Shown here: piece after piece, positions 1 to 64,000 of the stretch
Layout of the letters: the number at the start of each line of letters is the position of its first letter
How positions within the stretch are numbered: the stretch's first letter is position 1
Notes under the pieces: generated by a model
Told to the model about the DNA's origin: nothing
The model's database searches: none
What the model saw: the letters and a program-made list of their open reading frames with translations, nothing else
Program-made: the position numbers and the translations under genes
Source of the DNA: Phytoactinopolyspora limicola
GTDB lineage: Bacteria > Actinomycetota > Actinomycetes > Jiangellales > Jiangellaceae
Assembly (NCBI RefSeq): GCF_011320225.1
Contig: NZ_JAAOEN010000003.1
Coordinates: 124,001-188,000 of the forward strand
DNA: 64,000 bases
Direction of reading: 5' to 3'

Positions 1-131
1 AGGCTTACTGCACACGGCGCCTCGCCATAAGGACGCTTGTTACAGCCCCGCCACCATGACGACGGCCGGCCCCGCGGTGACGGTCATACACGTCCACAAA
101 TGGTGAGCAGAACGGCGCGGTGGGCACTATG

Positions 132-298
132 ACGATCAGATGCACGACTAGCCACCACAACGACTTTTCGGCATCTGATCCTTAGAGCGTCCGCATGGTG
201 GAGGCGATCAGGTGCAGCACACCGCGCCGCGCCCCGTCGTTCCGACACCTGATCGCCCCGGCAGAAACGATCAGGTGACAAAACGGAGATCAGGTGCG
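132..298. repeat. Array of GATCAGRTGC inverted-arm units (right end of a larger element)
   Basis: Three units are visible. Unit 132-181 has arms ACGATCAGATGC and GCATCTGATC around about 27 variable bases. Unit 204-256 has arms GCGATCAGGTGC and CACCTGATCGC. Unit 267-297 is a composite with two same-direction motifs joined by CAAAACGGA. The core CAAAACGGAGATCAGGTGC at 279-297 recurs at both ends of the element at 33995-34849, so this looks like the right end of a second copy cut by the window edge. It stops 8 bp from the fadB stop codon. Bases 1-131 hold no gene or motif I recognise. Confidence 0.75.
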
Positions 299-305
299 CA
301 AGGGG

Positions 306-2417
306 TTAGGGGGAGGGGAGGCTGGCGACTCCGGGCGGGAGGAAGCGGCGGCCGGTGGTCTTCTCGGCGACGCCGGACCGGTCGAGGTACGGAGTGATAC
401 CACCCAGGTGGAACGGGTAACCGGCGCCGAGGATCATACACAGGTCGATGTCTTGTGCCTCGGCGACGACCGACTCGTCCAACATGAGCCGGATCTCCTC
501 GGCCAGTGCGGTCAACACGCGTTCGCGTACGCCGTCGTCGGTCAGGGGGTCGTCGCCATGCTCAAGCAGCGCCGCGGTGTCGTCGTCGAGATATGGCTGG
601 CCCTCCTCATCCCATGACCAGACACCTGGTTTACCAGCCTCGACTAGCCGGCGCAGGTTGTCCGACACGGGGAACCGGTCGGGGAAGGCGGCGTTGAGCG
701 ATTCCAAGACGTGGAGCACGACGGCGGGCCCGACCAGCTGGAGCAGCGCGAACGGCGACATTGGCAGGCCGAGTTTCAGCAGCGCCCGATCGGCTACGTC
801 TAGCGGTGTACCTTGGTCGACCGCGGACAGGATCTCCGCGGTGAGCCGTAGCAGTAGCCGGTTGACCACAAACGCGGGTGCGTCCTTCACCAGGACGGCC
901 GACTTCTTGAGCGACTTCGCGGCGGCGAACGCCGTGGCCAATGTGGCGTCGTCGGTCTGTTCGCCGCGGATGATCTCCAGCAGAGGCAGCACCGCGACCG
1001 GGTTGAAGAAGTGGAACCCGACGAGACGGCCGGGCACCTTGAGGACCGATGCCATCTCGGTCACGGACAGCGACGAGGTGTTGGTGGCCAGTATGCACTC
1101 GGAAGAGACGATCGACTCGAGCTCACCGAGGACCTGCTTCTTGATGTCCATCTGCTCGAAGACGGCTTCGATGACGAAGTCGGCGTCGGCGAAGACCGAC
1201 TTGTCGGTGGAGCCGGTGACCAGGGCCTTTATGCGGTTGGCTTGGTCGGGGCCGATCCGGCGTTTGCTGAGGAGTTTGTCGACCTCGGCATGGACGTAGC
1301 CGACGCCGCGGTTCACGCGTTCGTCGTCGAGGTCGGTCATGACGACGGGGACCTCGAGCCGCCGCGCGAACAGCAGCGCCAGCTGGCTGGCCATCAGCCC
1401 GGCGCCGACGATTCCCACCTTGGCGACCGGCCGGGCGAGGTCCTTGTCGGGTGCGCCGGCCGGTCGCTTGGCACGACGCTGGACGAGGTCGAACGCGTAG
1501 AGCCCGGCCCGCAGTTCTTCACTCATGACGAGGTCGGCCAACGCTTGGTCTTCGGCGGCGTACCCTTCCTCCCGCGACGACGTGCGCGCAGCGGAGATCA
1601 GCTCCAGCGCCCGGTATGGAGCCGGCGCGGCGCCGTGCACCCTGGCGTCGGCGATGGCCCGGCCACGGGCTACCGCGGCCTCCCAGGCGGATTCGCTCCG
1701 GTCGATCGGCGCCCGCTCGACCGTAATGTCTCCACGGACCACCTTCGCGACCCAGGCCAGAGACTGCTCGATGAAGTCGGCCGCGTCGAGGGCAACGTCG
1801 GCGAGGCCCAGTTCGGCCAGCTTCGGCCCGTTGAGCATCCGGTTCTGGTTCAGGGGGTTCTCGACCATGACGGTGACCGCGGTGTCGGGACCGGCGATGT
1901 TGGGCACCTGCCAGGCCCCACCCCAGCCGGGGATCAGGCCGAGGAACACCTCGGGCAGGCCGAGCCCGTTGGCCGCCTTGCTGACCGTGCGGTAGGTACA
2001 GTTGAGGGCGATCTCCAGCCCGCCACCGAGGGCGAGGCCGTTGATCAGGCCGAAGGTGGGCACTGGGCCGTCGGCGAGTTTGCCGAAGACCTGGTGGCCT
2101 AGCCGGGCGACCTCGACCGCCTGGCCGTGGTCGGCGATCATCGCCATACCTTTGAGGTCGGCGCCGGCGGCCAGGATGAACGGTTTGCCGGTGATGGCGA
2201 CGGCGACGACGCCGGGTTCGGCGTAGGCCGTGTCGATGGCCCGCTCCAGGCCGCGCAGAGTGGTGGGTCCGAGGGTGTTGGGTTTCTTGTGGTCGAATCC
2301 GTTGTCGACGGTGATCAGTGCCGCCTTGCCGGCCCCGAGCGGCAGGTCGACGAAGGTGACGTGGGCGTGGCTGACGACCTCGTCGGGAAAGGTCGGGAAG
2401 GTGTCGGCGGTGGTCAT
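306..2417 (-). CDS. fadB: Fatty-acid oxidation complex alpha subunit (enoyl-CoA hydratase / 3-hydroxyacyl-CoA dehydrogenase)
   Basis: This 703-aa multifunctional beta-oxidation enzyme hydrates enoyl-CoA and oxidises 3-hydroxyacyl-CoA with NAD. The N-terminal crotonase domain (about 20-220) shows the oxyanion-hole GGGLE at 131-135 and a second candidate acid at E156 in LPEVFLG. The dehydrogenase Rossmann domain begins near 333 with GIVGAGLMASQLA, followed by NTSSLS near 446 and VGFHFFNP with the likely catalytic H469. A C-terminal helical dehydrogenase domain follows (about 510-690). Its start codon shares one base with the thiolase stop (TGATG), so the two genes are translationally coupled. 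The length fits the FadB/FadJ family. The 3' end lies next to the repeat array at 132-298. Confidence 0.93.
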   Translation of the reverse strand: MTTADTFPTFPDEVVSHAHVTFVDLPLGAGKAALITVDNGFDHKKPNTLGPTTLRGLERAIDTAYAEPGVVAVAITGKPFILAAGADLKGMAMIADHGQAVEVARLGHQVFGKLADGPVPTFGLINGLALGGGLEIALNCTYRTVSKAANGLGLPEVFLGLIPGWGGAWQVPNIAGPDTAVTVMVENPLNQNRMLNGPKLAELGLADVALDAADFIEQSLAWVAKVVRGDITVERAPIDRSESAWEAAVARGRAIADARVHGAAPAPYRALELISAARTSSREEGYAAEDQALADLVMSEELRAGLYAFDLVQRRAKRPAGAPDKDLARPVAKVGIVGAGLMASQLALLFARRLEVPVVMTDLDDERVNRGVGYVHAEVDKLLSKRRIGPDQANRIKALVTGSTDKSVFADADFVIEAVFEQMDIKKQVLGELESIVSSECILATNTSSLSVTEMASVLKVPGRLVGFHFFNPVAVLPLLEIIRGEQTDDATLATAFAAAKSLKKSAVLVKDAPAFVVNRLLLRLTAEILSAVDQGTPLDVADRALLKLGLPMSPFALLQLVGPAVVLHVLESLNAAFPDRFPVSDNLRRLVEAGKPGVWSWDEEGQPYLDDDTAALLEHGDDPLTDDGVRERVLTALAEEIRLMLDESVVAEAQDIDLCMILGAGYPFHLGGITPYLDRSGVAEKTTGRRFLPPGVASLPSP

Positions 2418-3667
2418 CAGGCTGCGGCCTCCTGATCGTCAGCGGGGCGGTCGGTGTCCTGCTGGGCGGCGGGGGAGTAGTGCGGGTTCTCCCAGACGAC
2501 GGTGCCGCCCATGCCGAGCCCGATGCACAGTGTGGTGATGCCGTACTGGACGTCGGGGTGGTCCTCGAACTGCCGGGCGAGGTGGTTCATGAGACGTACA
2601 CCCGACGACGCCAGTGGGTGGCCCACGGCGATGGCGCCGCCGTAACCGTTGACGCGGGGGTCGTCGTCGGCGATGCCGAAGTGGTCGAGGAACGCCAGCA
2701 CCTGGACGGCGAACGCCTCGTTGATCTCGATGAGGCCGATGTCGTCGATGGTCAGGCCGGCCTGTTGGAGCGCCCGCTCGGTGGCGGAGATGGGGCCGAC
2801 GCCCATCATTTCCGGCTCGACTCCGGTGAACGCGTACGCCCGCAGGAGCATCTTGGGGGTCAGTCCGAGTTCGGCGGCCGTGGTGGTGTCGGTGAGTAGG
2901 GCTGCGGTGGCGCCGTCGTTGAGGCCGGCGGCGTTGCCCGCGGTGACCCGGCCGTGGGGGCGGAACGGCGTGCGCAGCCCGGCGAGACCTTCGACGGTGG
3001 TGTCCGGCCGGGGTGGTTCGTCAGCGGTGGCCAGCCCCCATCCGGACTCGGTGCTGCGGGTGGCGACCGGTACGAGGTCGGGTTGGATCTTGCCGTCGGC
3101 GTAAGCCTTGGCGAGCTTCGCCTGACTGGCCGCGGCGTAGGTGTCGGCGCGCTCCCGGGTGAGGTGCGGGAACCGGTCGTGCAGGTTCTCCGCGGTGTTG
3201 CCCATGACGAGGGCGGACGGGTCGACGAGCCGTTCGGACAAGAACCGGGGGTTGGGGTCGATGCCTTCACCCATCGGGTGCCGGCCCATGTGCTCGACTC
3301 CGCCGGCGATCACCGCGTCGTAGGCGCCGAAGGCGATCCCGCTGGCAGCGGTGGTGACGGCGGTCATCGCGCCGGCGCACATGCGGTCGATGGCGAAACC
3401 CGGGACGGAACGCGGCAGTCCGGCCAGCAGTGCCGCGGTGCGGCCGATGGTGAGCCCTTGGTCGCCGGTCTGGGTGGTGGCGGCGATGCCGACCTCGCCG
3501 ATACGTTCCGGAGGCAGCGACGGGTTGCGCCGCAACAACTCGCGAATGCAGTTGACGACGAGGTCGTCCGCGCGTGTCTCGGCGTACATACCGCCCGCCT
3601 TGCCGAACGGCGTACGCACGCCGTCGATGAACGCGACATCTCGAAGTTGCCTGGTAGACGGGGACAC
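2417..3667 (-). CDS. fadA: Acetyl-CoA acyltransferase (thiolase), beta subunit of the fatty-acid oxidation complex
   Basis: This 416-aa thiolase cleaves 3-ketoacyl-CoA as the last beta-oxidation step. The nucleophilic cysteine is in DRMCAGAM (about residue 97), and the C-terminal active-site motifs GHPLASSG and CIGLGMGG are intact. I chose the GTG at 3667 because AGGAGGG lies 4 bases upstream. The longer ATG at 3682 would put that ribosome site inside the gene. The gene is first of a two-gene operon with fadB. A palindromic operator overlapping a likely promoter lies about 110 bp upstream. The family assignment is firm; the chain-length preference is unknown. Confidence 0.92.
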   Translation of the reverse strand: MSPSTRQLRDVAFIDGVRTPFGKAGGMYAETRADDLVVNCIRELLRRNPSLPPERIGEVGIAATTQTGDQGLTIGRTAALLAGLPRSVPGFAIDRMCAGAMTAVTTAASGIAFGAYDAVIAGGVEHMGRHPMGEGIDPNPRFLSERLVDPSALVMGNTAENLHDRFPHLTRERADTYAAASQAKLAKAYADGKIQPDLVPVATRSTESGWGLATADEPPRPDTTVEGLAGLRTPFRPHGRVTAGNAAGLNDGATAALLTDTTTAAELGLTPKMLLRAYAFTGVEPEMMGVGPISATERALQQAGLTIDDIGLIEINEAFAVQVLAFLDHFGIADDDPRVNGYGGAIAVGHPLASSGVRLMNHLARQFEDHPDVQYGITTLCIGLGMGGTVVWENPHYSPAAQQDTDRPADDQEAAA

Positions 3668-3776
3668 GAAACCCTCCTGCATGGGCGGACGGCGATGGCC
3701 GCGGGCGCCATCGGCACGGGAACGATGTGTCTCGTGGACATTACCCCGCGGCCGGATTGGCACCTGCTCTGACGCC

Positions 3777-3793
3777 ATATTACTCACGAGTAA
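3777..3793 (-). promoter_or_regulatory. Candidate fadAB promoter/operator
   Basis: Read on the minus strand, TAATAT forms a good -10 element, with TGGCGA 17 bases upstream as a weak -35. A perfect inverted repeat TTACTC-N2-GAGTAA (3780-3793) overlaps the spacer and -10. This suggests repression by a dimeric regulator, for example of the TetR type common for fatty-acid genes. No regulator gene lies next to it. Confidence 0.5.
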
Positions 3794-3837
3794 CAATACT
3801 CGCCATCCCGCCCCGCGTGTCGAGCTCGACGCGCCGG

Positions 3838-4545
3838 TCAGGTACAGGACAACACGTTCTTGAGCGCCTCCCGGCGGGACAACGGGGAGAGTTGATCATG
3901 GTGGATGGAGACGAACGTCCGCACCCACGCGGGGTCGAGCTTGGCGTGCTGGCGTAGCGCCCAGCCGATGCCCTTGCGGAGAAAGAAGTCCTGATCGTCG
4001 AGGTTGGCTAGCACACATTCCCGTAGGAGCTCGATGTCGATCTCCTCGCCCGAACCCACCTGACAGATCACCGCCGTGCGGCGGCGCCAGCGGTCGGGAT
4101 CACGCGACCAGGCCCGGATGACCGGCGCGGTCGCCTGCGGATGAGCCCGCAGCACCCGGCCCACCAGGTGGATGGCGACGTCGTCCACGTGATCCCACCA
4201 CGCGCCGGTGACGATCAGATGATCGTAAAGGGGGAGTGACGTGGGGTCGCTGGCCCATTCGGTGTAGGCGCGCGCCTGGGCAACATCAGTAGCGGCATAA
4301 CGCTCCTCGCGGTACTTCGCGCCGTCCCACAGATCGCGGACGGCCGCCTCCCAGGAGCGGTGGTCGGGCAGGGTGTGCGCCCGCAGTACCGGCCGCAACG
4401 CGCGAGCCCGGGTCGGCTTCTGCACCCCGAGGAACGGCATCTGCGACTTCATGTAGGCCCGCATCGGCTCTGCTTTGTCCGGGTCAGCGGCAGCCCGGAG
4501 CGCAGCTCGGATCTCGGCGACCAGCCGACCGTCGTCACGGCTCAC
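3838..4545 (-). CDS. DNA alkylation repair protein (AlkD-like HEAT-repeat glycosylase)
   Basis: This 235-aa helical-repeat protein resembles AlkD enzymes, which excise N3- and N7-alkylated purines. The middle carries typical family segments: YREERYAATDVA, a tryptophan-rich TGAWWDHVDDVA, and LRKGIGWALRQHAK near the C terminus. The GTG at 4545 is preferred because AAGGTGG sits 5 bases upstream; reading further upstream would add sequence with no family character. It is a single gene between the fad operon and the ABC importer, transcribed in the same direction. The family is clear and the substrate is inferred. Confidence 0.85.
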   Translation of the reverse strand: MSRDDGRLVAEIRAALRAAADPDKAEPMRAYMKSQMPFLGVQKPTRARALRPVLRAHTLPDHRSWEAAVRDLWDGAKYREERYAATDVAQARAYTEWASDPTSLPLYDHLIVTGAWWDHVDDVAIHLVGRVLRAHPQATAPVIRAWSRDPDRWRRRTAVICQVGSGEEIDIELLRECVLANLDDQDFFLRKGIGWALRQHAKLDPAWVRTFVSIHHDQLSPLSRREALKNVLSCT

Positions 4546-4646
4546 GGCGACCACCTTAGAGCCTGGTCCCCGGAGTCGGCGCCGGGGTGGCCACGACGTG
4601 GACACCCCGCACCAACCCCGGGCTCGGCCCCAGGCGTCGGAAGGCG

Positions 4647-6131
4647 TCAGCCGGCCACTGGCCGCATCCGGCCCCAGTGCCACCACGGCACGGTGTAGTC
4701 GAGTTGGTCGGCCCAGCCGAAGAAGTCTTTGCTGCGCGGGTAGTACATGCCGTACCAGAAGAGGGGGACCCACTCGGTGTCGCGGGCCCAGACCGCCTGC
4801 AACCGTCGGTAGTGTTCGCCTCGTTCGGTCAGCGTGGTGGCCTCCCGGGCGGCCTGGTAGGCGGCGTCGACGTCGGGGTTGCGGTGCCCACCCATGTTGT
4901 TCCGCCCGGTCGACGAGTACTTCGTCGCCGTGATCTCGGGGTCCGGCGCCATCGAGCCGCCGACGATGATCAGGTCGAACTTGCGGTCGCGGCGGACCCG
5001 CTCGGCCCAATCCACCGACGGCAGACCGTCGAAGGTGACCTGGAAGCCCACAGCACCGAGCTGCCGGGCGACGATCTCAGCCAACGGGCGGTGGCCGTGG
5101 AACATGTCCATGTAGTACATCCGGAGCGGGCCGCGCCGGCCGGCGGCGTCGGCGGTCAGCCCCGCCTCGTCGAAGAGCCGCATCGCCTGCTCGACGTCGT
5201 GCCCCGGCGCCCTCGCCTCGGGATTGAACGCCCACTCGGAGGTGGCGAGCAGGTAGTGGTCCCACGCCTGGGAGACCCCGGGGTCGCCCAAAGCGGCGAT
5301 GTCGGCGCGGTTGATGGCGTGGGCGATGGCCCGCCGGGCCCGTCCGTCCTGCCACCGGGGTTGGGTGTGGTTGAAGTCGAGCAGGGCCATCCCGGGCCCC
5401 TCGCGGGTGAAGAGCTCGACGTCGGTGCCGTCCAGCAGGTGCAGCCGGTCTCTGGTGAGCGTGTCTTGTGGAACGATGTGTGCCTCGCCGCGGGTGACCA
5501 TCCGGACACATTCGTCGCGGTCGGGGACGATTTTGAGGATGAGCCGGTCGATCTGTGGCCGTGGCCCCCAGTGGTTCTTGACCGCTTCCATGATGACGTG
5601 TTCGCCCGGCACCCACTCGGCCAGCCGGAACGGGCCGGAACCCACCGGGGCGAGGTTGTGCGGATTGGTCGCCCAGTCCGTTCCTTCGTACAGATGCCGC
5701 GGCAGAATGTGCGCGAAGATGAAGTTGCCGAGCAGGACCAGGAAGCCGGAGTTCGGCGAGCTCAGGTGGTAGTCCACCGTGTGGTCGTCCACCGCGACGA
5801 TCCGCTCGACGTCGGTCAGGAACATGGCCCCCTGATAACCCATCTCTTTGGCATGGCTGTGGGTGTAGACGACGTCGTGTGCGGTGAGGGGTTCGCCGTC
5901 CTGCCAGCGGGCGGCCTTGTTCAGGTGGAAACGCCAGCGGCGGGCGCCGTCCAGGCATTCCCAGTGGGTCGCCAGGTCCGGGTGTGCATTGATGTCGTAC
6001 CACTCGTTGAGGATGACGCGGTTGTAGATGTTGTTGCAGGCCAGGTAGCCGGCGCTGCCGGTGGTGTTGCGGTAGACGTCGTTGAACTCGACGGCGTCAT
6101 GCGGGGTCGCGACGATGAAGTCGACAGTCAA
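4647..6131 (-). CDS. ABC transporter substrate-binding protein, family 5, without export signal (copy 1)
   Basis: This 494-aa extracellular solute-binding protein of the peptide/nickel (SBP_bac_5) family is the last gene of the importer cluster, 31 bp after the oppF-like ATPase. The body is full length, with RRWRFHLNKAARWQDGEPLT and SPNSGFLVLLGNFIFAHILP typical of the fold. The chain begins directly with TVDFIVATPHDAVEF. There is no hydrophobic signal segment, twin arginine or lipobox. The start is TTG with AAGGAG about 7 bases upstream, and no upstream extension adds a signal. It is a close paralogue of the gene at 9850-11343, with long near-identical DNA stretches. The substrate is unknown, and it may act in the cytoplasm. 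Confidence 0.85.
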   Translation of the reverse strand: MTVDFIVATPHDAVEFNDVYRNTTGSAGYLACNNIYNRVILNEWYDINAHPDLATHWECLDGARRWRFHLNKAARWQDGEPLTAHDVVYTHSHAKEMGYQGAMFLTDVERIVAVDDHTVDYHLSSPNSGFLVLLGNFIFAHILPRHLYEGTDWATNPHNLAPVGSGPFRLAEWVPGEHVIMEAVKNHWGPRPQIDRLILKIVPDRDECVRMVTRGEAHIVPQDTLTRDRLHLLDGTDVELFTREGPGMALLDFNHTQPRWQDGRARRAIAHAINRADIAALGDPGVSQAWDHYLLATSEWAFNPEARAPGHDVEQAMRLFDEAGLTADAAGRRGPLRMYYMDMFHGHRPLAEIVARQLGAVGFQVTFDGLPSVDWAERVRRDRKFDLIIVGGSMAPDPEITATKYSSTGRNNMGGHRNPDVDAAYQAAREATTLTERGEHYRRLQAVWARDTEWVPLFWYGMYYPRSKDFFGWADQLDYTVPWWHWGRMRPVAG

Positions 6132-6162
6132 CGTGGTTCTCTCCTTGAGTGACTAGCGCCGG

Positions 6163-7050
6163 TCAGAGGATCTCGCCGACCGGGCACGGGGCAGGCCGGC
6201 TATCGTCGGTCGGCCAGGCGCGGGTGAGTGTGCGTGGTTTGGCCCGCTCGGCCCGCGGATCGGGAATCGGAACCGCGGACAGCAGTTCCTGGGTGTACGG
6301 GTGGTGCGGGGAGCCGATGACCTGACTGGTGGTGCCAAGCTCGACCATCTGGCCGCCGAACATGACACCCACCCGATGCGACAGGTCGGCGACGACGGCG
6401 AGGTCGTGCGCCACGAACAGGTACGACACCGACCGCTGCTCCTGGAGGTCGCGAAGCAGACCCAGAATCTCCGCCTGAACGGACACGTCCAGCGCCGACA
6501 CCGGTTCGTCGAGCACGATGAGCCGGGGGTCCAGAGCCAGCGCCCGGGCGATGGCGATCCGCTGCCGCTGCCCGCCGGAGAACTCGTGCGGGAATCGGTC
6601 CATACTCGCCGCGGGGAGCCGGACCTGGTCCAACAGCTCGACGAGTCGGCTGGTCGGCATCGGTACTCGTTGGATGCGGGCCGGTTCGCTGATGACGTCG
6701 GCGACGGTCATCCGCGGGTCGAGTGAGGTGTACGGATCCTGGAAGACCACCGACATGTGGGTCCGGAACCGGCGGGCGTCCGCGCCACGGAGCTGGCTCA
6801 GGTCGGTGCCGGAGAACCGCACGTGACCGGCCGTGGGCCGTTCCAGTCCGAGGATGGAACGGAGCAGCGTCGTCTTGCCCGAACCAGATTCGCCGACCAC
6901 GCCCAGGGTCTCCCGCTCGGCGAGCTCGAAGGACACCCCACACAACGCGTGCACCACGCCGGCCCCGCGTCGCCGGGCCCGCCGGCTCGGCTTGAAGTGG
7001 GTGGCCAGCCCGGACACGGCCAGTACGGCCTCGGTGGATGTGGTGGTCAC
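6163..7050 (-). CDS. Oligopeptide/dipeptide ABC transporter ATP-binding protein (OppF/DppF-like)
   Basis: This 295-aa ATPase has Walker A GESGSGKT, Q-loop VVFQDPYTSLDPRM, signature FSGGQRQR and Walker B LIVLDEP, followed by the H-loop in VAHDLAVV. The C terminus has the short oligopeptide-ABC extension (HPYTQELLSAVP) that marks the peptide-importer subclass. It overlaps the end of the upstream permease-ATPase fusion by 4 bp. It should pair with the ATPase half of that fusion to make the nucleotide-binding dimer of the importer. Confidence 0.92.
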   Translation of the reverse strand: MTTTSTEAVLAVSGLATHFKPSRRARRRGAGVVHALCGVSFELAERETLGVVGESGSGKTTLLRSILGLERPTAGHVRFSGTDLSQLRGADARRFRTHMSVVFQDPYTSLDPRMTVADVISEPARIQRVPMPTSRLVELLDQVRLPAASMDRFPHEFSGGQRQRIAIARALALDPRLIVLDEPVSALDVSVQAEILGLLRDLQEQRSVSYLFVAHDLAVVADLSHRVGVMFGGQMVELGTTSQVIGSPHHPYTQELLSAVPIPDPRAERAKPRTLTRAWPTDDSRPAPCPVGEIL

Positions 7051-8846
7051 GGGCGCCTCCCGTCGGATCCGAGGTGGGGGGCGAGCGCGAGCAGCTTCCG
7101 GGTGTATTCGTGTTGTGGTGCGTCGAACATGCTGAACACGTCGGCTTCTTCGACGACGACGCCCGCCCGCATGACCGCGACCCGGTCGGCGATCCCGGCC
7201 ACGAGGGCGAGGTCATGGGTGATGAACAACATCGCGGCGCCGGTGCGTTCGCGGGCGATCGCCAGCGTCGCCATCACCTGCGCCTGGACGGTGACGTCGA
7301 GTGCGGTGGTGGGCTCGTCGGCGATGATCAGGTCGGGGTCGTGGATCATGGCCAGCGCGATCGCCATCCGCTGCCGCATCCCTCCGGACAACTGGTGCGG
7401 ATAGTGGGTCAACACACTTCGCGGATCCTTGATGGCGACGCTGTCGAGCAGCTCGACGGCCCGGTCGGTGGCCGACCGGCCGCTCAGCCCGGCCAGCCGC
7501 ATCGAATCCGCGAACTGGGCACCGATGGTGAGCGCCGGATTGAGCGAGGTGGACGGATCTTGCAGGATCATCGCGATCCGCCGGCCCCGGTACCGCCGCC
7601 ACCGCTCGAAGCTCAGATCGGTCATCTCGTCGCCGTCGAACCGGATGGAACCGGTGCAGAGCGCGGCTGGCGGGACCAGACCCACCAATGACAGGGCCGT
7701 CATACTTTTCCCTGAGCCGGACTCGCCGACCAGCGCGACGACTTCCCCGCGGCGAATGGAGAGGTCGAGATCGTGTACCGCGGGCTGCCCGGCGAAATCG
7801 ACCGTCAACCCGGCGATGTCGACGAGGGTGTCGGGACGCTGCGGACCGCTCGAGCCGGCGGGGCGGGTCCGGGCAGCCGACGCGGTGGCGGCCGCCCGCG
7901 CTCGCCGTACCGCGCGGCTGGGTGTGGTCAACGGGTTCACCGGCGACGACTTGGGGTTGAACGCGTCGCGCAGACCCTCGCCGGCGTAGTTGACCGACAA
8001 CACGATCAGGATGATCAGCAGACCGGGGAAGTAGAACAGCCAGGGCCGGGTCAACACCGCCGATTGTGCGTCGGCCACGAGCAACCCCAGCGACGTGTCC
8101 GGGGGTTGCACACCGAAGCCGAGGAACGACAGTCCGCTTTCGGCGAGGATCGCGGTTCCGAACATCAGCGTTGCCGCGACGATGATGTGATCGGCGACGT
8201 TCGGCACCAGATGGCGGAACATGATCCGCAGATGCCCGGCGCCCATCACCCGGGCGGCGTCGATGTACGGCAACTCGCGCAGGCTGAGCACTACCCCGCG
8301 GACCAACCGCGAGACCGACGTCCACATCAGTGCACCGAGCACCAGCGCCAGCGCGCTCCACGACACCCCGCCCGCCGATACCACGGAGCCGAGGAAAGCC
8401 GCGATCGCGATGGTCGGCAGCGTGAGGGTGAGGTCGACCAGGCGCATGACCGTGGCGTCGACATACCGGCCGAAGTAGCCGGCCACCACCCCGAGGACCA
8501 CGCCGATGAAACAGGCGACCACCGTCACCGAGAACGCGATCAGCAGTGATTGCTGCAACCCGCGCAGGATCTGCGCCAACAGGTCGCGGCCGAGTGTGTC
8601 GGTGCCCATCGGGTGGGCCGGCGACGGCGGCTGGGACAGATCCGGGGTGATCTCGCCGTAGTCGTAGGGCCAGAACCTGGGGGCGACGACGGCGACGAGC
8701 ACCAGCAGCAGGAGGACGGTCAGCCCGGCGACCCCTAACCGGTGGCGGCGGAATCGGCGAAGGACATAAGCGGCGCGGCGGGTCCGTGGCGGACCCGGAG
8801 CCGTCGGGGCGGACACCATTCCAGGTCCGAGGTCGTTAGTCGCCAT
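7047..8846 (-). CDS. Fused ABC permease-ATPase (OppC + OppD)
   Basis: This 599-aa protein joins two importer subunits. Residues 1-300 form an OppC-type permease with an N-terminal membrane helix near 38-55, further helices and the EAA-type loop LPYIDAARVMGAGHLRIMFRH. A linker rich in Ala, Arg and Pro (about 300-340) leads to an OppD-type ATPase with Walker A GESGSGKS (374-381), Q-loop ILQDPSTSLNP, signature LSGGM (486-490), Walker B LIIADE and H-loop H545. Such fusions occur in actinobacterial peptide importers. The gene overlaps oppB by 11 bp and oppF by 4 bp, so it is tightly coupled. Confidence 0.93.
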   Translation of the reverse strand: MATNDLGPGMVSAPTAPGPPRTRRAAYVLRRFRRHRLGVAGLTVLLLLVLVAVVAPRFWPYDYGEITPDLSQPPSPAHPMGTDTLGRDLLAQILRGLQQSLLIAFSVTVVACFIGVVLGVVAGYFGRYVDATVMRLVDLTLTLPTIAIAAFLGSVVSAGGVSWSALALVLGALMWTSVSRLVRGVVLSLRELPYIDAARVMGAGHLRIMFRHLVPNVADHIIVAATLMFGTAILAESGLSFLGFGVQPPDTSLGLLVADAQSAVLTRPWLFYFPGLLIILIVLSVNYAGEGLRDAFNPKSSPVNPLTTPSRAVRRARAAATASAARTRPAGSSGPQRPDTLVDIAGLTVDFAGQPAVHDLDLSIRRGEVVALVGESGSGKSMTALSLVGLVPPAALCTGSIRFDGDEMTDLSFERWRRYRGRRIAMILQDPSTSLNPALTIGAQFADSMRLAGLSGRSATDRAVELLDSVAIKDPRSVLTHYPHQLSGGMRQRMAIALAMIHDPDLIIADEPTTALDVTVQAQVMATLAIARERTGAAMLFITHDLALVAGIADRVAVMRAGVVVEEADVFSMFDAPQHEYTRKLLALAPHLGSDGRRP

Positions 8847-9819
8847 AGCGCACCCTCGGGTCGGCGACCGCGTACAGCAGGTCCGCGATCAGGTTGAACA
8901 GGACGACGGCAGTGGCGGCTACCAGTAGCCACGCCAGGACGGCGTTGGTGTCGCGTAAGGTGATCGACTCCAGGAGGAACCCACCCATGCCGCGCCACTG
9001 GAAGACGGTCTCGGTGATGATGGCCCCGGAGAACAACACCGGCAGATCCAGCGCGACGATGGTGATGATCGGGATCAGCGCGGGCCGCACGACGTAGGAG
9101 CGGACGATGCGTCGGCGGGACAATCCTTTGAGCACGGCGAAGCGGACGTGGTCGCTGGCCAGGCTCTCCACGACGGCGGTGCGCTGATACCTGCTCCACG
9201 TCGCGAAATGGACGAGGGCGAGCACGATCGTCGGCAGCATCAGGTGGGCCATGGCGTCGAGAACGGCCGCGATCACTCCGTCGGGCGGCGGCACCGACGA
9301 CGCTCCCACGGTGGCGAAGACCTGGTAGCCGAACAGGTTGTTGAACCCGATACCCCACTGTTTGAGCAGGACCGCCAGCCAGAACGACGGCAGTGCGAGC
9401 AGCACGAACGCCGCCGGGGTGAGCACCACGTCGGGCCAGCGCCGCTGCCGCAGCGCGGACACGGTGCCGGCCAGCATGGCGAGTACGAGTGCCAGGACGA
9501 TGGCGACCACGACCAGCCGGAGGGTGACACCGAGCCGGCTGGTCAACTCGGCGCCGATGTCGCGGGTGGCGGTGGTGGACGGTCCGAAGTCGCCCTGGAA
9601 CAGCCCGGTGATCCAGGTGATGTATCGCTGGACCAGGGGCTGGTCGAGTCCGAGCCGGTGTTCCTCGGCCTCGATCACCGAGTCCGGCACTGGTGGTTGG
9701 CGGTCGCGCAGTTCGGCCAGCGGGTCCCCGGACACGGAGATCACGAGGAAGATGACCATCGACGACAAGACAAGTACGCCGACGGCGCTGGCCAGCCTCC
9801 GCACTATGAGTCTGCCCAT
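8836..9819 (-). CDS. ABC transporter permease (OppB/DppB-like)
   Basis: This 327-aa inner-membrane permease has the OppB layout: an N-terminal helix (RLASAVGVLVLSSMVIFLVI), a long extracytoplasmic loop, and five further helices. The EAA loop RYQRTAVVESLASDHVRFAVLKGLS contacts the ATPases. The C terminus RDTNAVLAWLLVAATAVVLFNLIADLLYAVADPR is typical of the family. It lies 30 bp after a substrate-binding gene and overlaps the start of the permease-ATPase fusion. Confidence 0.93.
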   Translation of the reverse strand: MGRLIVRRLASAVGVLVLSSMVIFLVISVSGDPLAELRDRQPPVPDSVIEAEEHRLGLDQPLVQRYITWITGLFQGDFGPSTTATRDIGAELTSRLGVTLRLVVVAIVLALVLAMLAGTVSALRQRRWPDVVLTPAAFVLLALPSFWLAVLLKQWGIGFNNLFGYQVFATVGASSVPPPDGVIAAVLDAMAHLMLPTIVLALVHFATWSRYQRTAVVESLASDHVRFAVLKGLSRRRIVRSYVVRPALIPIITIVALDLPVLFSGAIITETVFQWRGMGGFLLESITLRDTNAVLAWLLVAATAVVLFNLIADLLYAVADPRVRYGD

Positions 9820-9849
9820 GGACGCTGCTCTCTTTGGTGGTGAGTGACG

Positions 9850-11343
9850 TCAGGCCGGGCTGGTCCCGACCGGCCGGATGCGACCCCAGTGCCACCATGG
9901 CACGGAATATCCCACCTGGTCAGACCACCCGAAGAAGTTGGTGCTGCGGGCGAAGTAGGTGCCGTACCAGAAGAGCGGGACCCATTCGGTGTCGCGGGCC
10001 CAGATCGCCTGCAACCGTCGGTAGTGATCGCCTCGTTCGGCCAGGGTGGTGGCCTCCCGGGCGGCGACGAAGGCGGCGTCGACGTCGGGGTTGTGGTGCC
10101 CGGCCATGTTGCCTTGGCCATCACTGGTGTATTTGGGCGACATGATCTCCGGGTCCGGGGTCATGGACCCGCCGACGATGATCAGGTCGAAGTCACGGCG
10201 GGCCGTCACCTGGTCGGCCCACTCCACGGAGGTGAGCCCCCGGAACTCGACGTCGAGCCCGGCCGCGGCGAGCTGGCTGGTGATGATCTCGGCGAGCGGG
10301 CGGTGGCCGTGGAAAAGATCCATGTAGTACAGGCGCAGCGGGGCGGTGCTCGACCCGCCGGTGATCCCGGCCTCGGCCAGCAACGCACGCGCCTGGTCGA
10401 GATCGTGGGCGGGTGCGATGGCGTCGGGGTTGAACGCCCACTCGGAGGTGGCGAGCAGGTAGTGGTCCCACGCCTGGGAGACACCGGGGTCGCCCAAAGC
10501 GGCGATGTCGGCGCGGTTGATGGCGTGGGCGATGGCCCGCCGGGCCCGTCCGTCCTGCCACCGGGGTTGGGTGTGGTTGAAGTCGAGCAGGGCCATACCC
10601 GGGCCAGGGTCCTGCATCAGCTCGATGTTCGCCGTCGCACCGTCGAGGAGGTGCAGGCGATCCCGGGTGAGAGTGTCTTGCGGGAAGTAGTGTGCCTCGC
10701 CGCGGGTGACCATCCGGACACATTCGTCGCGGTCGGGGACGATTTTGAGGATGAGCCGGTCGATCTGTGGTTGAGGCCCCCAGTGGTTTTTGACCGCTTC
10801 CATGATGACGTGTTCGCCCGGCACCCACTCGGCCAGCCGGAACGGGCCGGAGCCGACCGGGGCGAGGTTGTGCGGATTGGTCGCCCAGTTGGTGCCTTCG
10901 TAGAGGTGTCGCGGCAGGATGTGGGTGAAGATGAAGTTGCCGAGCAGGACCAGGAAGCCGGAGTTCGGCGAGCTCAGGTGATAGTCGACGGTGTGGTCGT
11001 CCACCGCGACGATATCTACTACGTCGCGGAGGAACCGGCCGCCGGTGTAACCCATCTCCTTCGCGTGCAGGTGGGTGTACACGACATCGTGTGCGGTGAG
11101 GGGTTCGCCATCGTGCCAGCGGGCGGCGTGGTTGAGGTGGAAGCGCCAGCGGCGGGCGCCGTCCAGGCGCTCCCAGTGGGTGGCGAGGTCGGGGAAGGCG
11201 TTGATCTCGTTCCACTCGTTGAGGATGACGCGGTTGTAGATGTTGTTGCAGGCCAGGTAGCCGGCGCTGCCGGTGGTGTTGCGGTAGACGTCGTTGAACT
11301 CGAGGGCGTCATGCGGGGTCGCGACGATGAAGTCGACAGTCAC
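9850..11343 (-). CDS. ABC transporter substrate-binding protein, family 5, without export signal (copy 2)
   Basis: This 497-aa SBP_bac_5 protein begins at a GTG with AAGGA upstream. Like copy 1 at 4647-6131, it starts at TVDFIVATPHDALEF with no signal peptide or lipobox. The two copies share nearly identical DNA in several blocks (for example 5281-5391 against 10490-10600, and the 5' ends) separated by diverged blocks, mainly around residues 315-370. It sits in the operon between the lipoprotein SBP and oppB. The ligand is unknown; the two copies may have different specificities. Confidence 0.85.
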   Translation of the reverse strand: MTVDFIVATPHDALEFNDVYRNTTGSAGYLACNNIYNRVILNEWNEINAFPDLATHWERLDGARRWRFHLNHAARWHDGEPLTAHDVVYTHLHAKEMGYTGGRFLRDVVDIVAVDDHTVDYHLSSPNSGFLVLLGNFIFTHILPRHLYEGTNWATNPHNLAPVGSGPFRLAEWVPGEHVIMEAVKNHWGPQPQIDRLILKIVPDRDECVRMVTRGEAHYFPQDTLTRDRLHLLDGATANIELMQDPGPGMALLDFNHTQPRWQDGRARRAIAHAINRADIAALGDPGVSQAWDHYLLATSEWAFNPDAIAPAHDLDQARALLAEAGITGGSSTAPLRLYYMDLFHGHRPLAEIITSQLAAAGLDVEFRGLTSVEWADQVTARRDFDLIIVGGSMTPDPEIMSPKYTSDGQGNMAGHHNPDVDAAFVAAREATTLAERGDHYRRLQAIWARDTEWVPLFWYGTYFARSTNFFGWSDQVGYSVPWWHWGRIRPVGTSPA

Positions 11344-11407
11344 GGAGGTGAGGTCCTTTCGGAGAGCACACGAGTGCGGGGGAGACCGAGGGGATAAAAG
11401 CGGGGTC

Positions 11408-13138
11408 CTACTCGACTCGGCCCCACTGCTCGACGTTCATCGTCGTGCCGTACTTGCTGGGATTAACGAAGATGTTGCGGTACTCGTCCGGGTGCACCGC
11501 CATCCATGGCGAGGCGAACAGCGGCATCACCACACCGTCGCCGAGCAGGGTGAGGTCGAGCTCGTTCATGAGCTCCACCTGCCGGGCCGGGTCGAGCTCG
11601 GAGCTGGCCTCGGCGAGCAGCCGGTCGGCCTCGGCCGAGGAATAGCCGAAGGAGCGTGGTGCGTCGGTCCCGTACCACTGCTGCATCGACAGCGGACCGA
11701 GGTCCAACGCGGTGCCGGTAGCCATGATGTCGAAGCTGCCGTCGCGCAGGGCGGGGGAGTAGCGGCTGCCGTCGGCGGGGTCGATGACGATGGTGATCCC
11801 CAGCGGCCGTAGCTGCTGCTGGGCGATCTGCGCCAGTTCCATCCGTAGGTCGTCCGTGGCCAGGGTGAGGAAGGTGAGCTCACGCAGCGGGCTTCCGTCG
11901 GGGAGGACGAGCTGGTCGCCGTCGAGGGTGTACCCGGCGTCTTCGAGGACGCTGATGGCGGCTTCGATGTCGCCGATGCCCATCCCGACCACGTCGGTGT
12001 TCTCCCGGTAGGCGTCGATGTCGCCAACCACCTGTCCGGGGATATGGACGCTGCTCTTCATCAACGGCTGGTCCGGAGCGAACTGGCCGATGGTCCGGGT
12101 ACGCATGTCCTCGAAGTCGAGTGCGGTAGCGATGGCCGTACGCAGGGCGGGGTCGCTCATGACGTCCCCGGTGGTCTTCATGCCCAGGTGGTAGTAGGTG
12201 AGCGTGGAGCCCATGGTCACCGTCATCCCCGACATGGTCCGGACCTGTTCGAGGGTGTCCAGCGTTGGTGTCTGGTACACCAGCTGGACCTCGCCGTTCT
12301 GTAGCGCTGTCACTTGTTCGCCCTGGCCGGTGATGTATCGGGTGATGATGGTGTCCAGATGGGCCGGCTCGCCGTACCACTCGGGGTTCTTCACCATCGT
12401 CATCGAGACCCCGTCGGTGTAGTCCTCGACGACATACGGCCCACCCGACACGGCGGGCACGTTGGTGCTGAAACCTTCGTTGAACGACGTGGCCAGATCA
12501 CCGTAGGAGTCGGCGACGTGGGCCGGCAGGATGTAGTTGAACAGGCTCTGCCACGGCGCGAACGGCTCGTCGAACACCATGGTCACGGTTCTGCCGTCGT
12601 CGCTGCCGTCGACGGTGTTGATCAGCGAGTAGCCCTCGGTGAACGCGGCGCTGCACTCCGGGCACTGTGCCGGGTCCTGGACCGCCTGGGTGTAGGCGAA
12701 GTCGTCGACGGTGATCGGGGTGCCGTCGGACCATACGGCGTCGGGCTGGATCCGATACTCAACCGTCATTGGGTCGTCGGCGATGACTTCCGCCGACACT
12801 AGGAGCGCTTCGTTGACGACCACCGTGGTGTCGGGGTTGGTGAGGAACGGATGCGGGTACAGGGGCCACTGCTGCTGGCGCTGGCCGGTGGTGTCACCGG
12901 CGGCCGACAGCGGGTTCCAGTCGACGATGGGGCTGGTGGCGGCGATGGTGAGGGTGCCGCCGTCGACGACCTCGGCCACCTCGGCCGGGTTGGTGGTGCC
13001 GGCTTCGTCGCCGGTGGAGTCAGTGGTGCCGGTGGAGCCGTTGGCGTCGTCGTCGTCGGCCATCGCGCTACAGGCGCTGACGCCGACGACGGCCAGCAGG
13101 CCGAGCGACGCGACGATCAACCCAGATCTCGTGGACAC
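11408..13138 (-). CDS. ABC transporter substrate-binding lipoprotein, family 5
   Basis: This 576-aa protein is the first gene of the importer operon. The GTG at 13138 has GGAGGAC two bases upstream and starts a lipoprotein signal: a short basic segment STRSG, a hydrophobic core IVASLGLLAVVGV and lipobox VSAC. A Ser/Thr/Asp-rich tether follows, then the SBP_bac_5 body (GGTLTIAATSPIVDWNPL, VEYRIQPDAVWSDGTPITVDD). It is the only one of the three binding proteins here with an export signal, so it is the likely surface receptor. Peptide-like substrates are probable but unproven. Confidence 0.92.
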   Translation of the reverse strand: MSTRSGLIVASLGLLAVVGVSACSAMADDDDANGSTGTTDSTGDEAGTTNPAEVAEVVDGGTLTIAATSPIVDWNPLSAAGDTTGQRQQQWPLYPHPFLTNPDTTVVVNEALLVSAEVIADDPMTVEYRIQPDAVWSDGTPITVDDFAYTQAVQDPAQCPECSAAFTEGYSLINTVDGSDDGRTVTMVFDEPFAPWQSLFNYILPAHVADSYGDLATSFNEGFSTNVPAVSGGPYVVEDYTDGVSMTMVKNPEWYGEPAHLDTIITRYITGQGEQVTALQNGEVQLVYQTPTLDTLEQVRTMSGMTVTMGSTLTYYHLGMKTTGDVMSDPALRTAIATALDFEDMRTRTIGQFAPDQPLMKSSVHIPGQVVGDIDAYRENTDVVGMGIGDIEAAISVLEDAGYTLDGDQLVLPDGSPLRELTFLTLATDDLRMELAQIAQQQLRPLGITIVIDPADGSRYSPALRDGSFDIMATGTALDLGPLSMQQWYGTDAPRSFGYSSAEADRLLAEASSELDPARQVELMNELDLTLLGDGVVMPLFASPWMAVHPDEYRNIFVNPSKYGTTMNVEQWGRVE

Positions 13139-13236
13139 AAGTCCTCCGTTTCCGGTTCCCCGTTGTTCCCCATGTGTTGACGGCTTGTTCGCCGGTTGGC
13201 GGTAGCCCTGGACGCCCTGACCATAGGATGGCAATA

Positions 13237-13271
13237 TGTGTAACACAATAACTATATGTCCATAGACATAT
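13237..13271. promoter_or_regulatory. Two palindromes in the divergent promoter region of the importer and its regulator
   Basis: TGTGTAACACA (13237-13247) is an 11-bp palindrome. ATATGTC-CATA-GACATAT (13254-13271) is a 7-4-7 inverted repeat that overlaps the regulator's first ATG. Both lie in an AT-rich patch of otherwise GC-rich DNA between the divergent genes. They are candidate operators for the neighbouring MocR-like protein, giving autoregulation and control of the importer operon. Confidence 0.5.
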
Positions 13272-14655
13272 GTCTCGACGACTTGTGATGGCTGAGATGA
13301 CCGCGCTCGATACCCCGCACCCCGACAGCCTGTCCGTGATCAAAAAGCGTCTGACGCTGCGCACCACCTCCGCACTCACGCGGACCGTGCTGGAGTTGAT
13401 CTCCGCCGGCGAGCTGCCGCCCGGAACCCAACTGCCCACCATCCGAGATCTGTCCGCAGCGGTCGGGATGAGCCGCTCGGCCGTCGGGCAGGCATGGCGG
13501 GCGCTGGCTGCCCGCGGACTCATCGAGAGCCGCCGGCGAGGCGGGACGTTCGTGCTGGGCAAAGCCGCACCACCACACGCGAAACGCTACGAGAGCATGA
13601 TCCGCAGCTCGATGGACATGCCCCGAGACCTCGCCAACCTCCGCGGCGACTCCCTGCCGGCACCACACCTCGGCCCCGCCTTCGAGCACGCCCTGAGCCA
13701 ACCGTCGCTCAACCGGCCGTTCGCGCAGCCGATCGACGACGAGTTGGCCGCCGCGGTGCAGCCGACCTGGCCGTTCCCGACCACCCAGTTCCTCGCCACC
13801 CACGGCCTCGTGGACTGTCTAGAGATGACCCTGTCGGCGATCGTCAGCCCAGGTGACAAGGTGGTGGTCGATTCGCCGACGATGGGGCGGGTCCTCGACA
13901 TCCTGGACGCGATCGGGGCCACCCCGCTACCGGTCCGGATCGGTCCCGACGGGCCGGATCTCGACGAGTTGCGCCGAGCGATGATCAGCAAGCCGGCCGC
14001 CTTCGTCTACCAACCCGTTGGCAACGTGCCCCGCGGCCGCTCGGTCACCGCCGAGTGGGCCGCCGGTGCCGCCGAGATCGTCGCTGGCACGGTCCCCGTG
14101 ATCGAGATGTCACAGGTCTCCCACATGTACGACGTGCAGCACTCCATCGGCGCACACCTGCCGGCCCAGGTCATCCATGCCCGCAGCTACAACTTCTTCT
14201 TCGGCACCGACATGCGGCAAGCCGTCGTCGGCGGCGACCCCGAACTCATCAATACGTTGTGGATGCGGCTGACCTACTCGTCGCGCTTCGTCAGCCGCAT
14301 CCTCCAGTCGGCACTGGCCTACCTCCTCACGGCCGAGCCGGCGATCGGGCGGATGCAGCGGTTCGTGGCCGAGGCGTGGCGGCGGCACACGTTGCTGAGT
14401 CAATCGCTGGCCAGGCACGGCTTCACCCTCGACTCGGTGGCCGGACCAAGCCTGTGGGTACCCGTGCCGGACGAGCACTCGGCCTGCGCCCGGTTGAGCA
14501 AGGACGGCATCGTCGTCCACCCGGGTCAGTTCTTTCAGGCGGAGCTGGACCGCCACCCCCACGTGCACGTCAACGCGGCCGCCGTGGCCGACGATCACGA
14601 CGACGTCGCCGCCACCATCGCCCGAGCGTGCCGGCGACACCCGATGCGATCATGA
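13270..14655 (+). CDS. MocR-like GntR regulator with degenerate aminotransferase domain
   Basis: This 461-aa protein has an N-terminal GntR winged helix (about 35-95: LPTIRDLSAAVGMSRSAVGQAWRAL) and a C-terminal fold-type-I aminotransferase-like domain (about 150-455), as in MocR regulators. The usual SK motif holding PLP is absent. The matching region reads ARSYNFFFGTDMR (304-316) with no lysine, and the usual EDDYD aspartate site reads EMSQVS. PLP binding is therefore doubtful, and another ligand may be sensed. It is divergent from the importer operon and very probably controls it. The start is uncertain: ATG 13288 or 13297 are alternatives clear of the palindrome. Confidence 0.85.
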   Translation: MSRRLVMAEMTALDTPHPDSLSVIKKRLTLRTTSALTRTVLELISAGELPPGTQLPTIRDLSAAVGMSRSAVGQAWRALAARGLIESRRRGGTFVLGKAAPPHAKRYESMIRSSMDMPRDLANLRGDSLPAPHLGPAFEHALSQPSLNRPFAQPIDDELAAAVQPTWPFPTTQFLATHGLVDCLEMTLSAIVSPGDKVVVDSPTMGRVLDILDAIGATPLPVRIGPDGPDLDELRRAMISKPAAFVYQPVGNVPRGRSVTAEWAAGAAEIVAGTVPVIEMSQVSHMYDVQHSIGAHLPAQVIHARSYNFFFGTDMRQAVVGGDPELINTLWMRLTYSSRFVSRILQSALAYLLTAEPAIGRMQRFVAEAWRRHTLLSQSLARHGFTLDSVAGPSLWVPVPDEHSACARLSKDGIVVHPGQFFQAELDRHPHVHVNAAAVADDHDDVAATIARACRRHPMRS

Positions 14656-14788
14656 ACGGCCCGGGTCGGAATGTCGGCCCAACGGCCGGTATGTCCGTCG
14701 GTGTAGCCGTCGGTTCGATAGGTGAACCCGCGGCGCTGGTGTGTCTGTGTTCCAGCCGATGTCGGTGGACGATAGGCTGGCAGCCCTG

Positions 14789-16192
14789 ATGAGCACCTCG
14801 TACGACTTGATCGTCATCGGCGCCGGGCCCGCCGGTCTGGCGGCAGCCTGGCGCGCCGCCCAGCGGGGGTTCAAGGTCGCGTTGTTGGAGCGCGCCGACC
14901 ACACCGGGGGGATGGCCGCCTCCGTCGACGTCGCCGGCATCCGGGTCGATCAAGGATCCCACCGCCTCGACCGCGCCACCCCGGACGCCTTGCTCGCCGA
15001 CCTACACGGGTTACTCGGTGACGATCTCCAGCTACGCCGCCGCACCAGCCGGATCCGCGTCGGTGACCAATGGTTGAGCCTTCCGTTGCGGGCCGACGAG
15101 GTTACTCGCCGACTCCCGCCGTCCCTCCTCGCCCGGATCGCCAAAGACTCCGCGGCGATGTCGTTTCGGCGGGGCGCCGACGACAGCTACGGTGCGGTGG
15201 TCCGGGGCCGAGTCGGCCCCGCCCTCTATGACACCGTGTACGGACCACTGGCGGGTAAGCAGTGGGGGGTGTCCGGTGACGCGCTCAGCGCCATGCAAGC
15301 CCACCGGCAGGCCGCTCGGCTGAGCGCCTGGCGGGTAGCCGGACGTGCGGTGAGCCAGGTACGACGCAAGAAGCAGGCCACGGCCGGCGGCTACTACTAC
15401 CCGAGGGCCGGCTTCGGCCAACTGGTCGACACCCTCGCCGACGCCGCGGCCACCTCGGGCGTCGACATCAAACTCGAAGCCGAAGTCGACCGCGTCCGGG
15501 TCTACGAAGACGAGGTCGAGGTCGGCACCCAGGACGGCGACGTCGTCACCGGGGGGCTGGTGTTCTCCACCCTCCCACTACCAGTGCTGGCCCGCATCTC
15601 CCGCCCCGCACCGTCGCTGACCTCCATCGAGTCGGCCGCGCGGCTGCGTTACCGGGCGATGCTTCTGGTCTACGTCGTGCACGAAGGTGGGCGCTGGAGC
15701 TCGTTCGATTCCCACGACATCCCCGACCCACGCACCCCTGTGCTGCGGATCTCCGAACCCACCAACTACCGCGACAATCCCGCCGACCCCGCCGATCACT
15801 CCGTGTTGTGTGCGGAGATCCCGTGCAGCATGACCGACGAGGTATGGGGGCTCGACGACGAGTCGCTGGCGGACTTGGTCGACGAGACGCTGGGGTTGAC
15901 CGGCCTGCCGGCCGTCAACCGCGTCCACGTGGAAACCCGCCGGCTGGGCCAGGTGTACCCGATCTACCGGTTGGGTTATGAAGACGACTTCACCGAGGTC
16001 GACGCGTGGGCGCGGATGATCCGCCGGGTGGTCACGTTGGGCCGGCAGGGTTTGTTCATCTTCGACAACATCCACCAGGCGTTGCTCATGGCCTACGACG
16101 CCGTGGGGGCGGTTCGCGACGACGGACGCTTCGACCGCTACGCCTGGACCGTCGCCCGGGAACGTTTCGCGAAGAGCGCCACCCACCCGTAA
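14789..16192 (+). CDS. FAD-dependent oxidoreductase, amine-oxidase/protoporphyrinogen-oxidase-like
   Basis: This 467-aa flavoprotein opens with the dinucleotide-binding motif LIVIGAGPAGLAAAWRAA and GG in ERADHTGGMA, as in the amine oxidase, UDP-galactopyranose mutase and protoporphyrinogen oxidase superfamily. The C terminus contains a second FAD contact segment (GLFIFDNIHQALLMAYDA). The substrate cannot be told. The real hemY is at 20257, so this is probably not a heme enzyme. The start ATG 14789 is preceded by TAGGCT 10 bases upstream; ATG 14741 and 14759 are longer options. It converges on RNase D. Confidence 0.8.
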   Translation: MSTSYDLIVIGAGPAGLAAAWRAAQRGFKVALLERADHTGGMAASVDVAGIRVDQGSHRLDRATPDALLADLHGLLGDDLQLRRRTSRIRVGDQWLSLPLRADEVTRRLPPSLLARIAKDSAAMSFRRGADDSYGAVVRGRVGPALYDTVYGPLAGKQWGVSGDALSAMQAHRQAARLSAWRVAGRAVSQVRRKKQATAGGYYYPRAGFGQLVDTLADAAATSGVDIKLEAEVDRVRVYEDEVEVGTQDGDVVTGGLVFSTLPLPVLARISRPAPSLTSIESAARLRYRAMLLVYVVHEGGRWSSFDSHDIPDPRTPVLRISEPTNYRDNPADPADHSVLCAEIPCSMTDEVWGLDDESLADLVDETLGLTGLPAVNRVHVETRRLGQVYPIYRLGYEDDFTEVDAWARMIRRVVTLGRQGLFIFDNIHQALLMAYDAVGAVRDDGRFDRYAWTVARERFAKSATHP

Positions 16193-16208
16193 CCCGGCAC
16201 CCAGCGGA

Positions 16209-17414
16209 TCAGGGGGCGGTCAGCGCCTTGGCGACCGGGCCCGCGGTCAGCCGGACCTGCCAGTCGCGTGCGCCGCGGGCGCGGAACGCCTCGGCGATCC
16301 CGTCTTCGCTGATCGGCTCGGGTGGATCCCAGGTGACTCGGCGCAACGTCTCCGGCGCGAGCAAGTTCTCCACCGGCAACGTGTGCGCCTCGGCGACCTC
16401 GGCGACCGCGGTCCGGGCGGCGGCCAACCGGGCGGCCGCCTCCGGCTCCCGCGACACCCAGGTACGCGCCGGTGGTGGACCGTCGTAGCGAGCCGTCTGC
16501 GGCGGCAGTTGGTCGTCGGGTAGCTGCCGGGCCACGTCGATAGCCCCGAACCAGCGTTTGACCTCACGCCGCTGTGCGCGGCCCCGGAAGACCGGCATGC
16601 CGGCCAGTTCCTCGGCACTGGACGGCAGGGTGATCGCGGCGTCGATGATGGCCGCGTCGGGCAACACCCGGCCGGGGGACAGGTCGCGACGTTGGGCAAG
16701 GTCGTCACGGGCCAACCACAACTGGCGCACCGCGGCCAGGCTGCGGCGGTCCCGGATACGATGCAGACCCGACGTGCGCCGCCACGGATCCGACCGCGGC
16801 TCGGGAGGCGGCATCGCGGCGAGCGCGGCGAACTCTTCGTGTGCCCACTCGAGCTTGCCGGTGTCGCGCAGCTGCCGTTCGAGTATTTCGCGTAGTTCCA
16901 GCAACAGCTCCACGTCGAGTGCGGCGTAACGGATCCACGACTCCGGCAGCGGCCGGCTGGACCAGTCCGCCGCCGAATGGCCCTTCTCCAGCTGGAAGCC
17001 GAGAATGTTTTCCACCAGCGGCGCCAGCCCCACCCGGGGCAGGCTCAGCAGCCGCGCCGCCAACTCGGTGTCGAATAGCCGCGACGGACGCATACCCACC
17101 TCAGCCAGGCACGGCAGATCCTGGCTGGCCGCGTGCAGAACCCACTCGACGTCGGTCAGGACGGTACCCAATGCGGAAAGATCGGGGCTACCCAGCGGAT
17201 CGATGAGGATGGTGCCGGTGCCAGCCCGCCGCAGCTGGACCAGGTAAGCGCGGTGCCCGTATCGGTAGCCGGAGGCGCGCTCAGCGTCGATGGCCACCGG
17301 CCCGTGGCCCGCGGCGACCGCCGCGACGGCCAGATCCAGGCCCTCGGGGCTGTTGACGACGTCTGGGAGTCCATCACGCGGTTCGGTGAGAGGGACTGGT
17401 TGCTGGGGAGTCAC
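16209..17414 (-). CDS. rnd: Ribonuclease D
   Basis: This 401-aa 3'-5' exoribonuclease acts in tRNA 3' trimming. The DEDDy exonuclease domain (about 20-200) shows AIDAERASGYRYGHRAYLVQ with the D-x-E pair, HAASQDLPCL with a second Asp, and YAALDVELLLEL with the Tyr-Asp pair. An HRDC domain follows (about 220-300). The C-terminal 100 residues are an actinobacterial extension. It overlaps the DUF3000 gene by 4 bp and forms an operon with it. Confidence 0.92.
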   Translation of the reverse strand: MTPQQPVPLTEPRDGLPDVVNSPEGLDLAVAAVAAGHGPVAIDAERASGYRYGHRAYLVQLRRAGTGTILIDPLGSPDLSALGTVLTDVEWVLHAASQDLPCLAEVGMRPSRLFDTELAARLLSLPRVGLAPLVENILGFQLEKGHSAADWSSRPLPESWIRYAALDVELLLELREILERQLRDTGKLEWAHEEFAALAAMPPPEPRSDPWRRTSGLHRIRDRRSLAAVRQLWLARDDLAQRRDLSPGRVLPDAAIIDAAITLPSSAEELAGMPVFRGRAQRREVKRWFGAIDVARQLPDDQLPPQTARYDGPPPARTWVSREPEAAARLAAARTAVAEVAEAHTLPVENLLAPETLRRVTWDPPEPISEDGIAEAFRARGARDWQVRLTAGPVAKALTAP

Positions 17415-18022
17415 CTGCGCTGCTGCCTTGGTCGAAGACTGGGCATCGCCACGACGCCGGCCGGTAGCGGCAACAGGCCAGCGGCGGAGGTCAGGCCGTC
17501 ACCCCAGGCCAGTGCGTGTGGCTGGAGATCTGGTTCGAGTGGTGTCCACGACGCCCGAATCTCGACATCGGCGGTGGCGGGTTGGCCGGCCATACCACCG
17601 AACCCTTCGGAGGTCACCCGGGTCACGGTGCCGCTGGCGGCGGTATAAGGGGCCGACCGAGCAGCCAACGCGTCGGTCAGCCACGTCCAAGCCACCGCCA
17701 GCAAGAGCGGGTCGCTGCCGATGTCCGGCTCCAGACTGGCCCGAATGTAGGTGACCAGGCGGAAGTCTCCGTGCCATGCCTCGTGCCCGCCGGGTTCGTG
17801 CAACAGGACCAGGCGGCCGGTGGCGATCGGGTCGGGATCGGGCTCGTCGGCGTCGACCATGACCTCGGCGCTCAGCGCGAACGTATACGTGGCCAACCGC
17901 TTGGGTGGCGACGGCTCATCGAGCTGGACTTCGGACCGGTACTGCGCGGCGCGCAGCGTCTCTACCGCCCGCACGAAGGCGGCCGGTGCCTCCGGCTGGA
18001 GATGTTCGCTGCTCCTGGCCAC
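17411..18022 (-). CDS. DUF3000 family protein
   Basis: This 203-aa actinobacterial conserved protein has no known function. It is soluble, with no signal or membrane segment. Characteristic stretches are RLVLLHEPGGHEAWHGDFRLVTYIRA and AVAWTWLTDAL. The gene is upstream of and overlaps rnd, and is divergent from hemE, an arrangement I recall as conserved in actinobacteria. It may serve RNA processing or heme metabolism, but nothing in the sequence shows which. Confidence 0.85.
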   Translation of the reverse strand: MARSSEHLQPEAPAAFVRAVETLRAAQYRSEVQLDEPSPPKRLATYTFALSAEVMVDADEPDPDPIATGRLVLLHEPGGHEAWHGDFRLVTYIRASLEPDIGSDPLLLAVAWTWLTDALAARSAPYTAASGTVTRVTSEGFGGMAGQPATADVEIRASWTPLEPDLQPHALAWGDGLTSAAGLLPLPAGVVAMPSLRPRQQRR

Positions 18023-18089
18023 ACAACGCAGGTTAGGCCGGATTACGGCCGCTGTCAGTCAGCCACGCCCAACATGACACGATTGATGC

Positions 18090-19094
18090 GTGAACAGCAG
18101 CCTCCTGGTCCGTGCGTGCCGTGGCGAACCGACCGAGCGTCCACCCGTGTGGTTCATGCGGCAGGCCGGCCGGTCCCTGCCCGAGTACCGCAAACTACGC
18201 GAGGGCGTGCCGATGCTGGAGTCGTGCCGCCGCCCCGACATGGTCGTCGAGATCACTCTCCAGCCCGTCCGGCGCTACGGCGTCGACGCCGCGATCTTCT
18301 TCTCCGACATCGTGGTACCGATCAAAGCCACCGGTGTCGACGTGGAGATCCAGCCCGGCGTCGGACCCGTCGTCGCCGAACCGGTACGAACCCGGGCCGA
18401 CCTCGAACGGATCCGGCCGCTGGAACCGGACGACGTCGGCTTCATCACCGAATCGGTCCAGACCCTCACCCGCGAACTCGGCGACACACCGCTGATCGGG
18501 TTCGCCGGAGCCCCATTCACCGTAGCCTCGTACCTGGTCGAGGGCGGGCCATCCCGGCACCACGAACGCACCAAGGCCCTGATGCACAGCGACCCCGATT
18601 TGTGGCACGACCTCCTGGCCCGGGTGGCGCAGATCTCCGGCACGTTCCTCCAGGTGCAAGTGGCCGCCGGGGCTAGCGCCGTGCAGTTGTTCGACTCCTG
18701 GGCCGGTGCGTTGTCCAAGGCGGAATATCAGCGGTTCGTCCTCCCACATAGCGCGGCCACCCTCGCCGGTGTCACCACGGTGCCAAAGATCCACTTCGGC
18801 GTCGGAACGTCGGAGTTCCTGCCACTGCTGGCCGAAGCCGGTGCGGACGTCGTCGGCGTCGACTGGCGCCTCCCACTCGACGAAGCCGCCCGCCGGGTGC
18901 CGGGCCGAGCGGTGCAGGGCAACCTCGACCCCGCCCTGCTGCTGGCCGATTGGTCGGTGGTCGAGGCCGAGGTCGACCGGATCGTCGCGGAAGGACGGGC
19001 CGCACCGGGACACGTGTTCAACCTCGGCCACGGGGTGCTTCCCACCACCAACCCCGACGTTCTCGCCCGGGTGGTCGAGCACATTCAGGGCTAG
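18090..19094 (+). CDS. hemE: Uroporphyrinogen decarboxylase
   Basis: This 334-aa enzyme decarboxylates uroporphyrinogen III to coproporphyrinogen III. The family signature [13 protein letters not shown] (22-34) with substrate-binding arginines is intact, as are GFAGAPFT and the C-terminal NLGHGVLP with its histidine. The start is a GTG; no ribosome site is obvious, so the mRNA may be leaderless. HemY and HemQ follow 1.2 kb downstream, separated by an opposite-strand lipoprotein gene. Confidence 0.96.
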
Positions 19095-19101
19095 TCGCCT
19101 C

Positions 19102-20049
19102 TCAATGTGTCGGTACCTGCCGGCGCCGGAGCCAGACAACCACCGGGGCACCCAACGCCGCACCGAACAGCAAGAACGGCAACGCCGCCCCGAGGCCGGT
19201 CGACGCCGCGCCGAACACGTCGGTGAACGCACCCCAGCCGTTGGCCAGGCCGGCGAGGAAACCGGCATCGTCCTCGTCGTCGGGCTCGTCGTCGATCACT
19301 TCCTCGTCCGGCAGGGAGAAGTGCACCGTGACGGTGGCCAACGAGGTCAGGTCCGCCAGCCGCTCCTGGCGGCTGAGCAGTGCGTCCAGGTCGGACTCCC
19401 GGCTGGCCAGCTCGGCTTCGAGCGCGATGACGTCGCTGAGGTCGGAGGCGTCATCCAGGAGCTCCCGGATGCGGGCGATGCTCTGCCGTTGCGAGGAGAT
19501 CCGGGACTTCGTGTCCACCATGTCCTGCGTCGCGTCCTGGGTGGATCGGCTGCGATCGGTGACGGTGCCGAGCGCGCTCAGCTCACCGATGGCGTCGGCA
19601 TGGGCCTCGGCCGGGATGCGCAGGGTGATCGTGGCGGCGTCGTCGGAGGTCGTCTCGTTGGCGACGAACCCACCGGCTTGACTCGCGATGGTCCCGGCCC
19701 GCCAGGTGGCGTCGGGAATGTCGTCGGTGACGATCTCCAGCTCCACCTGGTAGATGATGTCGCGGCCGACCGCATCGGTGGTGGTCCGGGTGATCACGCC
19801 GCCCGAGGAGCCGGCGGCGGCACCCCGCCGCGCCGCGTCGGTGTCGTCCTCGGCAGCCTCGGTGTCGCCGTCTGTATCGTCGGCGTCGTCGTCCATCGCT
19901 GCGGCGTCGGAAGCAACGTCCTCCGATCCGTTGGCGGCCTGCGACGTCGCACCCGCGCCGGCGTCGCGATCGTCGTTGCCCCCGGAGCAGCCGACCAGCG
20001 CAAGGGCGGCTCCGGCGGCGACGTAAGCTACTACCGTTCGTCGTTTCAT
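19102..20049 (-). CDS. DUF4349 domain lipoprotein
   Basis: This 315-aa membrane-anchored protein has a lipoprotein signal (MKRRTVVAYVAAGAALALVGC, predicted lipidated Cys21), an acidic Asp/Glu/Ala-rich linker (about 25-80) and a DUF4349 domain (about 90-265). The domain contains the coiled-coil segment DTKSRISSQRQSIARIRELL. A C-terminal membrane helix (about 280-305) ends in basic residues. Its function is unknown. It converges on hemE, with a 7-bp gap between stop codons. Confidence 0.85.
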   Translation of the reverse strand: MKRRTVVAYVAAGAALALVGCSGGNDDRDAGAGATSQAANGSEDVASDAAAMDDDADDTDGDTEAAEDDTDAARRGAAAGSSGGVITRTTTDAVGRDIIYQVELEIVTDDIPDATWRAGTIASQAGGFVANETTSDDAATITLRIPAEAHADAIGELSALGTVTDRSRSTQDATQDMVDTKSRISSQRQSIARIRELLDDASDLSDVIALEAELASRESDLDALLSRQERLADLTSLATVTVHFSLPDEEVIDDEPDDEDDAGFLAGLANGWGAFTDVFGAASTGLGAALPFLLFGAALGAPVVVWLRRRQVPTH

Positions 20050-20256
20050 CGTTCTCCTCCAGCGGTGAGATCACGGTGTGACGTACGCCGCCGGGCCCGG
20101 TGCGCGGTCGTTCGATCGGACGGCGAGTCAGCCGGTCTGGTTTCGGAATGGCAGGTCACGATCCGGCTACGGCAGGTGCCCGGGGTAGCTGGACGGCGCG
20201 TGAGCGCCGAGGGCGGACATCCGGAGTGGGCGGACATACGGAGGTGAAATAGACCG

Positions 20257-21789
20257 ATGGCAAGCGGAAGTGCACCCGCGCGCGGGCCGGTGCGGGTCGC
20301 CGTCGTCGGCGGCGGGATCAGCGGCCTGGCCGCGGCCTGGTTCCTCCGTCGTGAGCTGGGTGAACACGCCGAGATCACCGTCCTGGAGCAGCGGGACGTG
20401 ATCGGCGGTCACCTGCGGGTGTCCGAGGTGGCCGGCGTACCCGTCGACGAGGGAGCCGAGTCTTTGCTGGCCCGCCGGCCGGAAGCGGTGGAGCTGGCGC
20501 GCGCCGCCGGCCTGGACGCCGACATCGTGTACCCGGCCGCGGTGGGTGCCGGGTTGTGGAGCCGGGGTGCATTACACGCACTGCCGGCGGGCACCGTGAT
20601 GGGTGTGCCGGCTGACCCAGCCACGTTGAGCGCGCTGCTCACCGCGGACGAGATCGCCGCGGCCGTCCGCCGGGATGGCGTGCCTGCATCGGAGGCGTTC
20701 GCGGGCGGCACCGATGCCATTCGGCTGCCGCTCGACGCCGACGTCGCCATTGGCCGGCTGGTCGGCGCACGGATGGGCCGCGCGGTAGCCGACCGGCTGG
20801 TGGAACCTCTGCTCGGTGGTGTTTACGCTGGCCGAGCCGATCAACTGTCGTTGGACGCCACCATTCCGGCGCTGGGTGCCGCGGCGCGTCGGCACACCAG
20901 CCTGGCCGCCGCGGTCCGCGACGTCCGCGAGGCGACGCCAGCCACCGGTGGGCCGGCGCCGGCTGGTGGCGCTCCGGCCCCGGCCACTCCGGTGCCAGCC
21001 GCCGCGGCCGGGGCAGTGTTCGCCGGACTCCGCGGCGGCGTCGGCCGGCTCCCGGCCGCTGTGGCCCGGGCAGCCGGGGCGACGGTGCGCACCGGCGTCA
21101 CCGTGCGTGGGTTGCGGCGGGTGGCCAGCGGCTGGGAGCTCGACACCGGCCCGGTGCCCGCACCCGAGATGATCTCGGCCGACGCAGTGGTGCTGGCGGT
21201 ACCGACCGCACCCGCCGCGCGGCTGTTGAAGGAGGTGGCGGCCGGTGCGGCTGCCGACCTCGGTGCGGTGGAGACCGCCAGCATGGCCATCGTGACCATG
21301 GCGTTGCCGGCGTCGGCCTTTCCTCGACCACCAGCGTCGTCGGGATTCCTGGTGCCACCGGTTGATGGCCATCGGATCAAGGCGGTCACGTTCTCGTCGG
21401 TGAAATGGCCGTGGCTGGCTGCCGAGGCGGCAGACCTGGTGCTGGTACGCGCGTCGTTGGGGCGCCAGGGAGAATCGCAGGTCCTCCAGCGCGACGACGC
21501 CGACCTCGTCGAGGTGGTCCGGCACGAGTTACGGGCCGCCGTCGGCGTCAACGGAGCACCCGTCGACACCCGGGTCACCCGCTGGGGCGGCGCGCTGCCG
21601 CAATATGCGGTTGGTCACCTCGACCGGGTGGCGCGGGTGCTGGATGCGGTGAAGCAGGTCCCCGGGCTGGCCGTCTGCGGCGCCGTCTACGCAGGTGTAG
21701 GCGTTGCCGCGTGTGTCGCGACGGCGGAGGAGGCAGCTGAGAGGGTGGCTGCGGACCTACGGTCCGGCTATGTCAGGATCGAGGCATGA
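20257..21789 (+). CDS. hemY: Coproporphyrinogen III oxidase (HemY/HemG-type FAD enzyme)
   Basis: This 510-aa FAD enzyme oxidises coproporphyrinogen III to coproporphyrin III in the Gram-positive heme route. The N-terminal [22 protein letters not shown] binds FAD, and the C terminus [21 protein letters not shown] is the second FAD motif. A Pro/Ala-rich stretch near residues 230-250 looks like an insertion. GGAGGTG lies 10 bases before the ATG. It overlaps hemQ by 4 bp, which supports the coproporphyrin pathway over the protoporphyrin one. Confidence 0.93.
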
Positions 21790-22490
21790 GCGAGCAGCCG
21801 CCACGGCCCAAAGCGCGTGAACTCAACCAGGTCATCCGTTACACCATGTGGTCGGTGTTCCGGGTTCGGGCGGCGCTGGCCGACACCGATCGGGGGCCGC
21901 TGGTGGCCGGGGTCACCGGGCTGATCGACGAGCTGGCGGGGAAGGACGTCGTGGTCCGCGGCACCTATGACGTCGGCGGGTTGCGCGCTGACGCCGACAT
22001 CATGGTCTGGTGGCATGCTCCGGCCATCGAGGACCTCCAGGCGGCCTACCGGCGGCTGCGTGGCACGGCGTTCGGCGGCTACCTGGAGCCGGTGTGGTCG
22101 CAGGCAGCCCTGCACCGGCCCGCGGAGTTCAACAAGAGCCACATCCCGGCGTTCCTGGCCGGCGAGGACGCACGTGCTTACGTGTGTGTGTATCCGTTCG
22201 TCCGTTCATACGAGTGGTATCTGCTGCCGGACGAGGAACGACGGGCGATGCTCGCCGAACACGGTCAGATGGCCCGCGGCTACCCGGATGTGCGGGCCAA
22301 CACGGTGCCGTCGTTCGCGCTCGGCGACTACGAGTGGATCCTCGCCTTCGAGGCGGACGAGCTGCACCGGATCGTCGACCTCATGCGTCACTTGAGGGGG
22401 TCGACGGCCCGCCGGCACGTCCGCGAGGAGGTGCCTTTCTACACCGGGCGGCGGGTCCCGGTCGAAGAGCTGATCACTTCGCTGCCGTGA
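21786..22490 (+). CDS. hemQ: Coproheme decarboxylase (HemQ/ChdC)
   Basis: This 234-aa chlorite-dismutase-fold enzyme converts coproheme to heme b with hydrogen peroxide. Catalytic Tyr136 is in [13 protein letters not shown], and proximal heme ligand His159 is in LAEHGQMAR; both are the expected family residues. The ATG overlaps the hemY stop, and CAGGAT six bases upstream could also drive a leaderless transcript. With hemE and hemY it makes the core of the coproporphyrin-dependent pathway; the ferrochelatase is not in the window. Confidence 0.95.
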
Positions 22491-22542
22491 CGGCGGGTTG
22501 AGCCCGACGGGGTTCGGCCGAGCAACCGATCCACGGGCGAGG

Positions 22543-22989
22543 CTACGGCGCGGGCCGCACCATAGGCACGTGCGGGATGCCGTCGTCGAGGAACTCCGGC
22601 CCGGTCGGGCTGAAGCCGAGCTGTTGGTAGAAGTCAGCCAGGTAGGCCTGGGCGTGTAGTTCACACGGCCGGTCCCCGATCCGGTCGAGGGCGACCCGCA
22701 TCAACCGTCGCGCCAGACCGGCACCTCGGGCTTCGGTGGCCACCGCTACCCGGCCGATCCGGGCGACACCGCCGGGTTCGGCGAGCACCCGCAGGTATGC
22801 CACGGGAGCGCCGGCCTGCTCGTACCAGATGTGCAGGGTATCGGGTTCCAGGTCGCGGCCGTCCAGCTCCGGGTACACACACTGCTGCTCGACGACGAAC
22901 ACGTCCACCCGCAACCGCAAGAGCGCGTAGAGCGTGTGGGTGTCCAGATCGGCGAACGACGCGGTGTGCAAGATCGGCCCATCGCTCAC
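22543..22989 (-). CDS. GNAT family N-acetyltransferase (ElaA-like)
   Basis: This 148-aa acetyltransferase carries the ElaA-type opening LYALLRLRVDVFVVEQQC and the acetyl-CoA motif RVAVATEARGAGLARRLM, then YLADFYQQLGFSPTG. The GTG at 22989 is chosen because TAGTCT lies 7 bases upstream (22997-23002), a leaderless-type promoter, and family homology begins just after it. The substrate is unknown. Its promoter touches the 72-bp palindrome. Confidence 0.86.
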   Translation of the reverse strand: MSDGPILHTASFADLDTHTLYALLRLRVDVFVVEQQCVYPELDGRDLEPDTLHIWYEQAGAPVAYLRVLAEPGGVARIGRVAVATEARGAGLARRLMRVALDRIGDRPCELHAQAYLADFYQQLGFSPTGPEFLDDGIPHVPMVRPAP

Positions 22990-23004
22990 GCCGCTCAGAC
23001 TAGC

Positions 23005-23076
23005 CCTTGTCCCCATGATCATGAACACTTTGCCGTGCGATCGCACGGCAAAGTGTTCATGATCATGGGGACAAGG
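23005..23076. repeat. Perfect 72-bp palindrome
   Basis: The arms 23005-23040 and 23041-23076 are exact reverse complements with no spacer. The centre is TGCCGTGCGATCGCACGGCA, and each arm also contains the small palindrome CATGATCATG. It lies between the divergent GNAT and sodium-symporter genes, directly against the GNAT -10 element. There is no U-tract, so it is not a classical terminator. Confidence 0.95.
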
Positions 23077-23145
23077 TGATTGCCAACGGTGGGTTTCGGG
23101 TGCATGATCTTGGTCACCGGACAGCGCGACGAAGCGAGGTTCGCT

Positions 23146-24678
23146 ATGGCATCCGAAGACACCCGCAGCCCGGCTCGGGAGATGTTCACCAGCCGGTTCG
23201 CCTTCGTGGCCGCCGCCATCGGCATGGCCGTCGGCACGGGCAACATCTGGCGATTCCCGCGCGACGTCCACGACTGGGGCGGTGGTGCATTCCTGCTCGC
23301 CGTGGTGGTCGCCAACCTCGTGTGGGCCATCCCGTTGCTGATGGCGGAGTCGTACATGGGCTCCAAGAGCCGCCTCGGCACGGTGGGCGCCTTCCGCGAC
23401 GTCATGGGCCGCAGATTCACCTGGATGGGTGGATTCATGGGGTTCGCGACCATCGCGATCATGTTCTACTACTCGGTCGTGTGTGGCTGGGCCATCCGCT
23501 ACTTCGTGTACGGCATCACCGGCAAGTTCGAGTCCGGCATCACCGTCGACGAGACCCGCACCATCTGGGAGGGTTTCGTCGACAGTCCGGCCCAGACCAT
23601 CACCTTCCACGCCATCGCCATCGTGCTGGTGGGGCTGGTGGTGATCCGGGGGCTCAAGGGCGGCCTGGAAGCTGTGCTGAAGATCGTCGTTCCGGCGCTG
23701 TTCGTCCTGCTGGCCATCCTTGCGGTACGCGCCATGATGTTGTCCGGGTCGGCCGAGGGGCTGCGATATCTGTTCGTGCCGGAGTGGGGTCAGCTCCGGG
23801 ACGCGGAGCTGTGGTTGCAGGCGTTCGCGCAGATGGCGTTCTCCACCGGGGCCGGCTGGGGCCTGTACCTCACCTACTGCGTGTACATGCGCCGCCGGGA
23901 AGACTTCGCGCTCAACGCCACCACCATCGTGGCCGGCAACCACCTGGCGTCTCTGCTGGCGGGCATCGCGGTGATCTGCACCGTCTTCGCGTTGGGCGGC
24001 ACGGCCTTGGGTGAGCAGGCGACGGGCGCCGGCAACGAAGGCCTCACCTTCGTCTACCTGGCCGCACTCTTCGGTGAGATGCCTGGCGGCACGTGGGTGT
24101 TCGCACCGCTGTTCTTCCTGGTTCTTGCCCTGGCCGGGATCTCCAGCCTGATCGCCATGGTCGAGTTGGCCACCCGCAACGTCGTCGATCTCGGTGTGCG
24201 GCGCCGGGTCGCGGTGCCCGGGATCGTCGTCGTCACCTTCCTGGTCGGGCTACCGGCGGCGCTCAACCTCGACTACCTCAGCAACCAGGACAACGTGTGG
24301 GGTATCGCGCTGCTGATCAGCGGGCTGTTCGCGGCCATCGCGATGATGAAGTACGGCCTCGAGCAGGCCCGCCGCGACATGGATGTGGACAGCGACTTCG
24401 GGGTGCGGGCCTGGTGGACGGTGCTGATCCGGCTGTTCCCGGTGATGTTCGCGGTGCTGTTCGGCTGGTTCATCTATCAGTCGGTCGACAGCCCGGGCAA
24501 AGACTGGTGGAACCCGCTGGACACGTTCAGCCTGGCCACGATGGTGGTGCAGTGGGCGGCGGTGGCGGCGATTCTGCTGCTGCTCAACAACGTGCTGGCG
24601 CGGCGGATCCGGCCCGGCCCGATGACCACCGTGGCTACCAGCGACGATCCCGGCCCGAACGGTTCAGCGGGAAGCTGA
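23146..24678 (+). CDS. Sodium-dependent (NSS/SNF family) amino-acid transporter, MetP-like
   Basis: This 510-aa neurotransmitter:sodium symporter has about 12 membrane helices. The first carries the family motif GTGNIWRFP, which in LeuT forms part of the sodium and substrate site. SSLIAMVELATRN matches the later substrate/sodium helix. The ATG 23146 has GCGAGG upstream; a longer frame to 23080 begins just after the palindrome but has no family character. It is followed by a 43-aa membrane protein of the MetS type, which resembles the methionine/alanine system MetPS of Corynebacterium. The substrate is inferred from that. Confidence 0.9.
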   Translation: MASEDTRSPAREMFTSRFAFVAAAIGMAVGTGNIWRFPRDVHDWGGGAFLLAVVVANLVWAIPLLMAESYMGSKSRLGTVGAFRDVMGRRFTWMGGFMGFATIAIMFYYSVVCGWAIRYFVYGITGKFESGITVDETRTIWEGFVDSPAQTITFHAIAIVLVGLVVIRGLKGGLEAVLKIVVPALFVLLAILAVRAMMLSGSAEGLRYLFVPEWGQLRDAELWLQAFAQMAFSTGAGWGLYLTYCVYMRRREDFALNATTIVAGNHLASLLAGIAVICTVFALGGTALGEQATGAGNEGLTFVYLAALFGEMPGGTWVFAPLFFLVLALAGISSLIAMVELATRNVVDLGVRRRVAVPGIVVVTFLVGLPAALNLDYLSNQDNVWGIALLISGLFAAIAMMKYGLEQARRDMDVDSDFGVRAWWTVLIRLFPVMFAVLFGWFIYQSVDSPGKDWWNPLDTFSLATMVVQWAAVAAILLLLNNVLARRIRPGPMTTVATSDDPGPNGSAGS

Positions 24679-24705
24679 GCCGTGACGACGGGGTGGAGGT
24701 GACAT

Positions 24706-24837
24706 ATGGACACGGAAACCTGGATCTGGACGATCGTATTCTTCGGCGGCACCGTGGTGATCGTGGCGTTCCTGCTGTATTGGGCCTGGAAGAAGGACCG
24801 AGGACGGGCCTCCGGGCCGGAGGACGACGCCCATTAG
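24706..24837 (+). CDS. MetS-like small subunit of the NSS transporter
   Basis: This 43-aa protein has an N-terminal TWIWTIVFFGGTVVIVAF membrane helix, then a basic and acidic tail (WKKDRGRASGPEDDAH). GGAGGT lies 5 bases before the ATG. It starts 28 bp after the NSS symporter stop. In Corynebacterium the small MetS protein is needed with MetP for uptake; the size, topology and position match. Its TAG stop codon is also the start of the TAGGCT hexamer that probably serves the next gene. Confidence 0.82.
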   Translation: MDTETWIWTIVFFGGTVVIVAFLLYWAWKKDRGRASGPEDDAH

Positions 24838-24846
24838 GCTGAGGGC

Positions 24847-26160
24847 ATGACCGTTTCGCCCGCACCCGACGCCGAGGTCGTCGACCTCTGCCGCGACCTG
24901 ATCCGCATCGATACGTCGAACTTCGGTGACAGTACGGGGCCGGGTGAACGTAAAGCCGCGGAATACGTGGCGGCTCAACTCGACGACGCCGGGTTGGCCA
25001 CCACGGTCTTCGACTCCGAACCCGGCCGCACCAGTGTGGTCGCCCGCATCGACGGCGCCGACCCGGCCCGCACCGACGCATTGCTCATCCACGGACACCT
25101 CGACGTCGTCCCGGCCCATGCGCCGGACTGGACCCACCACCCGTTCTCCGGTGAAATCGCCGACGGCTGCGTCTGGGGCCGTGGCGCGGTGGACATGAAG
25201 GACATGGACGCGATGATCCTGTCGGTGGTCCGTGACCGGCTGCGCACCGGACGTCGCCCGGCTCGCCCGGTAGTGCTGGCGTTCCTGGCTGACGAGGAGG
25301 CCGGGGGAGCCCTAGGAGCGCACTGGGCCGTGCAGCACCACAGGGAGCTGTTCGACGGCGTCACCGAGGCGATCGGCGAGGTCGGCGGCTTCAGCCTGAC
25401 CGTCCGCGACGACCTCCGGCTCTACTTGATCGAGACGGCGCAGAAGGGGATCGCCTGGATGCGGTTGACAGTCGACGGCCGGGCCGGGCACGGGTCGATG
25501 CTCAGCGACGACAACGCCGTGACCGAGCTGGCCGAGGCGGTCGCCCGGCTGGGCCGGCACGAATGGCCGGTGCGGATCACCCCGGCTACGCAGGCGTTCC
25601 TCGATGCGGCGAGCGAAGCCTTCGGCGTCGAGCTGGATCCGGCGGATCCGCAACAGCTGTTGGAGACGTTAGGCAACATCGGCCGGATCGTCGGCGCGAC
25701 GGTCCGCAACACCACCAACCCCACCATGCTCAAGGCCGGGTACAAACACAACGTGATCCCGGGCCGGGCCGAAGCGTACGTGGACGGACGTTTCCTGCCG
25801 GGCTATGAGGACGAGTTCGAGTCCACCCTCGACGAGGTGCTCGGACCCAAGGTGCGCCGCGACTACATGGTGCACGACATCGCCGTGCAGACGGAGTTCG
25901 ACGGGTCACTGGTAGACGCGATGACGGCGGCGCTGCTGGAACACGACCCCGCGGCGCGCACCGTGCCGTACACGTTGTCCGGCGGCACCGACGCCAAGGC
26001 GTTCAGCACGCTGGGCGCGCGATGCTTCGGGTTCGCGCCGCTGCGGCTGCCACCGGACCTCGACTTCGCCGGCATGTTCCACGGCGTCGACGAGCGAGTG
26101 CCCACCGAGAGCCTGCGCTTCGGTGCGCGGGTGCTGGATCGCTTCCTCGACCTCGCCTGA
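24847..26160 (+). CDS. M20 family metallopeptidase
   Basis: This 437-aa zinc-dependent exopeptidase or deacylase has the M20 metal motifs HGHLDVVP (His and catalytic Asp), RGAVDMKD with the bridging Asp, and ADEEAGG with the catalytic Glu and a metal Glu. The dimerisation domain has RAGHGS, and TLSGGTDAKAF lies near the C terminus. TAGGCT six bases before the ATG (24835-24840) suggests a leaderless mRNA. The substrate could be a peptide or an N-acylated amino acid. Confidence 0.92.
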   Translation: MTVSPAPDAEVVDLCRDLIRIDTSNFGDSTGPGERKAAEYVAAQLDDAGLATTVFDSEPGRTSVVARIDGADPARTDALLIHGHLDVVPAHAPDWTHHPFSGEIADGCVWGRGAVDMKDMDAMILSVVRDRLRTGRRPARPVVLAFLADEEAGGALGAHWAVQHHRELFDGVTEAIGEVGGFSLTVRDDLRLYLIETAQKGIAWMRLTVDGRAGHGSMLSDDNAVTELAEAVARLGRHEWPVRITPATQAFLDAASEAFGVELDPADPQQLLETLGNIGRIVGATVRNTTNPTMLKAGYKHNVIPGRAEAYVDGRFLPGYEDEFESTLDEVLGPKVRRDYMVHDIAVQTEFDGSLVDAMTAALLEHDPAARTVPYTLSGGTDAKAFSTLGARCFGFAPLRLPPDLDFAGMFHGVDERVPTESLRFGARVLDRFLDLA

Positions 26161-26188
26161 CGGGCTCGACTGCACCGGGACAACAACG

Positions 26189-26434
26189 CTAGGTGTCGAC
26201 GGGTGACAACGACCGGCGCACCCGGAGGATCTTGCGCCGCAGCGTCACCCGTCGGGTGCCGTCCGGAAACCGACGCAATCTGGCCAACTCCCACCGGCCG
26301 TACTCGGCATGTTCGGTCAGCAGCTTGCGGGCCGCGCTGCGGGAGGTGTCGCGGGACAACAACAGGTGGCGGAACTCGTACTCGGTGGCACGGGCGGCAG
26401 CGGAGCGGATGCTCGACGCCACCACGTGTTCCAT
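26189..26434 (-). CDS. DUF5703 family protein
   Basis: This 81-aa conserved actinobacterial protein is strongly basic. YEFRHLLLSRDTSRSAARKLLTEHAEYGRWE and RRVTLRRKILRVRR are the recognisable core. No signal, membrane or metal motif is present, and the function is unknown. It converges on the M20 peptidase gene and is divergent from the next gene. Confidence 0.8.
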   Translation of the reverse strand: MEHVVASSIRSAAARATEYEFRHLLLSRDTSRSAARKLLTEHAEYGRWELARLRRFPDGTRRVTLRRKILRVRRSLSPVDT

Positions 26435-26520
26435 TGAACTATCTTGCCATGGTGACCACGGGGTGTGGTGCCGGGTATTTATGAGCGGCGGACGTGTCGG
26501 AACAGGTACGGTCGGACATT

Positions 26521-27147
26521 GTGACCACAGCTCCGGACGATCGCGCCCGCCTCCAGACCGCGCTCGACGATCTCACCGACGCTCTCGAGAACCACCTCGA
26601 GGCCTGCGTCGCCCGTTCCGGTGAAGGTGACATGGCCGTCCAGGCCGCGTACACCGCACTCCGGCATGCCGCCGAACGTTATGACGACCTCCTGTTCGAG
26701 CTGCGTGAGGAGGTCACCCCGTGGGAGTTCCCCGAGGGTCCACACGTCGACATCGAATACGAAGACCCCGACGCCGAGCCCGCGTCGGTGGGGGTGTTCG
26801 TCCGTCGGGACTATGACATCGTCGACGGCGACGAACTTCTCCGGGCCGGTCGCGAGGCCTACGGCGAGCTGTACCCGGCCCATCCTCGGCAGGCCGCCGA
26901 TGCCGACGTCAACCACGCTGGGCGGGCGTTGTACCAGCTGCTGCATGCCTTCGGAGTGGACGGCCTGGACCAGCGCGCCGAACCGTCCGGGCTGCTACCT
27001 CGCGGAGGTACGGTGTGGGTTCAGGAGCTGACCGACGGCGACGGCGACACCCTGGTCGACGAGCCGTTCGCGGTGGTAGACGACGAGATGCTCATCTACC
27101 GGCTCGACGAGGTCATCGGGCCGGACGAGGACGATGCCCAGGGCTGA
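26521..27147 (+). CDS. Conserved hypothetical protein, acidic
   Basis: This 208-aa, very acidic, soluble protein has a helical N-terminal half (about 5-65: ALDDLTDALENHLEACV and following) and a mixed C-terminal half containing HAGRALYQLLHAFGVDGL and a closing FAVVDDEMLIYRLDEV. I recognise it only as an actinobacterial conserved family with no known role. The GTG 26521 has TACGGT 8 bases upstream, which would give a leaderless mRNA; GTG 26494 is an in-frame alternative. Confidence 0.75.
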   Translation: MTTAPDDRARLQTALDDLTDALENHLEACVARSGEGDMAVQAAYTALRHAAERYDDLLFELREEVTPWEFPEGPHVDIEYEDPDAEPASVGVFVRRDYDIVDGDELLRAGREAYGELYPAHPRQAADADVNHAGRALYQLLHAFGVDGLDQRAEPSGLLPRGGTVWVQELTDGDGDTLVDEPFAVVDDEMLIYRLDEVIGPDEDDAQG

Positions 27148-27330
27148 CGTGACCACTGGTCATGAACAGCATTGACGGCACGCCATGTCGCCGGTAGAAC
27201 GTCTGGCATTCACCGGTACGTCGTCGACCGTTGCCCCGCCGCTGGGACAACCCTGCGACCGTGGCCACAGCCGGCCACCGCAGGCACGGCGCGACGTCGT
27301 GCCGCCGAGTGTTGGGGAGTACCCGAGTCC

Positions 27331-29127
27331 ATGCCCAGATCCCGCAAATGGCGGCTGCTCGCCGCCGGCGCCGTCCTGGCCGTGCTGGCCACCACGGTGC
27401 CGGCCCAGGCGCGACCAGCCGCGGATACCGAGTTCCGCGTCAACCCGTACCTCCAGAACCCGTCCACCACCAGCATGACCATCACCTGGTTCACCAGTAC
27501 CGGCGAACCCGGTGACCTCGTCGTGCGTGGCCCCGGCCTACGGGGTGCGGCCCGCTACGTCACCGAGCCCGAACATCTGCCGGCCCTCGACTACACGCCG
27601 GCCGAGCTGGAGCAGCACATCGAGGGCCTGGAGCCCGGTTCGTGGCTGCATCAAGGCGGCAATTACAAACACTCCGTCGACGTCACCGGGCTGCAACCCG
27701 GCCGACACTACGTGTACACGGTCCGCTCCGGTGCGGACCGTTTCCATGCCCACTTCACCACAGCGCCGTCGCCCGACCGGTGGAGCCGGATCCGGTTCGT
27801 GGCGCTCGCCGACTCCGAGACCGAACCTCTGGGTCGCGTCCAGCGCCGAGAGTGGGCGCCCGGCTCTCTTGCCGACGACGGGCAGCCGCGGCCCAGTGCC
27901 GACGCCGGCGGCACCTGGGACCAGACGTTCGGCACCACCATCCTGTCGCAGGTGCGCACTCTGCGGTACATGCTGACCGAAGACGCGGGATACCGGGAGA
28001 ACCTGCGCGTCATCGACGAGCGCCGGCCGGACTTCGTCGTCATGCCCGGCGACCTGGTGCAAGGCGGTGGGTATCAGCCGGGCTGGGACGAGTTCTTCCG
28101 GCACAACGCCGGCGAGCACGCCAGCGGCCTGTCCTATCGGCCGATCCTCCCGGCCATCGGCAACTGGGAGAACTTCGGCGCGCTCAACGGCGGGTACGGG
28201 ACCGCGGCCGATCGCAGCCCGGTGGTGCGCTCCCGCGCCAAGTACCACGCCTACTTCGACTCGCCGGACAACGGCACCGAGGCACACCGGGACAACTACT
28301 ATCGCGTCGACTACGGCCCGGTCACCGTCATCACCCTGGACAGCTCCAACGGTGAACCGGACGATCATCCGAGCAACTACCCGGCGGGGGAGAAGGCCAC
28401 CGGCCAGGAGTACCGCGGCCCGGGAACCGACACCCAGAACAACTACACCCGTGCGGAGTACGAGGCCGCCGGCGGGACCGACCTCGCCGACCTCAACCCC
28501 GGCAGCGTGCAGTGGAACTGGGCCGAGGAACAGCTCGCCGCCGCCCGCGACGAAGGGCAGATCGTCTTCGTGCAGTTCCACCATGCGCCGTTCAGCAGCG
28601 GAGAGCACGGGCTGCCGATGTATCACGAACTCACCAGCGGTCAAGGTGGCACTCCGATGCGCCAGTACCACGACATGTTCGCCGAGTACGGGGTGGTGGC
28701 GGTGCTATCCGGGCACAGCGAAATGTTCGAGCGGAGTTTCGTCGACGACGGAGCCGGCTCCGGGGTGCACTACTACGACGTCGGAGTGGCCGGCGACGGC
28801 CTACGGGGGGAACGGCGAGCCGGACCGTCGCTGACCGACCCCCTGTTGAGGTACAACCCATACCGGCAGTGGACGGCCGATCAGGACGCCCCGGAGCGGT
28901 GGGAGTACGTCGACGGCACCCTGACCCTCGTCGACGGCGGCAAACACTACGGGCACCTCGAGGTCAACGTGCAGCGGCTGCGCGACGGCGCCCGCGTGAC
29001 GTTCACCCCGGTGTACGTGTTCCCGATCTTCGACGCGGACTACGAACTGGTGCGTACCGAACGCCGGGAGTACGGCGACGAGATCGTGGTCGAGGTAGGC
29101 GCTGACGGGGTCGTCCGGAGCACCTGA
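27331..29127 (+). CDS. Secreted metallophosphoesterase (purple-acid-phosphatase-like)
   Basis: This 598-aa exported protein has a signal peptide (RKWRLLAAGAVLAVLATTVPAQA), an N-terminal fibronectin/PAP-type domain (about 35-145) and a calcineurin-like phosphoesterase domain (about 155-480) with PGDLVQGG, AIGNWENF, VQFHHAPFSSGEHG and VLSGHSEMFERS. Two usual histidines are changed: GNH(E/D) is GNWE, and GHxH is GHSE. Activity and metal content may differ from classical enzymes. A C-terminal beta region follows. The ATG 27331 has only a distant GGGGAG; the reading frame extends upstream to 27172. Confidence 0.82.
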   Translation: MPRSRKWRLLAAGAVLAVLATTVPAQARPAADTEFRVNPYLQNPSTTSMTITWFTSTGEPGDLVVRGPGLRGAARYVTEPEHLPALDYTPAELEQHIEGLEPGSWLHQGGNYKHSVDVTGLQPGRHYVYTVRSGADRFHAHFTTAPSPDRWSRIRFVALADSETEPLGRVQRREWAPGSLADDGQPRPSADAGGTWDQTFGTTILSQVRTLRYMLTEDAGYRENLRVIDERRPDFVVMPGDLVQGGGYQPGWDEFFRHNAGEHASGLSYRPILPAIGNWENFGALNGGYGTAADRSPVVRSRAKYHAYFDSPDNGTEAHRDNYYRVDYGPVTVITLDSSNGEPDDHPSNYPAGEKATGQEYRGPGTDTQNNYTRAEYEAAGGTDLADLNPGSVQWNWAEEQLAAARDEGQIVFVQFHHAPFSSGEHGLPMYHELTSGQGGTPMRQYHDMFAEYGVVAVLSGHSEMFERSFVDDGAGSGVHYYDVGVAGDGLRGERRAGPSLTDPLLRYNPYRQWTADQDAPERWEYVDGTLTLVDGGKHYGHLEVNVQRLRDGARVTFTPVYVFPIFDADYELVRTERREYGDEIVVEVGADGVVRST

Positions 29128-29151
29128 CGGGCGTCGTCCGCACCAGCTGAC

Positions 29152-29184
29152 CAGCTGACCGGACGCCCCGGCGTCGGTCAGCTG
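29152..29184. terminator. Bidirectional hairpin between convergent genes
   Basis: The arms CAGCTGACC (29152-29160) plus GACGCC (29162-29167) pair with GGCGTC (29170-29175) plus GGTCAGCTG (29176-29184). This gives a 15-bp stem with one bulged base and a two-base loop. It lies between the metallophosphoesterase and aldo/keto reductase stops and overlaps the last codons of the latter. No U-run is present, as is usual in high-GC actinobacteria. Confidence 0.55.
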
Positions 29185-30143
29185 GGGGGCGGAGCGTCGG
29201 GTGCGGAGACGTCGTCGAGGGCGGCGCGGATCTCGTCCGGCAGCTCCAGGTCTTCCGCCGCGAGCTGAGTGGTCAGCTGCCGGGCGGTGCGGGCGCCGAG
29301 GATAGGCGCGGCCACCCCCGGGCGGTCGCGCACCCACGCCAGCGCCACCTGCAGCGGCTGCACGCCGAGGCCGTCGGCGGCGGTACACACAGCCTCGACG
29401 ATCTGGCGGGAACGGACGTCGAGATAACGATCGACGAATCCGGCCAAATGGGGGGTGGCAGCCCGAGAGTCGGCCGGGGTGCCGCCGCGGTACTTGCCGG
29501 TGAGCACACCCCGGCCGAGCGGCGACCACGGAAGGATACCCAAGCCGAACTGCCGCGCCGCCGGCACCACTTCGTCCTCGATGTCCCGCTGCACCAGGGA
29601 GTACTCCATCTGAGTAGACACCAGCCGGGTGTGTTCACCCGCCCGGGTCTGGTGCACCGCGGCCCAGGCGGTCTGCCACCCGGCGTAGTTGGAGACCCCT
29701 GCGTAGCGCGCGCGTCCGGACGCCACGGCGTAGTCGAGTGCACCGAGGGTCTCGTCGAGTGGGGTGCCGTCGTCCCACGTGTGCACCTGCCAGAGATCGA
29801 CGTAGTCGACGTCGAGCCGGTCGAGCGACTCGTCGAGCTGGTCCAGCAGGGCCTTACGGGATACGTCCGTGACGTCCTGGCCGAACGGTCCGCGCCGGCC
29901 GGCTTTGGTGGCGATGACGAGCTCGGTTCGCGGAATGGTGGTGCCGATCAATGCCCCGAGGACACGTTCGCTGGCGCCCTCGCCGTACGATGCGGCGGTG
30001 TCGACGAGGGTGCCGCCGTGCTCGACGAATTCCTCTAGCTGGACGCGGGCCTCGTGTTCGTCGGTGTCGCGGCCCCAACTGAGCGTGCCGAGGGCCATGC
30101 GGGAGACGAGGAGCCCGCTTCGTCCGAGTCGTCGTTGTTCCAC
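29178..30143 (-). CDS. Aldo/keto reductase
   Basis: This 321-aa NADPH-dependent TIM-barrel oxidoreductase shows the catalytic tetrad: Asp in LVDTAASYGEGASE together with its Tyr, Lys in VIATKAG, and His in DLWQVHTWDD. The C-terminal cofactor loop is PILGARTARQLTTQL. I prefer GTG 30143, with TAATGT 7 bases upstream (leaderless type). A TTG at 30167 would add eight residues. The substrate is unknown. Confidence 0.9.
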   Translation of the reverse strand: MEQRRLGRSGLLVSRMALGTLSWGRDTDEHEARVQLEEFVEHGGTLVDTAASYGEGASERVLGALIGTTIPRTELVIATKAGRRGPFGQDVTDVSRKALLDQLDESLDRLDVDYVDLWQVHTWDDGTPLDETLGALDYAVASGRARYAGVSNYAGWQTAWAAVHQTRAGEHTRLVSTQMEYSLVQRDIEDEVVPAARQFGLGILPWSPLGRGVLTGKYRGGTPADSRAATPHLAGFVDRYLDVRSRQIVEAVCTAADGLGVQPLQVALAWVRDRPGVAAPILGARTARQLTTQLAAEDLELPDEIRAALDDVSAPDAPPPS

Positions 30144-30261
30144 ATCAGCGACATTACCGGTGGTCAACGATCAGGCGGGGCCGACGCGCCCTGGACCGTA
30201 CCACTCGGCGGGTGACGGGTACGGACCAGCCAAGACCGCGGAGGACCGATAGAGTCGGCGG

Positions 30262-31308
30262 ATGCGGCTGGCATTGAACCTCGGGTACTGGGGGAGCGAC
30301 GACACTCGCGACCACGTCGAGCTGGCACGGGAGGCCGAGCAGCTCGGATATTCCTCAGTGTGGGCCGCCGAGGCGTACGGCTCCGACGCGCCCACGGTGC
30401 TCACCTGGATCGCGGCCCAGACCACCAGCATCGACGTCGGCAGCGCCGTGATGCAGATCCCCGCCCGGACACCGGCCGCGACCGCCATGACCGCCGCGAC
30501 GCTGGACACGTTGTCGCAGGGACGGTTCCGGCTCGGCCTCGGCGTGTCCGGGCCGCAGGTGTCCGAAGGGTGGCACGGTGTACGGTTCGCCGACCCGCTC
30601 GGCCGCACCCGCGAGTACGTCGACGTCGTCCGCGCGGCACTGGCGCGGCAGAAACTGACGTACAACGGCCGGCACTGGCAGTTGCCGTTGCCCGACGGGC
30701 CGGGCAAGGCCCTCCAGCTCACCGTGCGGCCGCACCGCGAACACATCCCGGTGTACCTGGCGTCGATCGGTCCGAAGAACCTCCAGCTGACCGGTGAGAT
30801 CGCCGACGGCTGGCTGGGTGTGTTCCACGACCCCGAAGACCCCGTCGCGCTCGGACACCTCACCACCGGCCGCCGCCGCGCCGAAGCCACCCTCGACGGG
30901 TTCGACGTCATGCCCACCGTGCCGGTGGTCGTGGGCGCCGACGTCGCGGCCTGCGCGGACCCGATCCGCTCCTACGCCGCGTTGTACCTCGGGGGGATGG
31001 GCAGCCGGACCACGAATTTCTACAACCAGCTAGCCGTACGTATGGGCTTCGAGGCGGCCGCCGCCGAGGTCCAGGCCCTGTTCCTGGACCGCCAGTACCG
31101 GGCCGCCGCGGCAGCCGTACCGATGGAGTTCATCGACCGCACGTCGCTCATCGGACCGGTAGAACGCATCGCCGAACGCTTGCACGCCTACGCCGCCGGC
31201 GGGGTCACCACCGTGTCGGTGCTGGCCCTGACCGGCACGCTCGACGATCGCAGGCATATCCTGCGATCGGTGGTCCACGCCGTCGACGCGGCGGGACTGG
31301 CTGGTTGA
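30262..31308 (+). CDS. LLM class F420-dependent oxidoreductase
   Basis: This 348-aa luciferase-like flavin or deazaflavin enzyme opens with LALNLGYWG and continues with EQLGYSSVWAAEAYGSDAPTVL, LGLGVSGPQVSEGWHG and IPVYLASIGPKNLQLTGEIADGW, the hallmark segments of F420-dependent relatives. TAGAGT lies six bases before the ATG, which gives a likely leaderless mRNA. The substrate is unknown. A second likely F420 enzyme lies at 53923. Confidence 0.9.
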   Translation: MRLALNLGYWGSDDTRDHVELAREAEQLGYSSVWAAEAYGSDAPTVLTWIAAQTTSIDVGSAVMQIPARTPAATAMTAATLDTLSQGRFRLGLGVSGPQVSEGWHGVRFADPLGRTREYVDVVRAALARQKLTYNGRHWQLPLPDGPGKALQLTVRPHREHIPVYLASIGPKNLQLTGEIADGWLGVFHDPEDPVALGHLTTGRRRAEATLDGFDVMPTVPVVVGADVAACADPIRSYAALYLGGMGSRTTNFYNQLAVRMGFEAAAAEVQALFLDRQYRAAAAAVPMEFIDRTSLIGPVERIAERLHAYAAGGVTTVSVLALTGTLDDRRHILRSVVHAVDAAGLAG

Positions 31309-31365
31309 ATCGCCGACCCTTCCGAGCCCGGAACGGCCGGCCGTACGGAAGGTTGAGGCAACGGG

Positions 31366-32241
31366 GTGGAGTGGTTCCAGGCAGCTGTACTCGGCGTCCT
31401 GCAAGGGTTAACCGAATTCCTGCCGATCTCGTCGAGCGCACACCTGCGCATCTATCCGCAACTGTTCGGCTGGCCGGACCCGGGTGCGGCGTTCACCGCG
31501 GTCACCCAGATCGGCACCGAAACAGCGGTGATCCTCTACTTCATCAAAGACATCGCGCGCATCATCAGTGCATGGGTGCGCTCGCGCGCCGGCACCGCGG
31601 GGATGCGTAACGGCTCCGACGGACCCGGAACGTTGCCCCGGCAACTCCCTTACGACCCAGCCGACGTCCGGCTCGGCTGGTACGTCATCATCGGCACGAT
31701 CCCGATCGTGGTGGCCGGGATCACGTTCAAGAACGTCATCGAACACGACTTCCGGTCGTTGTGGATCGTCGGCACCACCCTCGTCGTCTTCGGGGTGATC
31801 CTGGGCGTAGCCGACCGGCTGGGCCGGCGCGAACGAGACGTCCGTGGAATCGGGCTGCGCGACGCGTGCCTGGTCGGTGCGGCCCAGGCCCTGGCCCTGA
31901 TCCCAGGTGTGTCCAGGTCGGGTGCGTCCATCAGTATGGGGCTGCTGCTGGGTCTCGACCGCGCCACCGCGGCCCGGTTCGCGTTCCTGCTGGCCATTCC
32001 CGCGGTGCTCGGCGCCGGGATCTACGAGTGGCCGTCGGCGATCGCCGAGGGTTCAGTGTTCGGCATCGGCCCGACCTTGCTGGCCACCGCCATCGCGTTC
32101 GTCGTCGGATACGCCGTCATCGCCTGGCTCTTCCGGTGGCTCGAGCGGCGGTCATTCGCGCCGTTCGTCGCCTACCGGATCGTCTTGGGCGCGCTCACCC
32201 TGATTCTGCTCGGCACCGGCACGTTGAGCCCCTTCGCTTAG
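31366..32241 (+). CDS. uppP: Undecaprenyl-diphosphatase
   Basis: This 291-aa integral membrane enzyme dephosphorylates undecaprenyl diphosphate to recycle the lipid carrier of cell-wall synthesis, and is linked to bacitracin resistance. Both active-site motifs are present: EFLPISSSAH near the N terminus and PGVSRSGASISMGLLLGL in the middle, with about eight membrane helices. The start is a GTG at 31366. It converges on an M23 cell-wall peptidase gene. Confidence 0.95.
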   Translation: MEWFQAAVLGVLQGLTEFLPISSSAHLRIYPQLFGWPDPGAAFTAVTQIGTETAVILYFIKDIARIISAWVRSRAGTAGMRNGSDGPGTLPRQLPYDPADVRLGWYVIIGTIPIVVAGITFKNVIEHDFRSLWIVGTTLVVFGVILGVADRLGRRERDVRGIGLRDACLVGAAQALALIPGVSRSGASISMGLLLGLDRATAARFAFLLAIPAVLGAGIYEWPSAIAEGSVFGIGPTLLATAIAFVVGYAVIAWLFRWLERRSFAPFVAYRIVLGALTLILLGTGTLSPFA

Positions 32242-32263
32242 AGCATTCGAACGGGAGCGGGCG

Positions 32264-32281
32264 GGCCCCAGGGGAGGGGCC
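32264..32281. terminator. Short GC hairpin between uppP and the M23 peptidase gene
   Basis: GGCCCC and GGGGCC (6-bp stem, loop AGGGGA) lie between two convergent stop codons. The stem is short and has no U-tract, so this is a weak candidate. Confidence 0.35.
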
Positions 32282-32303
32282 GCGTTTCAGGGACGGAGCG
32301 GCC

Positions 32304-33794
32304 TTACGACGGGTTGGGCGCGCCCTGAAGCCACGGGCCGGGGTCGGTGTGCTGGCCGTCCAGCCGCACCTCGAAGTGCAGGTGCGGCCCAGTGGAGTAA
32401 CCCGTGGAGCCGATCCGGCCGATCACCTGGCCCTTGTCGACCTGCTGGCCCACCCGCACGCTCAGGCCCGACTGGTGGGCGTAGAGAGTGCTGACCCGTC
32501 GACCGTCGAACACGCCATGATCAACGATCACCATATTGCCGTACGCGCGGTTGAACGTTGCCTCTACGACGGTGCCGGCGTCGGCGGCATAGATGTTTCC
32601 GTTGCCCCGGCCGAAGTCGATGCCGGTGTGCATCTTGACGTAGCCGAGGATGGGGTGCAGCCGCTGCCCGTACTGTGAGGTCACTCGGCCGGTGGCAGGC
32701 CGGACGAAGGTGCCGCTGCCGTGCCCGGGGCCGAAATCGTCGTCACTGAGCCCGTCGAGGTAGTCGCCGACGGCGGTGGCCTCGTCGAGCTGCTCCATGT
32801 AGAGCTGGTAGTCCTCGAGAGCGGCCTCCTCCGCCAGTGCGAGGGCATGCTCGTATTCCTCGAGCCTCTCCTCCTGCGCGGCTTGGGCTGCCACGGCGAC
32901 GGCTTCGGCCTCCTCCAGCTCGTTCAGGGTGCGGGCGGCCTCCTCGGCCAGCCGCTCCTTCTCTCGACGTTGGCCCTGCAGGGTGGCCAGAGCGTTGCGG
33001 AGATTGGCCTCGTCAGTGGCCAACTGGCCGAGGGCGGAGTCGCTGGCCCGGAGGAGGGTGCGCATCCCGAGGTAACGGTCGCTCAGCTCTTCCGGGGTGT
33101 CGGCGCCGAGCAACACACCCACCGTGGACAGGCCGTTGTTCTGGTAAGCCTCCTGGATCACGGTGCCCAGCGCGGCCCTAGCTCCGGTGGTGCTGTCCTG
33201 AATGGCGTCGATCTCGCGTTGGGTGCGCTCGACAACCTCGGCGGCAACCTTCGCGTCACGCTGCGCGGCCTCTTCGGCCTCCTGGGCGGACTCGACGTCG
33301 GCTTGGGCCGCGGCGAGGTCGAGTTCAGCCTCGTCGATGCCGGCCAGTGCCTGCTGGAGCAGCTGATGGGCCTCGGCGACGGCGACCGTCTGAGCATCAC
33401 GCAGTGCGGCCTCGTACACCTCGGCCGGGTCCTGACGGTCCCGATCCGTGGGGTCGTGCGGGGTGTCGGTGGGCGGCGCCGTGGGCTCACCTGCGAATTC
33501 GTCCTCTTCGTCGCCGTTGTTCTCGTCGCCGTTGTCTTCGTCGTCGGAGTCCGCCGGATCGTCGGAGTCCGCCGGATCGTCCGAGTCCTCCGGGTCGTCG
33601 TCCGGCGGGTCAGTGGGCTCGTTGGTGGGCTCGTCGGTAGGCTCGGCCGTCGGTTCATCCGTTGCTGTCGCCGTGGCAGTGGCGAGTGGCCCGGGTGTTT
33701 CGGGCCCGGCGTAGGCAGGCAGGCCAAGGGCAGCGAGGGTGAGACCGGCACAGGCGGTCACGGCCGCGAAGACGTCACGTCGAGGGCGCCGCAT
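32304..33794 (-). CDS. Secreted M23 family peptidase with coiled coil (NlpD/EnvC-like)
   Basis: This 496-aa exported protein has a signal peptide (basic MRRPRRDV, hydrophobic core to AYAG near 29). A long Thr/Pro/Asp/Glu low-complexity segment follows (about 30-120), then a coiled coil (about 125-345) as in EnvC/RipA-type hydrolase activators. The C-terminal LytM/M23 domain (about 360-485) keeps the zinc motifs HTGID (H389, D393) and HLHFEV (471-476), plus YAHQSGLSV. It is therefore probably an active endopeptidase that cuts peptidoglycan cross-links. AAGGAG lies 13 bases before the ATG at 33794. The roughly 200 bp upstream hold its promoter region. Confidence 0.9.
   Translation of the reverse strand: MRRPRRDVFAAVTACAGLTLAALGLPAYAGPETPGPLATATATATDEPTAEPTDEPTNEPTDPPDDDPEDSDDPADSDDPADSDDEDNGDENNGDEEDEFAGEPTAPPTDTPHDPTDRDRQDPAEVYEAALRDAQTVAVAEAHQLLQQALAGIDEAELDLAAAQADVESAQEAEEAAQRDAKVAAEVVERTQREIDAIQDSTTGARAALGTVIQEAYQNNGLSTVGVLLGADTPEELSDRYLGMRTLLRASDSALGQLATDEANLRNALATLQGQRREKERLAEEAARTLNELEEAEAVAVAAQAAQEERLEEYEHALALAEEAALEDYQLYMEQLDEATAVGDYLDGLSDDDFGPGHGSGTFVRPATGRVTSQYGQRLHPILGYVKMHTGIDFGRGNGNIYAADAGTVVEATFNRAYGNMVIVDHGVFDGRRVSTLYAHQSGLSVRVGQQVDKGQVIGRIGSTGYSTGPHLHFEVRLDGQHTDPGPWLQGAPNPS
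33541..33660 (-). repeat. In-gene tandem repeats encoding acidic Asp/Ser/Pro/Thr linker
   Basis: There are three copies of an 18-bp unit (33541-33594, encoding SDDPAD-type repeats) and four copies of a 12-bp unit (33613-33660, encoding EPTD/EPTN-type repeats). All lie within the low-complexity linker of the M23 peptidase. Periods are multiples of three, so length changes would stay in frame. Confidence 0.85.
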
Positions 33795-33994
33795 CAGCGT
33801 GGTACTACTCCTTCCATCCCCGTGCCTCAAGCCTTGTGGGCCGCCGGCGCCGGTGGCGGACGTTAAGTTGTCCTTATCTTGCATAGCTCATTCCGGCGGA
33901 ATTCGCGAGCGGGACCTCACGGATTCCTCCGACACAAGCCGACGTAATAGTACAAAACGTGCACCCCTTTGTTCATTTCCGCCACCCAACCCCG

Positions 33995-34849
33995 GTTGTG
34001 CACCTGATCTCCGTTTTGTCATCTGATCATCTTTATGGCGACGATCAGATGCGGCGGTGAGGCCTACCGCGCGGGCCACGGCACCGTGAGCTGCATCTGA
34101 TCGCAGCCGACCCATGCGGGGTTGGAACGATCAGGCGCCACAACTGGGCGCGGCCGCGCCAACACCGCATCTGATCGTTAAGGCGCCAACATCGAAATGA
34201 TCAGATATGCGCCAGCGCACGACAGTAAACATTGACGTATTCGCACATTTGATCATTCGACGTTCAGTTGGCGGCGCCGAGTGTCGGCGCCGGAAGGGGA
34301 CCCTCGGCGATCAGGTGCATGAACCGTCGCCTGGCGCCGGGTAGTGCATCTGATCGTGTTGCGATGGGCGCAAGGTGGACGTGCTGGGCGCGCGGGTGCC
34401 CGTCAACGGACGAGGGTAGTGCCGTCGGATGACGCTTGATGCGCTGACCGCTTGTTGGTGTGGGTGAAATGTCGCAGTTGTGGAGGCGGTCAACGCACCA
34501 ACCCAGGTCCTGGCACACCGGGCTACCCCGGTGAGCCCCGGACAAATCCCCTGGGGAAGTCGGCGGCACCGGCGCTCCGCACGCCACCGCCGCATCCGCC
34601 TCGCACGCCACCGCCACATCCGCCCCGTGGGCGAACGCCGCATCCGCGTAGCACGGTGCCGCCTCGAAAGGATCAGATGTGCTACCGGACGCCATACGAC
34701 GGTTGGCGCATCTGATCGCCCAGCGTCCCACATCGTGGAGACGATCAGACGCCGCTACCGCCCGTCGGCACTGGCTGTCGTCACCACCGACGCATCTGAT
34801 CGTCGCCATAGAAACGATCAGGCGTCAAAACGGAGATCAGGTGCACAAC
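33995..34849. repeat. 855-bp non-coding element with perfect 24-bp terminal inverted repeats
   Basis: The ends 33995-34018 and 34826-34849 are perfect inverted repeats (core CAAAACGGAGATCAGGTGC). Inside are repeated units with inverted arms ACGATCAGRYGC and GCATCTGATCGT and variable interiors: 34041-34104, 34127-34178, 34197-34256, 34307-34357, 34670-34719 and 34741-34803. Base pairs 34574-34646 hold a 24-bp tandem repeat (three copies). Frames such as 34264-34809 (minus) show no recognisable protein. The whole gap 33795-34882 holds only this element, the M23 upstream region and the next promoter (TAGGCT, 34871-34876). Confidence 0.85.
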
Positions 34850-34882
34850 GCGGGAGGGTGGGGCACGGTCTAGGCTCAGGGC

Positions 34883-35557
34883 GTGCCTGTTGTGTTGTTG
34901 ATCCGTCACGGCCGTACTGCCGCGAACGCCTCGGCCACGCTCGCCGGCCGCGCGCCGGGGGTGGAGTTGGACGAGACGGGCGAGGCCCAGGTGCGCCGGC
35001 TCGGTGAGCGGTTCGCGGGCCTCACGCCGGCTCGAGTGGTGAGCAGCCCGCTTGAGCGCTGCGTCGGCACCGCGAAGGCCATCGCCGACGACGTCCACAC
35101 CGACGAGCGCCTACTGGAGTGCGACTACGGCGCGTGGACCGGTCGGCGCCTGGGTGAGCTGCGCCGGATGGCCTTGTGGAAGGTGGTGCAGGAGCATCCG
35201 TCGGGGGCTACCTTCCCGGGTGGTGAGTCGATGCGGTCGATGCAGGGGCGTGCGGTCGAGGCGATCCGGGATCATGACGCACAGGTGGCCACCGGCGCTG
35301 GACCGAACGCGGTGTGGGTGGCGGTTTCCCATGGTGACGTCATCAAGTCGATCGTCGCCGATGCGTTGGGCCTACACCTGGATCAGTTCCAACGCCTAGT
35401 GATCAATCCGGCGTCGATCACCGCCGTGTCGTATACCGAACGACGCCCGTTTCTGCTCAGGCTCAACGACACCGGTGACGATCTGCGGGGGTTGTGGCCC
35501 CGGCGTTCTCGGCGTGCGCCGTCGAGTGATGGAATCGTTGGTGGCGGCGCGGGTTAA
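34883..35557 (+). CDS. Histidine phosphatase family protein (MSMEG_4193-type phosphomutase)
   Basis: This 224-aa member of the phosphoglycerate-mutase/histidine phosphatase superfamily has catalytic LIRHGRTAAN (phosphorylated His near 9) and the second histidine in VAVSHGDVIK. The start is a GTG with TAGGCT six bases before it, so the mRNA is probably leaderless. It heads a conserved actinobacterial run: this gene, DUF3090, SCO1664-type protein, mshC. A link to mycothiol precursors is possible, but the substrate is unknown. Confidence 0.88.
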   Translation: MPVVLLIRHGRTAANASATLAGRAPGVELDETGEAQVRRLGERFAGLTPARVVSSPLERCVGTAKAIADDVHTDERLLECDYGAWTGRRLGELRRMALWKVVQEHPSGATFPGGESMRSMQGRAVEAIRDHDAQVATGAGPNAVWVAVSHGDVIKSIVADALGLHLDQFQRLVINPASITAVSYTERRPFLLRLNDTGDDLRGLWPRRSRRAPSSDGIVGGGAG

Positions 35558-35567
35558 GGTGTGTGAC

Positions 35568-36140
35568 GTGGCTGCTCAGGTGTTCCGTTTCGACGCCCCG
35601 GACCGGTTCGTCGCCGGCACTGTCGGCCAACCGGGCGATCGCACGTTTTTCCTGCAAGCGCGGGACGAACGTCAGCTCACGAGTGTGGTGTTGGAGAAGG
35701 AACAGGTTTCGATCCTGGCCGAGCGGGTGGACGCGATGCTGGACGAGATCTTGCGCCGCACCGATGGGCAGGCGTCGGTGCCGGTCACGGCGTCGGTCGA
35801 CGACGAGGACTTGGAGCCGCTGGAGCAGCCGATCGTCGAAGAGTTCCGGGTGGGCACTCTCACGCTGGCGTGGGAGGGCGAGAGCGAGCGGGTGGTCATC
35901 ACCGCGTATGCCGTCGGCGAGGGCTCCGAGGACGACGAGGAGGAACCTCCGGAGAATCCGGACGAGTCCGCCCGCGACGTGTTCATGGTCAAGCTCACCG
36001 GGGCCGAGGCACGTTCGTTCGCCAAGCGGGCGCAGGCGCTGGTGGCGGCTGGGCGTCCACCGTGTCCGCTGTGTGGTTTGGCGTTGGACCCCGACGGGCA
36101 TATCTGCCCGCGGCAGAACGGCTACCGGCGTCGGGACTGA
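35568..36140 (+). CDS. DUF3090 family protein
   Basis: This 190-aa conserved actinobacterial protein has an N-terminal beta-rich region (QVFRFDAPDRFVAGTVGQPG), an acidic middle (EDDEEEPPENPDE) and a C-terminal zinc-ribbon-like CPLCGLALDPDGHICP. The function is unknown. GTG 35568 has TAAGGT 7 bases upstream, which suggests a leaderless start; the frame also continues upstream into the preceding gene. The next gene begins 4 bases after its stop. Confidence 0.88.
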   Translation: MAAQVFRFDAPDRFVAGTVGQPGDRTFFLQARDERQLTSVVLEKEQVSILAERVDAMLDEILRRTDGQASVPVTASVDDEDLEPLEQPIVEEFRVGTLTLAWEGESERVVITAYAVGEGSEDDEEEPPENPDESARDVFMVKLTGAEARSFAKRAQALVAAGRPPCPLCGLALDPDGHICPRQNGYRRRD

Positions 36141-36144
36141 TCAC

Positions 36145-36945
36145 GTGGACGTGCTCGGCCTGTTGGCCCGCGGTGAGCTCAGTGTGGAAGGCCGGCTGGT
36201 GGTGGCCTCGAATGTCACGCTGCTCGGTGAGGTGACTCATGGAGATCAGCGGGTCCGCTGCGTGTACAAGCCGGTGGCGGGGGAGCGGCCGTTGTGGGAT
36301 TTTCCCGACGGCACGCTGGCGGCCCGGGAGGTAGCCGCGTACCTGGTGTCCGAGGCTACGGGATGGCACGTGGTGCCGCCGACGGCGATGCGCACCGACG
36401 GACCTCTGGGGCCGGGTATGTGCCAGCTGTGGGTGGAGCAGCCGCAGCAACCTCCTGCGTGGGTGGACGTGGTGGCCCCCGACGAGGTCCCGACGGCCGC
36501 CCTGCCGATCCTCGAGGCGGTCGACGGTGACGGCGAACCCGTGGTTTTGGTGCACGCCGCCGACGCCGGTTTACGACGGTTGGCCCTATTCGACGTGGTG
36601 GTGAACAACGCCGACCGCAAGGGTGGCCACGTGCTCGCCGGCGACGCCGATCTCCATCCCGAGATGGCGGACATCGTGGGGGTCGATCACGGTGTCACGT
36701 TTCACCTCGAGCCGAAGCTGCGCACAGTGTTGTGGGGGTGGGCCGGCCAACCTCTCCGCGCCGACGAGCGCGACGACCTGCAGCGGCTGGGTACCCGGCT
36801 GGCAGGGGAGACGGGGGAGCAGCTCGCCGAGTTGCTGGCCGAACCGGAGTTGGCCGCGATCGATGCCCGAATCGCGACATTGCTGCAGGTCAACCGATTT
36901 CCGGAGCCTGAGGGGCGGATGCCGGTGCCGTGGCCGGTGTTCTAG
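36145..36945 (+). CDS. SCO1664 family protein (kinase-like fold)
   Basis: This 266-aa protein is recognised by context and by YKPVAGERPLWDFPDGTLAAREVAAYLVSEATGW and LFDVVVNNADRKGGHVL, which look like the Lys and the catalytic and metal loops of phosphatidylinositol-kinase-like folds (NNADRK, then VDHGVTF). It may be a small-molecule kinase. The GTG follows the DUF3090 stop by 4 bp. Position next to mshC is conserved in actinobacteria, but no role is established to my knowledge. Confidence 0.85.
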   Translation: MDVLGLLARGELSVEGRLVVASNVTLLGEVTHGDQRVRCVYKPVAGERPLWDFPDGTLAAREVAAYLVSEATGWHVVPPTAMRTDGPLGPGMCQLWVEQPQQPPAWVDVVAPDEVPTAALPILEAVDGDGEPVVLVHAADAGLRRLALFDVVVNNADRKGGHVLAGDADLHPEMADIVGVDHGVTFHLEPKLRTVLWGWAGQPLRADERDDLQRLGTRLAGETGEQLAELLAEPELAAIDARIATLLQVNRFPEPEGRMPVPWPVF

Positions 36946-36975
36946 TCGACGCCGCCGGCCTTTAGAGTCACAGGT

Positions 36976-38214
36976 ATGCGTGCCTGGGCAGCTCCTTTCC
37001 ACCGGCCCCTGCCGGGGCGCGGTCTCCCCGTCCGGCTCCACGACACCGCATCGGACTCGGTCCGGCTGGCGGCCAAGGGACCTACGGCCTCGCTGTACGT
37101 GTGCGGGATCACCCCGTACGACGCCACGCACCTGGGCCATGCCGCTACCTACGTCGCCTTCGACGTGTTGGTGCGGGCCTGGCGGGATGCCGGCCAGGAG
37201 GTGCGCTACGTACAAAACGTCACCGACATCGACGACCCCCTCCTGGAGCGGGCCGCCAGTGTCGGCATCGACTGGGCGGAGCTAGCGGCCACTCAGGTCC
37301 AGCTGTTCCGGGACGATATGGCGTGGCTTGGCGTGATCCCGCCGGATAAGTACGTGTCGGCCGTCGATACCATCCCGCGGATCACCGAACTGATCGGCCG
37401 GCTCAAGGACCGCTCGGCGGTGTACGACGTGGATGGCGACCTCTACTTCTCGGTGCGGTCCGATCCGCGTTTCGGTGAGATCTCGCACCTCGACGCGGCC
37501 ACCATGCGCACGTTGTTCGCCGAACGCGGCGGCGATCCGGACCGGCCTGGCAAACAGGATCCGCTGGACTGCTTGGTGTGGCGGCTGGAACGGCCGGGGG
37601 AGCCGTCGTGGCCGAGCCCGTACGGTGCGGGGCGCCCAGGGTGGCACATCGAGTGCACGGCGATCGTGCTCGACCATCTCGACACCGGCGGCGGTATCGA
37701 CGTTCAGGGCGGCGGCAACGATCTCATCTTCCCGCACCACGAGATGTGCGCGTCGGAGGCACACGTCGCCACCGGCCGCTGGCCGTTCGCTCACACCTAC
37801 ACCCATGCCGGCATGGTGGCCTATCAGGGCGCCAAGATGTCGAAGTCGCTGGGCAACCTGGTTTTCGCGGCCACGTTGCGCACCGCCGGTCACGACCCGG
37901 GTGTGGTGCGGTTGGCGCTGTACGGACACCACTACCGTTCGTGCTGGGAGTGGACGGACACCATGCTGGACGAGGCCTCGGCCACGCTGGACCGGTGGCG
38001 TGCGGCGGTGGCCGCCCCGGCCGGTCCCGACGCCGCCCCCGTGCTCGACGAGGTGCGCCGCTGCCTGGCTAATGATCTCGACGTGCCAGGTGCGGTCGCC
38101 GCCGTCGACACATGGATGCGGCGTACGCTCGCCGACGGCGGGCCCGACCCCGCGGCTCCGGCGCTGATGGCCGACGTGGTCGACACCTTGCTCGGCATCG
38201 GCCTACGGCAGTGA
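36976..38214 (+). CDS. mshC: Cysteine:glucosaminyl-inositol ligase (mycothiol biosynthesis)
   Basis: This 412-aa enzyme is related to cysteinyl-tRNA synthetase and joins cysteine to GlcN-Ins with ATP. It has the zinc cysteine in [10 protein letters not shown], the HLGHA form of the HIGH motif, GWHIECTAI with a second zinc cysteine, HHEMCASEA, and KMSKSLGN. It lacks the tRNA-binding C-terminal domains of CysS, which separates MshC from CysS. TAGAGT lies 7 bases before the ATG. It shows that the organism makes mycothiol. Confidence 0.95.
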
Positions 38215-38325
38215 CGTCTGGCCTACTGCAACGACCGGCGCCTGGCCCAGGGCAGCGGGTGGGGCGAGGCGTAGGATTGGACCGGAAGAATACCGTTCCC
38301 TTGACCTAAAGAGGTTCGATAGCCC

Positions 38326-39264
38326 GTGTCCGACCACACTCCGTCGACGCACTCGGCACCGTCCAGCTCGGCCGCGCAGGTCCCCGAGACCGGAACCGCC
38401 CGAGTTAAGCGCGGCATGGCCGAGATGCTTAAGGGCGGCGTGATCATGGACGTGGTCACGCCCGAGCAGGCGAAGATCGCCGAAGACGCCGGCGCGGTGG
38501 CCGTGATGGCCCTTGAGCGTGTCCCCGCCGATATCCGTGCGCAAGGCGGCGTGGCTCGGATGAGCGACCCCGATCTCATCGACGGCATCATCAACTCCGT
38601 CTCCGTCCCGGTGATGGCCAAGGCCCGCATCGGGCACTTCGTGGAGGCCCAGGTGTTGCAGAGCCTGGGGGTCGACTATGTCGACGAGTCCGAGGTGCTC
38701 ACCCCGGCCGACTACACGAACCACGTCGACAAGTGGCAGTTCACGGTGCCTTTCGTCTGTGGGGCCACCAACCTTGGCGAGGCGTTGCGGCGGATCACCG
38801 AGGGGGCGGCCATGATCCGCTCCAAGGGTGAGGCGGGCACCGGTGACGTCTCCAACGCCACCACCCACATGCGCCAGATCCGCGACGAGCTGCGGCGGCT
38901 GCAATCGCTGCCGAAGGACGAGCTGTTCGTGGCGGCCAAGGAGTTGCAGGCGCCGTACGAGCTCGTCCGTGAGGTCGCCGAGGCCGGGAAACTGCCGGTG
39001 GTGCTGTTCACCGCCGGTGGTATCGCCACTCCCGCCGATGCCGCGATGATGATGCAGCTGGGTGCCGAGGGTGTGTTCGTCGGATCCGGCATCTTCAAGT
39101 CTGGAGACCCGGCGAAACGCGCCGAGGCCATCGTCAAGGCCACCACGTTCTACGACGACCCCGACGTCATCGCGAAGGTATCGCGTGGCCTGGGTGAGCC
39201 CATGGTTGGTATCAACGTCGAGGACGTTCCCGAGCCGCATCGTCTGGCCGAGCGCGGCTGGTAA
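38326..39264 (+). CDS. pdxS: Pyridoxal 5'-phosphate synthase lyase subunit
   Basis: This 312-aa TIM-barrel synthase makes PLP from ribose 5-phosphate, glyceraldehyde 3-phosphate and ammonia. Recognisable are [30 protein letters not shown] with the first catalytic Lys region, [24 protein letters not shown], and [30 protein letters not shown]. The start is a GTG with AAAGAGG about 11 bases upstream. Its partner PdxT lies 2.6 kb downstream rather than adjacent. Confidence 0.97.
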
Positions 39265-39293
39265 CGGCCCGCAAACGAGGCGAGTGTGGGACC

Positions 39294-39356
39294 TGCTGGC
39301 TCAGAATTGCGGATGGACCGCCTCTGAAGGTGTCTATTCGCAATTCTGAGCCAGCA
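39294..39356. repeat. Inverted repeat: 18-bp perfect arms, 27-nt loop
   Basis: TGCTGGCTCAGAATTGCG (39294-39311) and its exact complement (39339-39356) flank 27 bases. It starts 30 bp after the pdxS stop. It could act as a terminator or an mRNA 3' stem, but there is no U-run and the loop is long. The design (conserved arms, about 27-nt interior) resembles units of the GATCAG family. Confidence 0.9.
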
Positions 39357-39445
39357 CGTTCATGCCTTCGGCAGGGGTGGCCCTCAAAGCGGTCGACGTG
39401 CAGGCCGATCGGCTGGCCGAGATCGTCGGGTTAGAGTATTTCATC

Positions 39446-39994
39446 ATGGCCGAACCTGTCAGCAATGATGTCGACGCCGACGACGTTTTCCTGGAGTGGG
39501 AGCAGGATGCCGATGGTGTGTGGACTCGCCGAGCGGCCCGGGTGATCGTCGTCGCTCACCAGCATGTGCTGCTGTTGCGTGGCTTCGATGTGAGCAACCC
39601 AGGTCGGAGCTGGTGGTTCACTCCTGGTGGTGGGATCGATGCCGACGAGTCTCCCCGGGCCGCGGCGGCCAGAGAAGTGTTCGAGGAGAGCGGCCTCCGG
39701 CTCGATCCCGCCGACCTGGTTGGCCCGGTGGCGCGGCGGTGCGCGTCGTTCCCGTATTTCGGTCGGCCGTGCCGCCAGGAGGAGCTGCTGTACTACGCCT
39801 GCGTCGGTGCCGCGGAGTCGGTCACCACAACGGGATGGACGGCGGTAGAGCAGGTGTCTGTCACCGAGCTGGCCTGGTGGCCGCTCGACGAACTGGCCGC
39901 GACACAGCAGACGGTCTACCCGCCGGAACTGCCGGCGCTGGTTCGCACTCTTGTGGCGGATGGTTGGGACGGCACCACCCGCACCATCGATTAA
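39446..39994 (+). CDS. NUDIX hydrolase
   Basis: This 182-aa pyrophosphohydrolase has a full NUDIX box, GGGIDADESPRAAAAREVFEESGL, with the REVFEE metal site, followed by a region with conserved aromatic residues. TAGAGT lies 8 bases before the ATG 39446, which gives a likely leaderless start. The substrate (a nucleotide or other diphosphate) is not evident. It lies between pdxS and the opposite-strand AMP-ligase gene. Confidence 0.9.
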   Translation: MAEPVSNDVDADDVFLEWEQDADGVWTRRAARVIVVAHQHVLLLRGFDVSNPGRSWWFTPGGGIDADESPRAAAAREVFEESGLRLDPADLVGPVARRCASFPYFGRPCRQEELLYYACVGAAESVTTTGWTAVEQVSVTELAWWPLDELAATQQTVYPPELPALVRTLVADGWDGTTRTID

Positions 39995-40027
39995 CGAACC
40001 CTCCCGGCCCACCCACGCTTATGGGCA

Positions 40028-41551
40028 CTAGGCGGAGCGCGCTGCGCGGTGCCGAAGCTGGGATGTGTTGGCTTCGCCGCAGGTGGATCGGGGGATGTGG
40101 TCCAAGAACTTCACCGATGTGGGTGTCTGCACCGGGGTGAGTCGTCCGTGGCAATAGTCGATGACGGCTGTCTTGGTCAGCTGAGCGCCGGGGGCCGGCA
40201 CGATCCACGCGTGGACGGCCTCGTCGATCACCGGATCGGGGATACCGACGACGGCGACGTCGGCGACGAGGTCGTGGCCGATCAGCACCCGCTCGACCTC
40301 GGTGGGCGAAATCAGCGTTCCCGACCGGCGGATCATGTCCGTCTTCCGGTCGACGACGTACACGTATCCGTACTCGTCGGTGTACGCGTAGTGGTCGGTG
40401 TGCAGCCAACCATCCCGGATGGCTTGTTCGGTGACCCGTGGGCGACCGTGATATCCCTGCATCAGCGTCCGCCCAGCTTCGCCGGAGCAGATCAGCTCGC
40501 CCATCTGTCCGGGCGCGACGTCGACACCGGAGTCGTCGACGATGCGTACCTCGCGCCCAGCCACTGGTAGGCCCACCGACGGCCAGCGGCGTTCTCCGAA
40601 CACGGGTGCGGCGGTGATCAACATCATTGCTTCGGCCACACCATAGGCGGGCACGAGGTCGATGCCGAAACGGCGCTCGAAGGCCAGGCGCTCGCCGTCG
40701 GACACGTTGACGGTCGACAGGAGGCAGCGCCGGACGTGATGGTCGCGGTCGGACGGGTCCGGGGGCTGGGCGAGCAGCGCACGCAGGTGTGACCCACTGA
40801 GATTGACGACGGTGGCCTCGTGCCGGCGGACCTGTTCGAGGTAGCGGGCCGGGTGGAAGCCGGCGACGAGCACAGCGTGGGCCCCGATGGTGAGTGCGGG
40901 CAGCACGGTGGCGGCCTGGGCGTTGACGTGGTGCAGAGGGAAGGTGGTGAGCAACGTGTCCGAGTGGTCGAGGGCCAGTGCGCGGGCGGTGTGCTCACCG
41001 GCATGTAGGCAGTTGGCATGGGTGAGGGTGATGACGCGCCGGGTGGGCCGTGCCCCTGGGCTGACGACGACTTGTGCGGGATCCTCCGGCTTCGGCACCC
41101 GCGAGTGGCTGACGGGCTGGGCGGCGCGCACCTGCTCGTAGGTGACGGCGCGGATCAGCGTCCACGGGTCGCCCGGCTCGACGGACGGGTCATCCGTTTC
41201 GGTGTTGGTGACGGCCGCGACGGGCTCGGTGCCCTGGACGACGTCGTCGAGGTCGTCGCGGGTGATGGTGGTGGCGACGGGTACGGCGACGGCGCCGAGC
41301 CACATGAGAGCGAACCAGGAGAAGGTGAGTTCGGGGCCGTCGCCGAGGTGGAGCAGGACGGGGTCGCCAGCTACCACTTCGAGGTCGGTGAATCCGGCCG
41401 CCACGCGCCGGATCTCGTCCAGGCTCTGGCCGTAGGTGTAGTGGCTGATCGGCCGCACGCCGTCGTCGACGGTAAGAAACGTCCGTTCGCGGTAAAGATA
41501 GGCCCGCTCGCGCCACAGATCGCGAACGTTGCGTTGCCCGATCAAGTCCAT
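40028..41551 (-). CDS. AMP-dependent synthetase/ligase-like protein with degenerate active site
   Basis: This 507-aa protein has the adenylate-forming (acyl-CoA ligase) fold. The middle has AYGVAEAMMLI (A5-like), and DRKTDMIRRSGTLISPTEVERVL (A8) is clear. The ATP P-loop that usually reads TSGTTGxPK is VVSPGARPTRRVITLTHAN. The catalytic Lys of the A10 motif (PRTxxGK) is Glu in IPRSTCGEAN. Adenylation is therefore probably weak or absent. It has its own promoter (TTGAGA-N17-TAGACT, 41734-41762) and a roughly 175-nt leader with 21-bp direct repeats. It splits pdxS from pdxT. Confidence 0.82.
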   Translation of the reverse strand: MDLIGQRNVRDLWRERAYLYRERTFLTVDDGVRPISHYTYGQSLDEIRRVAAGFTDLEVVAGDPVLLHLGDGPELTFSWFALMWLGAVAVPVATTITRDDLDDVVQGTEPVAAVTNTETDDPSVEPGDPWTLIRAVTYEQVRAAQPVSHSRVPKPEDPAQVVVSPGARPTRRVITLTHANCLHAGEHTARALALDHSDTLLTTFPLHHVNAQAATVLPALTIGAHAVLVAGFHPARYLEQVRRHEATVVNLSGSHLRALLAQPPDPSDRDHHVRRCLLSTVNVSDGERLAFERRFGIDLVPAYGVAEAMMLITAAPVFGERRWPSVGLPVAGREVRIVDDSGVDVAPGQMGELICSGEAGRTLMQGYHGRPRVTEQAIRDGWLHTDHYAYTDEYGYVYVVDRKTDMIRRSGTLISPTEVERVLIGHDLVADVAVVGIPDPVIDEAVHAWIVPAPGAQLTKTAVIDYCHGRLTPVQTPTSVKFLDHIPRSTCGEANTSQLRHRAARSA

Positions 41552-41645
41552 CGTTCGGCCTCCCGTGCGGTGGGCGACGGCGGGGTGTCCGACGGGCCGG
41601 TGCGCTGGCTGCCTGCGGTGGCGCCCACGTCCGGTGACGGTGTTC

Positions 41646-41708
41646 TGAGGAATGGCGACGGTGCAGTGAGGAATGGCGACGGTGTAATGAGGAATAATGA
41701 CGTTAATG
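41646..41708. repeat. Three 21-bp direct repeats in the AMP-ligase leader
   Basis: Units at 41646-41666, 41667-41687 and 41688-41708 share TGAGGAATGGCGACGGTG; the third is more diverged. They lie between the promoter at 41734-41762 and the ligase start, so they would be transcribed in its leader. Confidence 0.8.
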
Positions 41709-41733
41709 AAAGAACTCTTTTCGATTAGTGGAG

Positions 41734-41762
41734 AGTCTAGTTCATAGACAAAAACATCTCAA
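41734..41762 (-). promoter_or_regulatory. Sigma-70-type promoter for the AMP-ligase-like gene
   Basis: On the minus strand TTGAGA (41757-41762) and TAGACT (41734-41739) are 17 bases apart, in an AT-rich stretch. Both match the consensus well. The predicted start is near 41727, about 175 nt before the start codon. The rest of the gap 41552-41881 holds the repeats and the pdxT ribosome site. Confidence 0.6.
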
Positions 41763-41881
41763 CGGTCCGTGGCCGCGCCGCGGCCCGCCGGTACGGGCAC
41801 CGGGTACGGTTGACGCGTCAGACACAACGGACCTGGCCAGCCGGGACGGCATCGGCCAGCCTCGTCAGAGTAGGAACACAT

Positions 41882-42487
41882 ATGTCTCACCGGCCCACGG
41901 TCGGCGTCCTCGCCCTGCAGGGCGACGTACGCGAGCACCGGCGCATCTTGGCGGCGTTGGGCGCCCACACGGTCGCTGTCCGCACCGCGGATGAGTTAGA
42001 ACGGATCGACGGTTTGGTCATTCCCGGCGGGGAGTCCACCACCATGTGGCGCTTGGCCCGCGCCTTCGACCTCCTCGATCCGCTGCGAAAGAAGATCCGC
42101 GCCGGCCTGCCGGCCTACGGTTCATGTGCCGGCATGATCATGCTCGCCGACCACGTCGAGGATGGTGTCGACGGTCAGGAGACCATCGGCGGCATGGACG
42201 TGACGGTGCGCCGCAACGCTTTCGGCCGCCAGCTCGACTCGTTCGAGGCTGCCCTCGAGTTCCCCGCCATCGGTCAGCCGGCGCTGCACGCGGTGTTCAT
42301 CCGCGCACCGTGGGTCGAGCGGGTCGGCCCGGACGTCGAGGTCCTCGCCCGGGTGGCCGCCGGGCCAACTGCCGGTAGAATCGTCGGGGTACGAGCCGGC
42401 CGGTTACTCGCCACGGCGTTTCACCCCGAGCTCACCGCGGACACCCGCGTCCACGGGTACTTCCTCGAGATCGTCAAGGAGGCATAG
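41882..42487 (+). CDS. pdxT: Pyridoxal 5'-phosphate synthase glutaminase subunit
   Basis: This 201-aa class-I-type glutamine amidotransferase supplies ammonia to PdxS. It has [13 protein letters not shown], the PGGESTT loop, the nucleophile in YGSCAGM, and the His-Glu pair in TAFHPEL. ATG 41882 is preceded by TAGGAA. It is followed 4 bp later by yebC, and the two are probably cotranscribed. Confidence 0.96.
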
Positions 42488-42491
42488 CCGC

Positions 42492-43253
42492 ATGTCCGGC
42501 CACTCCAAGTGGGCCACCACCAAACACAAGAAAGCCGTCGTCGATGCGCGGCGCGGCAAGCTGTTCGCCAAACTGATCAAGAACGTCGAGGTGGCGGCTC
42601 GTGTCGGTGGGGGAGACCCGGCGGCCAACCCGACGCTGTACGACGCCATTCAGAAGGCGAAGAAGTCGTCGGTGCCCAATGACAACATCGACCGTGCCGT
42701 CAAACGAGGCTCCGGTGCCGAAGACGGCGGCGCCGACTACCAGACCATCATGTACGAGGGTTACGGCCCCAATGGCGTGGCGGTGCTCGTGGAATGCCTG
42801 ACGGACAACCGCAACCGGGCCGCCTCCGAGGTGCGCATCGCGATGACCCGCAACGGCGGCTCCATGGCCGACCCGGGGTCGGTGTCGTATCTGTTCGACC
42901 GCAAGGGAGTGGTCGTCGTCCCTCGGCAGCAAGGTGAGCGCCAGCTCAGCGAAGACGAGCTGCTAGAGGTGGTCCTGGACGCCGGCGCCGAGGAGGTCGA
43001 AGACCTCGGCGAGTCCTATGAGATCCGCAGCGAGGCCAGCGAGCTGGTCCAGGTGCGTAGCGCCATCCAGACCGCCGGACTCGACTACGAGTCCGCGGAG
43101 TCGTCGTTTGTCCCGTCGGTCACCGTGCCGCTCGACGAAGACGGCGCGAAGAAGATCTTCCGGCTGATCGAAACCCTCGAAGACAGCGACGACGTCCAGA
43201 ACGTCTTCGCCAACTTCGACGTCTCCGACGAGGTGATGGAAGCGGTCGGCTGA
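42492..43253 (+). CDS. yebC: YebC/PmpR family transcriptional regulator or translation factor
   Basis: This 253-aa protein has the family opening [26 protein letters not shown], then [40 protein letters not shown] and MTRNGGSM. Family members bind DNA, and some relieve ribosome stalling. AAGGAGGC precedes the start. The order pdxT-yebC-ruvC is common in actinobacteria; here the iron importer genes lie between yebC and ruvC. Confidence 0.95.
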
Positions 43254-43298
43254 CGGGCGCGTGATCCCCTCGGCGGTGCGGGTGATGAACAGGTGGCC

Positions 43299-44339
43299 AT
43301 GGGCAGGCTGACAACCGCCGGCGTACACGTCGCCGGCGTGACCAAGTCCTTCGGTGATGTCGAAGTGCTGCACGGCGTTTCCCTGTCCGTTCAGGCGGGC
43401 CGGATGCTTGCCCTGCTCGGTCCCAGTGGATGTGGCAAAACCACCCTGTTACGCATCATCGCTGGTCTGGAGCGCCCTGACGCCGGTACCGTCGTCGTCG
43501 GTGAACACGTCCTGACCGACGGCAGGCAGGTGGTTCCGCCGGAGCGCCGCCACGTCGGCATGGTGTTTCAGGACTGGGCGCTCTTCCCGCACCTGAGCGT
43601 GGCGGCCAACGTGGCTTACGGACTACGCAAACTCCCGGCCGCCGAGACCAAGGAACGGGTGGCGGACGCCCTGGCGATGGTCGGCCTAGCCGAACTTGCT
43701 GACCGTTCCCCGGAGACCCTCTCGGGCGGGCAGCAGCAGCGGATCGCGCTGGCCCGCGCCATCGCGCCGCGCCCTTCGGTGTTGTTGCTCGACGAGCCGT
43801 TCTCCAACCTGGATGCCGCACTGCGCGGGCAGGTACGCACCGAGGTGCACCATCTGCTCGCGGCGCTGGGTATCACCACCATCTTCGTCACCCACGACCA
43901 AGAAGAGGCATTCGTGCTCGGCGACGATGTCGCCGTGGTGCGTGGTGGACGCATCGTGCAGCAGGCAGCGCCGACGGCGGTCTACGCCCGCCCGGCCGAC
44001 CGGTGGGTGGCGGAATTCGTCGGTGACGCCAACCTGCTACCCGGTCAGGCCCAGGGTGGCTCGGCGAGCACCGTCATCGGCCCCATAACCTTGGAGGCGG
44101 AGCACCATGGTCCGGTGGACGTGTTGGTGCGGCCCGAGGAGTTGCGCATCGTCGCCGATGTGGCCGGCGGCGCCCAGGTGGAGCTTGTGGAGTTCTACGG
44201 TCACGACACCGTCAGCCTGGTTCGATTGGCCGAGGGGACGTTGCTGAGGGTACGGACACCGGGAGCACCCGTCGCGGCCCGGGATGAACGTGTGGAGCTG
44301 ACGTTCGCCGGCGACGGCGCCGTCGCCTACCCACGATGA
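43299..44339 (+). CDS. fbpC: Iron(III) ABC transporter ATP-binding protein
   Basis: This 346-aa ATPase has Walker A GPSGCGKTT, Q-loop VFQDWALFPH, signature LSGGQQQR, Walker B VLLLDEPF and H-loop VTHDQEEAFVL. A C-terminal regulatory (TOBE-like) domain follows (about 265-340). It is close to the FbpC/PotA group and should power the FbpB permease on the opposite strand. ATG 43299 and GTG 43293 are both possible starts. It follows yebC by 45 bp and may share its transcript. Confidence 0.9.
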   Translation: MGRLTTAGVHVAGVTKSFGDVEVLHGVSLSVQAGRMLALLGPSGCGKTTLLRIIAGLERPDAGTVVVGEHVLTDGRQVVPPERRHVGMVFQDWALFPHLSVAANVAYGLRKLPAAETKERVADALAMVGLAELADRSPETLSGGQQQRIALARAIAPRPSVLLLDEPFSNLDAALRGQVRTEVHHLLAALGITTIFVTHDQEEAFVLGDDVAVVRGGRIVQQAAPTAVYARPADRWVAEFVGDANLLPGQAQGGSASTVIGPITLEAEHHGPVDVLVRPEELRIVADVAGGAQVELVEFYGHDTVSLVRLAEGTLLRVRTPGAPVAARDERVELTFAGDGAVAYPR

Positions 44340-44380
44340 CAACGTGGGCATCCGTGCGGCACACCAGCTCGGCTGGGAGC

Positions 44381-44875
44381 TCAGCGGCGGCCGGGGATCC
44401 AGAGTTTGCTGGCAGGTGAGGGCTGCTGGGGCTGCTGCGGAGGGGCCGGGCTGGCAGCGGCCTGACCGGCCGTGGGCGGCGCCGGCGCTTGCTGGAGATC
44501 ATTCGCCTCGTTCTCGCCCTGCGCGCCGGCCTGGCGTTCCGCCTCGACCTGGGCGAACCTGAGCTGGTCGAGGATCTGCGCGACCTGTGCGGCAAGTTGA
44601 TCGGACACGAATGGCCGGGTGTGGTCGACGATGACCCCGCTGGTGTCGATGAGCAGGCGGGCGTCTTTGCGGCCGAGTTTGGCCTGGGCGGCCATCAGCA
44701 GGCTGGACAGGACATCGCCGAGCACCTGCTCAGCCGGCGCCGAGCGCAGCTGTGCCAGGTACTGACGGGTGTCTTCGTCGGAGATCGGCGGGGCGGTGCC
44801 GCCCGCGTCCGGTCCGGATCCAGGTGCCCCAGCCGCGCCCTGACCCGCTGCCGGGCCTCCGGTGGTATCGCTCAC
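44381..44875 (-). CDS. DUF1844 domain protein
   Basis: This 164-aa protein has a flexible Gly/Ala-rich N terminus, a DUF1844 core (about 40-110: YLAQLRSAPAEQVLGDVLSSLLMAAQAKLG, LLIDTSGVIVDHTRPFV) and a Gln/Pro/Ala-rich tail. The function is unknown. GTG 44875 has GGAG just upstream. It follows fbpB by 77 bp on the same strand and converges on fbpC. In many actinobacteria the family sits by the infC-rpmI-rplT genes, so this position is unusual. Confidence 0.82.
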   Translation of the reverse strand: MSDTTGGPAAGQGAAGAPGSGPDAGGTAPPISDEDTRQYLAQLRSAPAEQVLGDVLSSLLMAAQAKLGRKDARLLIDTSGVIVDHTRPFVSDQLAAQVAQILDQLRFAQVEAERQAGAQGENEANDLQQAPAPPTAGQAAASPAPPQQPQQPSPASKLWIPGRR

Positions 44876-44952
44876 GTCTCCATCCCTCACCTCGGCGGAA
44901 GCTCTAAGGTCAGAATACTGTGGCTTTCCGGTGTCGAGTGTGGCGGCAGGGG

Positions 44953-46626
44953 TCAGCGCGACGCCACGGCGGCGAGTTCTCGGCCCGGTTCTCGATCTGC
45001 CGGTTGAGACGGACCGGGCGGCTGCTGCGGCGGCCCGCCCGGACGGCCGGGGCGCGACGGACGGATTTCGTCTCGTAGGGCGAGTAACGCCGTCGGCAGG
45101 CTGGCCAGCACGACGAGCGCGAGCGCCGGGGCCGCCGCCCGGCCGTAGAAGTTCTCCGACGTCGCACTCCACACCTGGGTGGCCAAGGTGGAGAAGCCAG
45201 GTGGTGCCAGCATGAGTGTGGCCGGCAGTTCTTTCATGACGGTCAGGAACACCAGCGCACCGGCGGTGAGCACACCAGGACGGGACAGTGGCAGCACGAC
45301 GCCGGTGAAGGTCCGCACGGGCCCGTGCCCCAACGTCCGGGAGGCTTCCTCCCAGGCCGGGTTGACCTGCTGGACGGACGCTTTCATCGGTCCGAGGGCC
45401 AGCGGGAGGAACATCACAAGATAGGCGATCACCAGCATGGTCATCGTCTGGTAGACGACGGGTGCCTGCCGGGCGCCGAAGGTCACCAGCCCTAACGCGA
45501 CGACGACGCCGGGTAAGGCATAGCCGATCCAGCTCGCCGACTCCAACATTCTGGTGGTGCGGCTCTGGTGCCGCGCCGCCAGCAGGGCGATCGGCCATGC
45601 CGCGACGACGACGGCGACCGCCGCCAGCGTGGCGGCCTGAAGGCTGTTGCCGACGAGTTCCCCGGTGAGCCTCAGAGGCTCACCCGCACTGATACCCCGG
45701 ACGAGCCACAGGCCGATGACGCCGACCGGCAACGCGGCACCAACGGTGAAGACCGTCATCGCGGCGGTGAAAGCCGGCCACCGCCACCGGCCAAGGGAGT
45801 GCAGGCACACCCGCCGGGCGCCGGCGTGCAGCGCCGCGGCCCCGGCCCGGCGTGAACGCAGTTCAGCCACGAGGACGACGATGGCCAAGGCAACCAGCAG
45901 CAGCGCCAGCACTGCGGCTCCGGACCGGTCGATCAGTCCGTATCGGATGTAGATGACCCTGGTGAAGGCATCGAAGCGGAGCATGGACACCGCGCCGAAG
46001 TCGCTGAGTGTGTACAAAGCCACTAGCAGCGCACCGGAGGCCAGGGCTGGGCGCAACGCTGGGATAAGAACTCGGCGGAAGGTGCCGAGGGCGGACTGTC
46101 CCAGGGTCCGGCTGGCTTCTTCGGCGCTGGGGTCCATGCGCCGTAGCGCGGCCCGCACGGTGAGGAACACGTACGGGTACGAAATGATCGTGAGGACGAA
46201 CCAGGCACCCCAGAAGCCGTAGATCGACGGCAGCCGCTCGACACCCAGCGGCTCCAGCCAGCTTTGGAGCAGCCCGCGGGGGCCGAGGAACGAGACGTAC
46301 GCGTAGGCGGCGACGTATGAAGGCAGCGCCAGCGGTAGGGCCAGCAGCACCGTCAGGAGCCGCCGGCCCGGGATGTCGGTTCGGATGGTCAGCCATGCCA
46401 GCGGGGCGCCAAGCACCATCGAGCCGACGGTCACGGCTGCGGTGAGGCCAACCGTGTTGACGATCACCTCGAGAGTGCGAGGCTGGGACAACACGTCCCA
46501 GGCGTGCGACGCGCCGCCTTCTCCGGCCCGGATCAGCAGGTAGACCACGGGCAGCAAGGCCAAGGCCGCGACCACCGCGGCGGCGATGGTCAGGGCCCGG
46601 CTGGATAGGCGGCGCGTCGCTGGCAC
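44953..46626 (-). CDS. fbpB: Iron(III) ABC transporter permease, two fused permease domains
   Basis: This 557-aa membrane protein has two homologous binding-protein-dependent permease halves (about 1-270 and 285-530). Each carries an EAA loop: AEEASRTLGQSALGTFRRVLIPALRP and WEEASRTLGHGPVRTFTGVVLPLSRP. This double structure is typical of FbpB/SfuB ferric transporters. The GTG start at 46626 has AGGAG about 9 bases upstream. It lies 12 bp after fbpA, in one operon. Confidence 0.93.
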   Translation of the reverse strand: MPATRRLSSRALTIAAAVVAALALLPVVYLLIRAGEGGASHAWDVLSQPRTLEVIVNTVGLTAAVTVGSMVLGAPLAWLTIRTDIPGRRLLTVLLALPLALPSYVAAYAYVSFLGPRGLLQSWLEPLGVERLPSIYGFWGAWFVLTIISYPYVFLTVRAALRRMDPSAEEASRTLGQSALGTFRRVLIPALRPALASGALLVALYTLSDFGAVSMLRFDAFTRVIYIRYGLIDRSGAAVLALLLVALAIVVLVAELRSRRAGAAALHAGARRVCLHSLGRWRWPAFTAAMTVFTVGAALPVGVIGLWLVRGISAGEPLRLTGELVGNSLQAATLAAVAVVVAAWPIALLAARHQSRTTRMLESASWIGYALPGVVVALGLVTFGARQAPVVYQTMTMLVIAYLVMFLPLALGPMKASVQQVNPAWEEASRTLGHGPVRTFTGVVLPLSRPGVLTAGALVFLTVMKELPATLMLAPPGFSTLATQVWSATSENFYGRAAAPALALVVLASLPTALLALRDEIRPSRPGRPGGPPQQPPGPSQPADREPGRELAAVASR

Positions 46627-46638
46627 GAGCGTTGGCTC

Positions 46639-47751
46639 CTACAAGACTCCGGTTTGAGTCAGCATGTCGAGGGTGCCTTCGAGATCTTCAAGCTGGCCGA
46701 GGTCGATGGCAGGTGGGGTGAGTTCGTCGATCGACGGCAGCCCTTCCGGTCCATCCATCTCCTTCACCAGGGGAAACTCCCAGGTTTCCTCGACGAAGTA
46801 GGTCTGGCCGGTCTCGCTCAGAAGGTATTCGACGAACTCCGCGGCTGCCGCTTGCTCCTCCGACGTCTGCAGGATCCCGGCTCCGGCGACGTTCACCAGG
46901 GCGCCGGGGTCGCCGTCGCCGTAGAACTTGTTGGCGGCGGCGAGGTCGGGTTCGTCGACCAGCCGCGGGTAGAGGTAGTAGTGATTCACCAGGCCGGCGT
47001 CGACCTCTCCGGCGGCGACCGCGTCGACGATCGGCCCGTTGCGCTCGTACACCTGGGTGTTGTTGTCGCGCATCGCTTCCAGCCAGGCCGCGGTGGCGTC
47101 GTCACCGTCGATCACCCGCATCGCGGTGACGAAGGCCTGGAAGCTGCCGTTGGTTGGCGCCCAGCCGATCCGGCCCTCCCACTCGGGGTCGGTGAGGCCG
47201 GCGATGGTGTCCGGCAGATCGGCTTCGTCGAGCCGGTCGGTGTTGTACACGACGACGCGGGCCCGGCCGGACACCCCGACCCAGTCGCCGGCATCGGATC
47301 GGTACGCGGGGTCGACGAGGTCCAGCTGGTCCTGGGGGAGCGGGGCCAACACGCCGGCGGCGGACAGCGCACCAAGCGCACCGGCATCCTGGCCGAAGAA
47401 CACGTCGGCGGGGGAGTTGGCGCCCTCGTCGAGGATTTGCGCGGCCTTCTCGGCGGTGTCGCCGTAGCTGGCCACGACCTCGATGCCGGTGTCGGCCTCG
47501 AACTGATCGATGATCGGGCCGACGAGTTCTTCACTGCGCCCCGAGTACACCGTCAGGCTGCCCGGCTCGGGAGCGTCGCCGGTGTCGTCGTCGCCGGACT
47601 CGTCACCGTCGGCATTCTCGTCGGCGTCGGTATCCTCGTCGGCGGCCGCGGTAGTGTCGTCGTTGGTGGCGTCGGTGTCGTCGTCCGAGCCACATCCGGC
47701 GACGATGAGCATCGGAACGGCGATCACGCCGAGTGCGACACGCAGCTTCAT
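46639..47751 (-). CDS. fbpA: Iron(III) ABC transporter substrate-binding lipoprotein
   Basis: This 370-aa ferric-binding protein has a lipoprotein signal (MKLRVALGVIAVPMLIVAGC, Cys20), a very acidic linker (about 22-62) and a transferrin-like fold beginning SLTVYSGRSEELV. The adjacent tyrosines in LVNHYYLYPRL match the iron-binding Tyr pair of FbpA. GAGGGAGG lies about 10 bases before the ATG. An IdeR/DtxR-like iron box (47826-47844) lies in its promoter region, so iron repression is expected. Confidence 0.94.
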   Translation of the reverse strand: MKLRVALGVIAVPMLIVAGCGSDDDTDATNDDTTAAADEDTDADENADGDESGDDDTGDAPEPGSLTVYSGRSEELVGPIIDQFEADTGIEVVASYGDTAEKAAQILDEGANSPADVFFGQDAGALGALSAAGVLAPLPQDQLDLVDPAYRSDAGDWVGVSGRARVVVYNTDRLDEADLPDTIAGLTDPEWEGRIGWAPTNGSFQAFVTAMRVIDGDDATAAWLEAMRDNNTQVYERNGPIVDAVAAGEVDAGLVNHYYLYPRLVDEPDLAAANKFYGDGDPGALVNVAGAGILQTSEEQAAAAEFVEYLLSETGQTYFVEETWEFPLVKEMDGPEGLPSIDELTPPAIDLGQLEDLEGTLDMLTQTGVL

Positions 47752-47825
47752 TGAGCCGGGACCTCCCTCTATGGTGGGCAGCCTCTTGTCGCACCCGGCG
47801 ACATGGAAGGCAAGCGTAGGCTAAA

Positions 47826-47844
47826 TTAGGTGAGCCTCACCATA
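47826..47844 (-). promoter_or_regulatory. IdeR/DtxR-like iron box upstream of fbpA
   Basis: TTAGGTGAGCCTCACCATA is close to the actinobacterial iron-box consensus TTAGGTTAGSCTAACCTAA, with the TTAGG half and the AGCCT centre intact. It sits directly upstream of TAGCCT (a minus-strand -10 at 47818-47823), so bound regulator would block the promoter. Confidence 0.75.
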
Positions 47845-48015
47845 ACGGTGATGGCGGGCGTCTGCCAAACCTCAGCCCCCGGTGTCCGGCGTGAGAAACG
47901 CAACTCGCCCCGCTTCGACGGATCGCGCGGCGCGTCGGACCCTGGCCCGCCGTGGCGGCGACTACAGTGAGTCCCGAACTGGTGTTCGGCAGCGGGCTCG
48001 GGTGAGGAGAACGGC

Positions 48016-48549
48016 ATGCGTGTGCTGGGGGTCGACCCGGGATTAACCCGGTGTGGGCTGGGTGTGGTCGATGGCGCACCGGGTAAGCCGTTGCGGTTGG
48101 TCGACGTCGACGTCGTGCGCACTCCCGCCAGCGACGAGCTCGGTGAGCGGCTGCTGGCCATCGAAACCCGGATCGAGCAGTGGATCACCGAGTACCGGCC
48201 GGACGCCGTCGCCGTCGAACGGGTGTTCAGCCAGCACAACGTCCGCACGGTGATGGGCACCGCCCAGGCCAGCGGCGTCGCTACACTCGTGGCGGCCCGG
48301 CGTGGCCTGCCGGTGGCCACTCACACCCCTAGTGAGGTCAAAGCCGCCGTCAGCGGCAATGGCCGAGCCGACAAGAACCAGGTCGCGTTTATGGTCATGC
48401 GGCTACTCCGGCTGGACGGCAAACCATCCCCGGCCGACGCCTCTGACGCCCTGGCCCTGGCTATCTGCCAGGTCTGGCGCGGTGGCGCCGATCTCCGGCT
48501 GCGCACGGCCTTGAACAGCGCCAACCGAACGAATGGAGTCCGTCGATGA
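48016..48549 (+). CDS. ruvC: Holliday junction resolvase RuvC
   Basis: This 177-aa endonuclease cuts Holliday junctions. All four acidic metal ligands are visible: D7 in [12 protein letters not shown]68 in VAVERVF, and D141 and D144 in [11 protein letters not shown]. It is first of the ruvCAB run; RuvA starts 19 bp after its stop. Confidence 0.96.
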
Positions 48550-48568
48550 CCACCGAAGGAGCCAGCCG

Positions 48569-49186
48569 ATGATCTCGTTCGTCCGCGGCCAGGTGTCGAC
48601 GGTGCGGCCCACCGAAGCGGTGCTCGACGTCGGCGGTATCGGCCTGCAACTACATTGCACGCCGGCCACTACCGCGGAGCTGCGTACGGGCCAACAGGCC
48701 CAGTTGGCCGCCAGCCTGGTGGTCCGGGAAGACTCGCTCACGCTGTATGGCTTTGCCAGCGACGACGAGCGGGTGGTCTTCGAGTTGTTGCAGACCGCCA
48801 GTGGGGTGGGCCCTAGGTTGGCCCAAGCCATGTTGTCGGTGCACAGCCCGGACGATCTCCGCCGTGCCGTAGCCACCGAAGACCTCGCCGCGCTCACCAA
48901 GGTGCCAGGCATCGGCAAGAAGGGCGCGCAACGCATCGTGATCGAGCTGAAAGACAAACTGGGGTCCGGCGTGGGCGGGGGAGCGACGGGCCCTGTCACC
49001 GGGGGTGCCGTCGTGGCCGGCGGGTGGCAAGACCAGGTTCGCTCGGCCCTGCTGGGTCTTGGCTGGTCGGCGCGTGACGCCGACATCGCCGTCGATCGCG
49101 TCACGCCGGACGCCACCGAGAATGGCCAGCCGCCGGACGTGTCGGCACTGTTGAAGGCCGCTCTGAGAACATTGGCGAAGACATGA
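48569..49186 (+). CDS. ruvA: Holliday junction DNA helicase subunit RuvA
   Basis: This 205-aa protein tetramerises on Holliday junctions and loads RuvB. It has an OB-fold N domain ([24 protein letters not shown]), two helix-hairpin-helix motifs ([17 protein letters not shown] and [16 protein letters not shown]) and a C-terminal RuvB-contact domain ([15 protein letters not shown]). ATG 48569 is chosen for GAAGGAG upstream. Confidence 0.96.
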
Positions 49187-49223
49187 CCACCACGCCCGCA
49201 CACTCTGGGAGGGCACACCCCTA

Positions 49224-50300
49224 GTGTTCGACGAGCCCGACCACATCGAGGCGCGTCTGGTCGGCGGGGGAGCCGACCCGGACGAGCGCGCAGTCGAGGC
49301 GGCACTGCGTCCACGGACGCTGGCTGAGTTCGTGGGCCAGGAGCGGCTGCGCGAGCAGCTGTCCCTCGTGCTCGACGCTGCCCGCCGCCGCGGTCGCACC
49401 GCGGACCACATCTTGTTGTCCGGTCCACCTGGGCTCGGCAAAACCACGTTGGCGATGATCGTGGCCGCCGAGATGGGGGTGCCGTTGCGGATCACCAGCG
49501 GGCCGGCCATTCAGCACGCCGGCGACCTCGCGGCGATCCTGTCGTCCATCAGCGAAGGCGACGTGATCTTCTTCGACGAGATTCACCGCACCGCGCGCGC
49601 GGCCGAGGAGCTGCTGTACACAGCGATGGAAGACTTCCGGGTCGACGTCGTCGTGGGCAAAGGTCCGGGTGCCACGGCTATCCCGTTGGAGCTTCCGCCG
49701 TTTACGCTCGTCGGCGCCACCACCCGCACCGGGTTGCTGCCCGGGCCCCTGCGTGATCGCTTCGGTTTCACCGGCCATCTGGAGCTTTATGAACCCGCGG
49801 AGCTACAGCGCGTGCTGGTGCGATCCGCTGGCCTGCTGGAGGTCGATCTCCGCGAGGAGGGGGCACGCGAGATCTCGGGCCGTTCGCGGGGCACGCCGCG
49901 GATCGCGAACCGGTTGTTGCGCCGGGTCCGAGACTTCGCCGAGGTGCGCGCCGACGCCATCGTCACCGGCGACATCGCCCGGTCGGCGTTGGAGGTCTTC
50001 GAGGTGGACCACATCGGCCTCGACCGCCTCGACCGCGCCGTGCTCAGCGCCCTGTGCCGCAACTTCGGTGGCGGCCCGGTGGGTTTGGGCACCCTCGCGG
50101 TGGCCGTGGCCGAGGAACGAGAGACCGTCGAGGAGGTGGCCGAACCGTTCCTCGTGCGGGCCGGACTGCTGGCTCGCACCCCGCGGGGTCGGGTAGCCAC
50201 CCCGGCCGCCTGGACCCATCTGGGCTTGGCGGTGCCTGCCCAGGCGCCATTTGCCGGAATCGACGGTGAGCTTGACCTGTTCAGCGTGGCAGATGAGTAG
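49224..50300 (+). CDS. ruvB: Holliday junction branch migration ATPase RuvB
   Basis: This 358-aa AAA+ motor has Walker A GPPGLGKT (67-74), Walker B IFFDEIH (115-121), sensor 1 in GATTRTG and a C-terminal winged helix (about 265-340: [29 protein letters not shown]). The start is a GTG. It drives branch migration with RuvA. Confidence 0.97.
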
Positions 50301-50411
50301 GATAGTGGGGTTCGGTGTAGCTCGTGCCCCCGATGGTGTGTCGGGCTGCATGGGCACTAGAATCGCGCGAACGTTCCCGGACAACCCCTAGCCGAAGGAA
50401 GCTGTTAACTC

Positions 50412-50804
50412 ATGGAAGCGCTGCTGCTCCCCATCTTGCTGATCGCGGTCTTCTACTTTCTGCTTATCCGGCCGCAGCAGCGGCAAAGGCGGCAGATGCA
50501 GCACATGCAGGCGACCCTCATGGTCGGTAGCAAGGTCATGACGGGTGCTGGCCTGCTGGGTACTGTGGTCTCCGTCGACGACGACGAGGTTGAGATCGAG
50601 GTGGCTCCGGGCGTCACCAACCGGTATGTCCGCCGAGCCATCGTCAACATCCTGGAGAGCCCGGACAGCCCCGAAATGGAGTTGGCCGAAGCCACCGGCG
50701 AGTCGCAGGACCCGTCGGACGCCGCGGGTTTGGACACCTCGGACGACGACCCCACGTCCAGCGACGCATCGCGGGACCGCGCCAACGACGGCGAGAGCCG
50801 CTGA
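50412..50804 (+). CDS. yajC: Preprotein translocase subunit YajC
   Basis: This 130-aa protein has a single N-terminal membrane helix (EALLLPILLIAVFYFLLI) followed by RPQQRQRRQMQHMQATLMVGSKVMTGAGLLGTV, the YajC signature, and an acidic tail. TAGAAT (50358-50363) may be its own -10. YajC normally acts with SecD and SecF, and their genes usually follow it. Here the next gene, 26 bp on, is apt. Confidence 0.93.
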   Translation: MEALLLPILLIAVFYFLLIRPQQRQRRQMQHMQATLMVGSKVMTGAGLLGTVVSVDDDEVEIEVAPGVTNRYVRRAIVNILESPDSPEMELAEATGESQDPSDAAGLDTSDDDPTSSDASRDRANDGESR

Positions 50805-50830
50805 ACACGTCGGCGAGTCCCATCGGCGCC

Positions 50831-51361
50831 ATGATGGCCGACGAACACCGCGAGCTGCTGCTGTCGCACATCCGGGATATCCCAGACTGGCCGGAACCCG
50901 GCATCGTCTTCAAGGACATCACCCCGCTGCTGCGCCACCCAGCGGCCTTCAGCACCGCCGTCGATCTACTGGCCGGCTCGGAACGTGGCCAGGTCGACGT
51001 GGTCGTCGGCATCGAGGCACGTGGCTTCATCCTCGGCGCACCGGTCGCCCACCAACTGGGGGCTGGCTTCGTGCCGGTGCGCAAAGAGGGCAAACTCCCG
51101 GCCAGCACGTCGTCCACCAGCTACCAGCTGGAATACGGCGCCGCCACCATCGAGGTGCACCAGGACGCGTTCGAGCCGGGTGATCGGGTGCTCGTCGTCG
51201 ACGACGTCCTAGCCACCGGCGGCACAGCGCATGCCACCGTCGAGTTGGTCCGCGCCGCGGGTGCCGAGGTGGTCGGGGTGAGCGTGTTGATGGAGCTGAC
51301 GTTCCTCAATGGCCGCGACAAGCTACCCGGCGTGCCGCTCGCCGCTCTCCTGTCGTTCTGA
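50831..51361 (+). CDS. apt: Adenine phosphoribosyltransferase
   Basis: This 176-aa salvage enzyme makes AMP from adenine and PRPP. It has IRDIPDWPEPGIVFKDITPLL, GIEARGFILG, and the PRPP loop VLVVDDVLATGGT. ATG 50831 and 50834 are both possible starts. The last codons (LSF-stop) lie in the first unit of a 17-bp tandem repeat. It occupies the position expected for secD. Confidence 0.95.
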   Translation: MMADEHRELLLSHIRDIPDWPEPGIVFKDITPLLRHPAAFSTAVDLLAGSERGQVDVVVGIEARGFILGAPVAHQLGAGFVPVRKEGKLPASTSSTSYQLEYGAATIEVHQDAFEPGDRVLVVDDVLATGGTAHATVELVRAAGAEVVGVSVLMELTFLNGRDKLPGVPLAALLSF

Positions 51362-51403
51362 CTACCCACTCGTTCTGACCACCCGCTCGTTCTGACCACC
51401 CTC
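51353..51403. repeat. Three 17-bp direct repeats across the apt stop codon
   Basis: TCGTTCTGACYACCCRC-type units occur at 51353-51369, 51370-51386 and 51387-51403. The first unit includes the apt stop codon TGA. They look like recent duplication of the gene end. Confidence 0.85.
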
Positions 51404-51564
51404 GCCGTCGGGTCAACGGCGCCATGCCGTCCTTCCCAGGGTTTCGTCGCGTGGCCTGGCCCACGCATGGGGTACTGTCGGTCCATCTGGTGACTTTGGG
51501 TTAGGCCAGGGAACATGGTCAGCCTAGACTGTGTTGTCTCCTTCGTAGGGACGAGAGGAGGCCA

Positions 51565-53868
51565 GTGGCCGAGCAGAACGCTCCTAGTGGCGCGCTGGCG
51601 CCAGTTCGAGTCCGCGCGCGGCTCGCGCGCTTGACGTCGCAGCGCCAGCAGTCCGAGCCTGCCCTCGAGCCGCTGTTCCGCACCATCAAGGCGGTGCACC
51701 CGAAGGCCGACTTGTCCGTCGTCGAGAAGGCGTACAACGTCGCACAGAATGCGCATAGCGGGCAGAAGCGCAAAAGCGGCGACCCATACATCACCCATCC
51801 GCTCGCCGTAGCCACCATCCTCGCTGAGCTGGGCATGACCCCGCCCACGTTGGCGGCGGCGCTGTTGCACGACACCGTGGAAGACACCGACTACGGTCTC
51901 GACGAACTGCGCGACGAGTTCGGCGACGAGATCGCCATGCTGGTCGACGGCGTCACCAAGCTCGACAAAGTGAAGTACGGGCAGGCATCCCAGGCCGAGA
52001 CCGTCCGCAAAATGGTCATCGCCATGGCGAAGGACATCCGGGTGCTGGTCATCAAACTGGCCGACCGGCTGCACAACGCCCGAACCTGGCGGTATGTGTC
52101 CAAGGAGTCGGCCCGGCGTAAAGCCCGCGAGACCATCGAGATCTACGCCCCGCTGGCGCACCGGCTGGGCATGAACACCATCAAATGGGAGCTCGAAGAT
52201 CTCTCCTTCGCCACGTTGCATCCGAAGGTGTATGACGAGATCGTCCGGCTGGTGGCCGAACGGGCTCCGTCTCGGGACGACTACCTGGTGACGGTTGTCG
52301 ACCAAGTGCAGGGCGACCTGCGCGGGGCCAAGATCAAGGCGTCGGTTAGTGGACGCCCGAAACACTATTACTCGATCTACCAGAAGATGATCGTCCGTGG
52401 CCGCGAGTTCACCGACATCTACGACCTCGTGGGCCTCCGGGTGTTGGTCGAGTCGGTCCGAGACTGTTACGCGGTGCTCGGCATCGTGCACGCCCGATGG
52501 AATCCGGTGCCTGGCCGGTTCAAGGACTTCATCGCGATGCCGAAGTTCAACATGTACCAGTCGCTGCACACCACGGTTATCGGGCCCCAGGGTAAGCCGG
52601 TCGAGTTGCAGATCCGCACCTACGCCATGCACCGGCGGGCCGAGTACGGCATTGCCGCGCACTGGAAGTACAAGGAAGACAGCAACGCCGGACGCGACAC
52701 CTCCAAGGCGGCCACCGCACCCGACACCAACGGCACCAGCGACATGGCCTGGCTGCGGCAGCTCCTGGACTGGCAGAAGGAGACCGAAGACCCAGGTGAG
52801 TTCCTCGAATCGTTGCGGTTCGAGATGGAATCCAACGAGGTCTACGTCTTCACCCCCAAGGGAGACGTCGTCGCGCTGCCGGCCGGGGCAACCCCGATCG
52901 ACTTCGCCTACGCGGTCCACACCGAGGTCGGTCATCGCACCATCGGTGCGCGGGTAAACGGCCGGCTGATCCCGTTGGAGTCGAAGCTCGACAACGGCGA
53001 CGTCGTCGAGGTGTTCACCTCCAAGGCACAGGGCGCCGGTCCCAGCCGGGATTGGCTCACCTTCGTCACCAGTGCCCGGGCCCGTAACAAGATCAAGCAG
53101 TGGTTCTCCAAGGAACGCCGTGAAGAGGCCATCGAACACGGCAAGGACGCCATCGCGCGGGCCATGCGCAAACAAGATCTTCCGCTACAGCGGATGCTCA
53201 GCCAAGAGGCGCTCACCGCCGTCGCCGACGAGCTTCGATACGGCGACATCTCCGCGCTGTACGCAGCGGTTGGTGAGGGCCACGTCTCGGCACAGAGCGT
53301 CGTGCAGAAGCTGGTTCACACCCTCGGCGGAGAAGAAGGCACCACCGAGGACGCCGCGGAAGCCGCCAGCCCAGACCGGCGCCGTCGGCGCACCCCCGGT
53401 GACCCCGGGGTAGTGGTCAAGGGGGTCAGCGATGTCTGGGTCAAGCTATCGCGCTGCTGTACGCCGGTGCCCGGCGACGACATCATCGGCTTCGTCACCC
53501 GGGGTTCGGGTGTGTCCGTCCACCGTGGCGACTGCGTGAACGTCGACGCGTTGCGCAAGGAACAGGGCCGCATGGTCGACGTCGAGTGGGCGCCGACCTC
53601 CAACAGCATGTTCCTCGTGGCGATCCAGGTCGAGGCGCTCGACCGAGCCCGCTTGCTCTCCGATGTCACCCGGGTCTTGTCCGACCAACACGTCAACATC
53701 CTGTCGGCCACGGTCGTCACCGGCAGCGACCGCATCGCTAAGAGCAGGTTCACCTTCGAGATGGCTGATCCGAAACACCTCGGGCACGTGTTGAAGGCCG
53801 TGCGCAGTGTGGAGGGTGTCTTCGACGCCTACCGCCTCACCAGCGGTGTGCCCGCGGTATCCAACTAG
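51565..53868 (+). CDS. rel: Bifunctional (p)ppGpp synthetase/hydrolase
   Basis: This 767-aa long RelA/SpoT homologue makes and degrades (p)ppGpp. The hydrolase domain has ITHPLAVA and [12 protein letters not shown] (H102 D103, E106 D107). The synthetase domain has [25 protein letters not shown] and [11 protein letters not shown] with VELQIRT. A TGS domain (about 423-485), a zinc-finger-like region ([13 protein letters not shown]) and a C-terminal ACT domain (about 690-765) follow. The start is a GTG with AGGAGG upstream. Both active sites look intact. Confidence 0.96.
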
Positions 53869-53922
53869 TGTGTCGCACCGGCGGGTCCGGACGTCACACG
53901 TCCGCGCGCCTTCGGCGCATCC

Positions 53923-54375
53923 TCACCGAGGCTGCATGACCACGATCGCGGTTGGTGACGATCGAAGCGCCGCGTGCTCGTCGAGTCGTTGACTGACCTG
54001 TTGCCATTCGGCCCACAGCCGCGTCCGTTCCGCACCCTCGGCCGCCCGCGCTGACACGGCGTAGGAACCAGTTGCCAGGTCCACCGTCGCGTCCGGCTGC
54101 GCTTGGAGGTTCAGCCACCAGGCTGGTTCCGCGTCAGCCCAGCCGTTCATCGCCAGAGCGACCAGGTTCGGGCCGTCCTCGATGTAGGCGAGAACCACGC
54201 TGCGTTCTTGGCCGGAGCGGCGTCCGACGGTGGTGAGCCGCAACATGCCCCACCGGCCGGGTCGTGGCCGCCGCAGCCCCACCCGGCCGCCGCTGACCCG
54301 ATAGGCCAGCCGGTGAGCTCGCCAGAACATGCGGACGAACCAGCGAGGTGGAAGACGTGGAGGCTGCGTAGACAC
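53923..54375 (-). CDS. Deazaflavin (F420)-dependent nitroreductase-family protein (Ddn-like)
   Basis: This 150-aa split-beta-barrel protein has the F420 reductase signature LRLTTVGRRSGQERSVVLAYIEDG and LVALAMNGWADAEPAWWLNLQAQPDATVD. It is the family of Mycobacterium Ddn, which reduces quinone-like or nitro compounds with F420H2. GTG 54375 overlaps the stop of the upstream DUF349 gene by one base (TAGTG). The substrate is unknown. Confidence 0.88.
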   Translation of the reverse strand: MSTQPPRLPPRWFVRMFWRAHRLAYRVSGGRVGLRRPRPGRWGMLRLTTVGRRSGQERSVVLAYIEDGPNLVALAMNGWADAEPAWWLNLQAQPDATVDLATGSYAVSARAAEGAERTRLWAEWQQVSQRLDEHAALRSSPTAIVVMQPR

Positions 54376-55796
54376 TAGCCGGCGAACTCGTCCCGCGCTT
54401 GGACAGCCTGTTCCAGCCAGGCCCGGCGCGCGGTAAGAGCTTCCTCCGCCTCGCGCAGCTTGCGCTCGTTGCCGGACGCACGGGCCTTCTCGACCTTCTG
54501 TTCCAAGTCCGCGATCAGCGTCTGTAGCTGGTCGACGGTGTCTTGTGCCCGGGCGTAAGCCTCGGGATTGCTGCGCTGCCACTCAGCCTGCTCGGCTTGC
54601 CGGATAGCGTCCTCCACCCGGCGCAGCCGGCCCTCGACGCCGCGGCGGGCATCCCGCGGCACGTAACCGATCTGCTCCCACCGTTCCTGAATCGACCGGA
54701 GCTCGGCACGTGCGGCCTTCCAGTCCTGGATCGGTAGCAGTGCCTCGGCTTGGACCAACAGCTCCTCCTTGAGCTGCAGGTTGGCGCTCTCTTCGGTGTC
54801 GCGTTCGGCTTGATGGGAGTTACGGGCCTCGAAGAACGTGTCTTGAGCGGCGCGGAACCGCTTCCACAGCATGTCTTCGACGTTGCGGGGCGCCGGGCCC
54901 GCGGCCTTCCACTCGGCCATCAGTTCGCGGTACCGGCGCGACGTGCCGCCCCAGTCGGTGGAGGTGGCCAGGTCCTCAGCTTCGACGAGGATGCGCTCCT
55001 TGATCTCCCGGGCGCCCTCCCGCCGTTCGGCAAGTTCGGCGAAGTGTGCCTTGCGTCGCCGGGTGTATTGGGTCCGGGCGGTGGAGAAGCGTCGCCATAG
55101 GGAGTCGTCCACAGCGCGGTTCAGCCGGGCAAGAGACTTCCACTCGTCGAGTAGCGCCCGCAGACGGTCCGCGCCGTGCCGCCAGTCGTTGCCGTGTGCG
55201 ATCTCCTCAGCCTCCGCGGCGATGGCTTCCTTGCGGTCGCGTGCCTCGTCCTGCGCCTGGGCCCGGGCCGCGCGTCGCTCCGCTCGTCTTTCGGAGACGT
55301 GTGACTCGACCGCGTCCAGCCGGGTAGCCAACGATTCGAGGTCGCCCACGACCTTGGCGTCGACCAGCGCCTCGCGCAGCCGCCGCACCCCGGAGGCGAT
55401 CTCGTCGGGAGTGGCCGCGCCGGACCCGAGCCGCTGCTCCAACAGATCGACTTGGACGGCCAGGTCTTTGAACTTGCGCCCGAAGAACGCCAGCGCCTGC
55501 TCGGGCTGACCAACCTGCCACGAACCGACCGAGCGCTCACCGTCCGGGGTACGCACGAACACCTCACCGGCGGCGTCGACCCGACCCCAGTCGTTGGAGG
55601 CGACAGTCTCGGCGGTGGATAGTGGTTCGGCGGTGGATAGTGGTTCGGTGGTGGCCGGTGGTTCGGCCGTGGCCGGTGGTTCGGCTGTAGTGTCGGAAGG
55701 AGTGTTCTCGGGTGCGGGAGCCGGGGCCGCGGCGGTCGGCTCGTCGGCGGCTGCCTGGACCTGCTCTGGCTCCGGGCTACCGGGGAAGTGCGTCAC
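54375..55796 (-). CDS. DUF349 domain protein (coiled-coil)
   Basis: This 473-aa protein has a Pro/Thr/Ala/Glu-rich N terminus (about 10-65) with an in-frame 18-bp repeat, then several DUF349 repeats (about 180-430). These are charged helices with recurring W-rich LxxxWKSLARL, WKAAGPAPRNVEDMLWKRFRAA and WEQIGYVPRDA. It ends in a coiled coil. The function is unknown. GTG 55796 has GAGGAC about 8 bases upstream. It is cotranscribed with the F420 reductase. Confidence 0.88.
   Translation of the reverse strand: MTHFPGSPEPEQVQAAADEPTAAAPAPAPENTPSDTTAEPPATAEPPATTEPLSTAEPLSTAETVASNDWGRVDAAGEVFVRTPDGERSVGSWQVGQPEQALAFFGRKFKDLAVQVDLLEQRLGSGAATPDEIASGVRRLREALVDAKVVGDLESLATRLDAVESHVSERRAERRAARAQAQDEARDRKEAIAAEAEEIAHGNDWRHGADRLRALLDEWKSLARLNRAVDDSLWRRFSTARTQYTRRRKAHFAELAERREGAREIKERILVEAEDLATSTDWGGTSRRYRELMAEWKAAGPAPRNVEDMLWKRFRAAQDTFFEARNSHQAERDTEESANLQLKEELLVQAEALLPIQDWKAARAELRSIQERWEQIGYVPRDARRGVEGRLRRVEDAIRQAEQAEWQRSNPEAYARAQDTVDQLQTLIADLEQKVEKARASGNERKLREAEEALTARRAWLEQAVQARDEFAG
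55611..55682 (-). repeat. Four 18-bp tandem repeats in the DUF349 gene
   Basis: Units at 55611, 55629, 55647 and 55665 encode EPLSTA and EPPATA-type hexapeptides in the disordered N terminus. The first two are identical, which suggests recent duplication. Confidence 0.85.
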
Positions 55797-55931
55797 GGTG
55801 GGGTCCTCATCCGGGGCTGGGGTGAAGCCATAGGGATGGCATATGTTACGAGGGCTCAGTCTAGGCAGGATAGGCCCTGATGAAGATAACGAGTTCGCGG
55901 CAATCACGGCCGGGCCGGTAACCTTCACCGA

Positions 55932-56630
55932 GTGCTCCTCCTGACGCTCACCAGTCCCGTGCTGGGTGCCAACTGTTATGTCGTGGCCTCGGACGCGGGC
56001 GAGGAATGCGTGTTGGTCGACCCCGGCGTCGGCATCGACGAGCAGATCGGCGACGTTCTCGCCCAGCACTCGTTGCGCCCGGCGGGGGTGCTGATCACCC
56101 ACGGACACGTCGACCACACCTTCTCCGCGCCGGCCTTGTCGCGCCGCTACGACGTCCCGGTGTACATCCACGCCGCGGACGAGTACCGGCTCGACGACCC
56201 GGTTCGTACGTTGGGGCCTGACCTGGCGATGGCCTTCGCCAGCCTGGGCGCGCAGTGGTCCCGGCCGCCGCGGGTGCGGACGTTCCAGGCTGGCGCGTCG
56301 TTGGAGGTCGCCGGCCTCACCGTCGAGGTGATCCACGCCCCCGGACATACGGAGGGTTCCACCCTGTACGTCGTGCCGCGGCCGGAGGACCATACCGGGT
56401 CGCTGTGCTTCACCGGCGACGTACTTTTCGTCGGCACGGTCGGCCGTACCGACCTGCCGGGTGGCGACCCACACGACATGCACCGCACCCTCGCCGAGCT
56501 GGCTCGGCCGGAAGCGGACGGTGGATTGCCCGACGACACGACGGTGCTTCCCGGACACGGCGACAGCGACTCCCTCGGCCGGCACCGTGCCACCAACCCG
56601 TTCCTGCAGAATGTGCGAGGACACCAGTGA
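55932..56630 (+). CDS. MBL fold metallo-hydrolase (glyoxalase II-like)
   Basis: This 232-aa metallo-beta-lactamase-fold hydrolase has the metal motif THGHVDH, with further ligand histidines in APGHTEGS and LPGHGDS and an Asp in FTGDVLF. The start GTG lies about 135 bp upstream of the divergent DUF349 start. Its stop overlaps the hisS start (GTGA). MBL-hisS pairing is common in actinobacteria. The substrate is probably a thioester, but this is unproven. Confidence 0.9.
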
Positions 56631-57898
56631 ACCAACCCTTGTTCCGTGCCCCCAGGGGCACGTTCGATCTGATCCCCCCGCGTGGCGAGGCGGTGCTCGC
56701 GGTGCGCGAGGCGATGGCCGAACCACTAAGCCGCGCCGGATTCGGCTACGTCGAGACCCCATCGTTCGAGGACACCCAACTGTTCGTCCGCGGCGTGGGC
56801 GAATCCACCGACGTGGTCACGAAAGAGATGTATTCGTTCACCACCCGTGGCGGCGACGACGTGACACTGCGCCCGGAAGGAACCGCGCCAGTAGTCCGGG
56901 CGGCGCTCGAGAACGGGCTGCACCGGGGCGCGCTGCCGGTCAAGCTCTGGTATTCGGGCTCGTTCTACCGTTACGAGCGGCCGCAGAAGGGCCGCTATCG
57001 CCACTTCTCCCAGGTGGGTGCGGAAACTCTCGGCACGGAAGACCCGGCTAGCGACGCCGAGGTGATCGTGCTCGCCATGGATGCCTACCGGGCGCTGGGC
57101 CTCACCGGTGTGCGCCTCGTCATCAACTCGCTGGGTTCCGACGAGTCCAGGCCGGCTTACCGCGCGGCGCTCCAGGACTTCCTCCGACGCCTCGACCTCG
57201 ACGACGCAACAGCCAAACGGGTCGAAGTGAACCCACTACGCGTGCTGGACGACAAACGGCCCGAGATTCAGGCGGCACTGGCCGACGCTCCGGTCATCGC
57301 CGACTTCTTGTCGAAGGGCGACCGCGCCCACCACGACGCGGTCCGGACCCTGTTGGCCGATGCCGGTGTCGCATTCGACGACGACCCACGCCTAGTGCGG
57401 GGACTCGACTACTACACCAGGACGCTGTTCGAGTTCATCCACGACGGTCTCGGCGCGGCTCAGTCGGCCATCGGTGGCGGCGGCCGGTACGACGGCCTGG
57501 CCGAACTGATTGGCGGGCCACGCCTGCCGAGTGTGGGCTGGGCACTGGGTGTCGACCGGACCTTGCTGGCCATCGAGGCCGAAGGGCTACCGCTGCCCGG
57601 CACGGCCGGGGTGGACGTGTACGCCGTGCCGCTCGGTGAAGCAGCCGCCGCCCGGCTGTTCGGTGTCGTCACCGAACTGCGCAGGGCCGGCGTCCGCGCC
57701 GACCTCGCGGTGGGTGGGCGCGGTCTGAAAGGCGCGATGAAAGCTGCCGACCGCAGCGGCGCGCAGGTGGCGATCGTCGTCGGCGAGCGGGATCTCGCCG
57801 ACGGGGTGGCGCAGGTTAAAGACCTGGGCACTGGCGACCAGCGGCCGGTGCCGCTCGCCGACCTGGTGACCACCCTGAGTGCCGCACTAGACAGCTAA
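56627..57898 (+). CDS. hisS: Histidyl-tRNA synthetase
   Basis: This 423-aa class II synthetase charges tRNA-His. Motif 2 lies in [24 protein letters not shown], the histidine-specific segment [14 protein letters not shown] is present, motif 3 is in [16 protein letters not shown], and a C-terminal anticodon-binding domain starts near 325. The GTG start overlaps the MBL gene stop, so translation is coupled. A strong hairpin follows. Confidence 0.96.
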
Positions 57899-57968
57899 GA
57901 GCCAAGCAAGACGCGGCCGGGTGCGGACCCCAAGGAGGTGCGCACCCCGCCGCGCCGGGGTAGCCGGG

Positions 57969-58001
57969 GGGGCAGGGTGAGCGCCCTCCTCACCCTGCCC
58001 C
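57969..58001. terminator. Bidirectional terminator after hisS
   Basis: GGGGCAGGGTGAG (57969-57981) pairs with CTCACCCTGCCCC (57989-58001) around a 7-base loop, a 13-bp stem. It lies between convergent hisS and the symporter gene. A run of 8 G (58012-58019) and one of 11 C (58037-58047) follow. Confidence 0.65.
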
Positions 58002-58077
58002 GCCGCTCGCCGGGGGGGGTGCCTTCCGCTTGCGTGCCCCCCCCCCCGCCCGCTACTGTGTCGCCGGTGGCTCAGGT

Positions 58078-59574
58078 TCAGCGCACCGCTGACGTCGACC
58101 CTGGGTCGTCGGGCTTGACGGTGATCATCTTCCATTCGGGACGGCCGAAGAAGTCGAGGCTTCCCCGACGCACCGTGAATGCCAGCAGAATCAGACCGAC
58201 CAGGTTCGGCAGCGCCATCAACCCGTTCATGATGTCGGCAACCTTCCAGATCAGATCCAGGCTGGCCACTGCGCCGACGATGATGAATCCGCAGAACACC
58301 ACCCGATACGGCATGACGGCTTTCCGTCCGAACAGGCGATCCATGCACCTTTCGCCGTAGTAGGCCCAACCGAGGAGCGTCGAGAAGGCGAAGAACGCCA
58401 GCCCGAGCGTGACCAGAGTGCCACCCCAGTCCCCGGGCAAACCCTCCCGGAACGCCTCGGCGGTGAGCACCGAGTCGGTGAGTTGTCTTCCGGTGTCTTC
58501 GTCGACCTCAAAGTACATTCCGGTGGTGACGATGACCAGGCCGGTGAAGCTCACCACCACGAGCGTGTCGAGGAAGGTCTGGGTCATCGAGACCAACGAC
58601 TGACGGACCTCATGGGTGGTCTTCGCCGCTGCCGCCGCGATACCTCCCGTGCCGAGGCCGGATTCGTTGGAGAAGATCCCGCGGGCCACCCCTCGTCGCA
58701 GAACGGCGAGGAAGGCGGCTCCAGCGAACCCGCCAGCCGCGGCCTCACCGGTGAATGCCCCCTCGAAGATCGCTTGGATGGCGTTGGGTAGCTCGCTCGC
58801 ATTAAGCAGCAGCACGATGGTGGCGCCGAGGATGTAGAAGATCGCCATGAACGGCACGAAGGCCGCGGTGAACCGGCCGATGGACTTGATGCCGCCAAGA
58901 ATGACGATAGCCGCGACGAACATCAGCACGAGTCCAGTGACCCATCGCGGTACACCCCATTCGTTGTTCAGCGCGGACGCTACCTGGCCGGATTGCACAC
59001 CGTTGCCGATACCGAACGCCGCCAGCGCACCGAACACCGCGAAGAGAATCGCCAGCACCTTACCGAGCGAGGCCATCTTGCCCTCGCCGTACTTTTCCCG
59101 CAGACCATCGCTGATGTAGAACATCGGGCCACCGCTCTGCTCCCCAGCGGCGTCCGTCCGGCGGTACTTAACTCCGAGGAACGCCTCGGCGTACTTGGTG
59201 GCCATGCCGAGCAGCCCCGTCACCCACATCCAGAACAGGGCGCCCGCGCCGCCGATGGCGATGGCACTACCAACCCCGGCGATGTTGCCGACTCCGACCG
59301 TGGCGGCCAGCGCGACCGTCAGCGCCTGATAGTGGGTGATATCGCCTTTGACGTCTTCGCCTTCCTTGCGCTTGATCAACGCCAGCCAGAGGGCATGCGT
59401 GAGCTTGGTGAACTGCACACCACGTAACAGGATGGTGAGAAAGAGGCCAGTGCCGAGCAGGAGCGGCACGAGTAGTCCGAACTCGACGATCTGAATGTCG
59501 AGGCCGCCCCAGATCGAGTTGTTGATGTTGTCGACGATCTTCTCGAGAAGTGTCGGATCCTTCTCTTCTTCCAT
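58078..59574 (-). CDS. Alanine/glycine:cation symporter family protein
   Basis: This 498-aa AGCS-family sodium/amino-acid symporter has about 11 membrane helices. Family motifs are ATVGVGNIAGVGSAIAIGGAGALFWMWVTGLLGMATKYAE, GGPMFYI, and GIFSNESGLGTGGIAAAAA. ATG 59574 has AGGAGG 7 bases upstream. It converges on hisS and is divergent from aspS. The probable substrate is alanine or glycine. Confidence 0.93.
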   Translation of the reverse strand: MEEEKDPTLLEKIVDNINNSIWGGLDIQIVEFGLLVPLLLGTGLFLTILLRGVQFTKLTHALWLALIKRKEGEDVKGDITHYQALTVALAATVGVGNIAGVGSAIAIGGAGALFWMWVTGLLGMATKYAEAFLGVKYRRTDAAGEQSGGPMFYISDGLREKYGEGKMASLGKVLAILFAVFGALAAFGIGNGVQSGQVASALNNEWGVPRWVTGLVLMFVAAIVILGGIKSIGRFTAAFVPFMAIFYILGATIVLLLNASELPNAIQAIFEGAFTGEAAAGGFAGAAFLAVLRRGVARGIFSNESGLGTGGIAAAAAKTTHEVRQSLVSMTQTFLDTLVVVSFTGLVIVTTGMYFEVDEDTGRQLTDSVLTAEAFREGLPGDWGGTLVTLGLAFFAFSTLLGWAYYGERCMDRLFGRKAVMPYRVVFCGFIIVGAVASLDLIWKVADIMNGLMALPNLVGLILLAFTVRRGSLDFFGRPEWKMITVKPDDPGSTSAVR

Positions 59575-59918
59575 GCGTCGCCTCCTCGTTCCCGCTTTGT
59601 GAGCGGGCCTGGCTGGTCGAAATGCCAGGGCGTCGCACCTGCCTCGCGGTCTGTCCGGCCTGAGCCGGTCACGCCGTGGGACACGTCCCCGTTGCGTGCG
59701 TCCCGGTCTAGATGGACCGGGAGAGTAGCGATGGTCACCGGGTCTGGACAAGGCGCCACGCCAGGATCGTTATCAACGATTCACGTCTTTGTCGCCCAGC
59801 GGGGTCTCCCGAGCCGGGTGGAACCGAGTCGCGCCCGGACACCGGCCTTACGTAGGATCGCGGGTGGCGTCCACCGCCAGCTCCGCCACCACACCGTCGC
59901 CCGAAAGAGGATCCGAAC
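59575..59918. other. Intergenic region between divergent symporter and aspS genes
   Basis: These 344 bp carry no gene. They hold a hairpin (TCCCGGTC-N6-GACCGGGA, 59701-59722) that would lie in the symporter mRNA leader, and TAGGAT (59853-59858), a possible -10 for aspS. I see no T-box or known riboswitch. Confidence 0.5.
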
Positions 59919-61679
59919 GTGCTCCGCACTCATGAGGCCGGCACGCTCCGTGCCGACCATGCCGGTCAGTCCGTCACGCTCACCGGGTGGGTTGCCCGGC
60001 GGCGCGATCACGGGGGAGTGGCGTTCCTGGATCTCCGCGACGCATCTGGGGTAGCTCAGGTGGTGGTTAGGGATGAGGATGTCGCCCACGATCTGCGGGC
60101 CGAGTACTGCATCCGGGTGGTCGGGGAGGTGCGTCGACGCCCCGCCGGCAACGAGAACCCGGCGCTGCCCACCGGTGAGATCGAGGTCGTGGCCGACACG
60201 GTAGAGGTGCTCAGCCCGGCCGACGCGTTGCCCTTCCAGATCGACGACCACGTCGACGTGGGGGAGGAGGTGCGGTTGAAGCACCGCTACCTCGACCTCC
60301 GGCGCAGCGGCCCGGCCAAGGCGATCCGGCTGCGTAGCCAGGTCAACCGGGTGGCCCGCGACGTGCTGCTCGACGACGGCTTCGTCGAGGTCGAGACACC
60401 GACGATGACCCGTTCCACACCTGAGGGGGCCCGAGACTTCGTTGTCCCGGCCCGGCTGCGCCCAGGGTCCTGGTACGCGTTGCCGCAGTCGCCGCAGTTG
60501 TTCAAGCAGTTGCTCATGGTCGCGGGTCTCGAGCGTTACTTCCAGATCGCTCGGTGTTACCGCGACGAAGACTTCCGTGCCGACCGCCAGCCGGAGTTCA
60601 CCCAGCTCGACATCGAGATGAGCTTCGTCGAGCAGGACGACGTCATCAACCTCGCTGAACGGGTCATCGCGGCGCTGTGGCAGCTGATCGACGTCGAGGT
60701 GCCGACCCCTATTGCCAGGCTGACGTATCGGGACGCGTTCGACCGCTACGGCACCGACAAACCAGACCTGCGCTTCGGGCAGGAACTCACCGAGGTGACC
60801 GCCCATTTCGCTGACACGTCGTTCCGCGTGTTCCAGGCGCCGTACGTGGGAGCGGTGGTGCACCCGGGCGGGGCGGCGCAAACCCGCAAGGAACTCGACG
60901 GCTGGCAGGACTGGGCCAAGGCTCGCGGCGCCAAGGGACTCGCTTACGTGCTGGTCGGCGCCGACGGAGAGTTGTCCGGCCCGGTGGCCAAAAACCTCTC
61001 CGACGCCGAGCGCTCCGGTCTACCAGCGCTGGTTGGTGCATCGGAGGGGGACGCCATCTTCTTCGCGGCCGGCCCACGCAAGCAGGCTCAGTCGCTGCTC
61101 GGCGCGGCCCGCCTGGAGATCGGGCACCGGGCCAACCTCATCGACGAGTCCGCTTGGGCGTTCGTCTGGGTGGTCGACGCTCCTTTGTTCGAGGCGGTCG
61201 CCGACATCGACCCGGGCGACGTCGCGGTGGGCGGAGGAGCCTGGACTGCCGTCCACCATGCGTTCACCTCACCCAAGCCGGAATGGCTCGACACCTTCGA
61301 CGACGACCCCGCGAACGCACTCGCCTACGCTTACGACATTGTGTGCAACGGCTCCGAGATCGGTGGCGGGTCGATCCGTATTCATCGGCGGGACGTGCAA
61401 GAGCGGGTGTTCGATGTCATGGGCCTGTCGGCCGAGCAGGCCCAGGAGAAGTTCGGGTTCCTGCTCGACGCCTTCAAGTACGGAGCGCCCCCGCATGGTG
61501 GCATCGCGTTTGGTTGGGACCGCGTCGTCGCATTGCTGGCCGGCTCGGAGTCGATCCGGGACGTGATCGCGTTCCCGAAGACCGGCGGTGGTTATGACCC
61601 GTTGACGGCGGCGCCGGCACCGATCACCGCACAGCAGCGCAAAGAAGCCGGAATCGACGTGATCCCGGACGACGAGTAG
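59919..61679 (+). CDS. aspS: Aspartyl-tRNA synthetase
   Basis: This 586-aa bacterial-type class II synthetase has an N-terminal OB-fold anticodon domain ([21 protein letters not shown]), motif 1 and 2 regions ([45 protein letters not shown]), the GAD insertion domain, and motif 3 in [13 protein letters not shown]. The GTG 59919 is the likely start. Whether it also charges tRNA-Asn cannot be read here. Confidence 0.96.
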
Positions 61680-61785
61680 AGCCGGCCCCCGGACGCGGCG
61701 ACTAGAGACAGCGCCACCTCCCGGGCGGCGAGCAGAGACAGTGTCACCTCCCGGGCAGCGTCCAGCAGGGCGGGCCGCTGGACGC

Positions 61786-63951
61786 TCAATAGGGTGGATC
61801 GTCCGTCTCGTCAGGTGCGGCCCGTCTTGCTGGCGTTGTGGCGCCGCCGTTCTGATCTTTGGCTCCCGCCGGTACGTCGGGCGCGATGCGGGGGAAGGTG
61901 ACCACGGACGAGTGCCCGGTGGGGCTGGTCCATTTCTGCCGGCCACCTCCGAGGTGTTCGATAGTCCACCCGGCACGGTGTTTCTGCACGTGGCACCCTT
62001 TGCACAGCGCCGAACAGTTACACGCCGAGGTCGGTCCGAACGGCCACGGGGTGCGGTGATCGATCTCGCAGCGCTGGGCTTGCTGATGACAGCCCGGCAT
62101 CACACATTCACGGTCGCGGAGGAGAACGAAGTCCACCAGCTCTTGCGGCGGGACATACCGGGTGGTTCCGTAATCGAGGGCGTACCCACCCGCCGGGGCG
62201 GTCCCCACCCACCGCCACACCCCAGCCGCGGCCAACACCCGGGCCGCGTCGGCGTCGATCGGGCCGTATCCATCGAGAAACGCGGGGTGTTCACTCAACC
62301 CGAGCAGGGTCGACAATCCCACGGTCACGTTGACCGTCACCGCCCGACCATGTGCCTTGGCCAACCGCGCCCCGACGGCTGTTCCACAACCGGCACACTC
62401 CCGCCCGCCTAGGTGCCCGGTGGTCAACGACAACCACCCCAAGGAGGCAAGCGCATCCGCCCGCCGCTGCCCCCGGGTCCGACCGGCACATTCAGGCACC
62501 CGCCCACCATCCCTGCCGGTCGATCCGGCGGCGCTCGAACCATCCGCGACGGGTCCACTATCCCCGTGGCCGGGTTCGCCGCGGCCGGATCCGCTGGGGT
62601 CCGCATAGCCGGGTCCGGCAGAGCCGGCATCCCCGCCGGTCGATCCGGCGGCGCTCGAACCATCCGCGACGGGCTCACTATCCCGATGGTCGGCTCCGCC
62701 GCGGCCGGATCCGCTGGGGTCCGCATAGCCGGGTCCGGCAGAGCCGGCATCCCCGCCGGTCGATCCGGCGGCGCTCGAACCATCCGCGACGGGCTCACTA
62801 TCCCGATGGTCGGCTCCGCCGTGGTCGTGGTCGCCTGCCGGGGATGTCGGCCGGTCGGCAGCGCCCGCACAGGTACACGTGCGGGAGTGTTCACAGCTGG
62901 CGCTCTGTTCGGCATCGGCGGCGGCATTGAGCGCAGCCATCACCGCGGCGGCCTCTTCGGCCGGTAGGTACGCCGTCAGCCAGGCCATCCCGTCCTCACC
63001 CGGCTCCATCCACACCCCTCGCCGGTCACGGGCCCGCCGCCGGCGTCGTTTGGCTCCTACCGCGTCAAGTTCATGCAACAACTCGTTGACCACCCGGGAC
63101 AACTTGACCTCGGTCCAAGCGTGCACGAACGGCAACACAGCCTTTTCGATCAACTCGGCCACCTCGGGCCCACACTTGCGCAACGCCCGGGTCAGGATCC
63201 TGGCCTTGGCCACATCCAAGCGGCCCTCCATCAGGGCTCGATGCACCCTCGGGTACTCCTGAACCAGCGTGACCGCCTGATCCACCAACCGCTCCGCTTG
63301 CGGCTTGGTCCACGGCCACACCACACACAACGCCGCCGCCGTCACCGGTACCGGATGCAACGACGAGAACCGCCCACCCCCATCATCCGGACACAACTCA
63401 TCACGACCGGTCAGCTCCGCAGCTACCTCGGCCTGCCGCGCCGCGCACCACGCGATCATCCGCTCCCAACCAGCGACAGCATCGGCCAGTTCATGCACCT
63501 CCAACTGCGTCGGGACCGCGGCATCCAATCCCAGCACGAACCCCACACCAGGCCGCACTCCGGCAAACCGCGACCCGTCGCCACCGGGAACATCCCCGCC
63601 ACCAACATCTCCAGCACCAACATCTCCGGCACCAACACCCGGCACGCCCGGTGCCCTGCCCCGTGGCCCCTCAACAAGGCGCTCATCAGCGAACTCGAAC
63701 CGGGCGCGCTCAGCATCGACCAGCCGCACCCACTCACGGTCCAGCCCGCCTACCAGATTCCCCGACTCGACGCCCACGCCGCCCAGATCATCGAGATCGT
63801 TAAGGTCGCCCAGCGCAGCGTCACCCGCCTCGAACCGGGCGCGCTCAGCATCGACCAGCCGCACCCACTCAGCATCCACATCGCCCGCGGCACACACTCC
63901 AACACCCCCGATTGGGGTGTCCGGCTGTGGGGTCAACTGCGGCATCGTCAT
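61786..63951 (-). CDS. DUF222 / HNH endonuclease-domain protein (13E12-type)
   Basis: This 721-aa protein has an N-terminal duplicated EWVRLVDAERARFE segment, a DUF222 region (about 140-560) and a C-terminal HNH nuclease (RDRECVMPGCHQQAQRC, EIDHRTPW, CKGCHVQKHRAGW) with complete zinc and catalytic motifs. These abundant actinobacterial proteins have unknown roles and are often linked to mobile DNA. A 120-bp tandem repeat interrupts the DUF222 part. TATGAT lies six bases before ATG 63951, so a leaderless start is likely; ATG 63972 is an alternative. Confidence 0.88.
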   Translation of the reverse strand: MTMPQLTPQPDTPIGGVGVCAAGDVDAEWVRLVDAERARFEAGDAALGDLNDLDDLGGVGVESGNLVGGLDREWVRLVDAERARFEFADERLVEGPRGRAPGVPGVGAGDVGAGDVGGGDVPGGDGSRFAGVRPGVGFVLGLDAAVPTQLEVHELADAVAGWERMIAWCAARQAEVAAELTGRDELCPDDGGGRFSSLHPVPVTAAALCVVWPWTKPQAERLVDQAVTLVQEYPRVHRALMEGRLDVAKARILTRALRKCGPEVAELIEKAVLPFVHAWTEVKLSRVVNELLHELDAVGAKRRRRRARDRRGVWMEPGEDGMAWLTAYLPAEEAAAVMAALNAAADAEQSASCEHSRTCTCAGAADRPTSPAGDHDHGGADHRDSEPVADGSSAAGSTGGDAGSAGPGYADPSGSGRGGADHRDSEPVADGSSAAGSTGGDAGSAGPGYADPSGSGRGEPGHGDSGPVADGSSAAGSTGRDGGRVPECAGRTRGQRRADALASLGWLSLTTGHLGGRECAGCGTAVGARLAKAHGRAVTVNVTVGLSTLLGLSEHPAFLDGYGPIDADAARVLAAAGVWRWVGTAPAGGYALDYGTTRYVPPQELVDFVLLRDRECVMPGCHQQAQRCEIDHRTPWPFGPTSACNCSALCKGCHVQKHRAGWTIEHLGGGRQKWTSPTGHSSVVTFPRIAPDVPAGAKDQNGGATTPARRAAPDETDDPPY
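62521..62822 (-). repeat. 120-bp in-frame tandem repeat inside the HNH gene
   Basis: About 2.5 copies (62521-62640, 62641-62760, 62761-62822) are nearly identical. Each encodes 40 residues rich in Gly, Ser, Ala and Asp (for example DSEPVADGSSAAGSTGGDAG). The first copy on the plus strand differs at several bases near 62553-62577; the others match almost exactly. Confidence 0.92.
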
Positions 63952-64000
63952 CCTCACATCATAGCCGAACACGTGTTCCTATTCAATCGTTTGAGCGGCT

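Follow-up and report, generated by a model that had tools for sequence, protein, structure and literature searches.

A dispersed palindrome family of Jiangellaceae and its partner gene for a predicted AbiEi-type winged-helix nuclease

Background

The best known dispersed palindromes of bacteria are the REP/REPIN sequences, which depend on HUH transposases (RAYTs). A different kind of protein that recognizes inverted repeats is AbiEi: passages of PMC7319586 describe two monomers of the Streptococcus agalactiae protein on two 23-bp inverted repeats that lie 3 bp apart, and similar repeats for Rv2827c. A DUF559 protein of Caulobacter is assigned, in a passage of PMC12907096, to the Vsr-like group of PD-(D/E)XK. 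In the open-access PMC literature, none of the matches listed was a paper linking AbiEi or DUF559 proteins to dispersed palindromes. We describe a palindrome family that appears to be an undescribed kind of selfish DNA, whose sole gene encodes a predicted DNA-cutting enzyme. Its first member came from a 64-kb window (the whole stretch of DNA analysed, 64,000 nucleotides) of Phytoactinopolyspora limicola (G000).

A perfect palindrome between divergent genes

Positions 23005-23076 of the window equal their own reverse complement, which confirms the perfect 72-bp palindrome without spacer reported in the initial annotation; the nested palindromes noted within it are present, and the genes on either side, for a GNAT acetyltransferase (-) and an SNF-family transporter (+), are indeed divergent. 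With arms of 36 nt and a spacer of 0, it is the top-ranked inverted repeat of the window, where the next perfect palindrome is only 18 bp long and about 1e-15 perfect 72-mers are expected by composition. The second-best inverted repeat (39291-39359) has 28-nt arms, 89% complementary, and a 13-nt spacer. The locus comprises the following features:

23005..23076, unstranded: perfect 72-bp palindrome, predicted solo copy (self-reverse-complement in the inverted-repeat scan)
23012..23069, unstranded: 58-bp family core CCCATGATCAT...ATGATCATGGG, near-identical at ~90 places in the genome
23015..23066, unstranded: 52-nt element of the general form ATGATCAT-N36-ATGATCAT (two 24-nt arms, 4-nt centre)
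23015..23022, unstranded: left end ATGATCAT, invariant across 25 aligned elements, all selected by that end
23059..23066, unstranded: right end ATGATCAT, from the alignment of 25 elements
23023..23038, unstranded: left inner arm of the GAACACTTTGCCG subfamily, which the winged helix is predicted to recognize
23043..23058, unstranded: right inner arm
23039..23042, unstranded: centre, GATC in the window copy, different among copies
23005..23011, unstranded: left palindromic extension, copy-specific (extension statistics from 62 own copies)
23070..23076, unstranded: right palindromic extension, copy-specific
~22543..22989, minus strand: GNAT acetyltransferase, neighbour outside the element, 5' end facing the palindrome (start codon read by eye)
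~23146..24678, plus strand: SNF-family transporter, neighbour outside the element, 5' end facing the palindrome (start codon read by eye)

As RNA, the 101-nt stretch spanning the palindrome folds into a hairpin of -71.7 kcal/mol (z -13.1), with a stem of 34 bp and a loop of 4 nt. The promoter scan gave two promoter-like consensus matches at the locus (shuffles, mean 0.1), one towards the GNAT gene (23086-23059), with its second hexamer within the right end of the palindrome, and one towards the transporter (23080-23108), immediately behind the palindrome. The initial annotation had the palindrome abut the -10 element of the GNAT gene; a TAGTCT seen by eye on the minus strand at 22997-23002 fits that placement but is absent from the output of the promoter scan. 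In a scan of the window locus for intrinsic terminators (GC-rich hairpin followed by a T-tract), 0 terminator-like sites and no T-tract were found.

Copies in the P. limicola genome

The genome search for further copies of the arm that had been suggested at the outset led to about 90 places in G000. The single arm has 90 forward and 89 reverse matches there (reversed control, 0), and a search for the 34-bp inner core, allowing three mismatches at most, finds 44 occurrences. For the 72-base query, the best 40 of 105 candidate places were scored, and all 40 matched at 92% identity or more. In 60 stretches around copies, the 58-bp core CCCATGATCATGAACACTTTGCCG-centre-CGGCAAAGTGTTCATGATCATGGG is near-invariant save for a few central bases, and judged by sequence these places form a single copy family. 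The flanks of these stretches differ from each other, with the exception of L051 and L066 (G000 C18 and C36), whose identical 25-base flanks lengthen the palindrome by ~25 bp per side and possibly reflect a duplicated region. The notion that such palindromes are inherently unstable does not hold for G000, where tens of copies persist.

Perfect palindromic extension beyond the core averages 6.7 nt in 62 own copies, vs 3.5 nt in the null (reached by 0 of 5000 permutations), and copy-specific palindromic flanks of at least 10 nt are present in 15 of the 62 (null, 0.5%), a hint of fold-back copying or of hairpin targets. A pre-existing hairpin as the insertion target was considered for these flanks; at one junction, inspected by eye, G004 has no such hairpin. 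A dispersed repeat of another kind, ~165 bp long and with inverted ends of 24 nt, was seen at L261:8641-8806 (G000:C1 ~774,640-774,805); pieces 77-93% identical to it occur in G001, G002, G003 and G004, and it matches no tRNA and no Rfam family at gathering score.

General form and distribution

The general form of the element is ATGATCAT-N35/36-ATGATCAT with covarying inner arms; it measures 51-52 nt, or 58 nt with the CCC/GGG edges, and relatives have the ends in common and different inner arms. Searching 393 genomes with ATGATCAT-N{33,37}-ATGATCAT (reversed-pattern control, 0) revealed 9-131 elements in 19 of 22 Jiangellaceae and 6 in G026, which lies outside this family. Three other genomes have one pattern match each, with unpaired inner arms in the two that were examined, and the remaining 370 of 393 have none; G006, G007 and G008 (G007 75% and G008 81% complete) carry no element at this strict spacing. 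The palindrome had no match on plasmids and, in an Rfam search, nothing near gathering score.

Phage contigs yielded 111 pattern matches, and in 109 of them no more than 9 of the 17-18 inner positions are paired. These were rejected as relatives and, because their inner arms pair at random, used as a chance control for the genome loci, where 139 of 144 matches (overlapping loci counted) pair at 11-18 inner positions. One ATGATCAT-bounded hairpin on a phage contig (L156:6926-6978) has 11 of 18 inner pairs and may be due to chance. Across 25 elements of many subfamilies, 89.5% of the inner-arm cells are paired, with 107 double changes and a covariation score of 0.449 vs 0.138 shuffled and at most 0.142 slid; the eight end pairs are invariant because the elements were selected by their ATGATCAT ends.

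The partner gene and its flanking palindromes

At a locus of G014, two identical palindromes lie ~1.1 kb apart, and a search with this locus brought up many relatives of the gene that they enclose, several of them likewise beside palindromes. This partner gene encodes a protein of ~310-320 aa with an N-terminal AbiEi_4 winged helix and a C-terminal domain that is weakly DUF559-like. PF13338 (AbiEi_4) scores above its cut-off in all three Jiangellaceae proteins scanned and, over seven proteins, above it in four, below it in two and not at all in one; PADLOC AbiEi models also match, and there is a weak match to solved abortive-infection proteins. In the C-domain, a pattern of D, ExDG, H and RD...D is invariant in 11 of 11 sequences. 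PF04480 (DUF559) matches 3 of 7 proteins in the right place at 12.0-16.4 bits vs a cut-off of 20.6, G000's own copy being without a match, and a profile of the domain matched no solved structure in the PDB. The C-domain is probably a Vsr-like PD-(D/E)XK nuclease.

A profile built from the seven-protein alignment and searched against the 393 genomes identified homologues at E 1e-20 in 143 of them; at the same threshold none was found on plasmids, and viral contigs had none. Strong homologues (at least 417 bits, with up to the best five candidates scored per genome) occupy 57 listed places (L357 and L409 counted as one). These belong to 17 Jiangellaceae and G026, and all 18 genomes have palindromes. 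Among the matches listed, G005 and G021, with ~40 palindromes, have no close partner gene, and G006, G007 and G008 have neither palindromes nor a strong partner match.

Palindromes flank 37 of the 57 listed genes on both sides, 12 on one side and 8 on none (42, 9 and 6 in a relaxed search). Shuffled flanks gave 0 of 57, and 105 control genes, which were drawn from overlapping loci so that some are counted repeatedly, gave 0 two-sided and 8 one-sided cases. Where both sides are flanked, 30-171 nt separate the upstream palindrome from the gene match, and the downstream one starts 0-75 nt behind it, at 0-15 nt in 35 of 37. The parent unit of ~1.1 kb is made up of a palindrome, one gene and a second palindrome; in the units read, the interval between the palindromes showed no transposase gene. 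In G000, the unit of the window's GAACACTTTGCCG subfamily is located at G000:C10:92,304-93,480 (gene, C10:92,356-93,306), and a second unit, of another subfamily, has its gene at C12:12,633-13,556 with a palindrome on each side. Ordinary genes lie between paired elements at L270 and L042, so that not every gene enclosed by two palindromes is a partner gene.

The unit site of G014 was considered for an occupied/empty comparison and rejected. In four genomes that lack the unit, the site is filled with other sequence (gaps of 348-1191 bp), and G020 has a single decayed palindrome of the GTTCCCT type at the unit site (L319:1510-1558), with no gene in the stretch read; for these reasons the site defines no boundary. 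At the Jiangella ALDH/ABC junction (L317, L318, L320, L321), the other sequence of the unit-less genomes is partly VapBC-like by eye.

Weaker homologues were read at 52 of 93 listed places, and the omission of L425 (N-run) left 51, of which 50 are outside Jiangellaceae and one inside (G008, L363); a shuffled control had 1 match in 52. Four of the first 12 have 51-52-nt palindromes with TGATC ends, and a relaxed scan of the 51 found palindromes on both sides in 32. A matched pair of palindromes at 0.72 identity or more is present at 12 of 51 loci (cross-locus pairs, 0); these 12 represent six other families and have different palindrome sequences, and further pairs below 0.72 look matched by eye. 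In G323, the ~950 nt ahead of a divergent partner gene contain four related palindromes (L358:547-1417).

Co-diversification of palindrome and winged helix

The two palindromes of a unit match each other, with an identity of 0.907 within units vs 0.609 between units (best of 10,000 permutations, 0.689), and a palindrome's own partner ranked first in 26 of the 37 two-sided units. Over 49 units, palindrome similarity correlates with the similarity of winged-helix residues 26-55 at r 0.68, compared with r 0.54 for the middle domain and 0.41 for the C-domain alone, and the partial correlation of the C-domain given the N-domain is ~0. When close homologues were thinned to n=37, 23 and 14, r for residues 26-55 was 0.60, 0.51 and 0.33, values reached by 0, 0 and 14 of 2000 permutations; the correlation tests do not model the tree. 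The smallest set (14 units) has no C-domain correlation. In these comparisons the palindrome sequence follows the winged helix, and the C-domain contributes nothing further.

A site compared among G013, G017 and G019 shows a switch of subfamily in both palindromes, and there the N-terminal region is the part of the protein that diverged most. The palindrome behind the gene in G019 is cut down to its right end TTGATGATCATGGGG (L373 vs L383), a remnant that is possibly a deletion footprint. Solos were compared with the units of their own species for the GAACA type: the nearest unit was that of the same species for 63 of 63 in G000 and 26 of 26 in G003, and, more weakly, for 5 of 7 in G004 and 1 of 3 in G002.

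Position relative to genes and insertion history

Positions were determined for 142 elements, a sample from loci fetched mostly for holding elements and with partner units included, relative to genes called with a purpose-made simple ORF/codon-bias caller. Genes around these elements are convergent in 55 cases, tandem in 74 and divergent in 12, and one element lies inside a gene. A gene 3' end is 30 nt away or less for 107 of the 142; the median distance to gene 3' ends is 10 nt for own copies and 6 nt in other genomes (149 of 184 within 30 nt), and the TGA within ATGATCAT serves as the stop codon of 63 gene ends. In tandem pairs the element lies closer to the stop side 60 times and closer to the start side 14 times. 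Given this preference for gene 3' ends and the few divergent placements (7 of 68 own copies in G000), the window copy, with its divergent neighbours, is atypical for the family.

The window copy is missing at the colinear locus of G004. The regions that surround the transporter orthologue in G001, G002 and G003 also lack it, as does that of the GNAT orthologue in G001. Comparison with related strains, another check suggested at the start, marks it as lineage-specific at the loci compared. The expectation that so long a palindrome would signal function or recent arrival was right in its direction, since the copy is lineage-specific and its family is spread over the genome; as a whole, that reading is partly supported.

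Three own copies lie within one 14-kb block, and there is no element at any of the 11 colinear junctions of relatives (5, 1 and 5 comparisons, the second junction being non-colinear in four of five relatives). G021 has an element of its own ~600 nt from the second junction. At the third junction, inspected by eye, 7 nt separate the two genes in G002 and G003, and the own copy has taken the place of the upstream gene's tail and stop codon. Four positions, found incidentally, are common to several species, each copy having the arms of its own species, which suggests concerted change or repeated insertion and not plain inheritance. At base resolution neither an insertion nor an excision was seen: there was no near-identical empty site and no target duplication, the relatives being too diverged for base-level junctions. 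As read from these alignments, the palindromes have spread by insertion.

Proposed mechanism and alternative explanations

We consider it likely that the window palindrome is a solo of a dispersed element, whose predicted parent unit is a palindrome, the AbiEi/nuclease gene and a second palindrome, and whose spread would be driven by the encoded protein. Two protein monomers would bind the two 24-nt arms, one on each, and recognize the inner arm through the winged helix; the 24+4+24 geometry of the element agrees with that of the AbiEi site. The upstream palindrome would double as the operator of the partner gene. DNA cleavage by the C-domain would be the motor of spread and of the inferred transposition, palindromes being copied in trans to new sites with or without the gene. 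New palindromes just behind stop codons would survive best, and the window copy would be a solo of the GAACACTTTGCCG subfamily.

The palindromes might instead be bidirectional terminators or mRNA 3'-end stabilisers that serve the host and multiplied as useful, the AbiEi-nuclease gene merely using two of them. Such a role would suit the 107 of 142 elements within 30 nt of a gene 3' end, the 63 gene ends that use the TGA of ATGATCAT, the orientations (55 convergent, 74 tandem, 12 divergent, 1 inside) and the very stable hairpin. We nevertheless regard this explanation as unlikely: the window copy has no T-tract and 0 terminator-like sites, an own copy stands between two genes whose spacing in G002 and G003 is 7 nt, and neither a fixed length of 51-52 nt with common ends and lineage-specific presence nor subfamilies matched to the winged helix of the flanking gene would be expected. 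A terminator role could be a by-product of the element. It is quite improbable, too, that the palindromes are selected binding sites and that nothing moves, as operators of a dispersed regulon or of a restriction-like defence by the AbiEi-nuclease would be. AbiEi, in passages of PMC7319586, binds inverted repeats of similar size upstream of its own gene, and the upstream palindrome of two-sided units ends 30-171 nt before the gene match; yet solos favour gene 3' ends over promoters, 35 of the 37 two-sided units have a second matched palindrome that begins 0-15 nt after the gene match, and 0 of 11 colinear junctions are conserved.

We attach even less weight to an origin of the palindromes from an unrelated insertion sequence, as MITEs, with the AbiEi-nuclease as a passenger. 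Solos do look like fused terminal inverted repeats and transposition was not observed, but the units read have no transposase gene between their palindromes, gene and palindromes are paired in six further families too, with palindromes of other sequence, and the winged helix covaries with the arms. An assembly artefact at a contig join, named in the initial annotation as the finding that would overturn the palindrome, is so unlikely as to be negligible, because the ~90 core copies in G000 have different flanks; separately sequenced relatives also carry palindromes, some of them in one contig.

Returning to a protein-driven element, a broader version, to which we give slightly less than an even chance, is that these units represent a class-wide undescribed mobile DNA of Actinomycetes, in which one AbiEi-winged-helix/nuclease gene lies between two palindromes predicted to act at once as operator, recognition site and ends, the nuclease making new palindromes by cutting and fold-back copying. 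Such copying would also explain the copy-specific palindromic flanks and why the arms stay complementary while drifting. If this is true, many actinobacterial genes annotated as AbiEi-domain genes would belong to mobile elements and not encode antitoxins. The model would give a testable role to poorly understood AbiEi-domain genes with a DUF559-like tail, and the units would be a natural series of protein/site pairs for reading out DNA recognition by the AbiEi winged helix.

Comparison with known systems

The gene-less copies have the ends of the gene-bearing unit, as MITEs do. Unlike MITEs, the whole element is one palindrome of fixed length, no target duplications were found in comparison with the diverged relatives and there is no known transposase. 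The partner protein resembles DUF559/Vsr-like endonucleases in its conserved D, ExDG, H and RD...D pattern and its weak PF04480 match; it differs from them in scoring below the Pfam cut-off, in its fusion to an AbiEi domain and in its flanking palindromes, and its nuclease activity is a prediction. With the AbiE type IV toxin-antitoxin systems it shares the AbiEi_4 winged helix and the site geometry, as passages of PMC7319586 give it for AbiEi (two 23-bp inverted repeats 3 bp apart). In contrast to AbiE, the two-sided units contain no AbiEii nucleotidyltransferase gene, for which the spacers of 30-171 nt on the upstream side of the gene match and 0-75 nt on the downstream side leave no room; the protein has a C-terminal domain that the AbiEi antitoxin lacks, and its site occurs at many dispersed places and, in addition, behind the gene.

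Identity with REP/RAYT was rejected, as PF01797 is present in 0 of 22 Jiangellaceae (positive control, 5 of 14 known genomes). Whereas RAYTs are Y1/HUH transposases, the partner protein combines an AbiEi winged helix with a weakly DUF559-like domain, and whereas a passage of PMC3733652 gives REP units 20-40 bp and a GTAG/CGTC tag at the stem base, the present elements have CCC/GGG edges, a length of 51-52 nt and ATGATCAT ends. In other respects the resemblance to the REP/REPIN-RAYT systems and REPtrons, as portrayed in parts of PMC2817692, PMC3116915 and PMC3733652, is close: the palindromes are many, short and mostly extragenic (here, 1 of 142 inside a called gene), one dedicated gene, of another protein family, lies between two of them (37 of 57 listed), and a genome has several subfamilies, each beside its gene. 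The family looks like a parallel to REP/REPIN that is based on an unrelated protein, in a bacterial family where the RAYT domain was not found.
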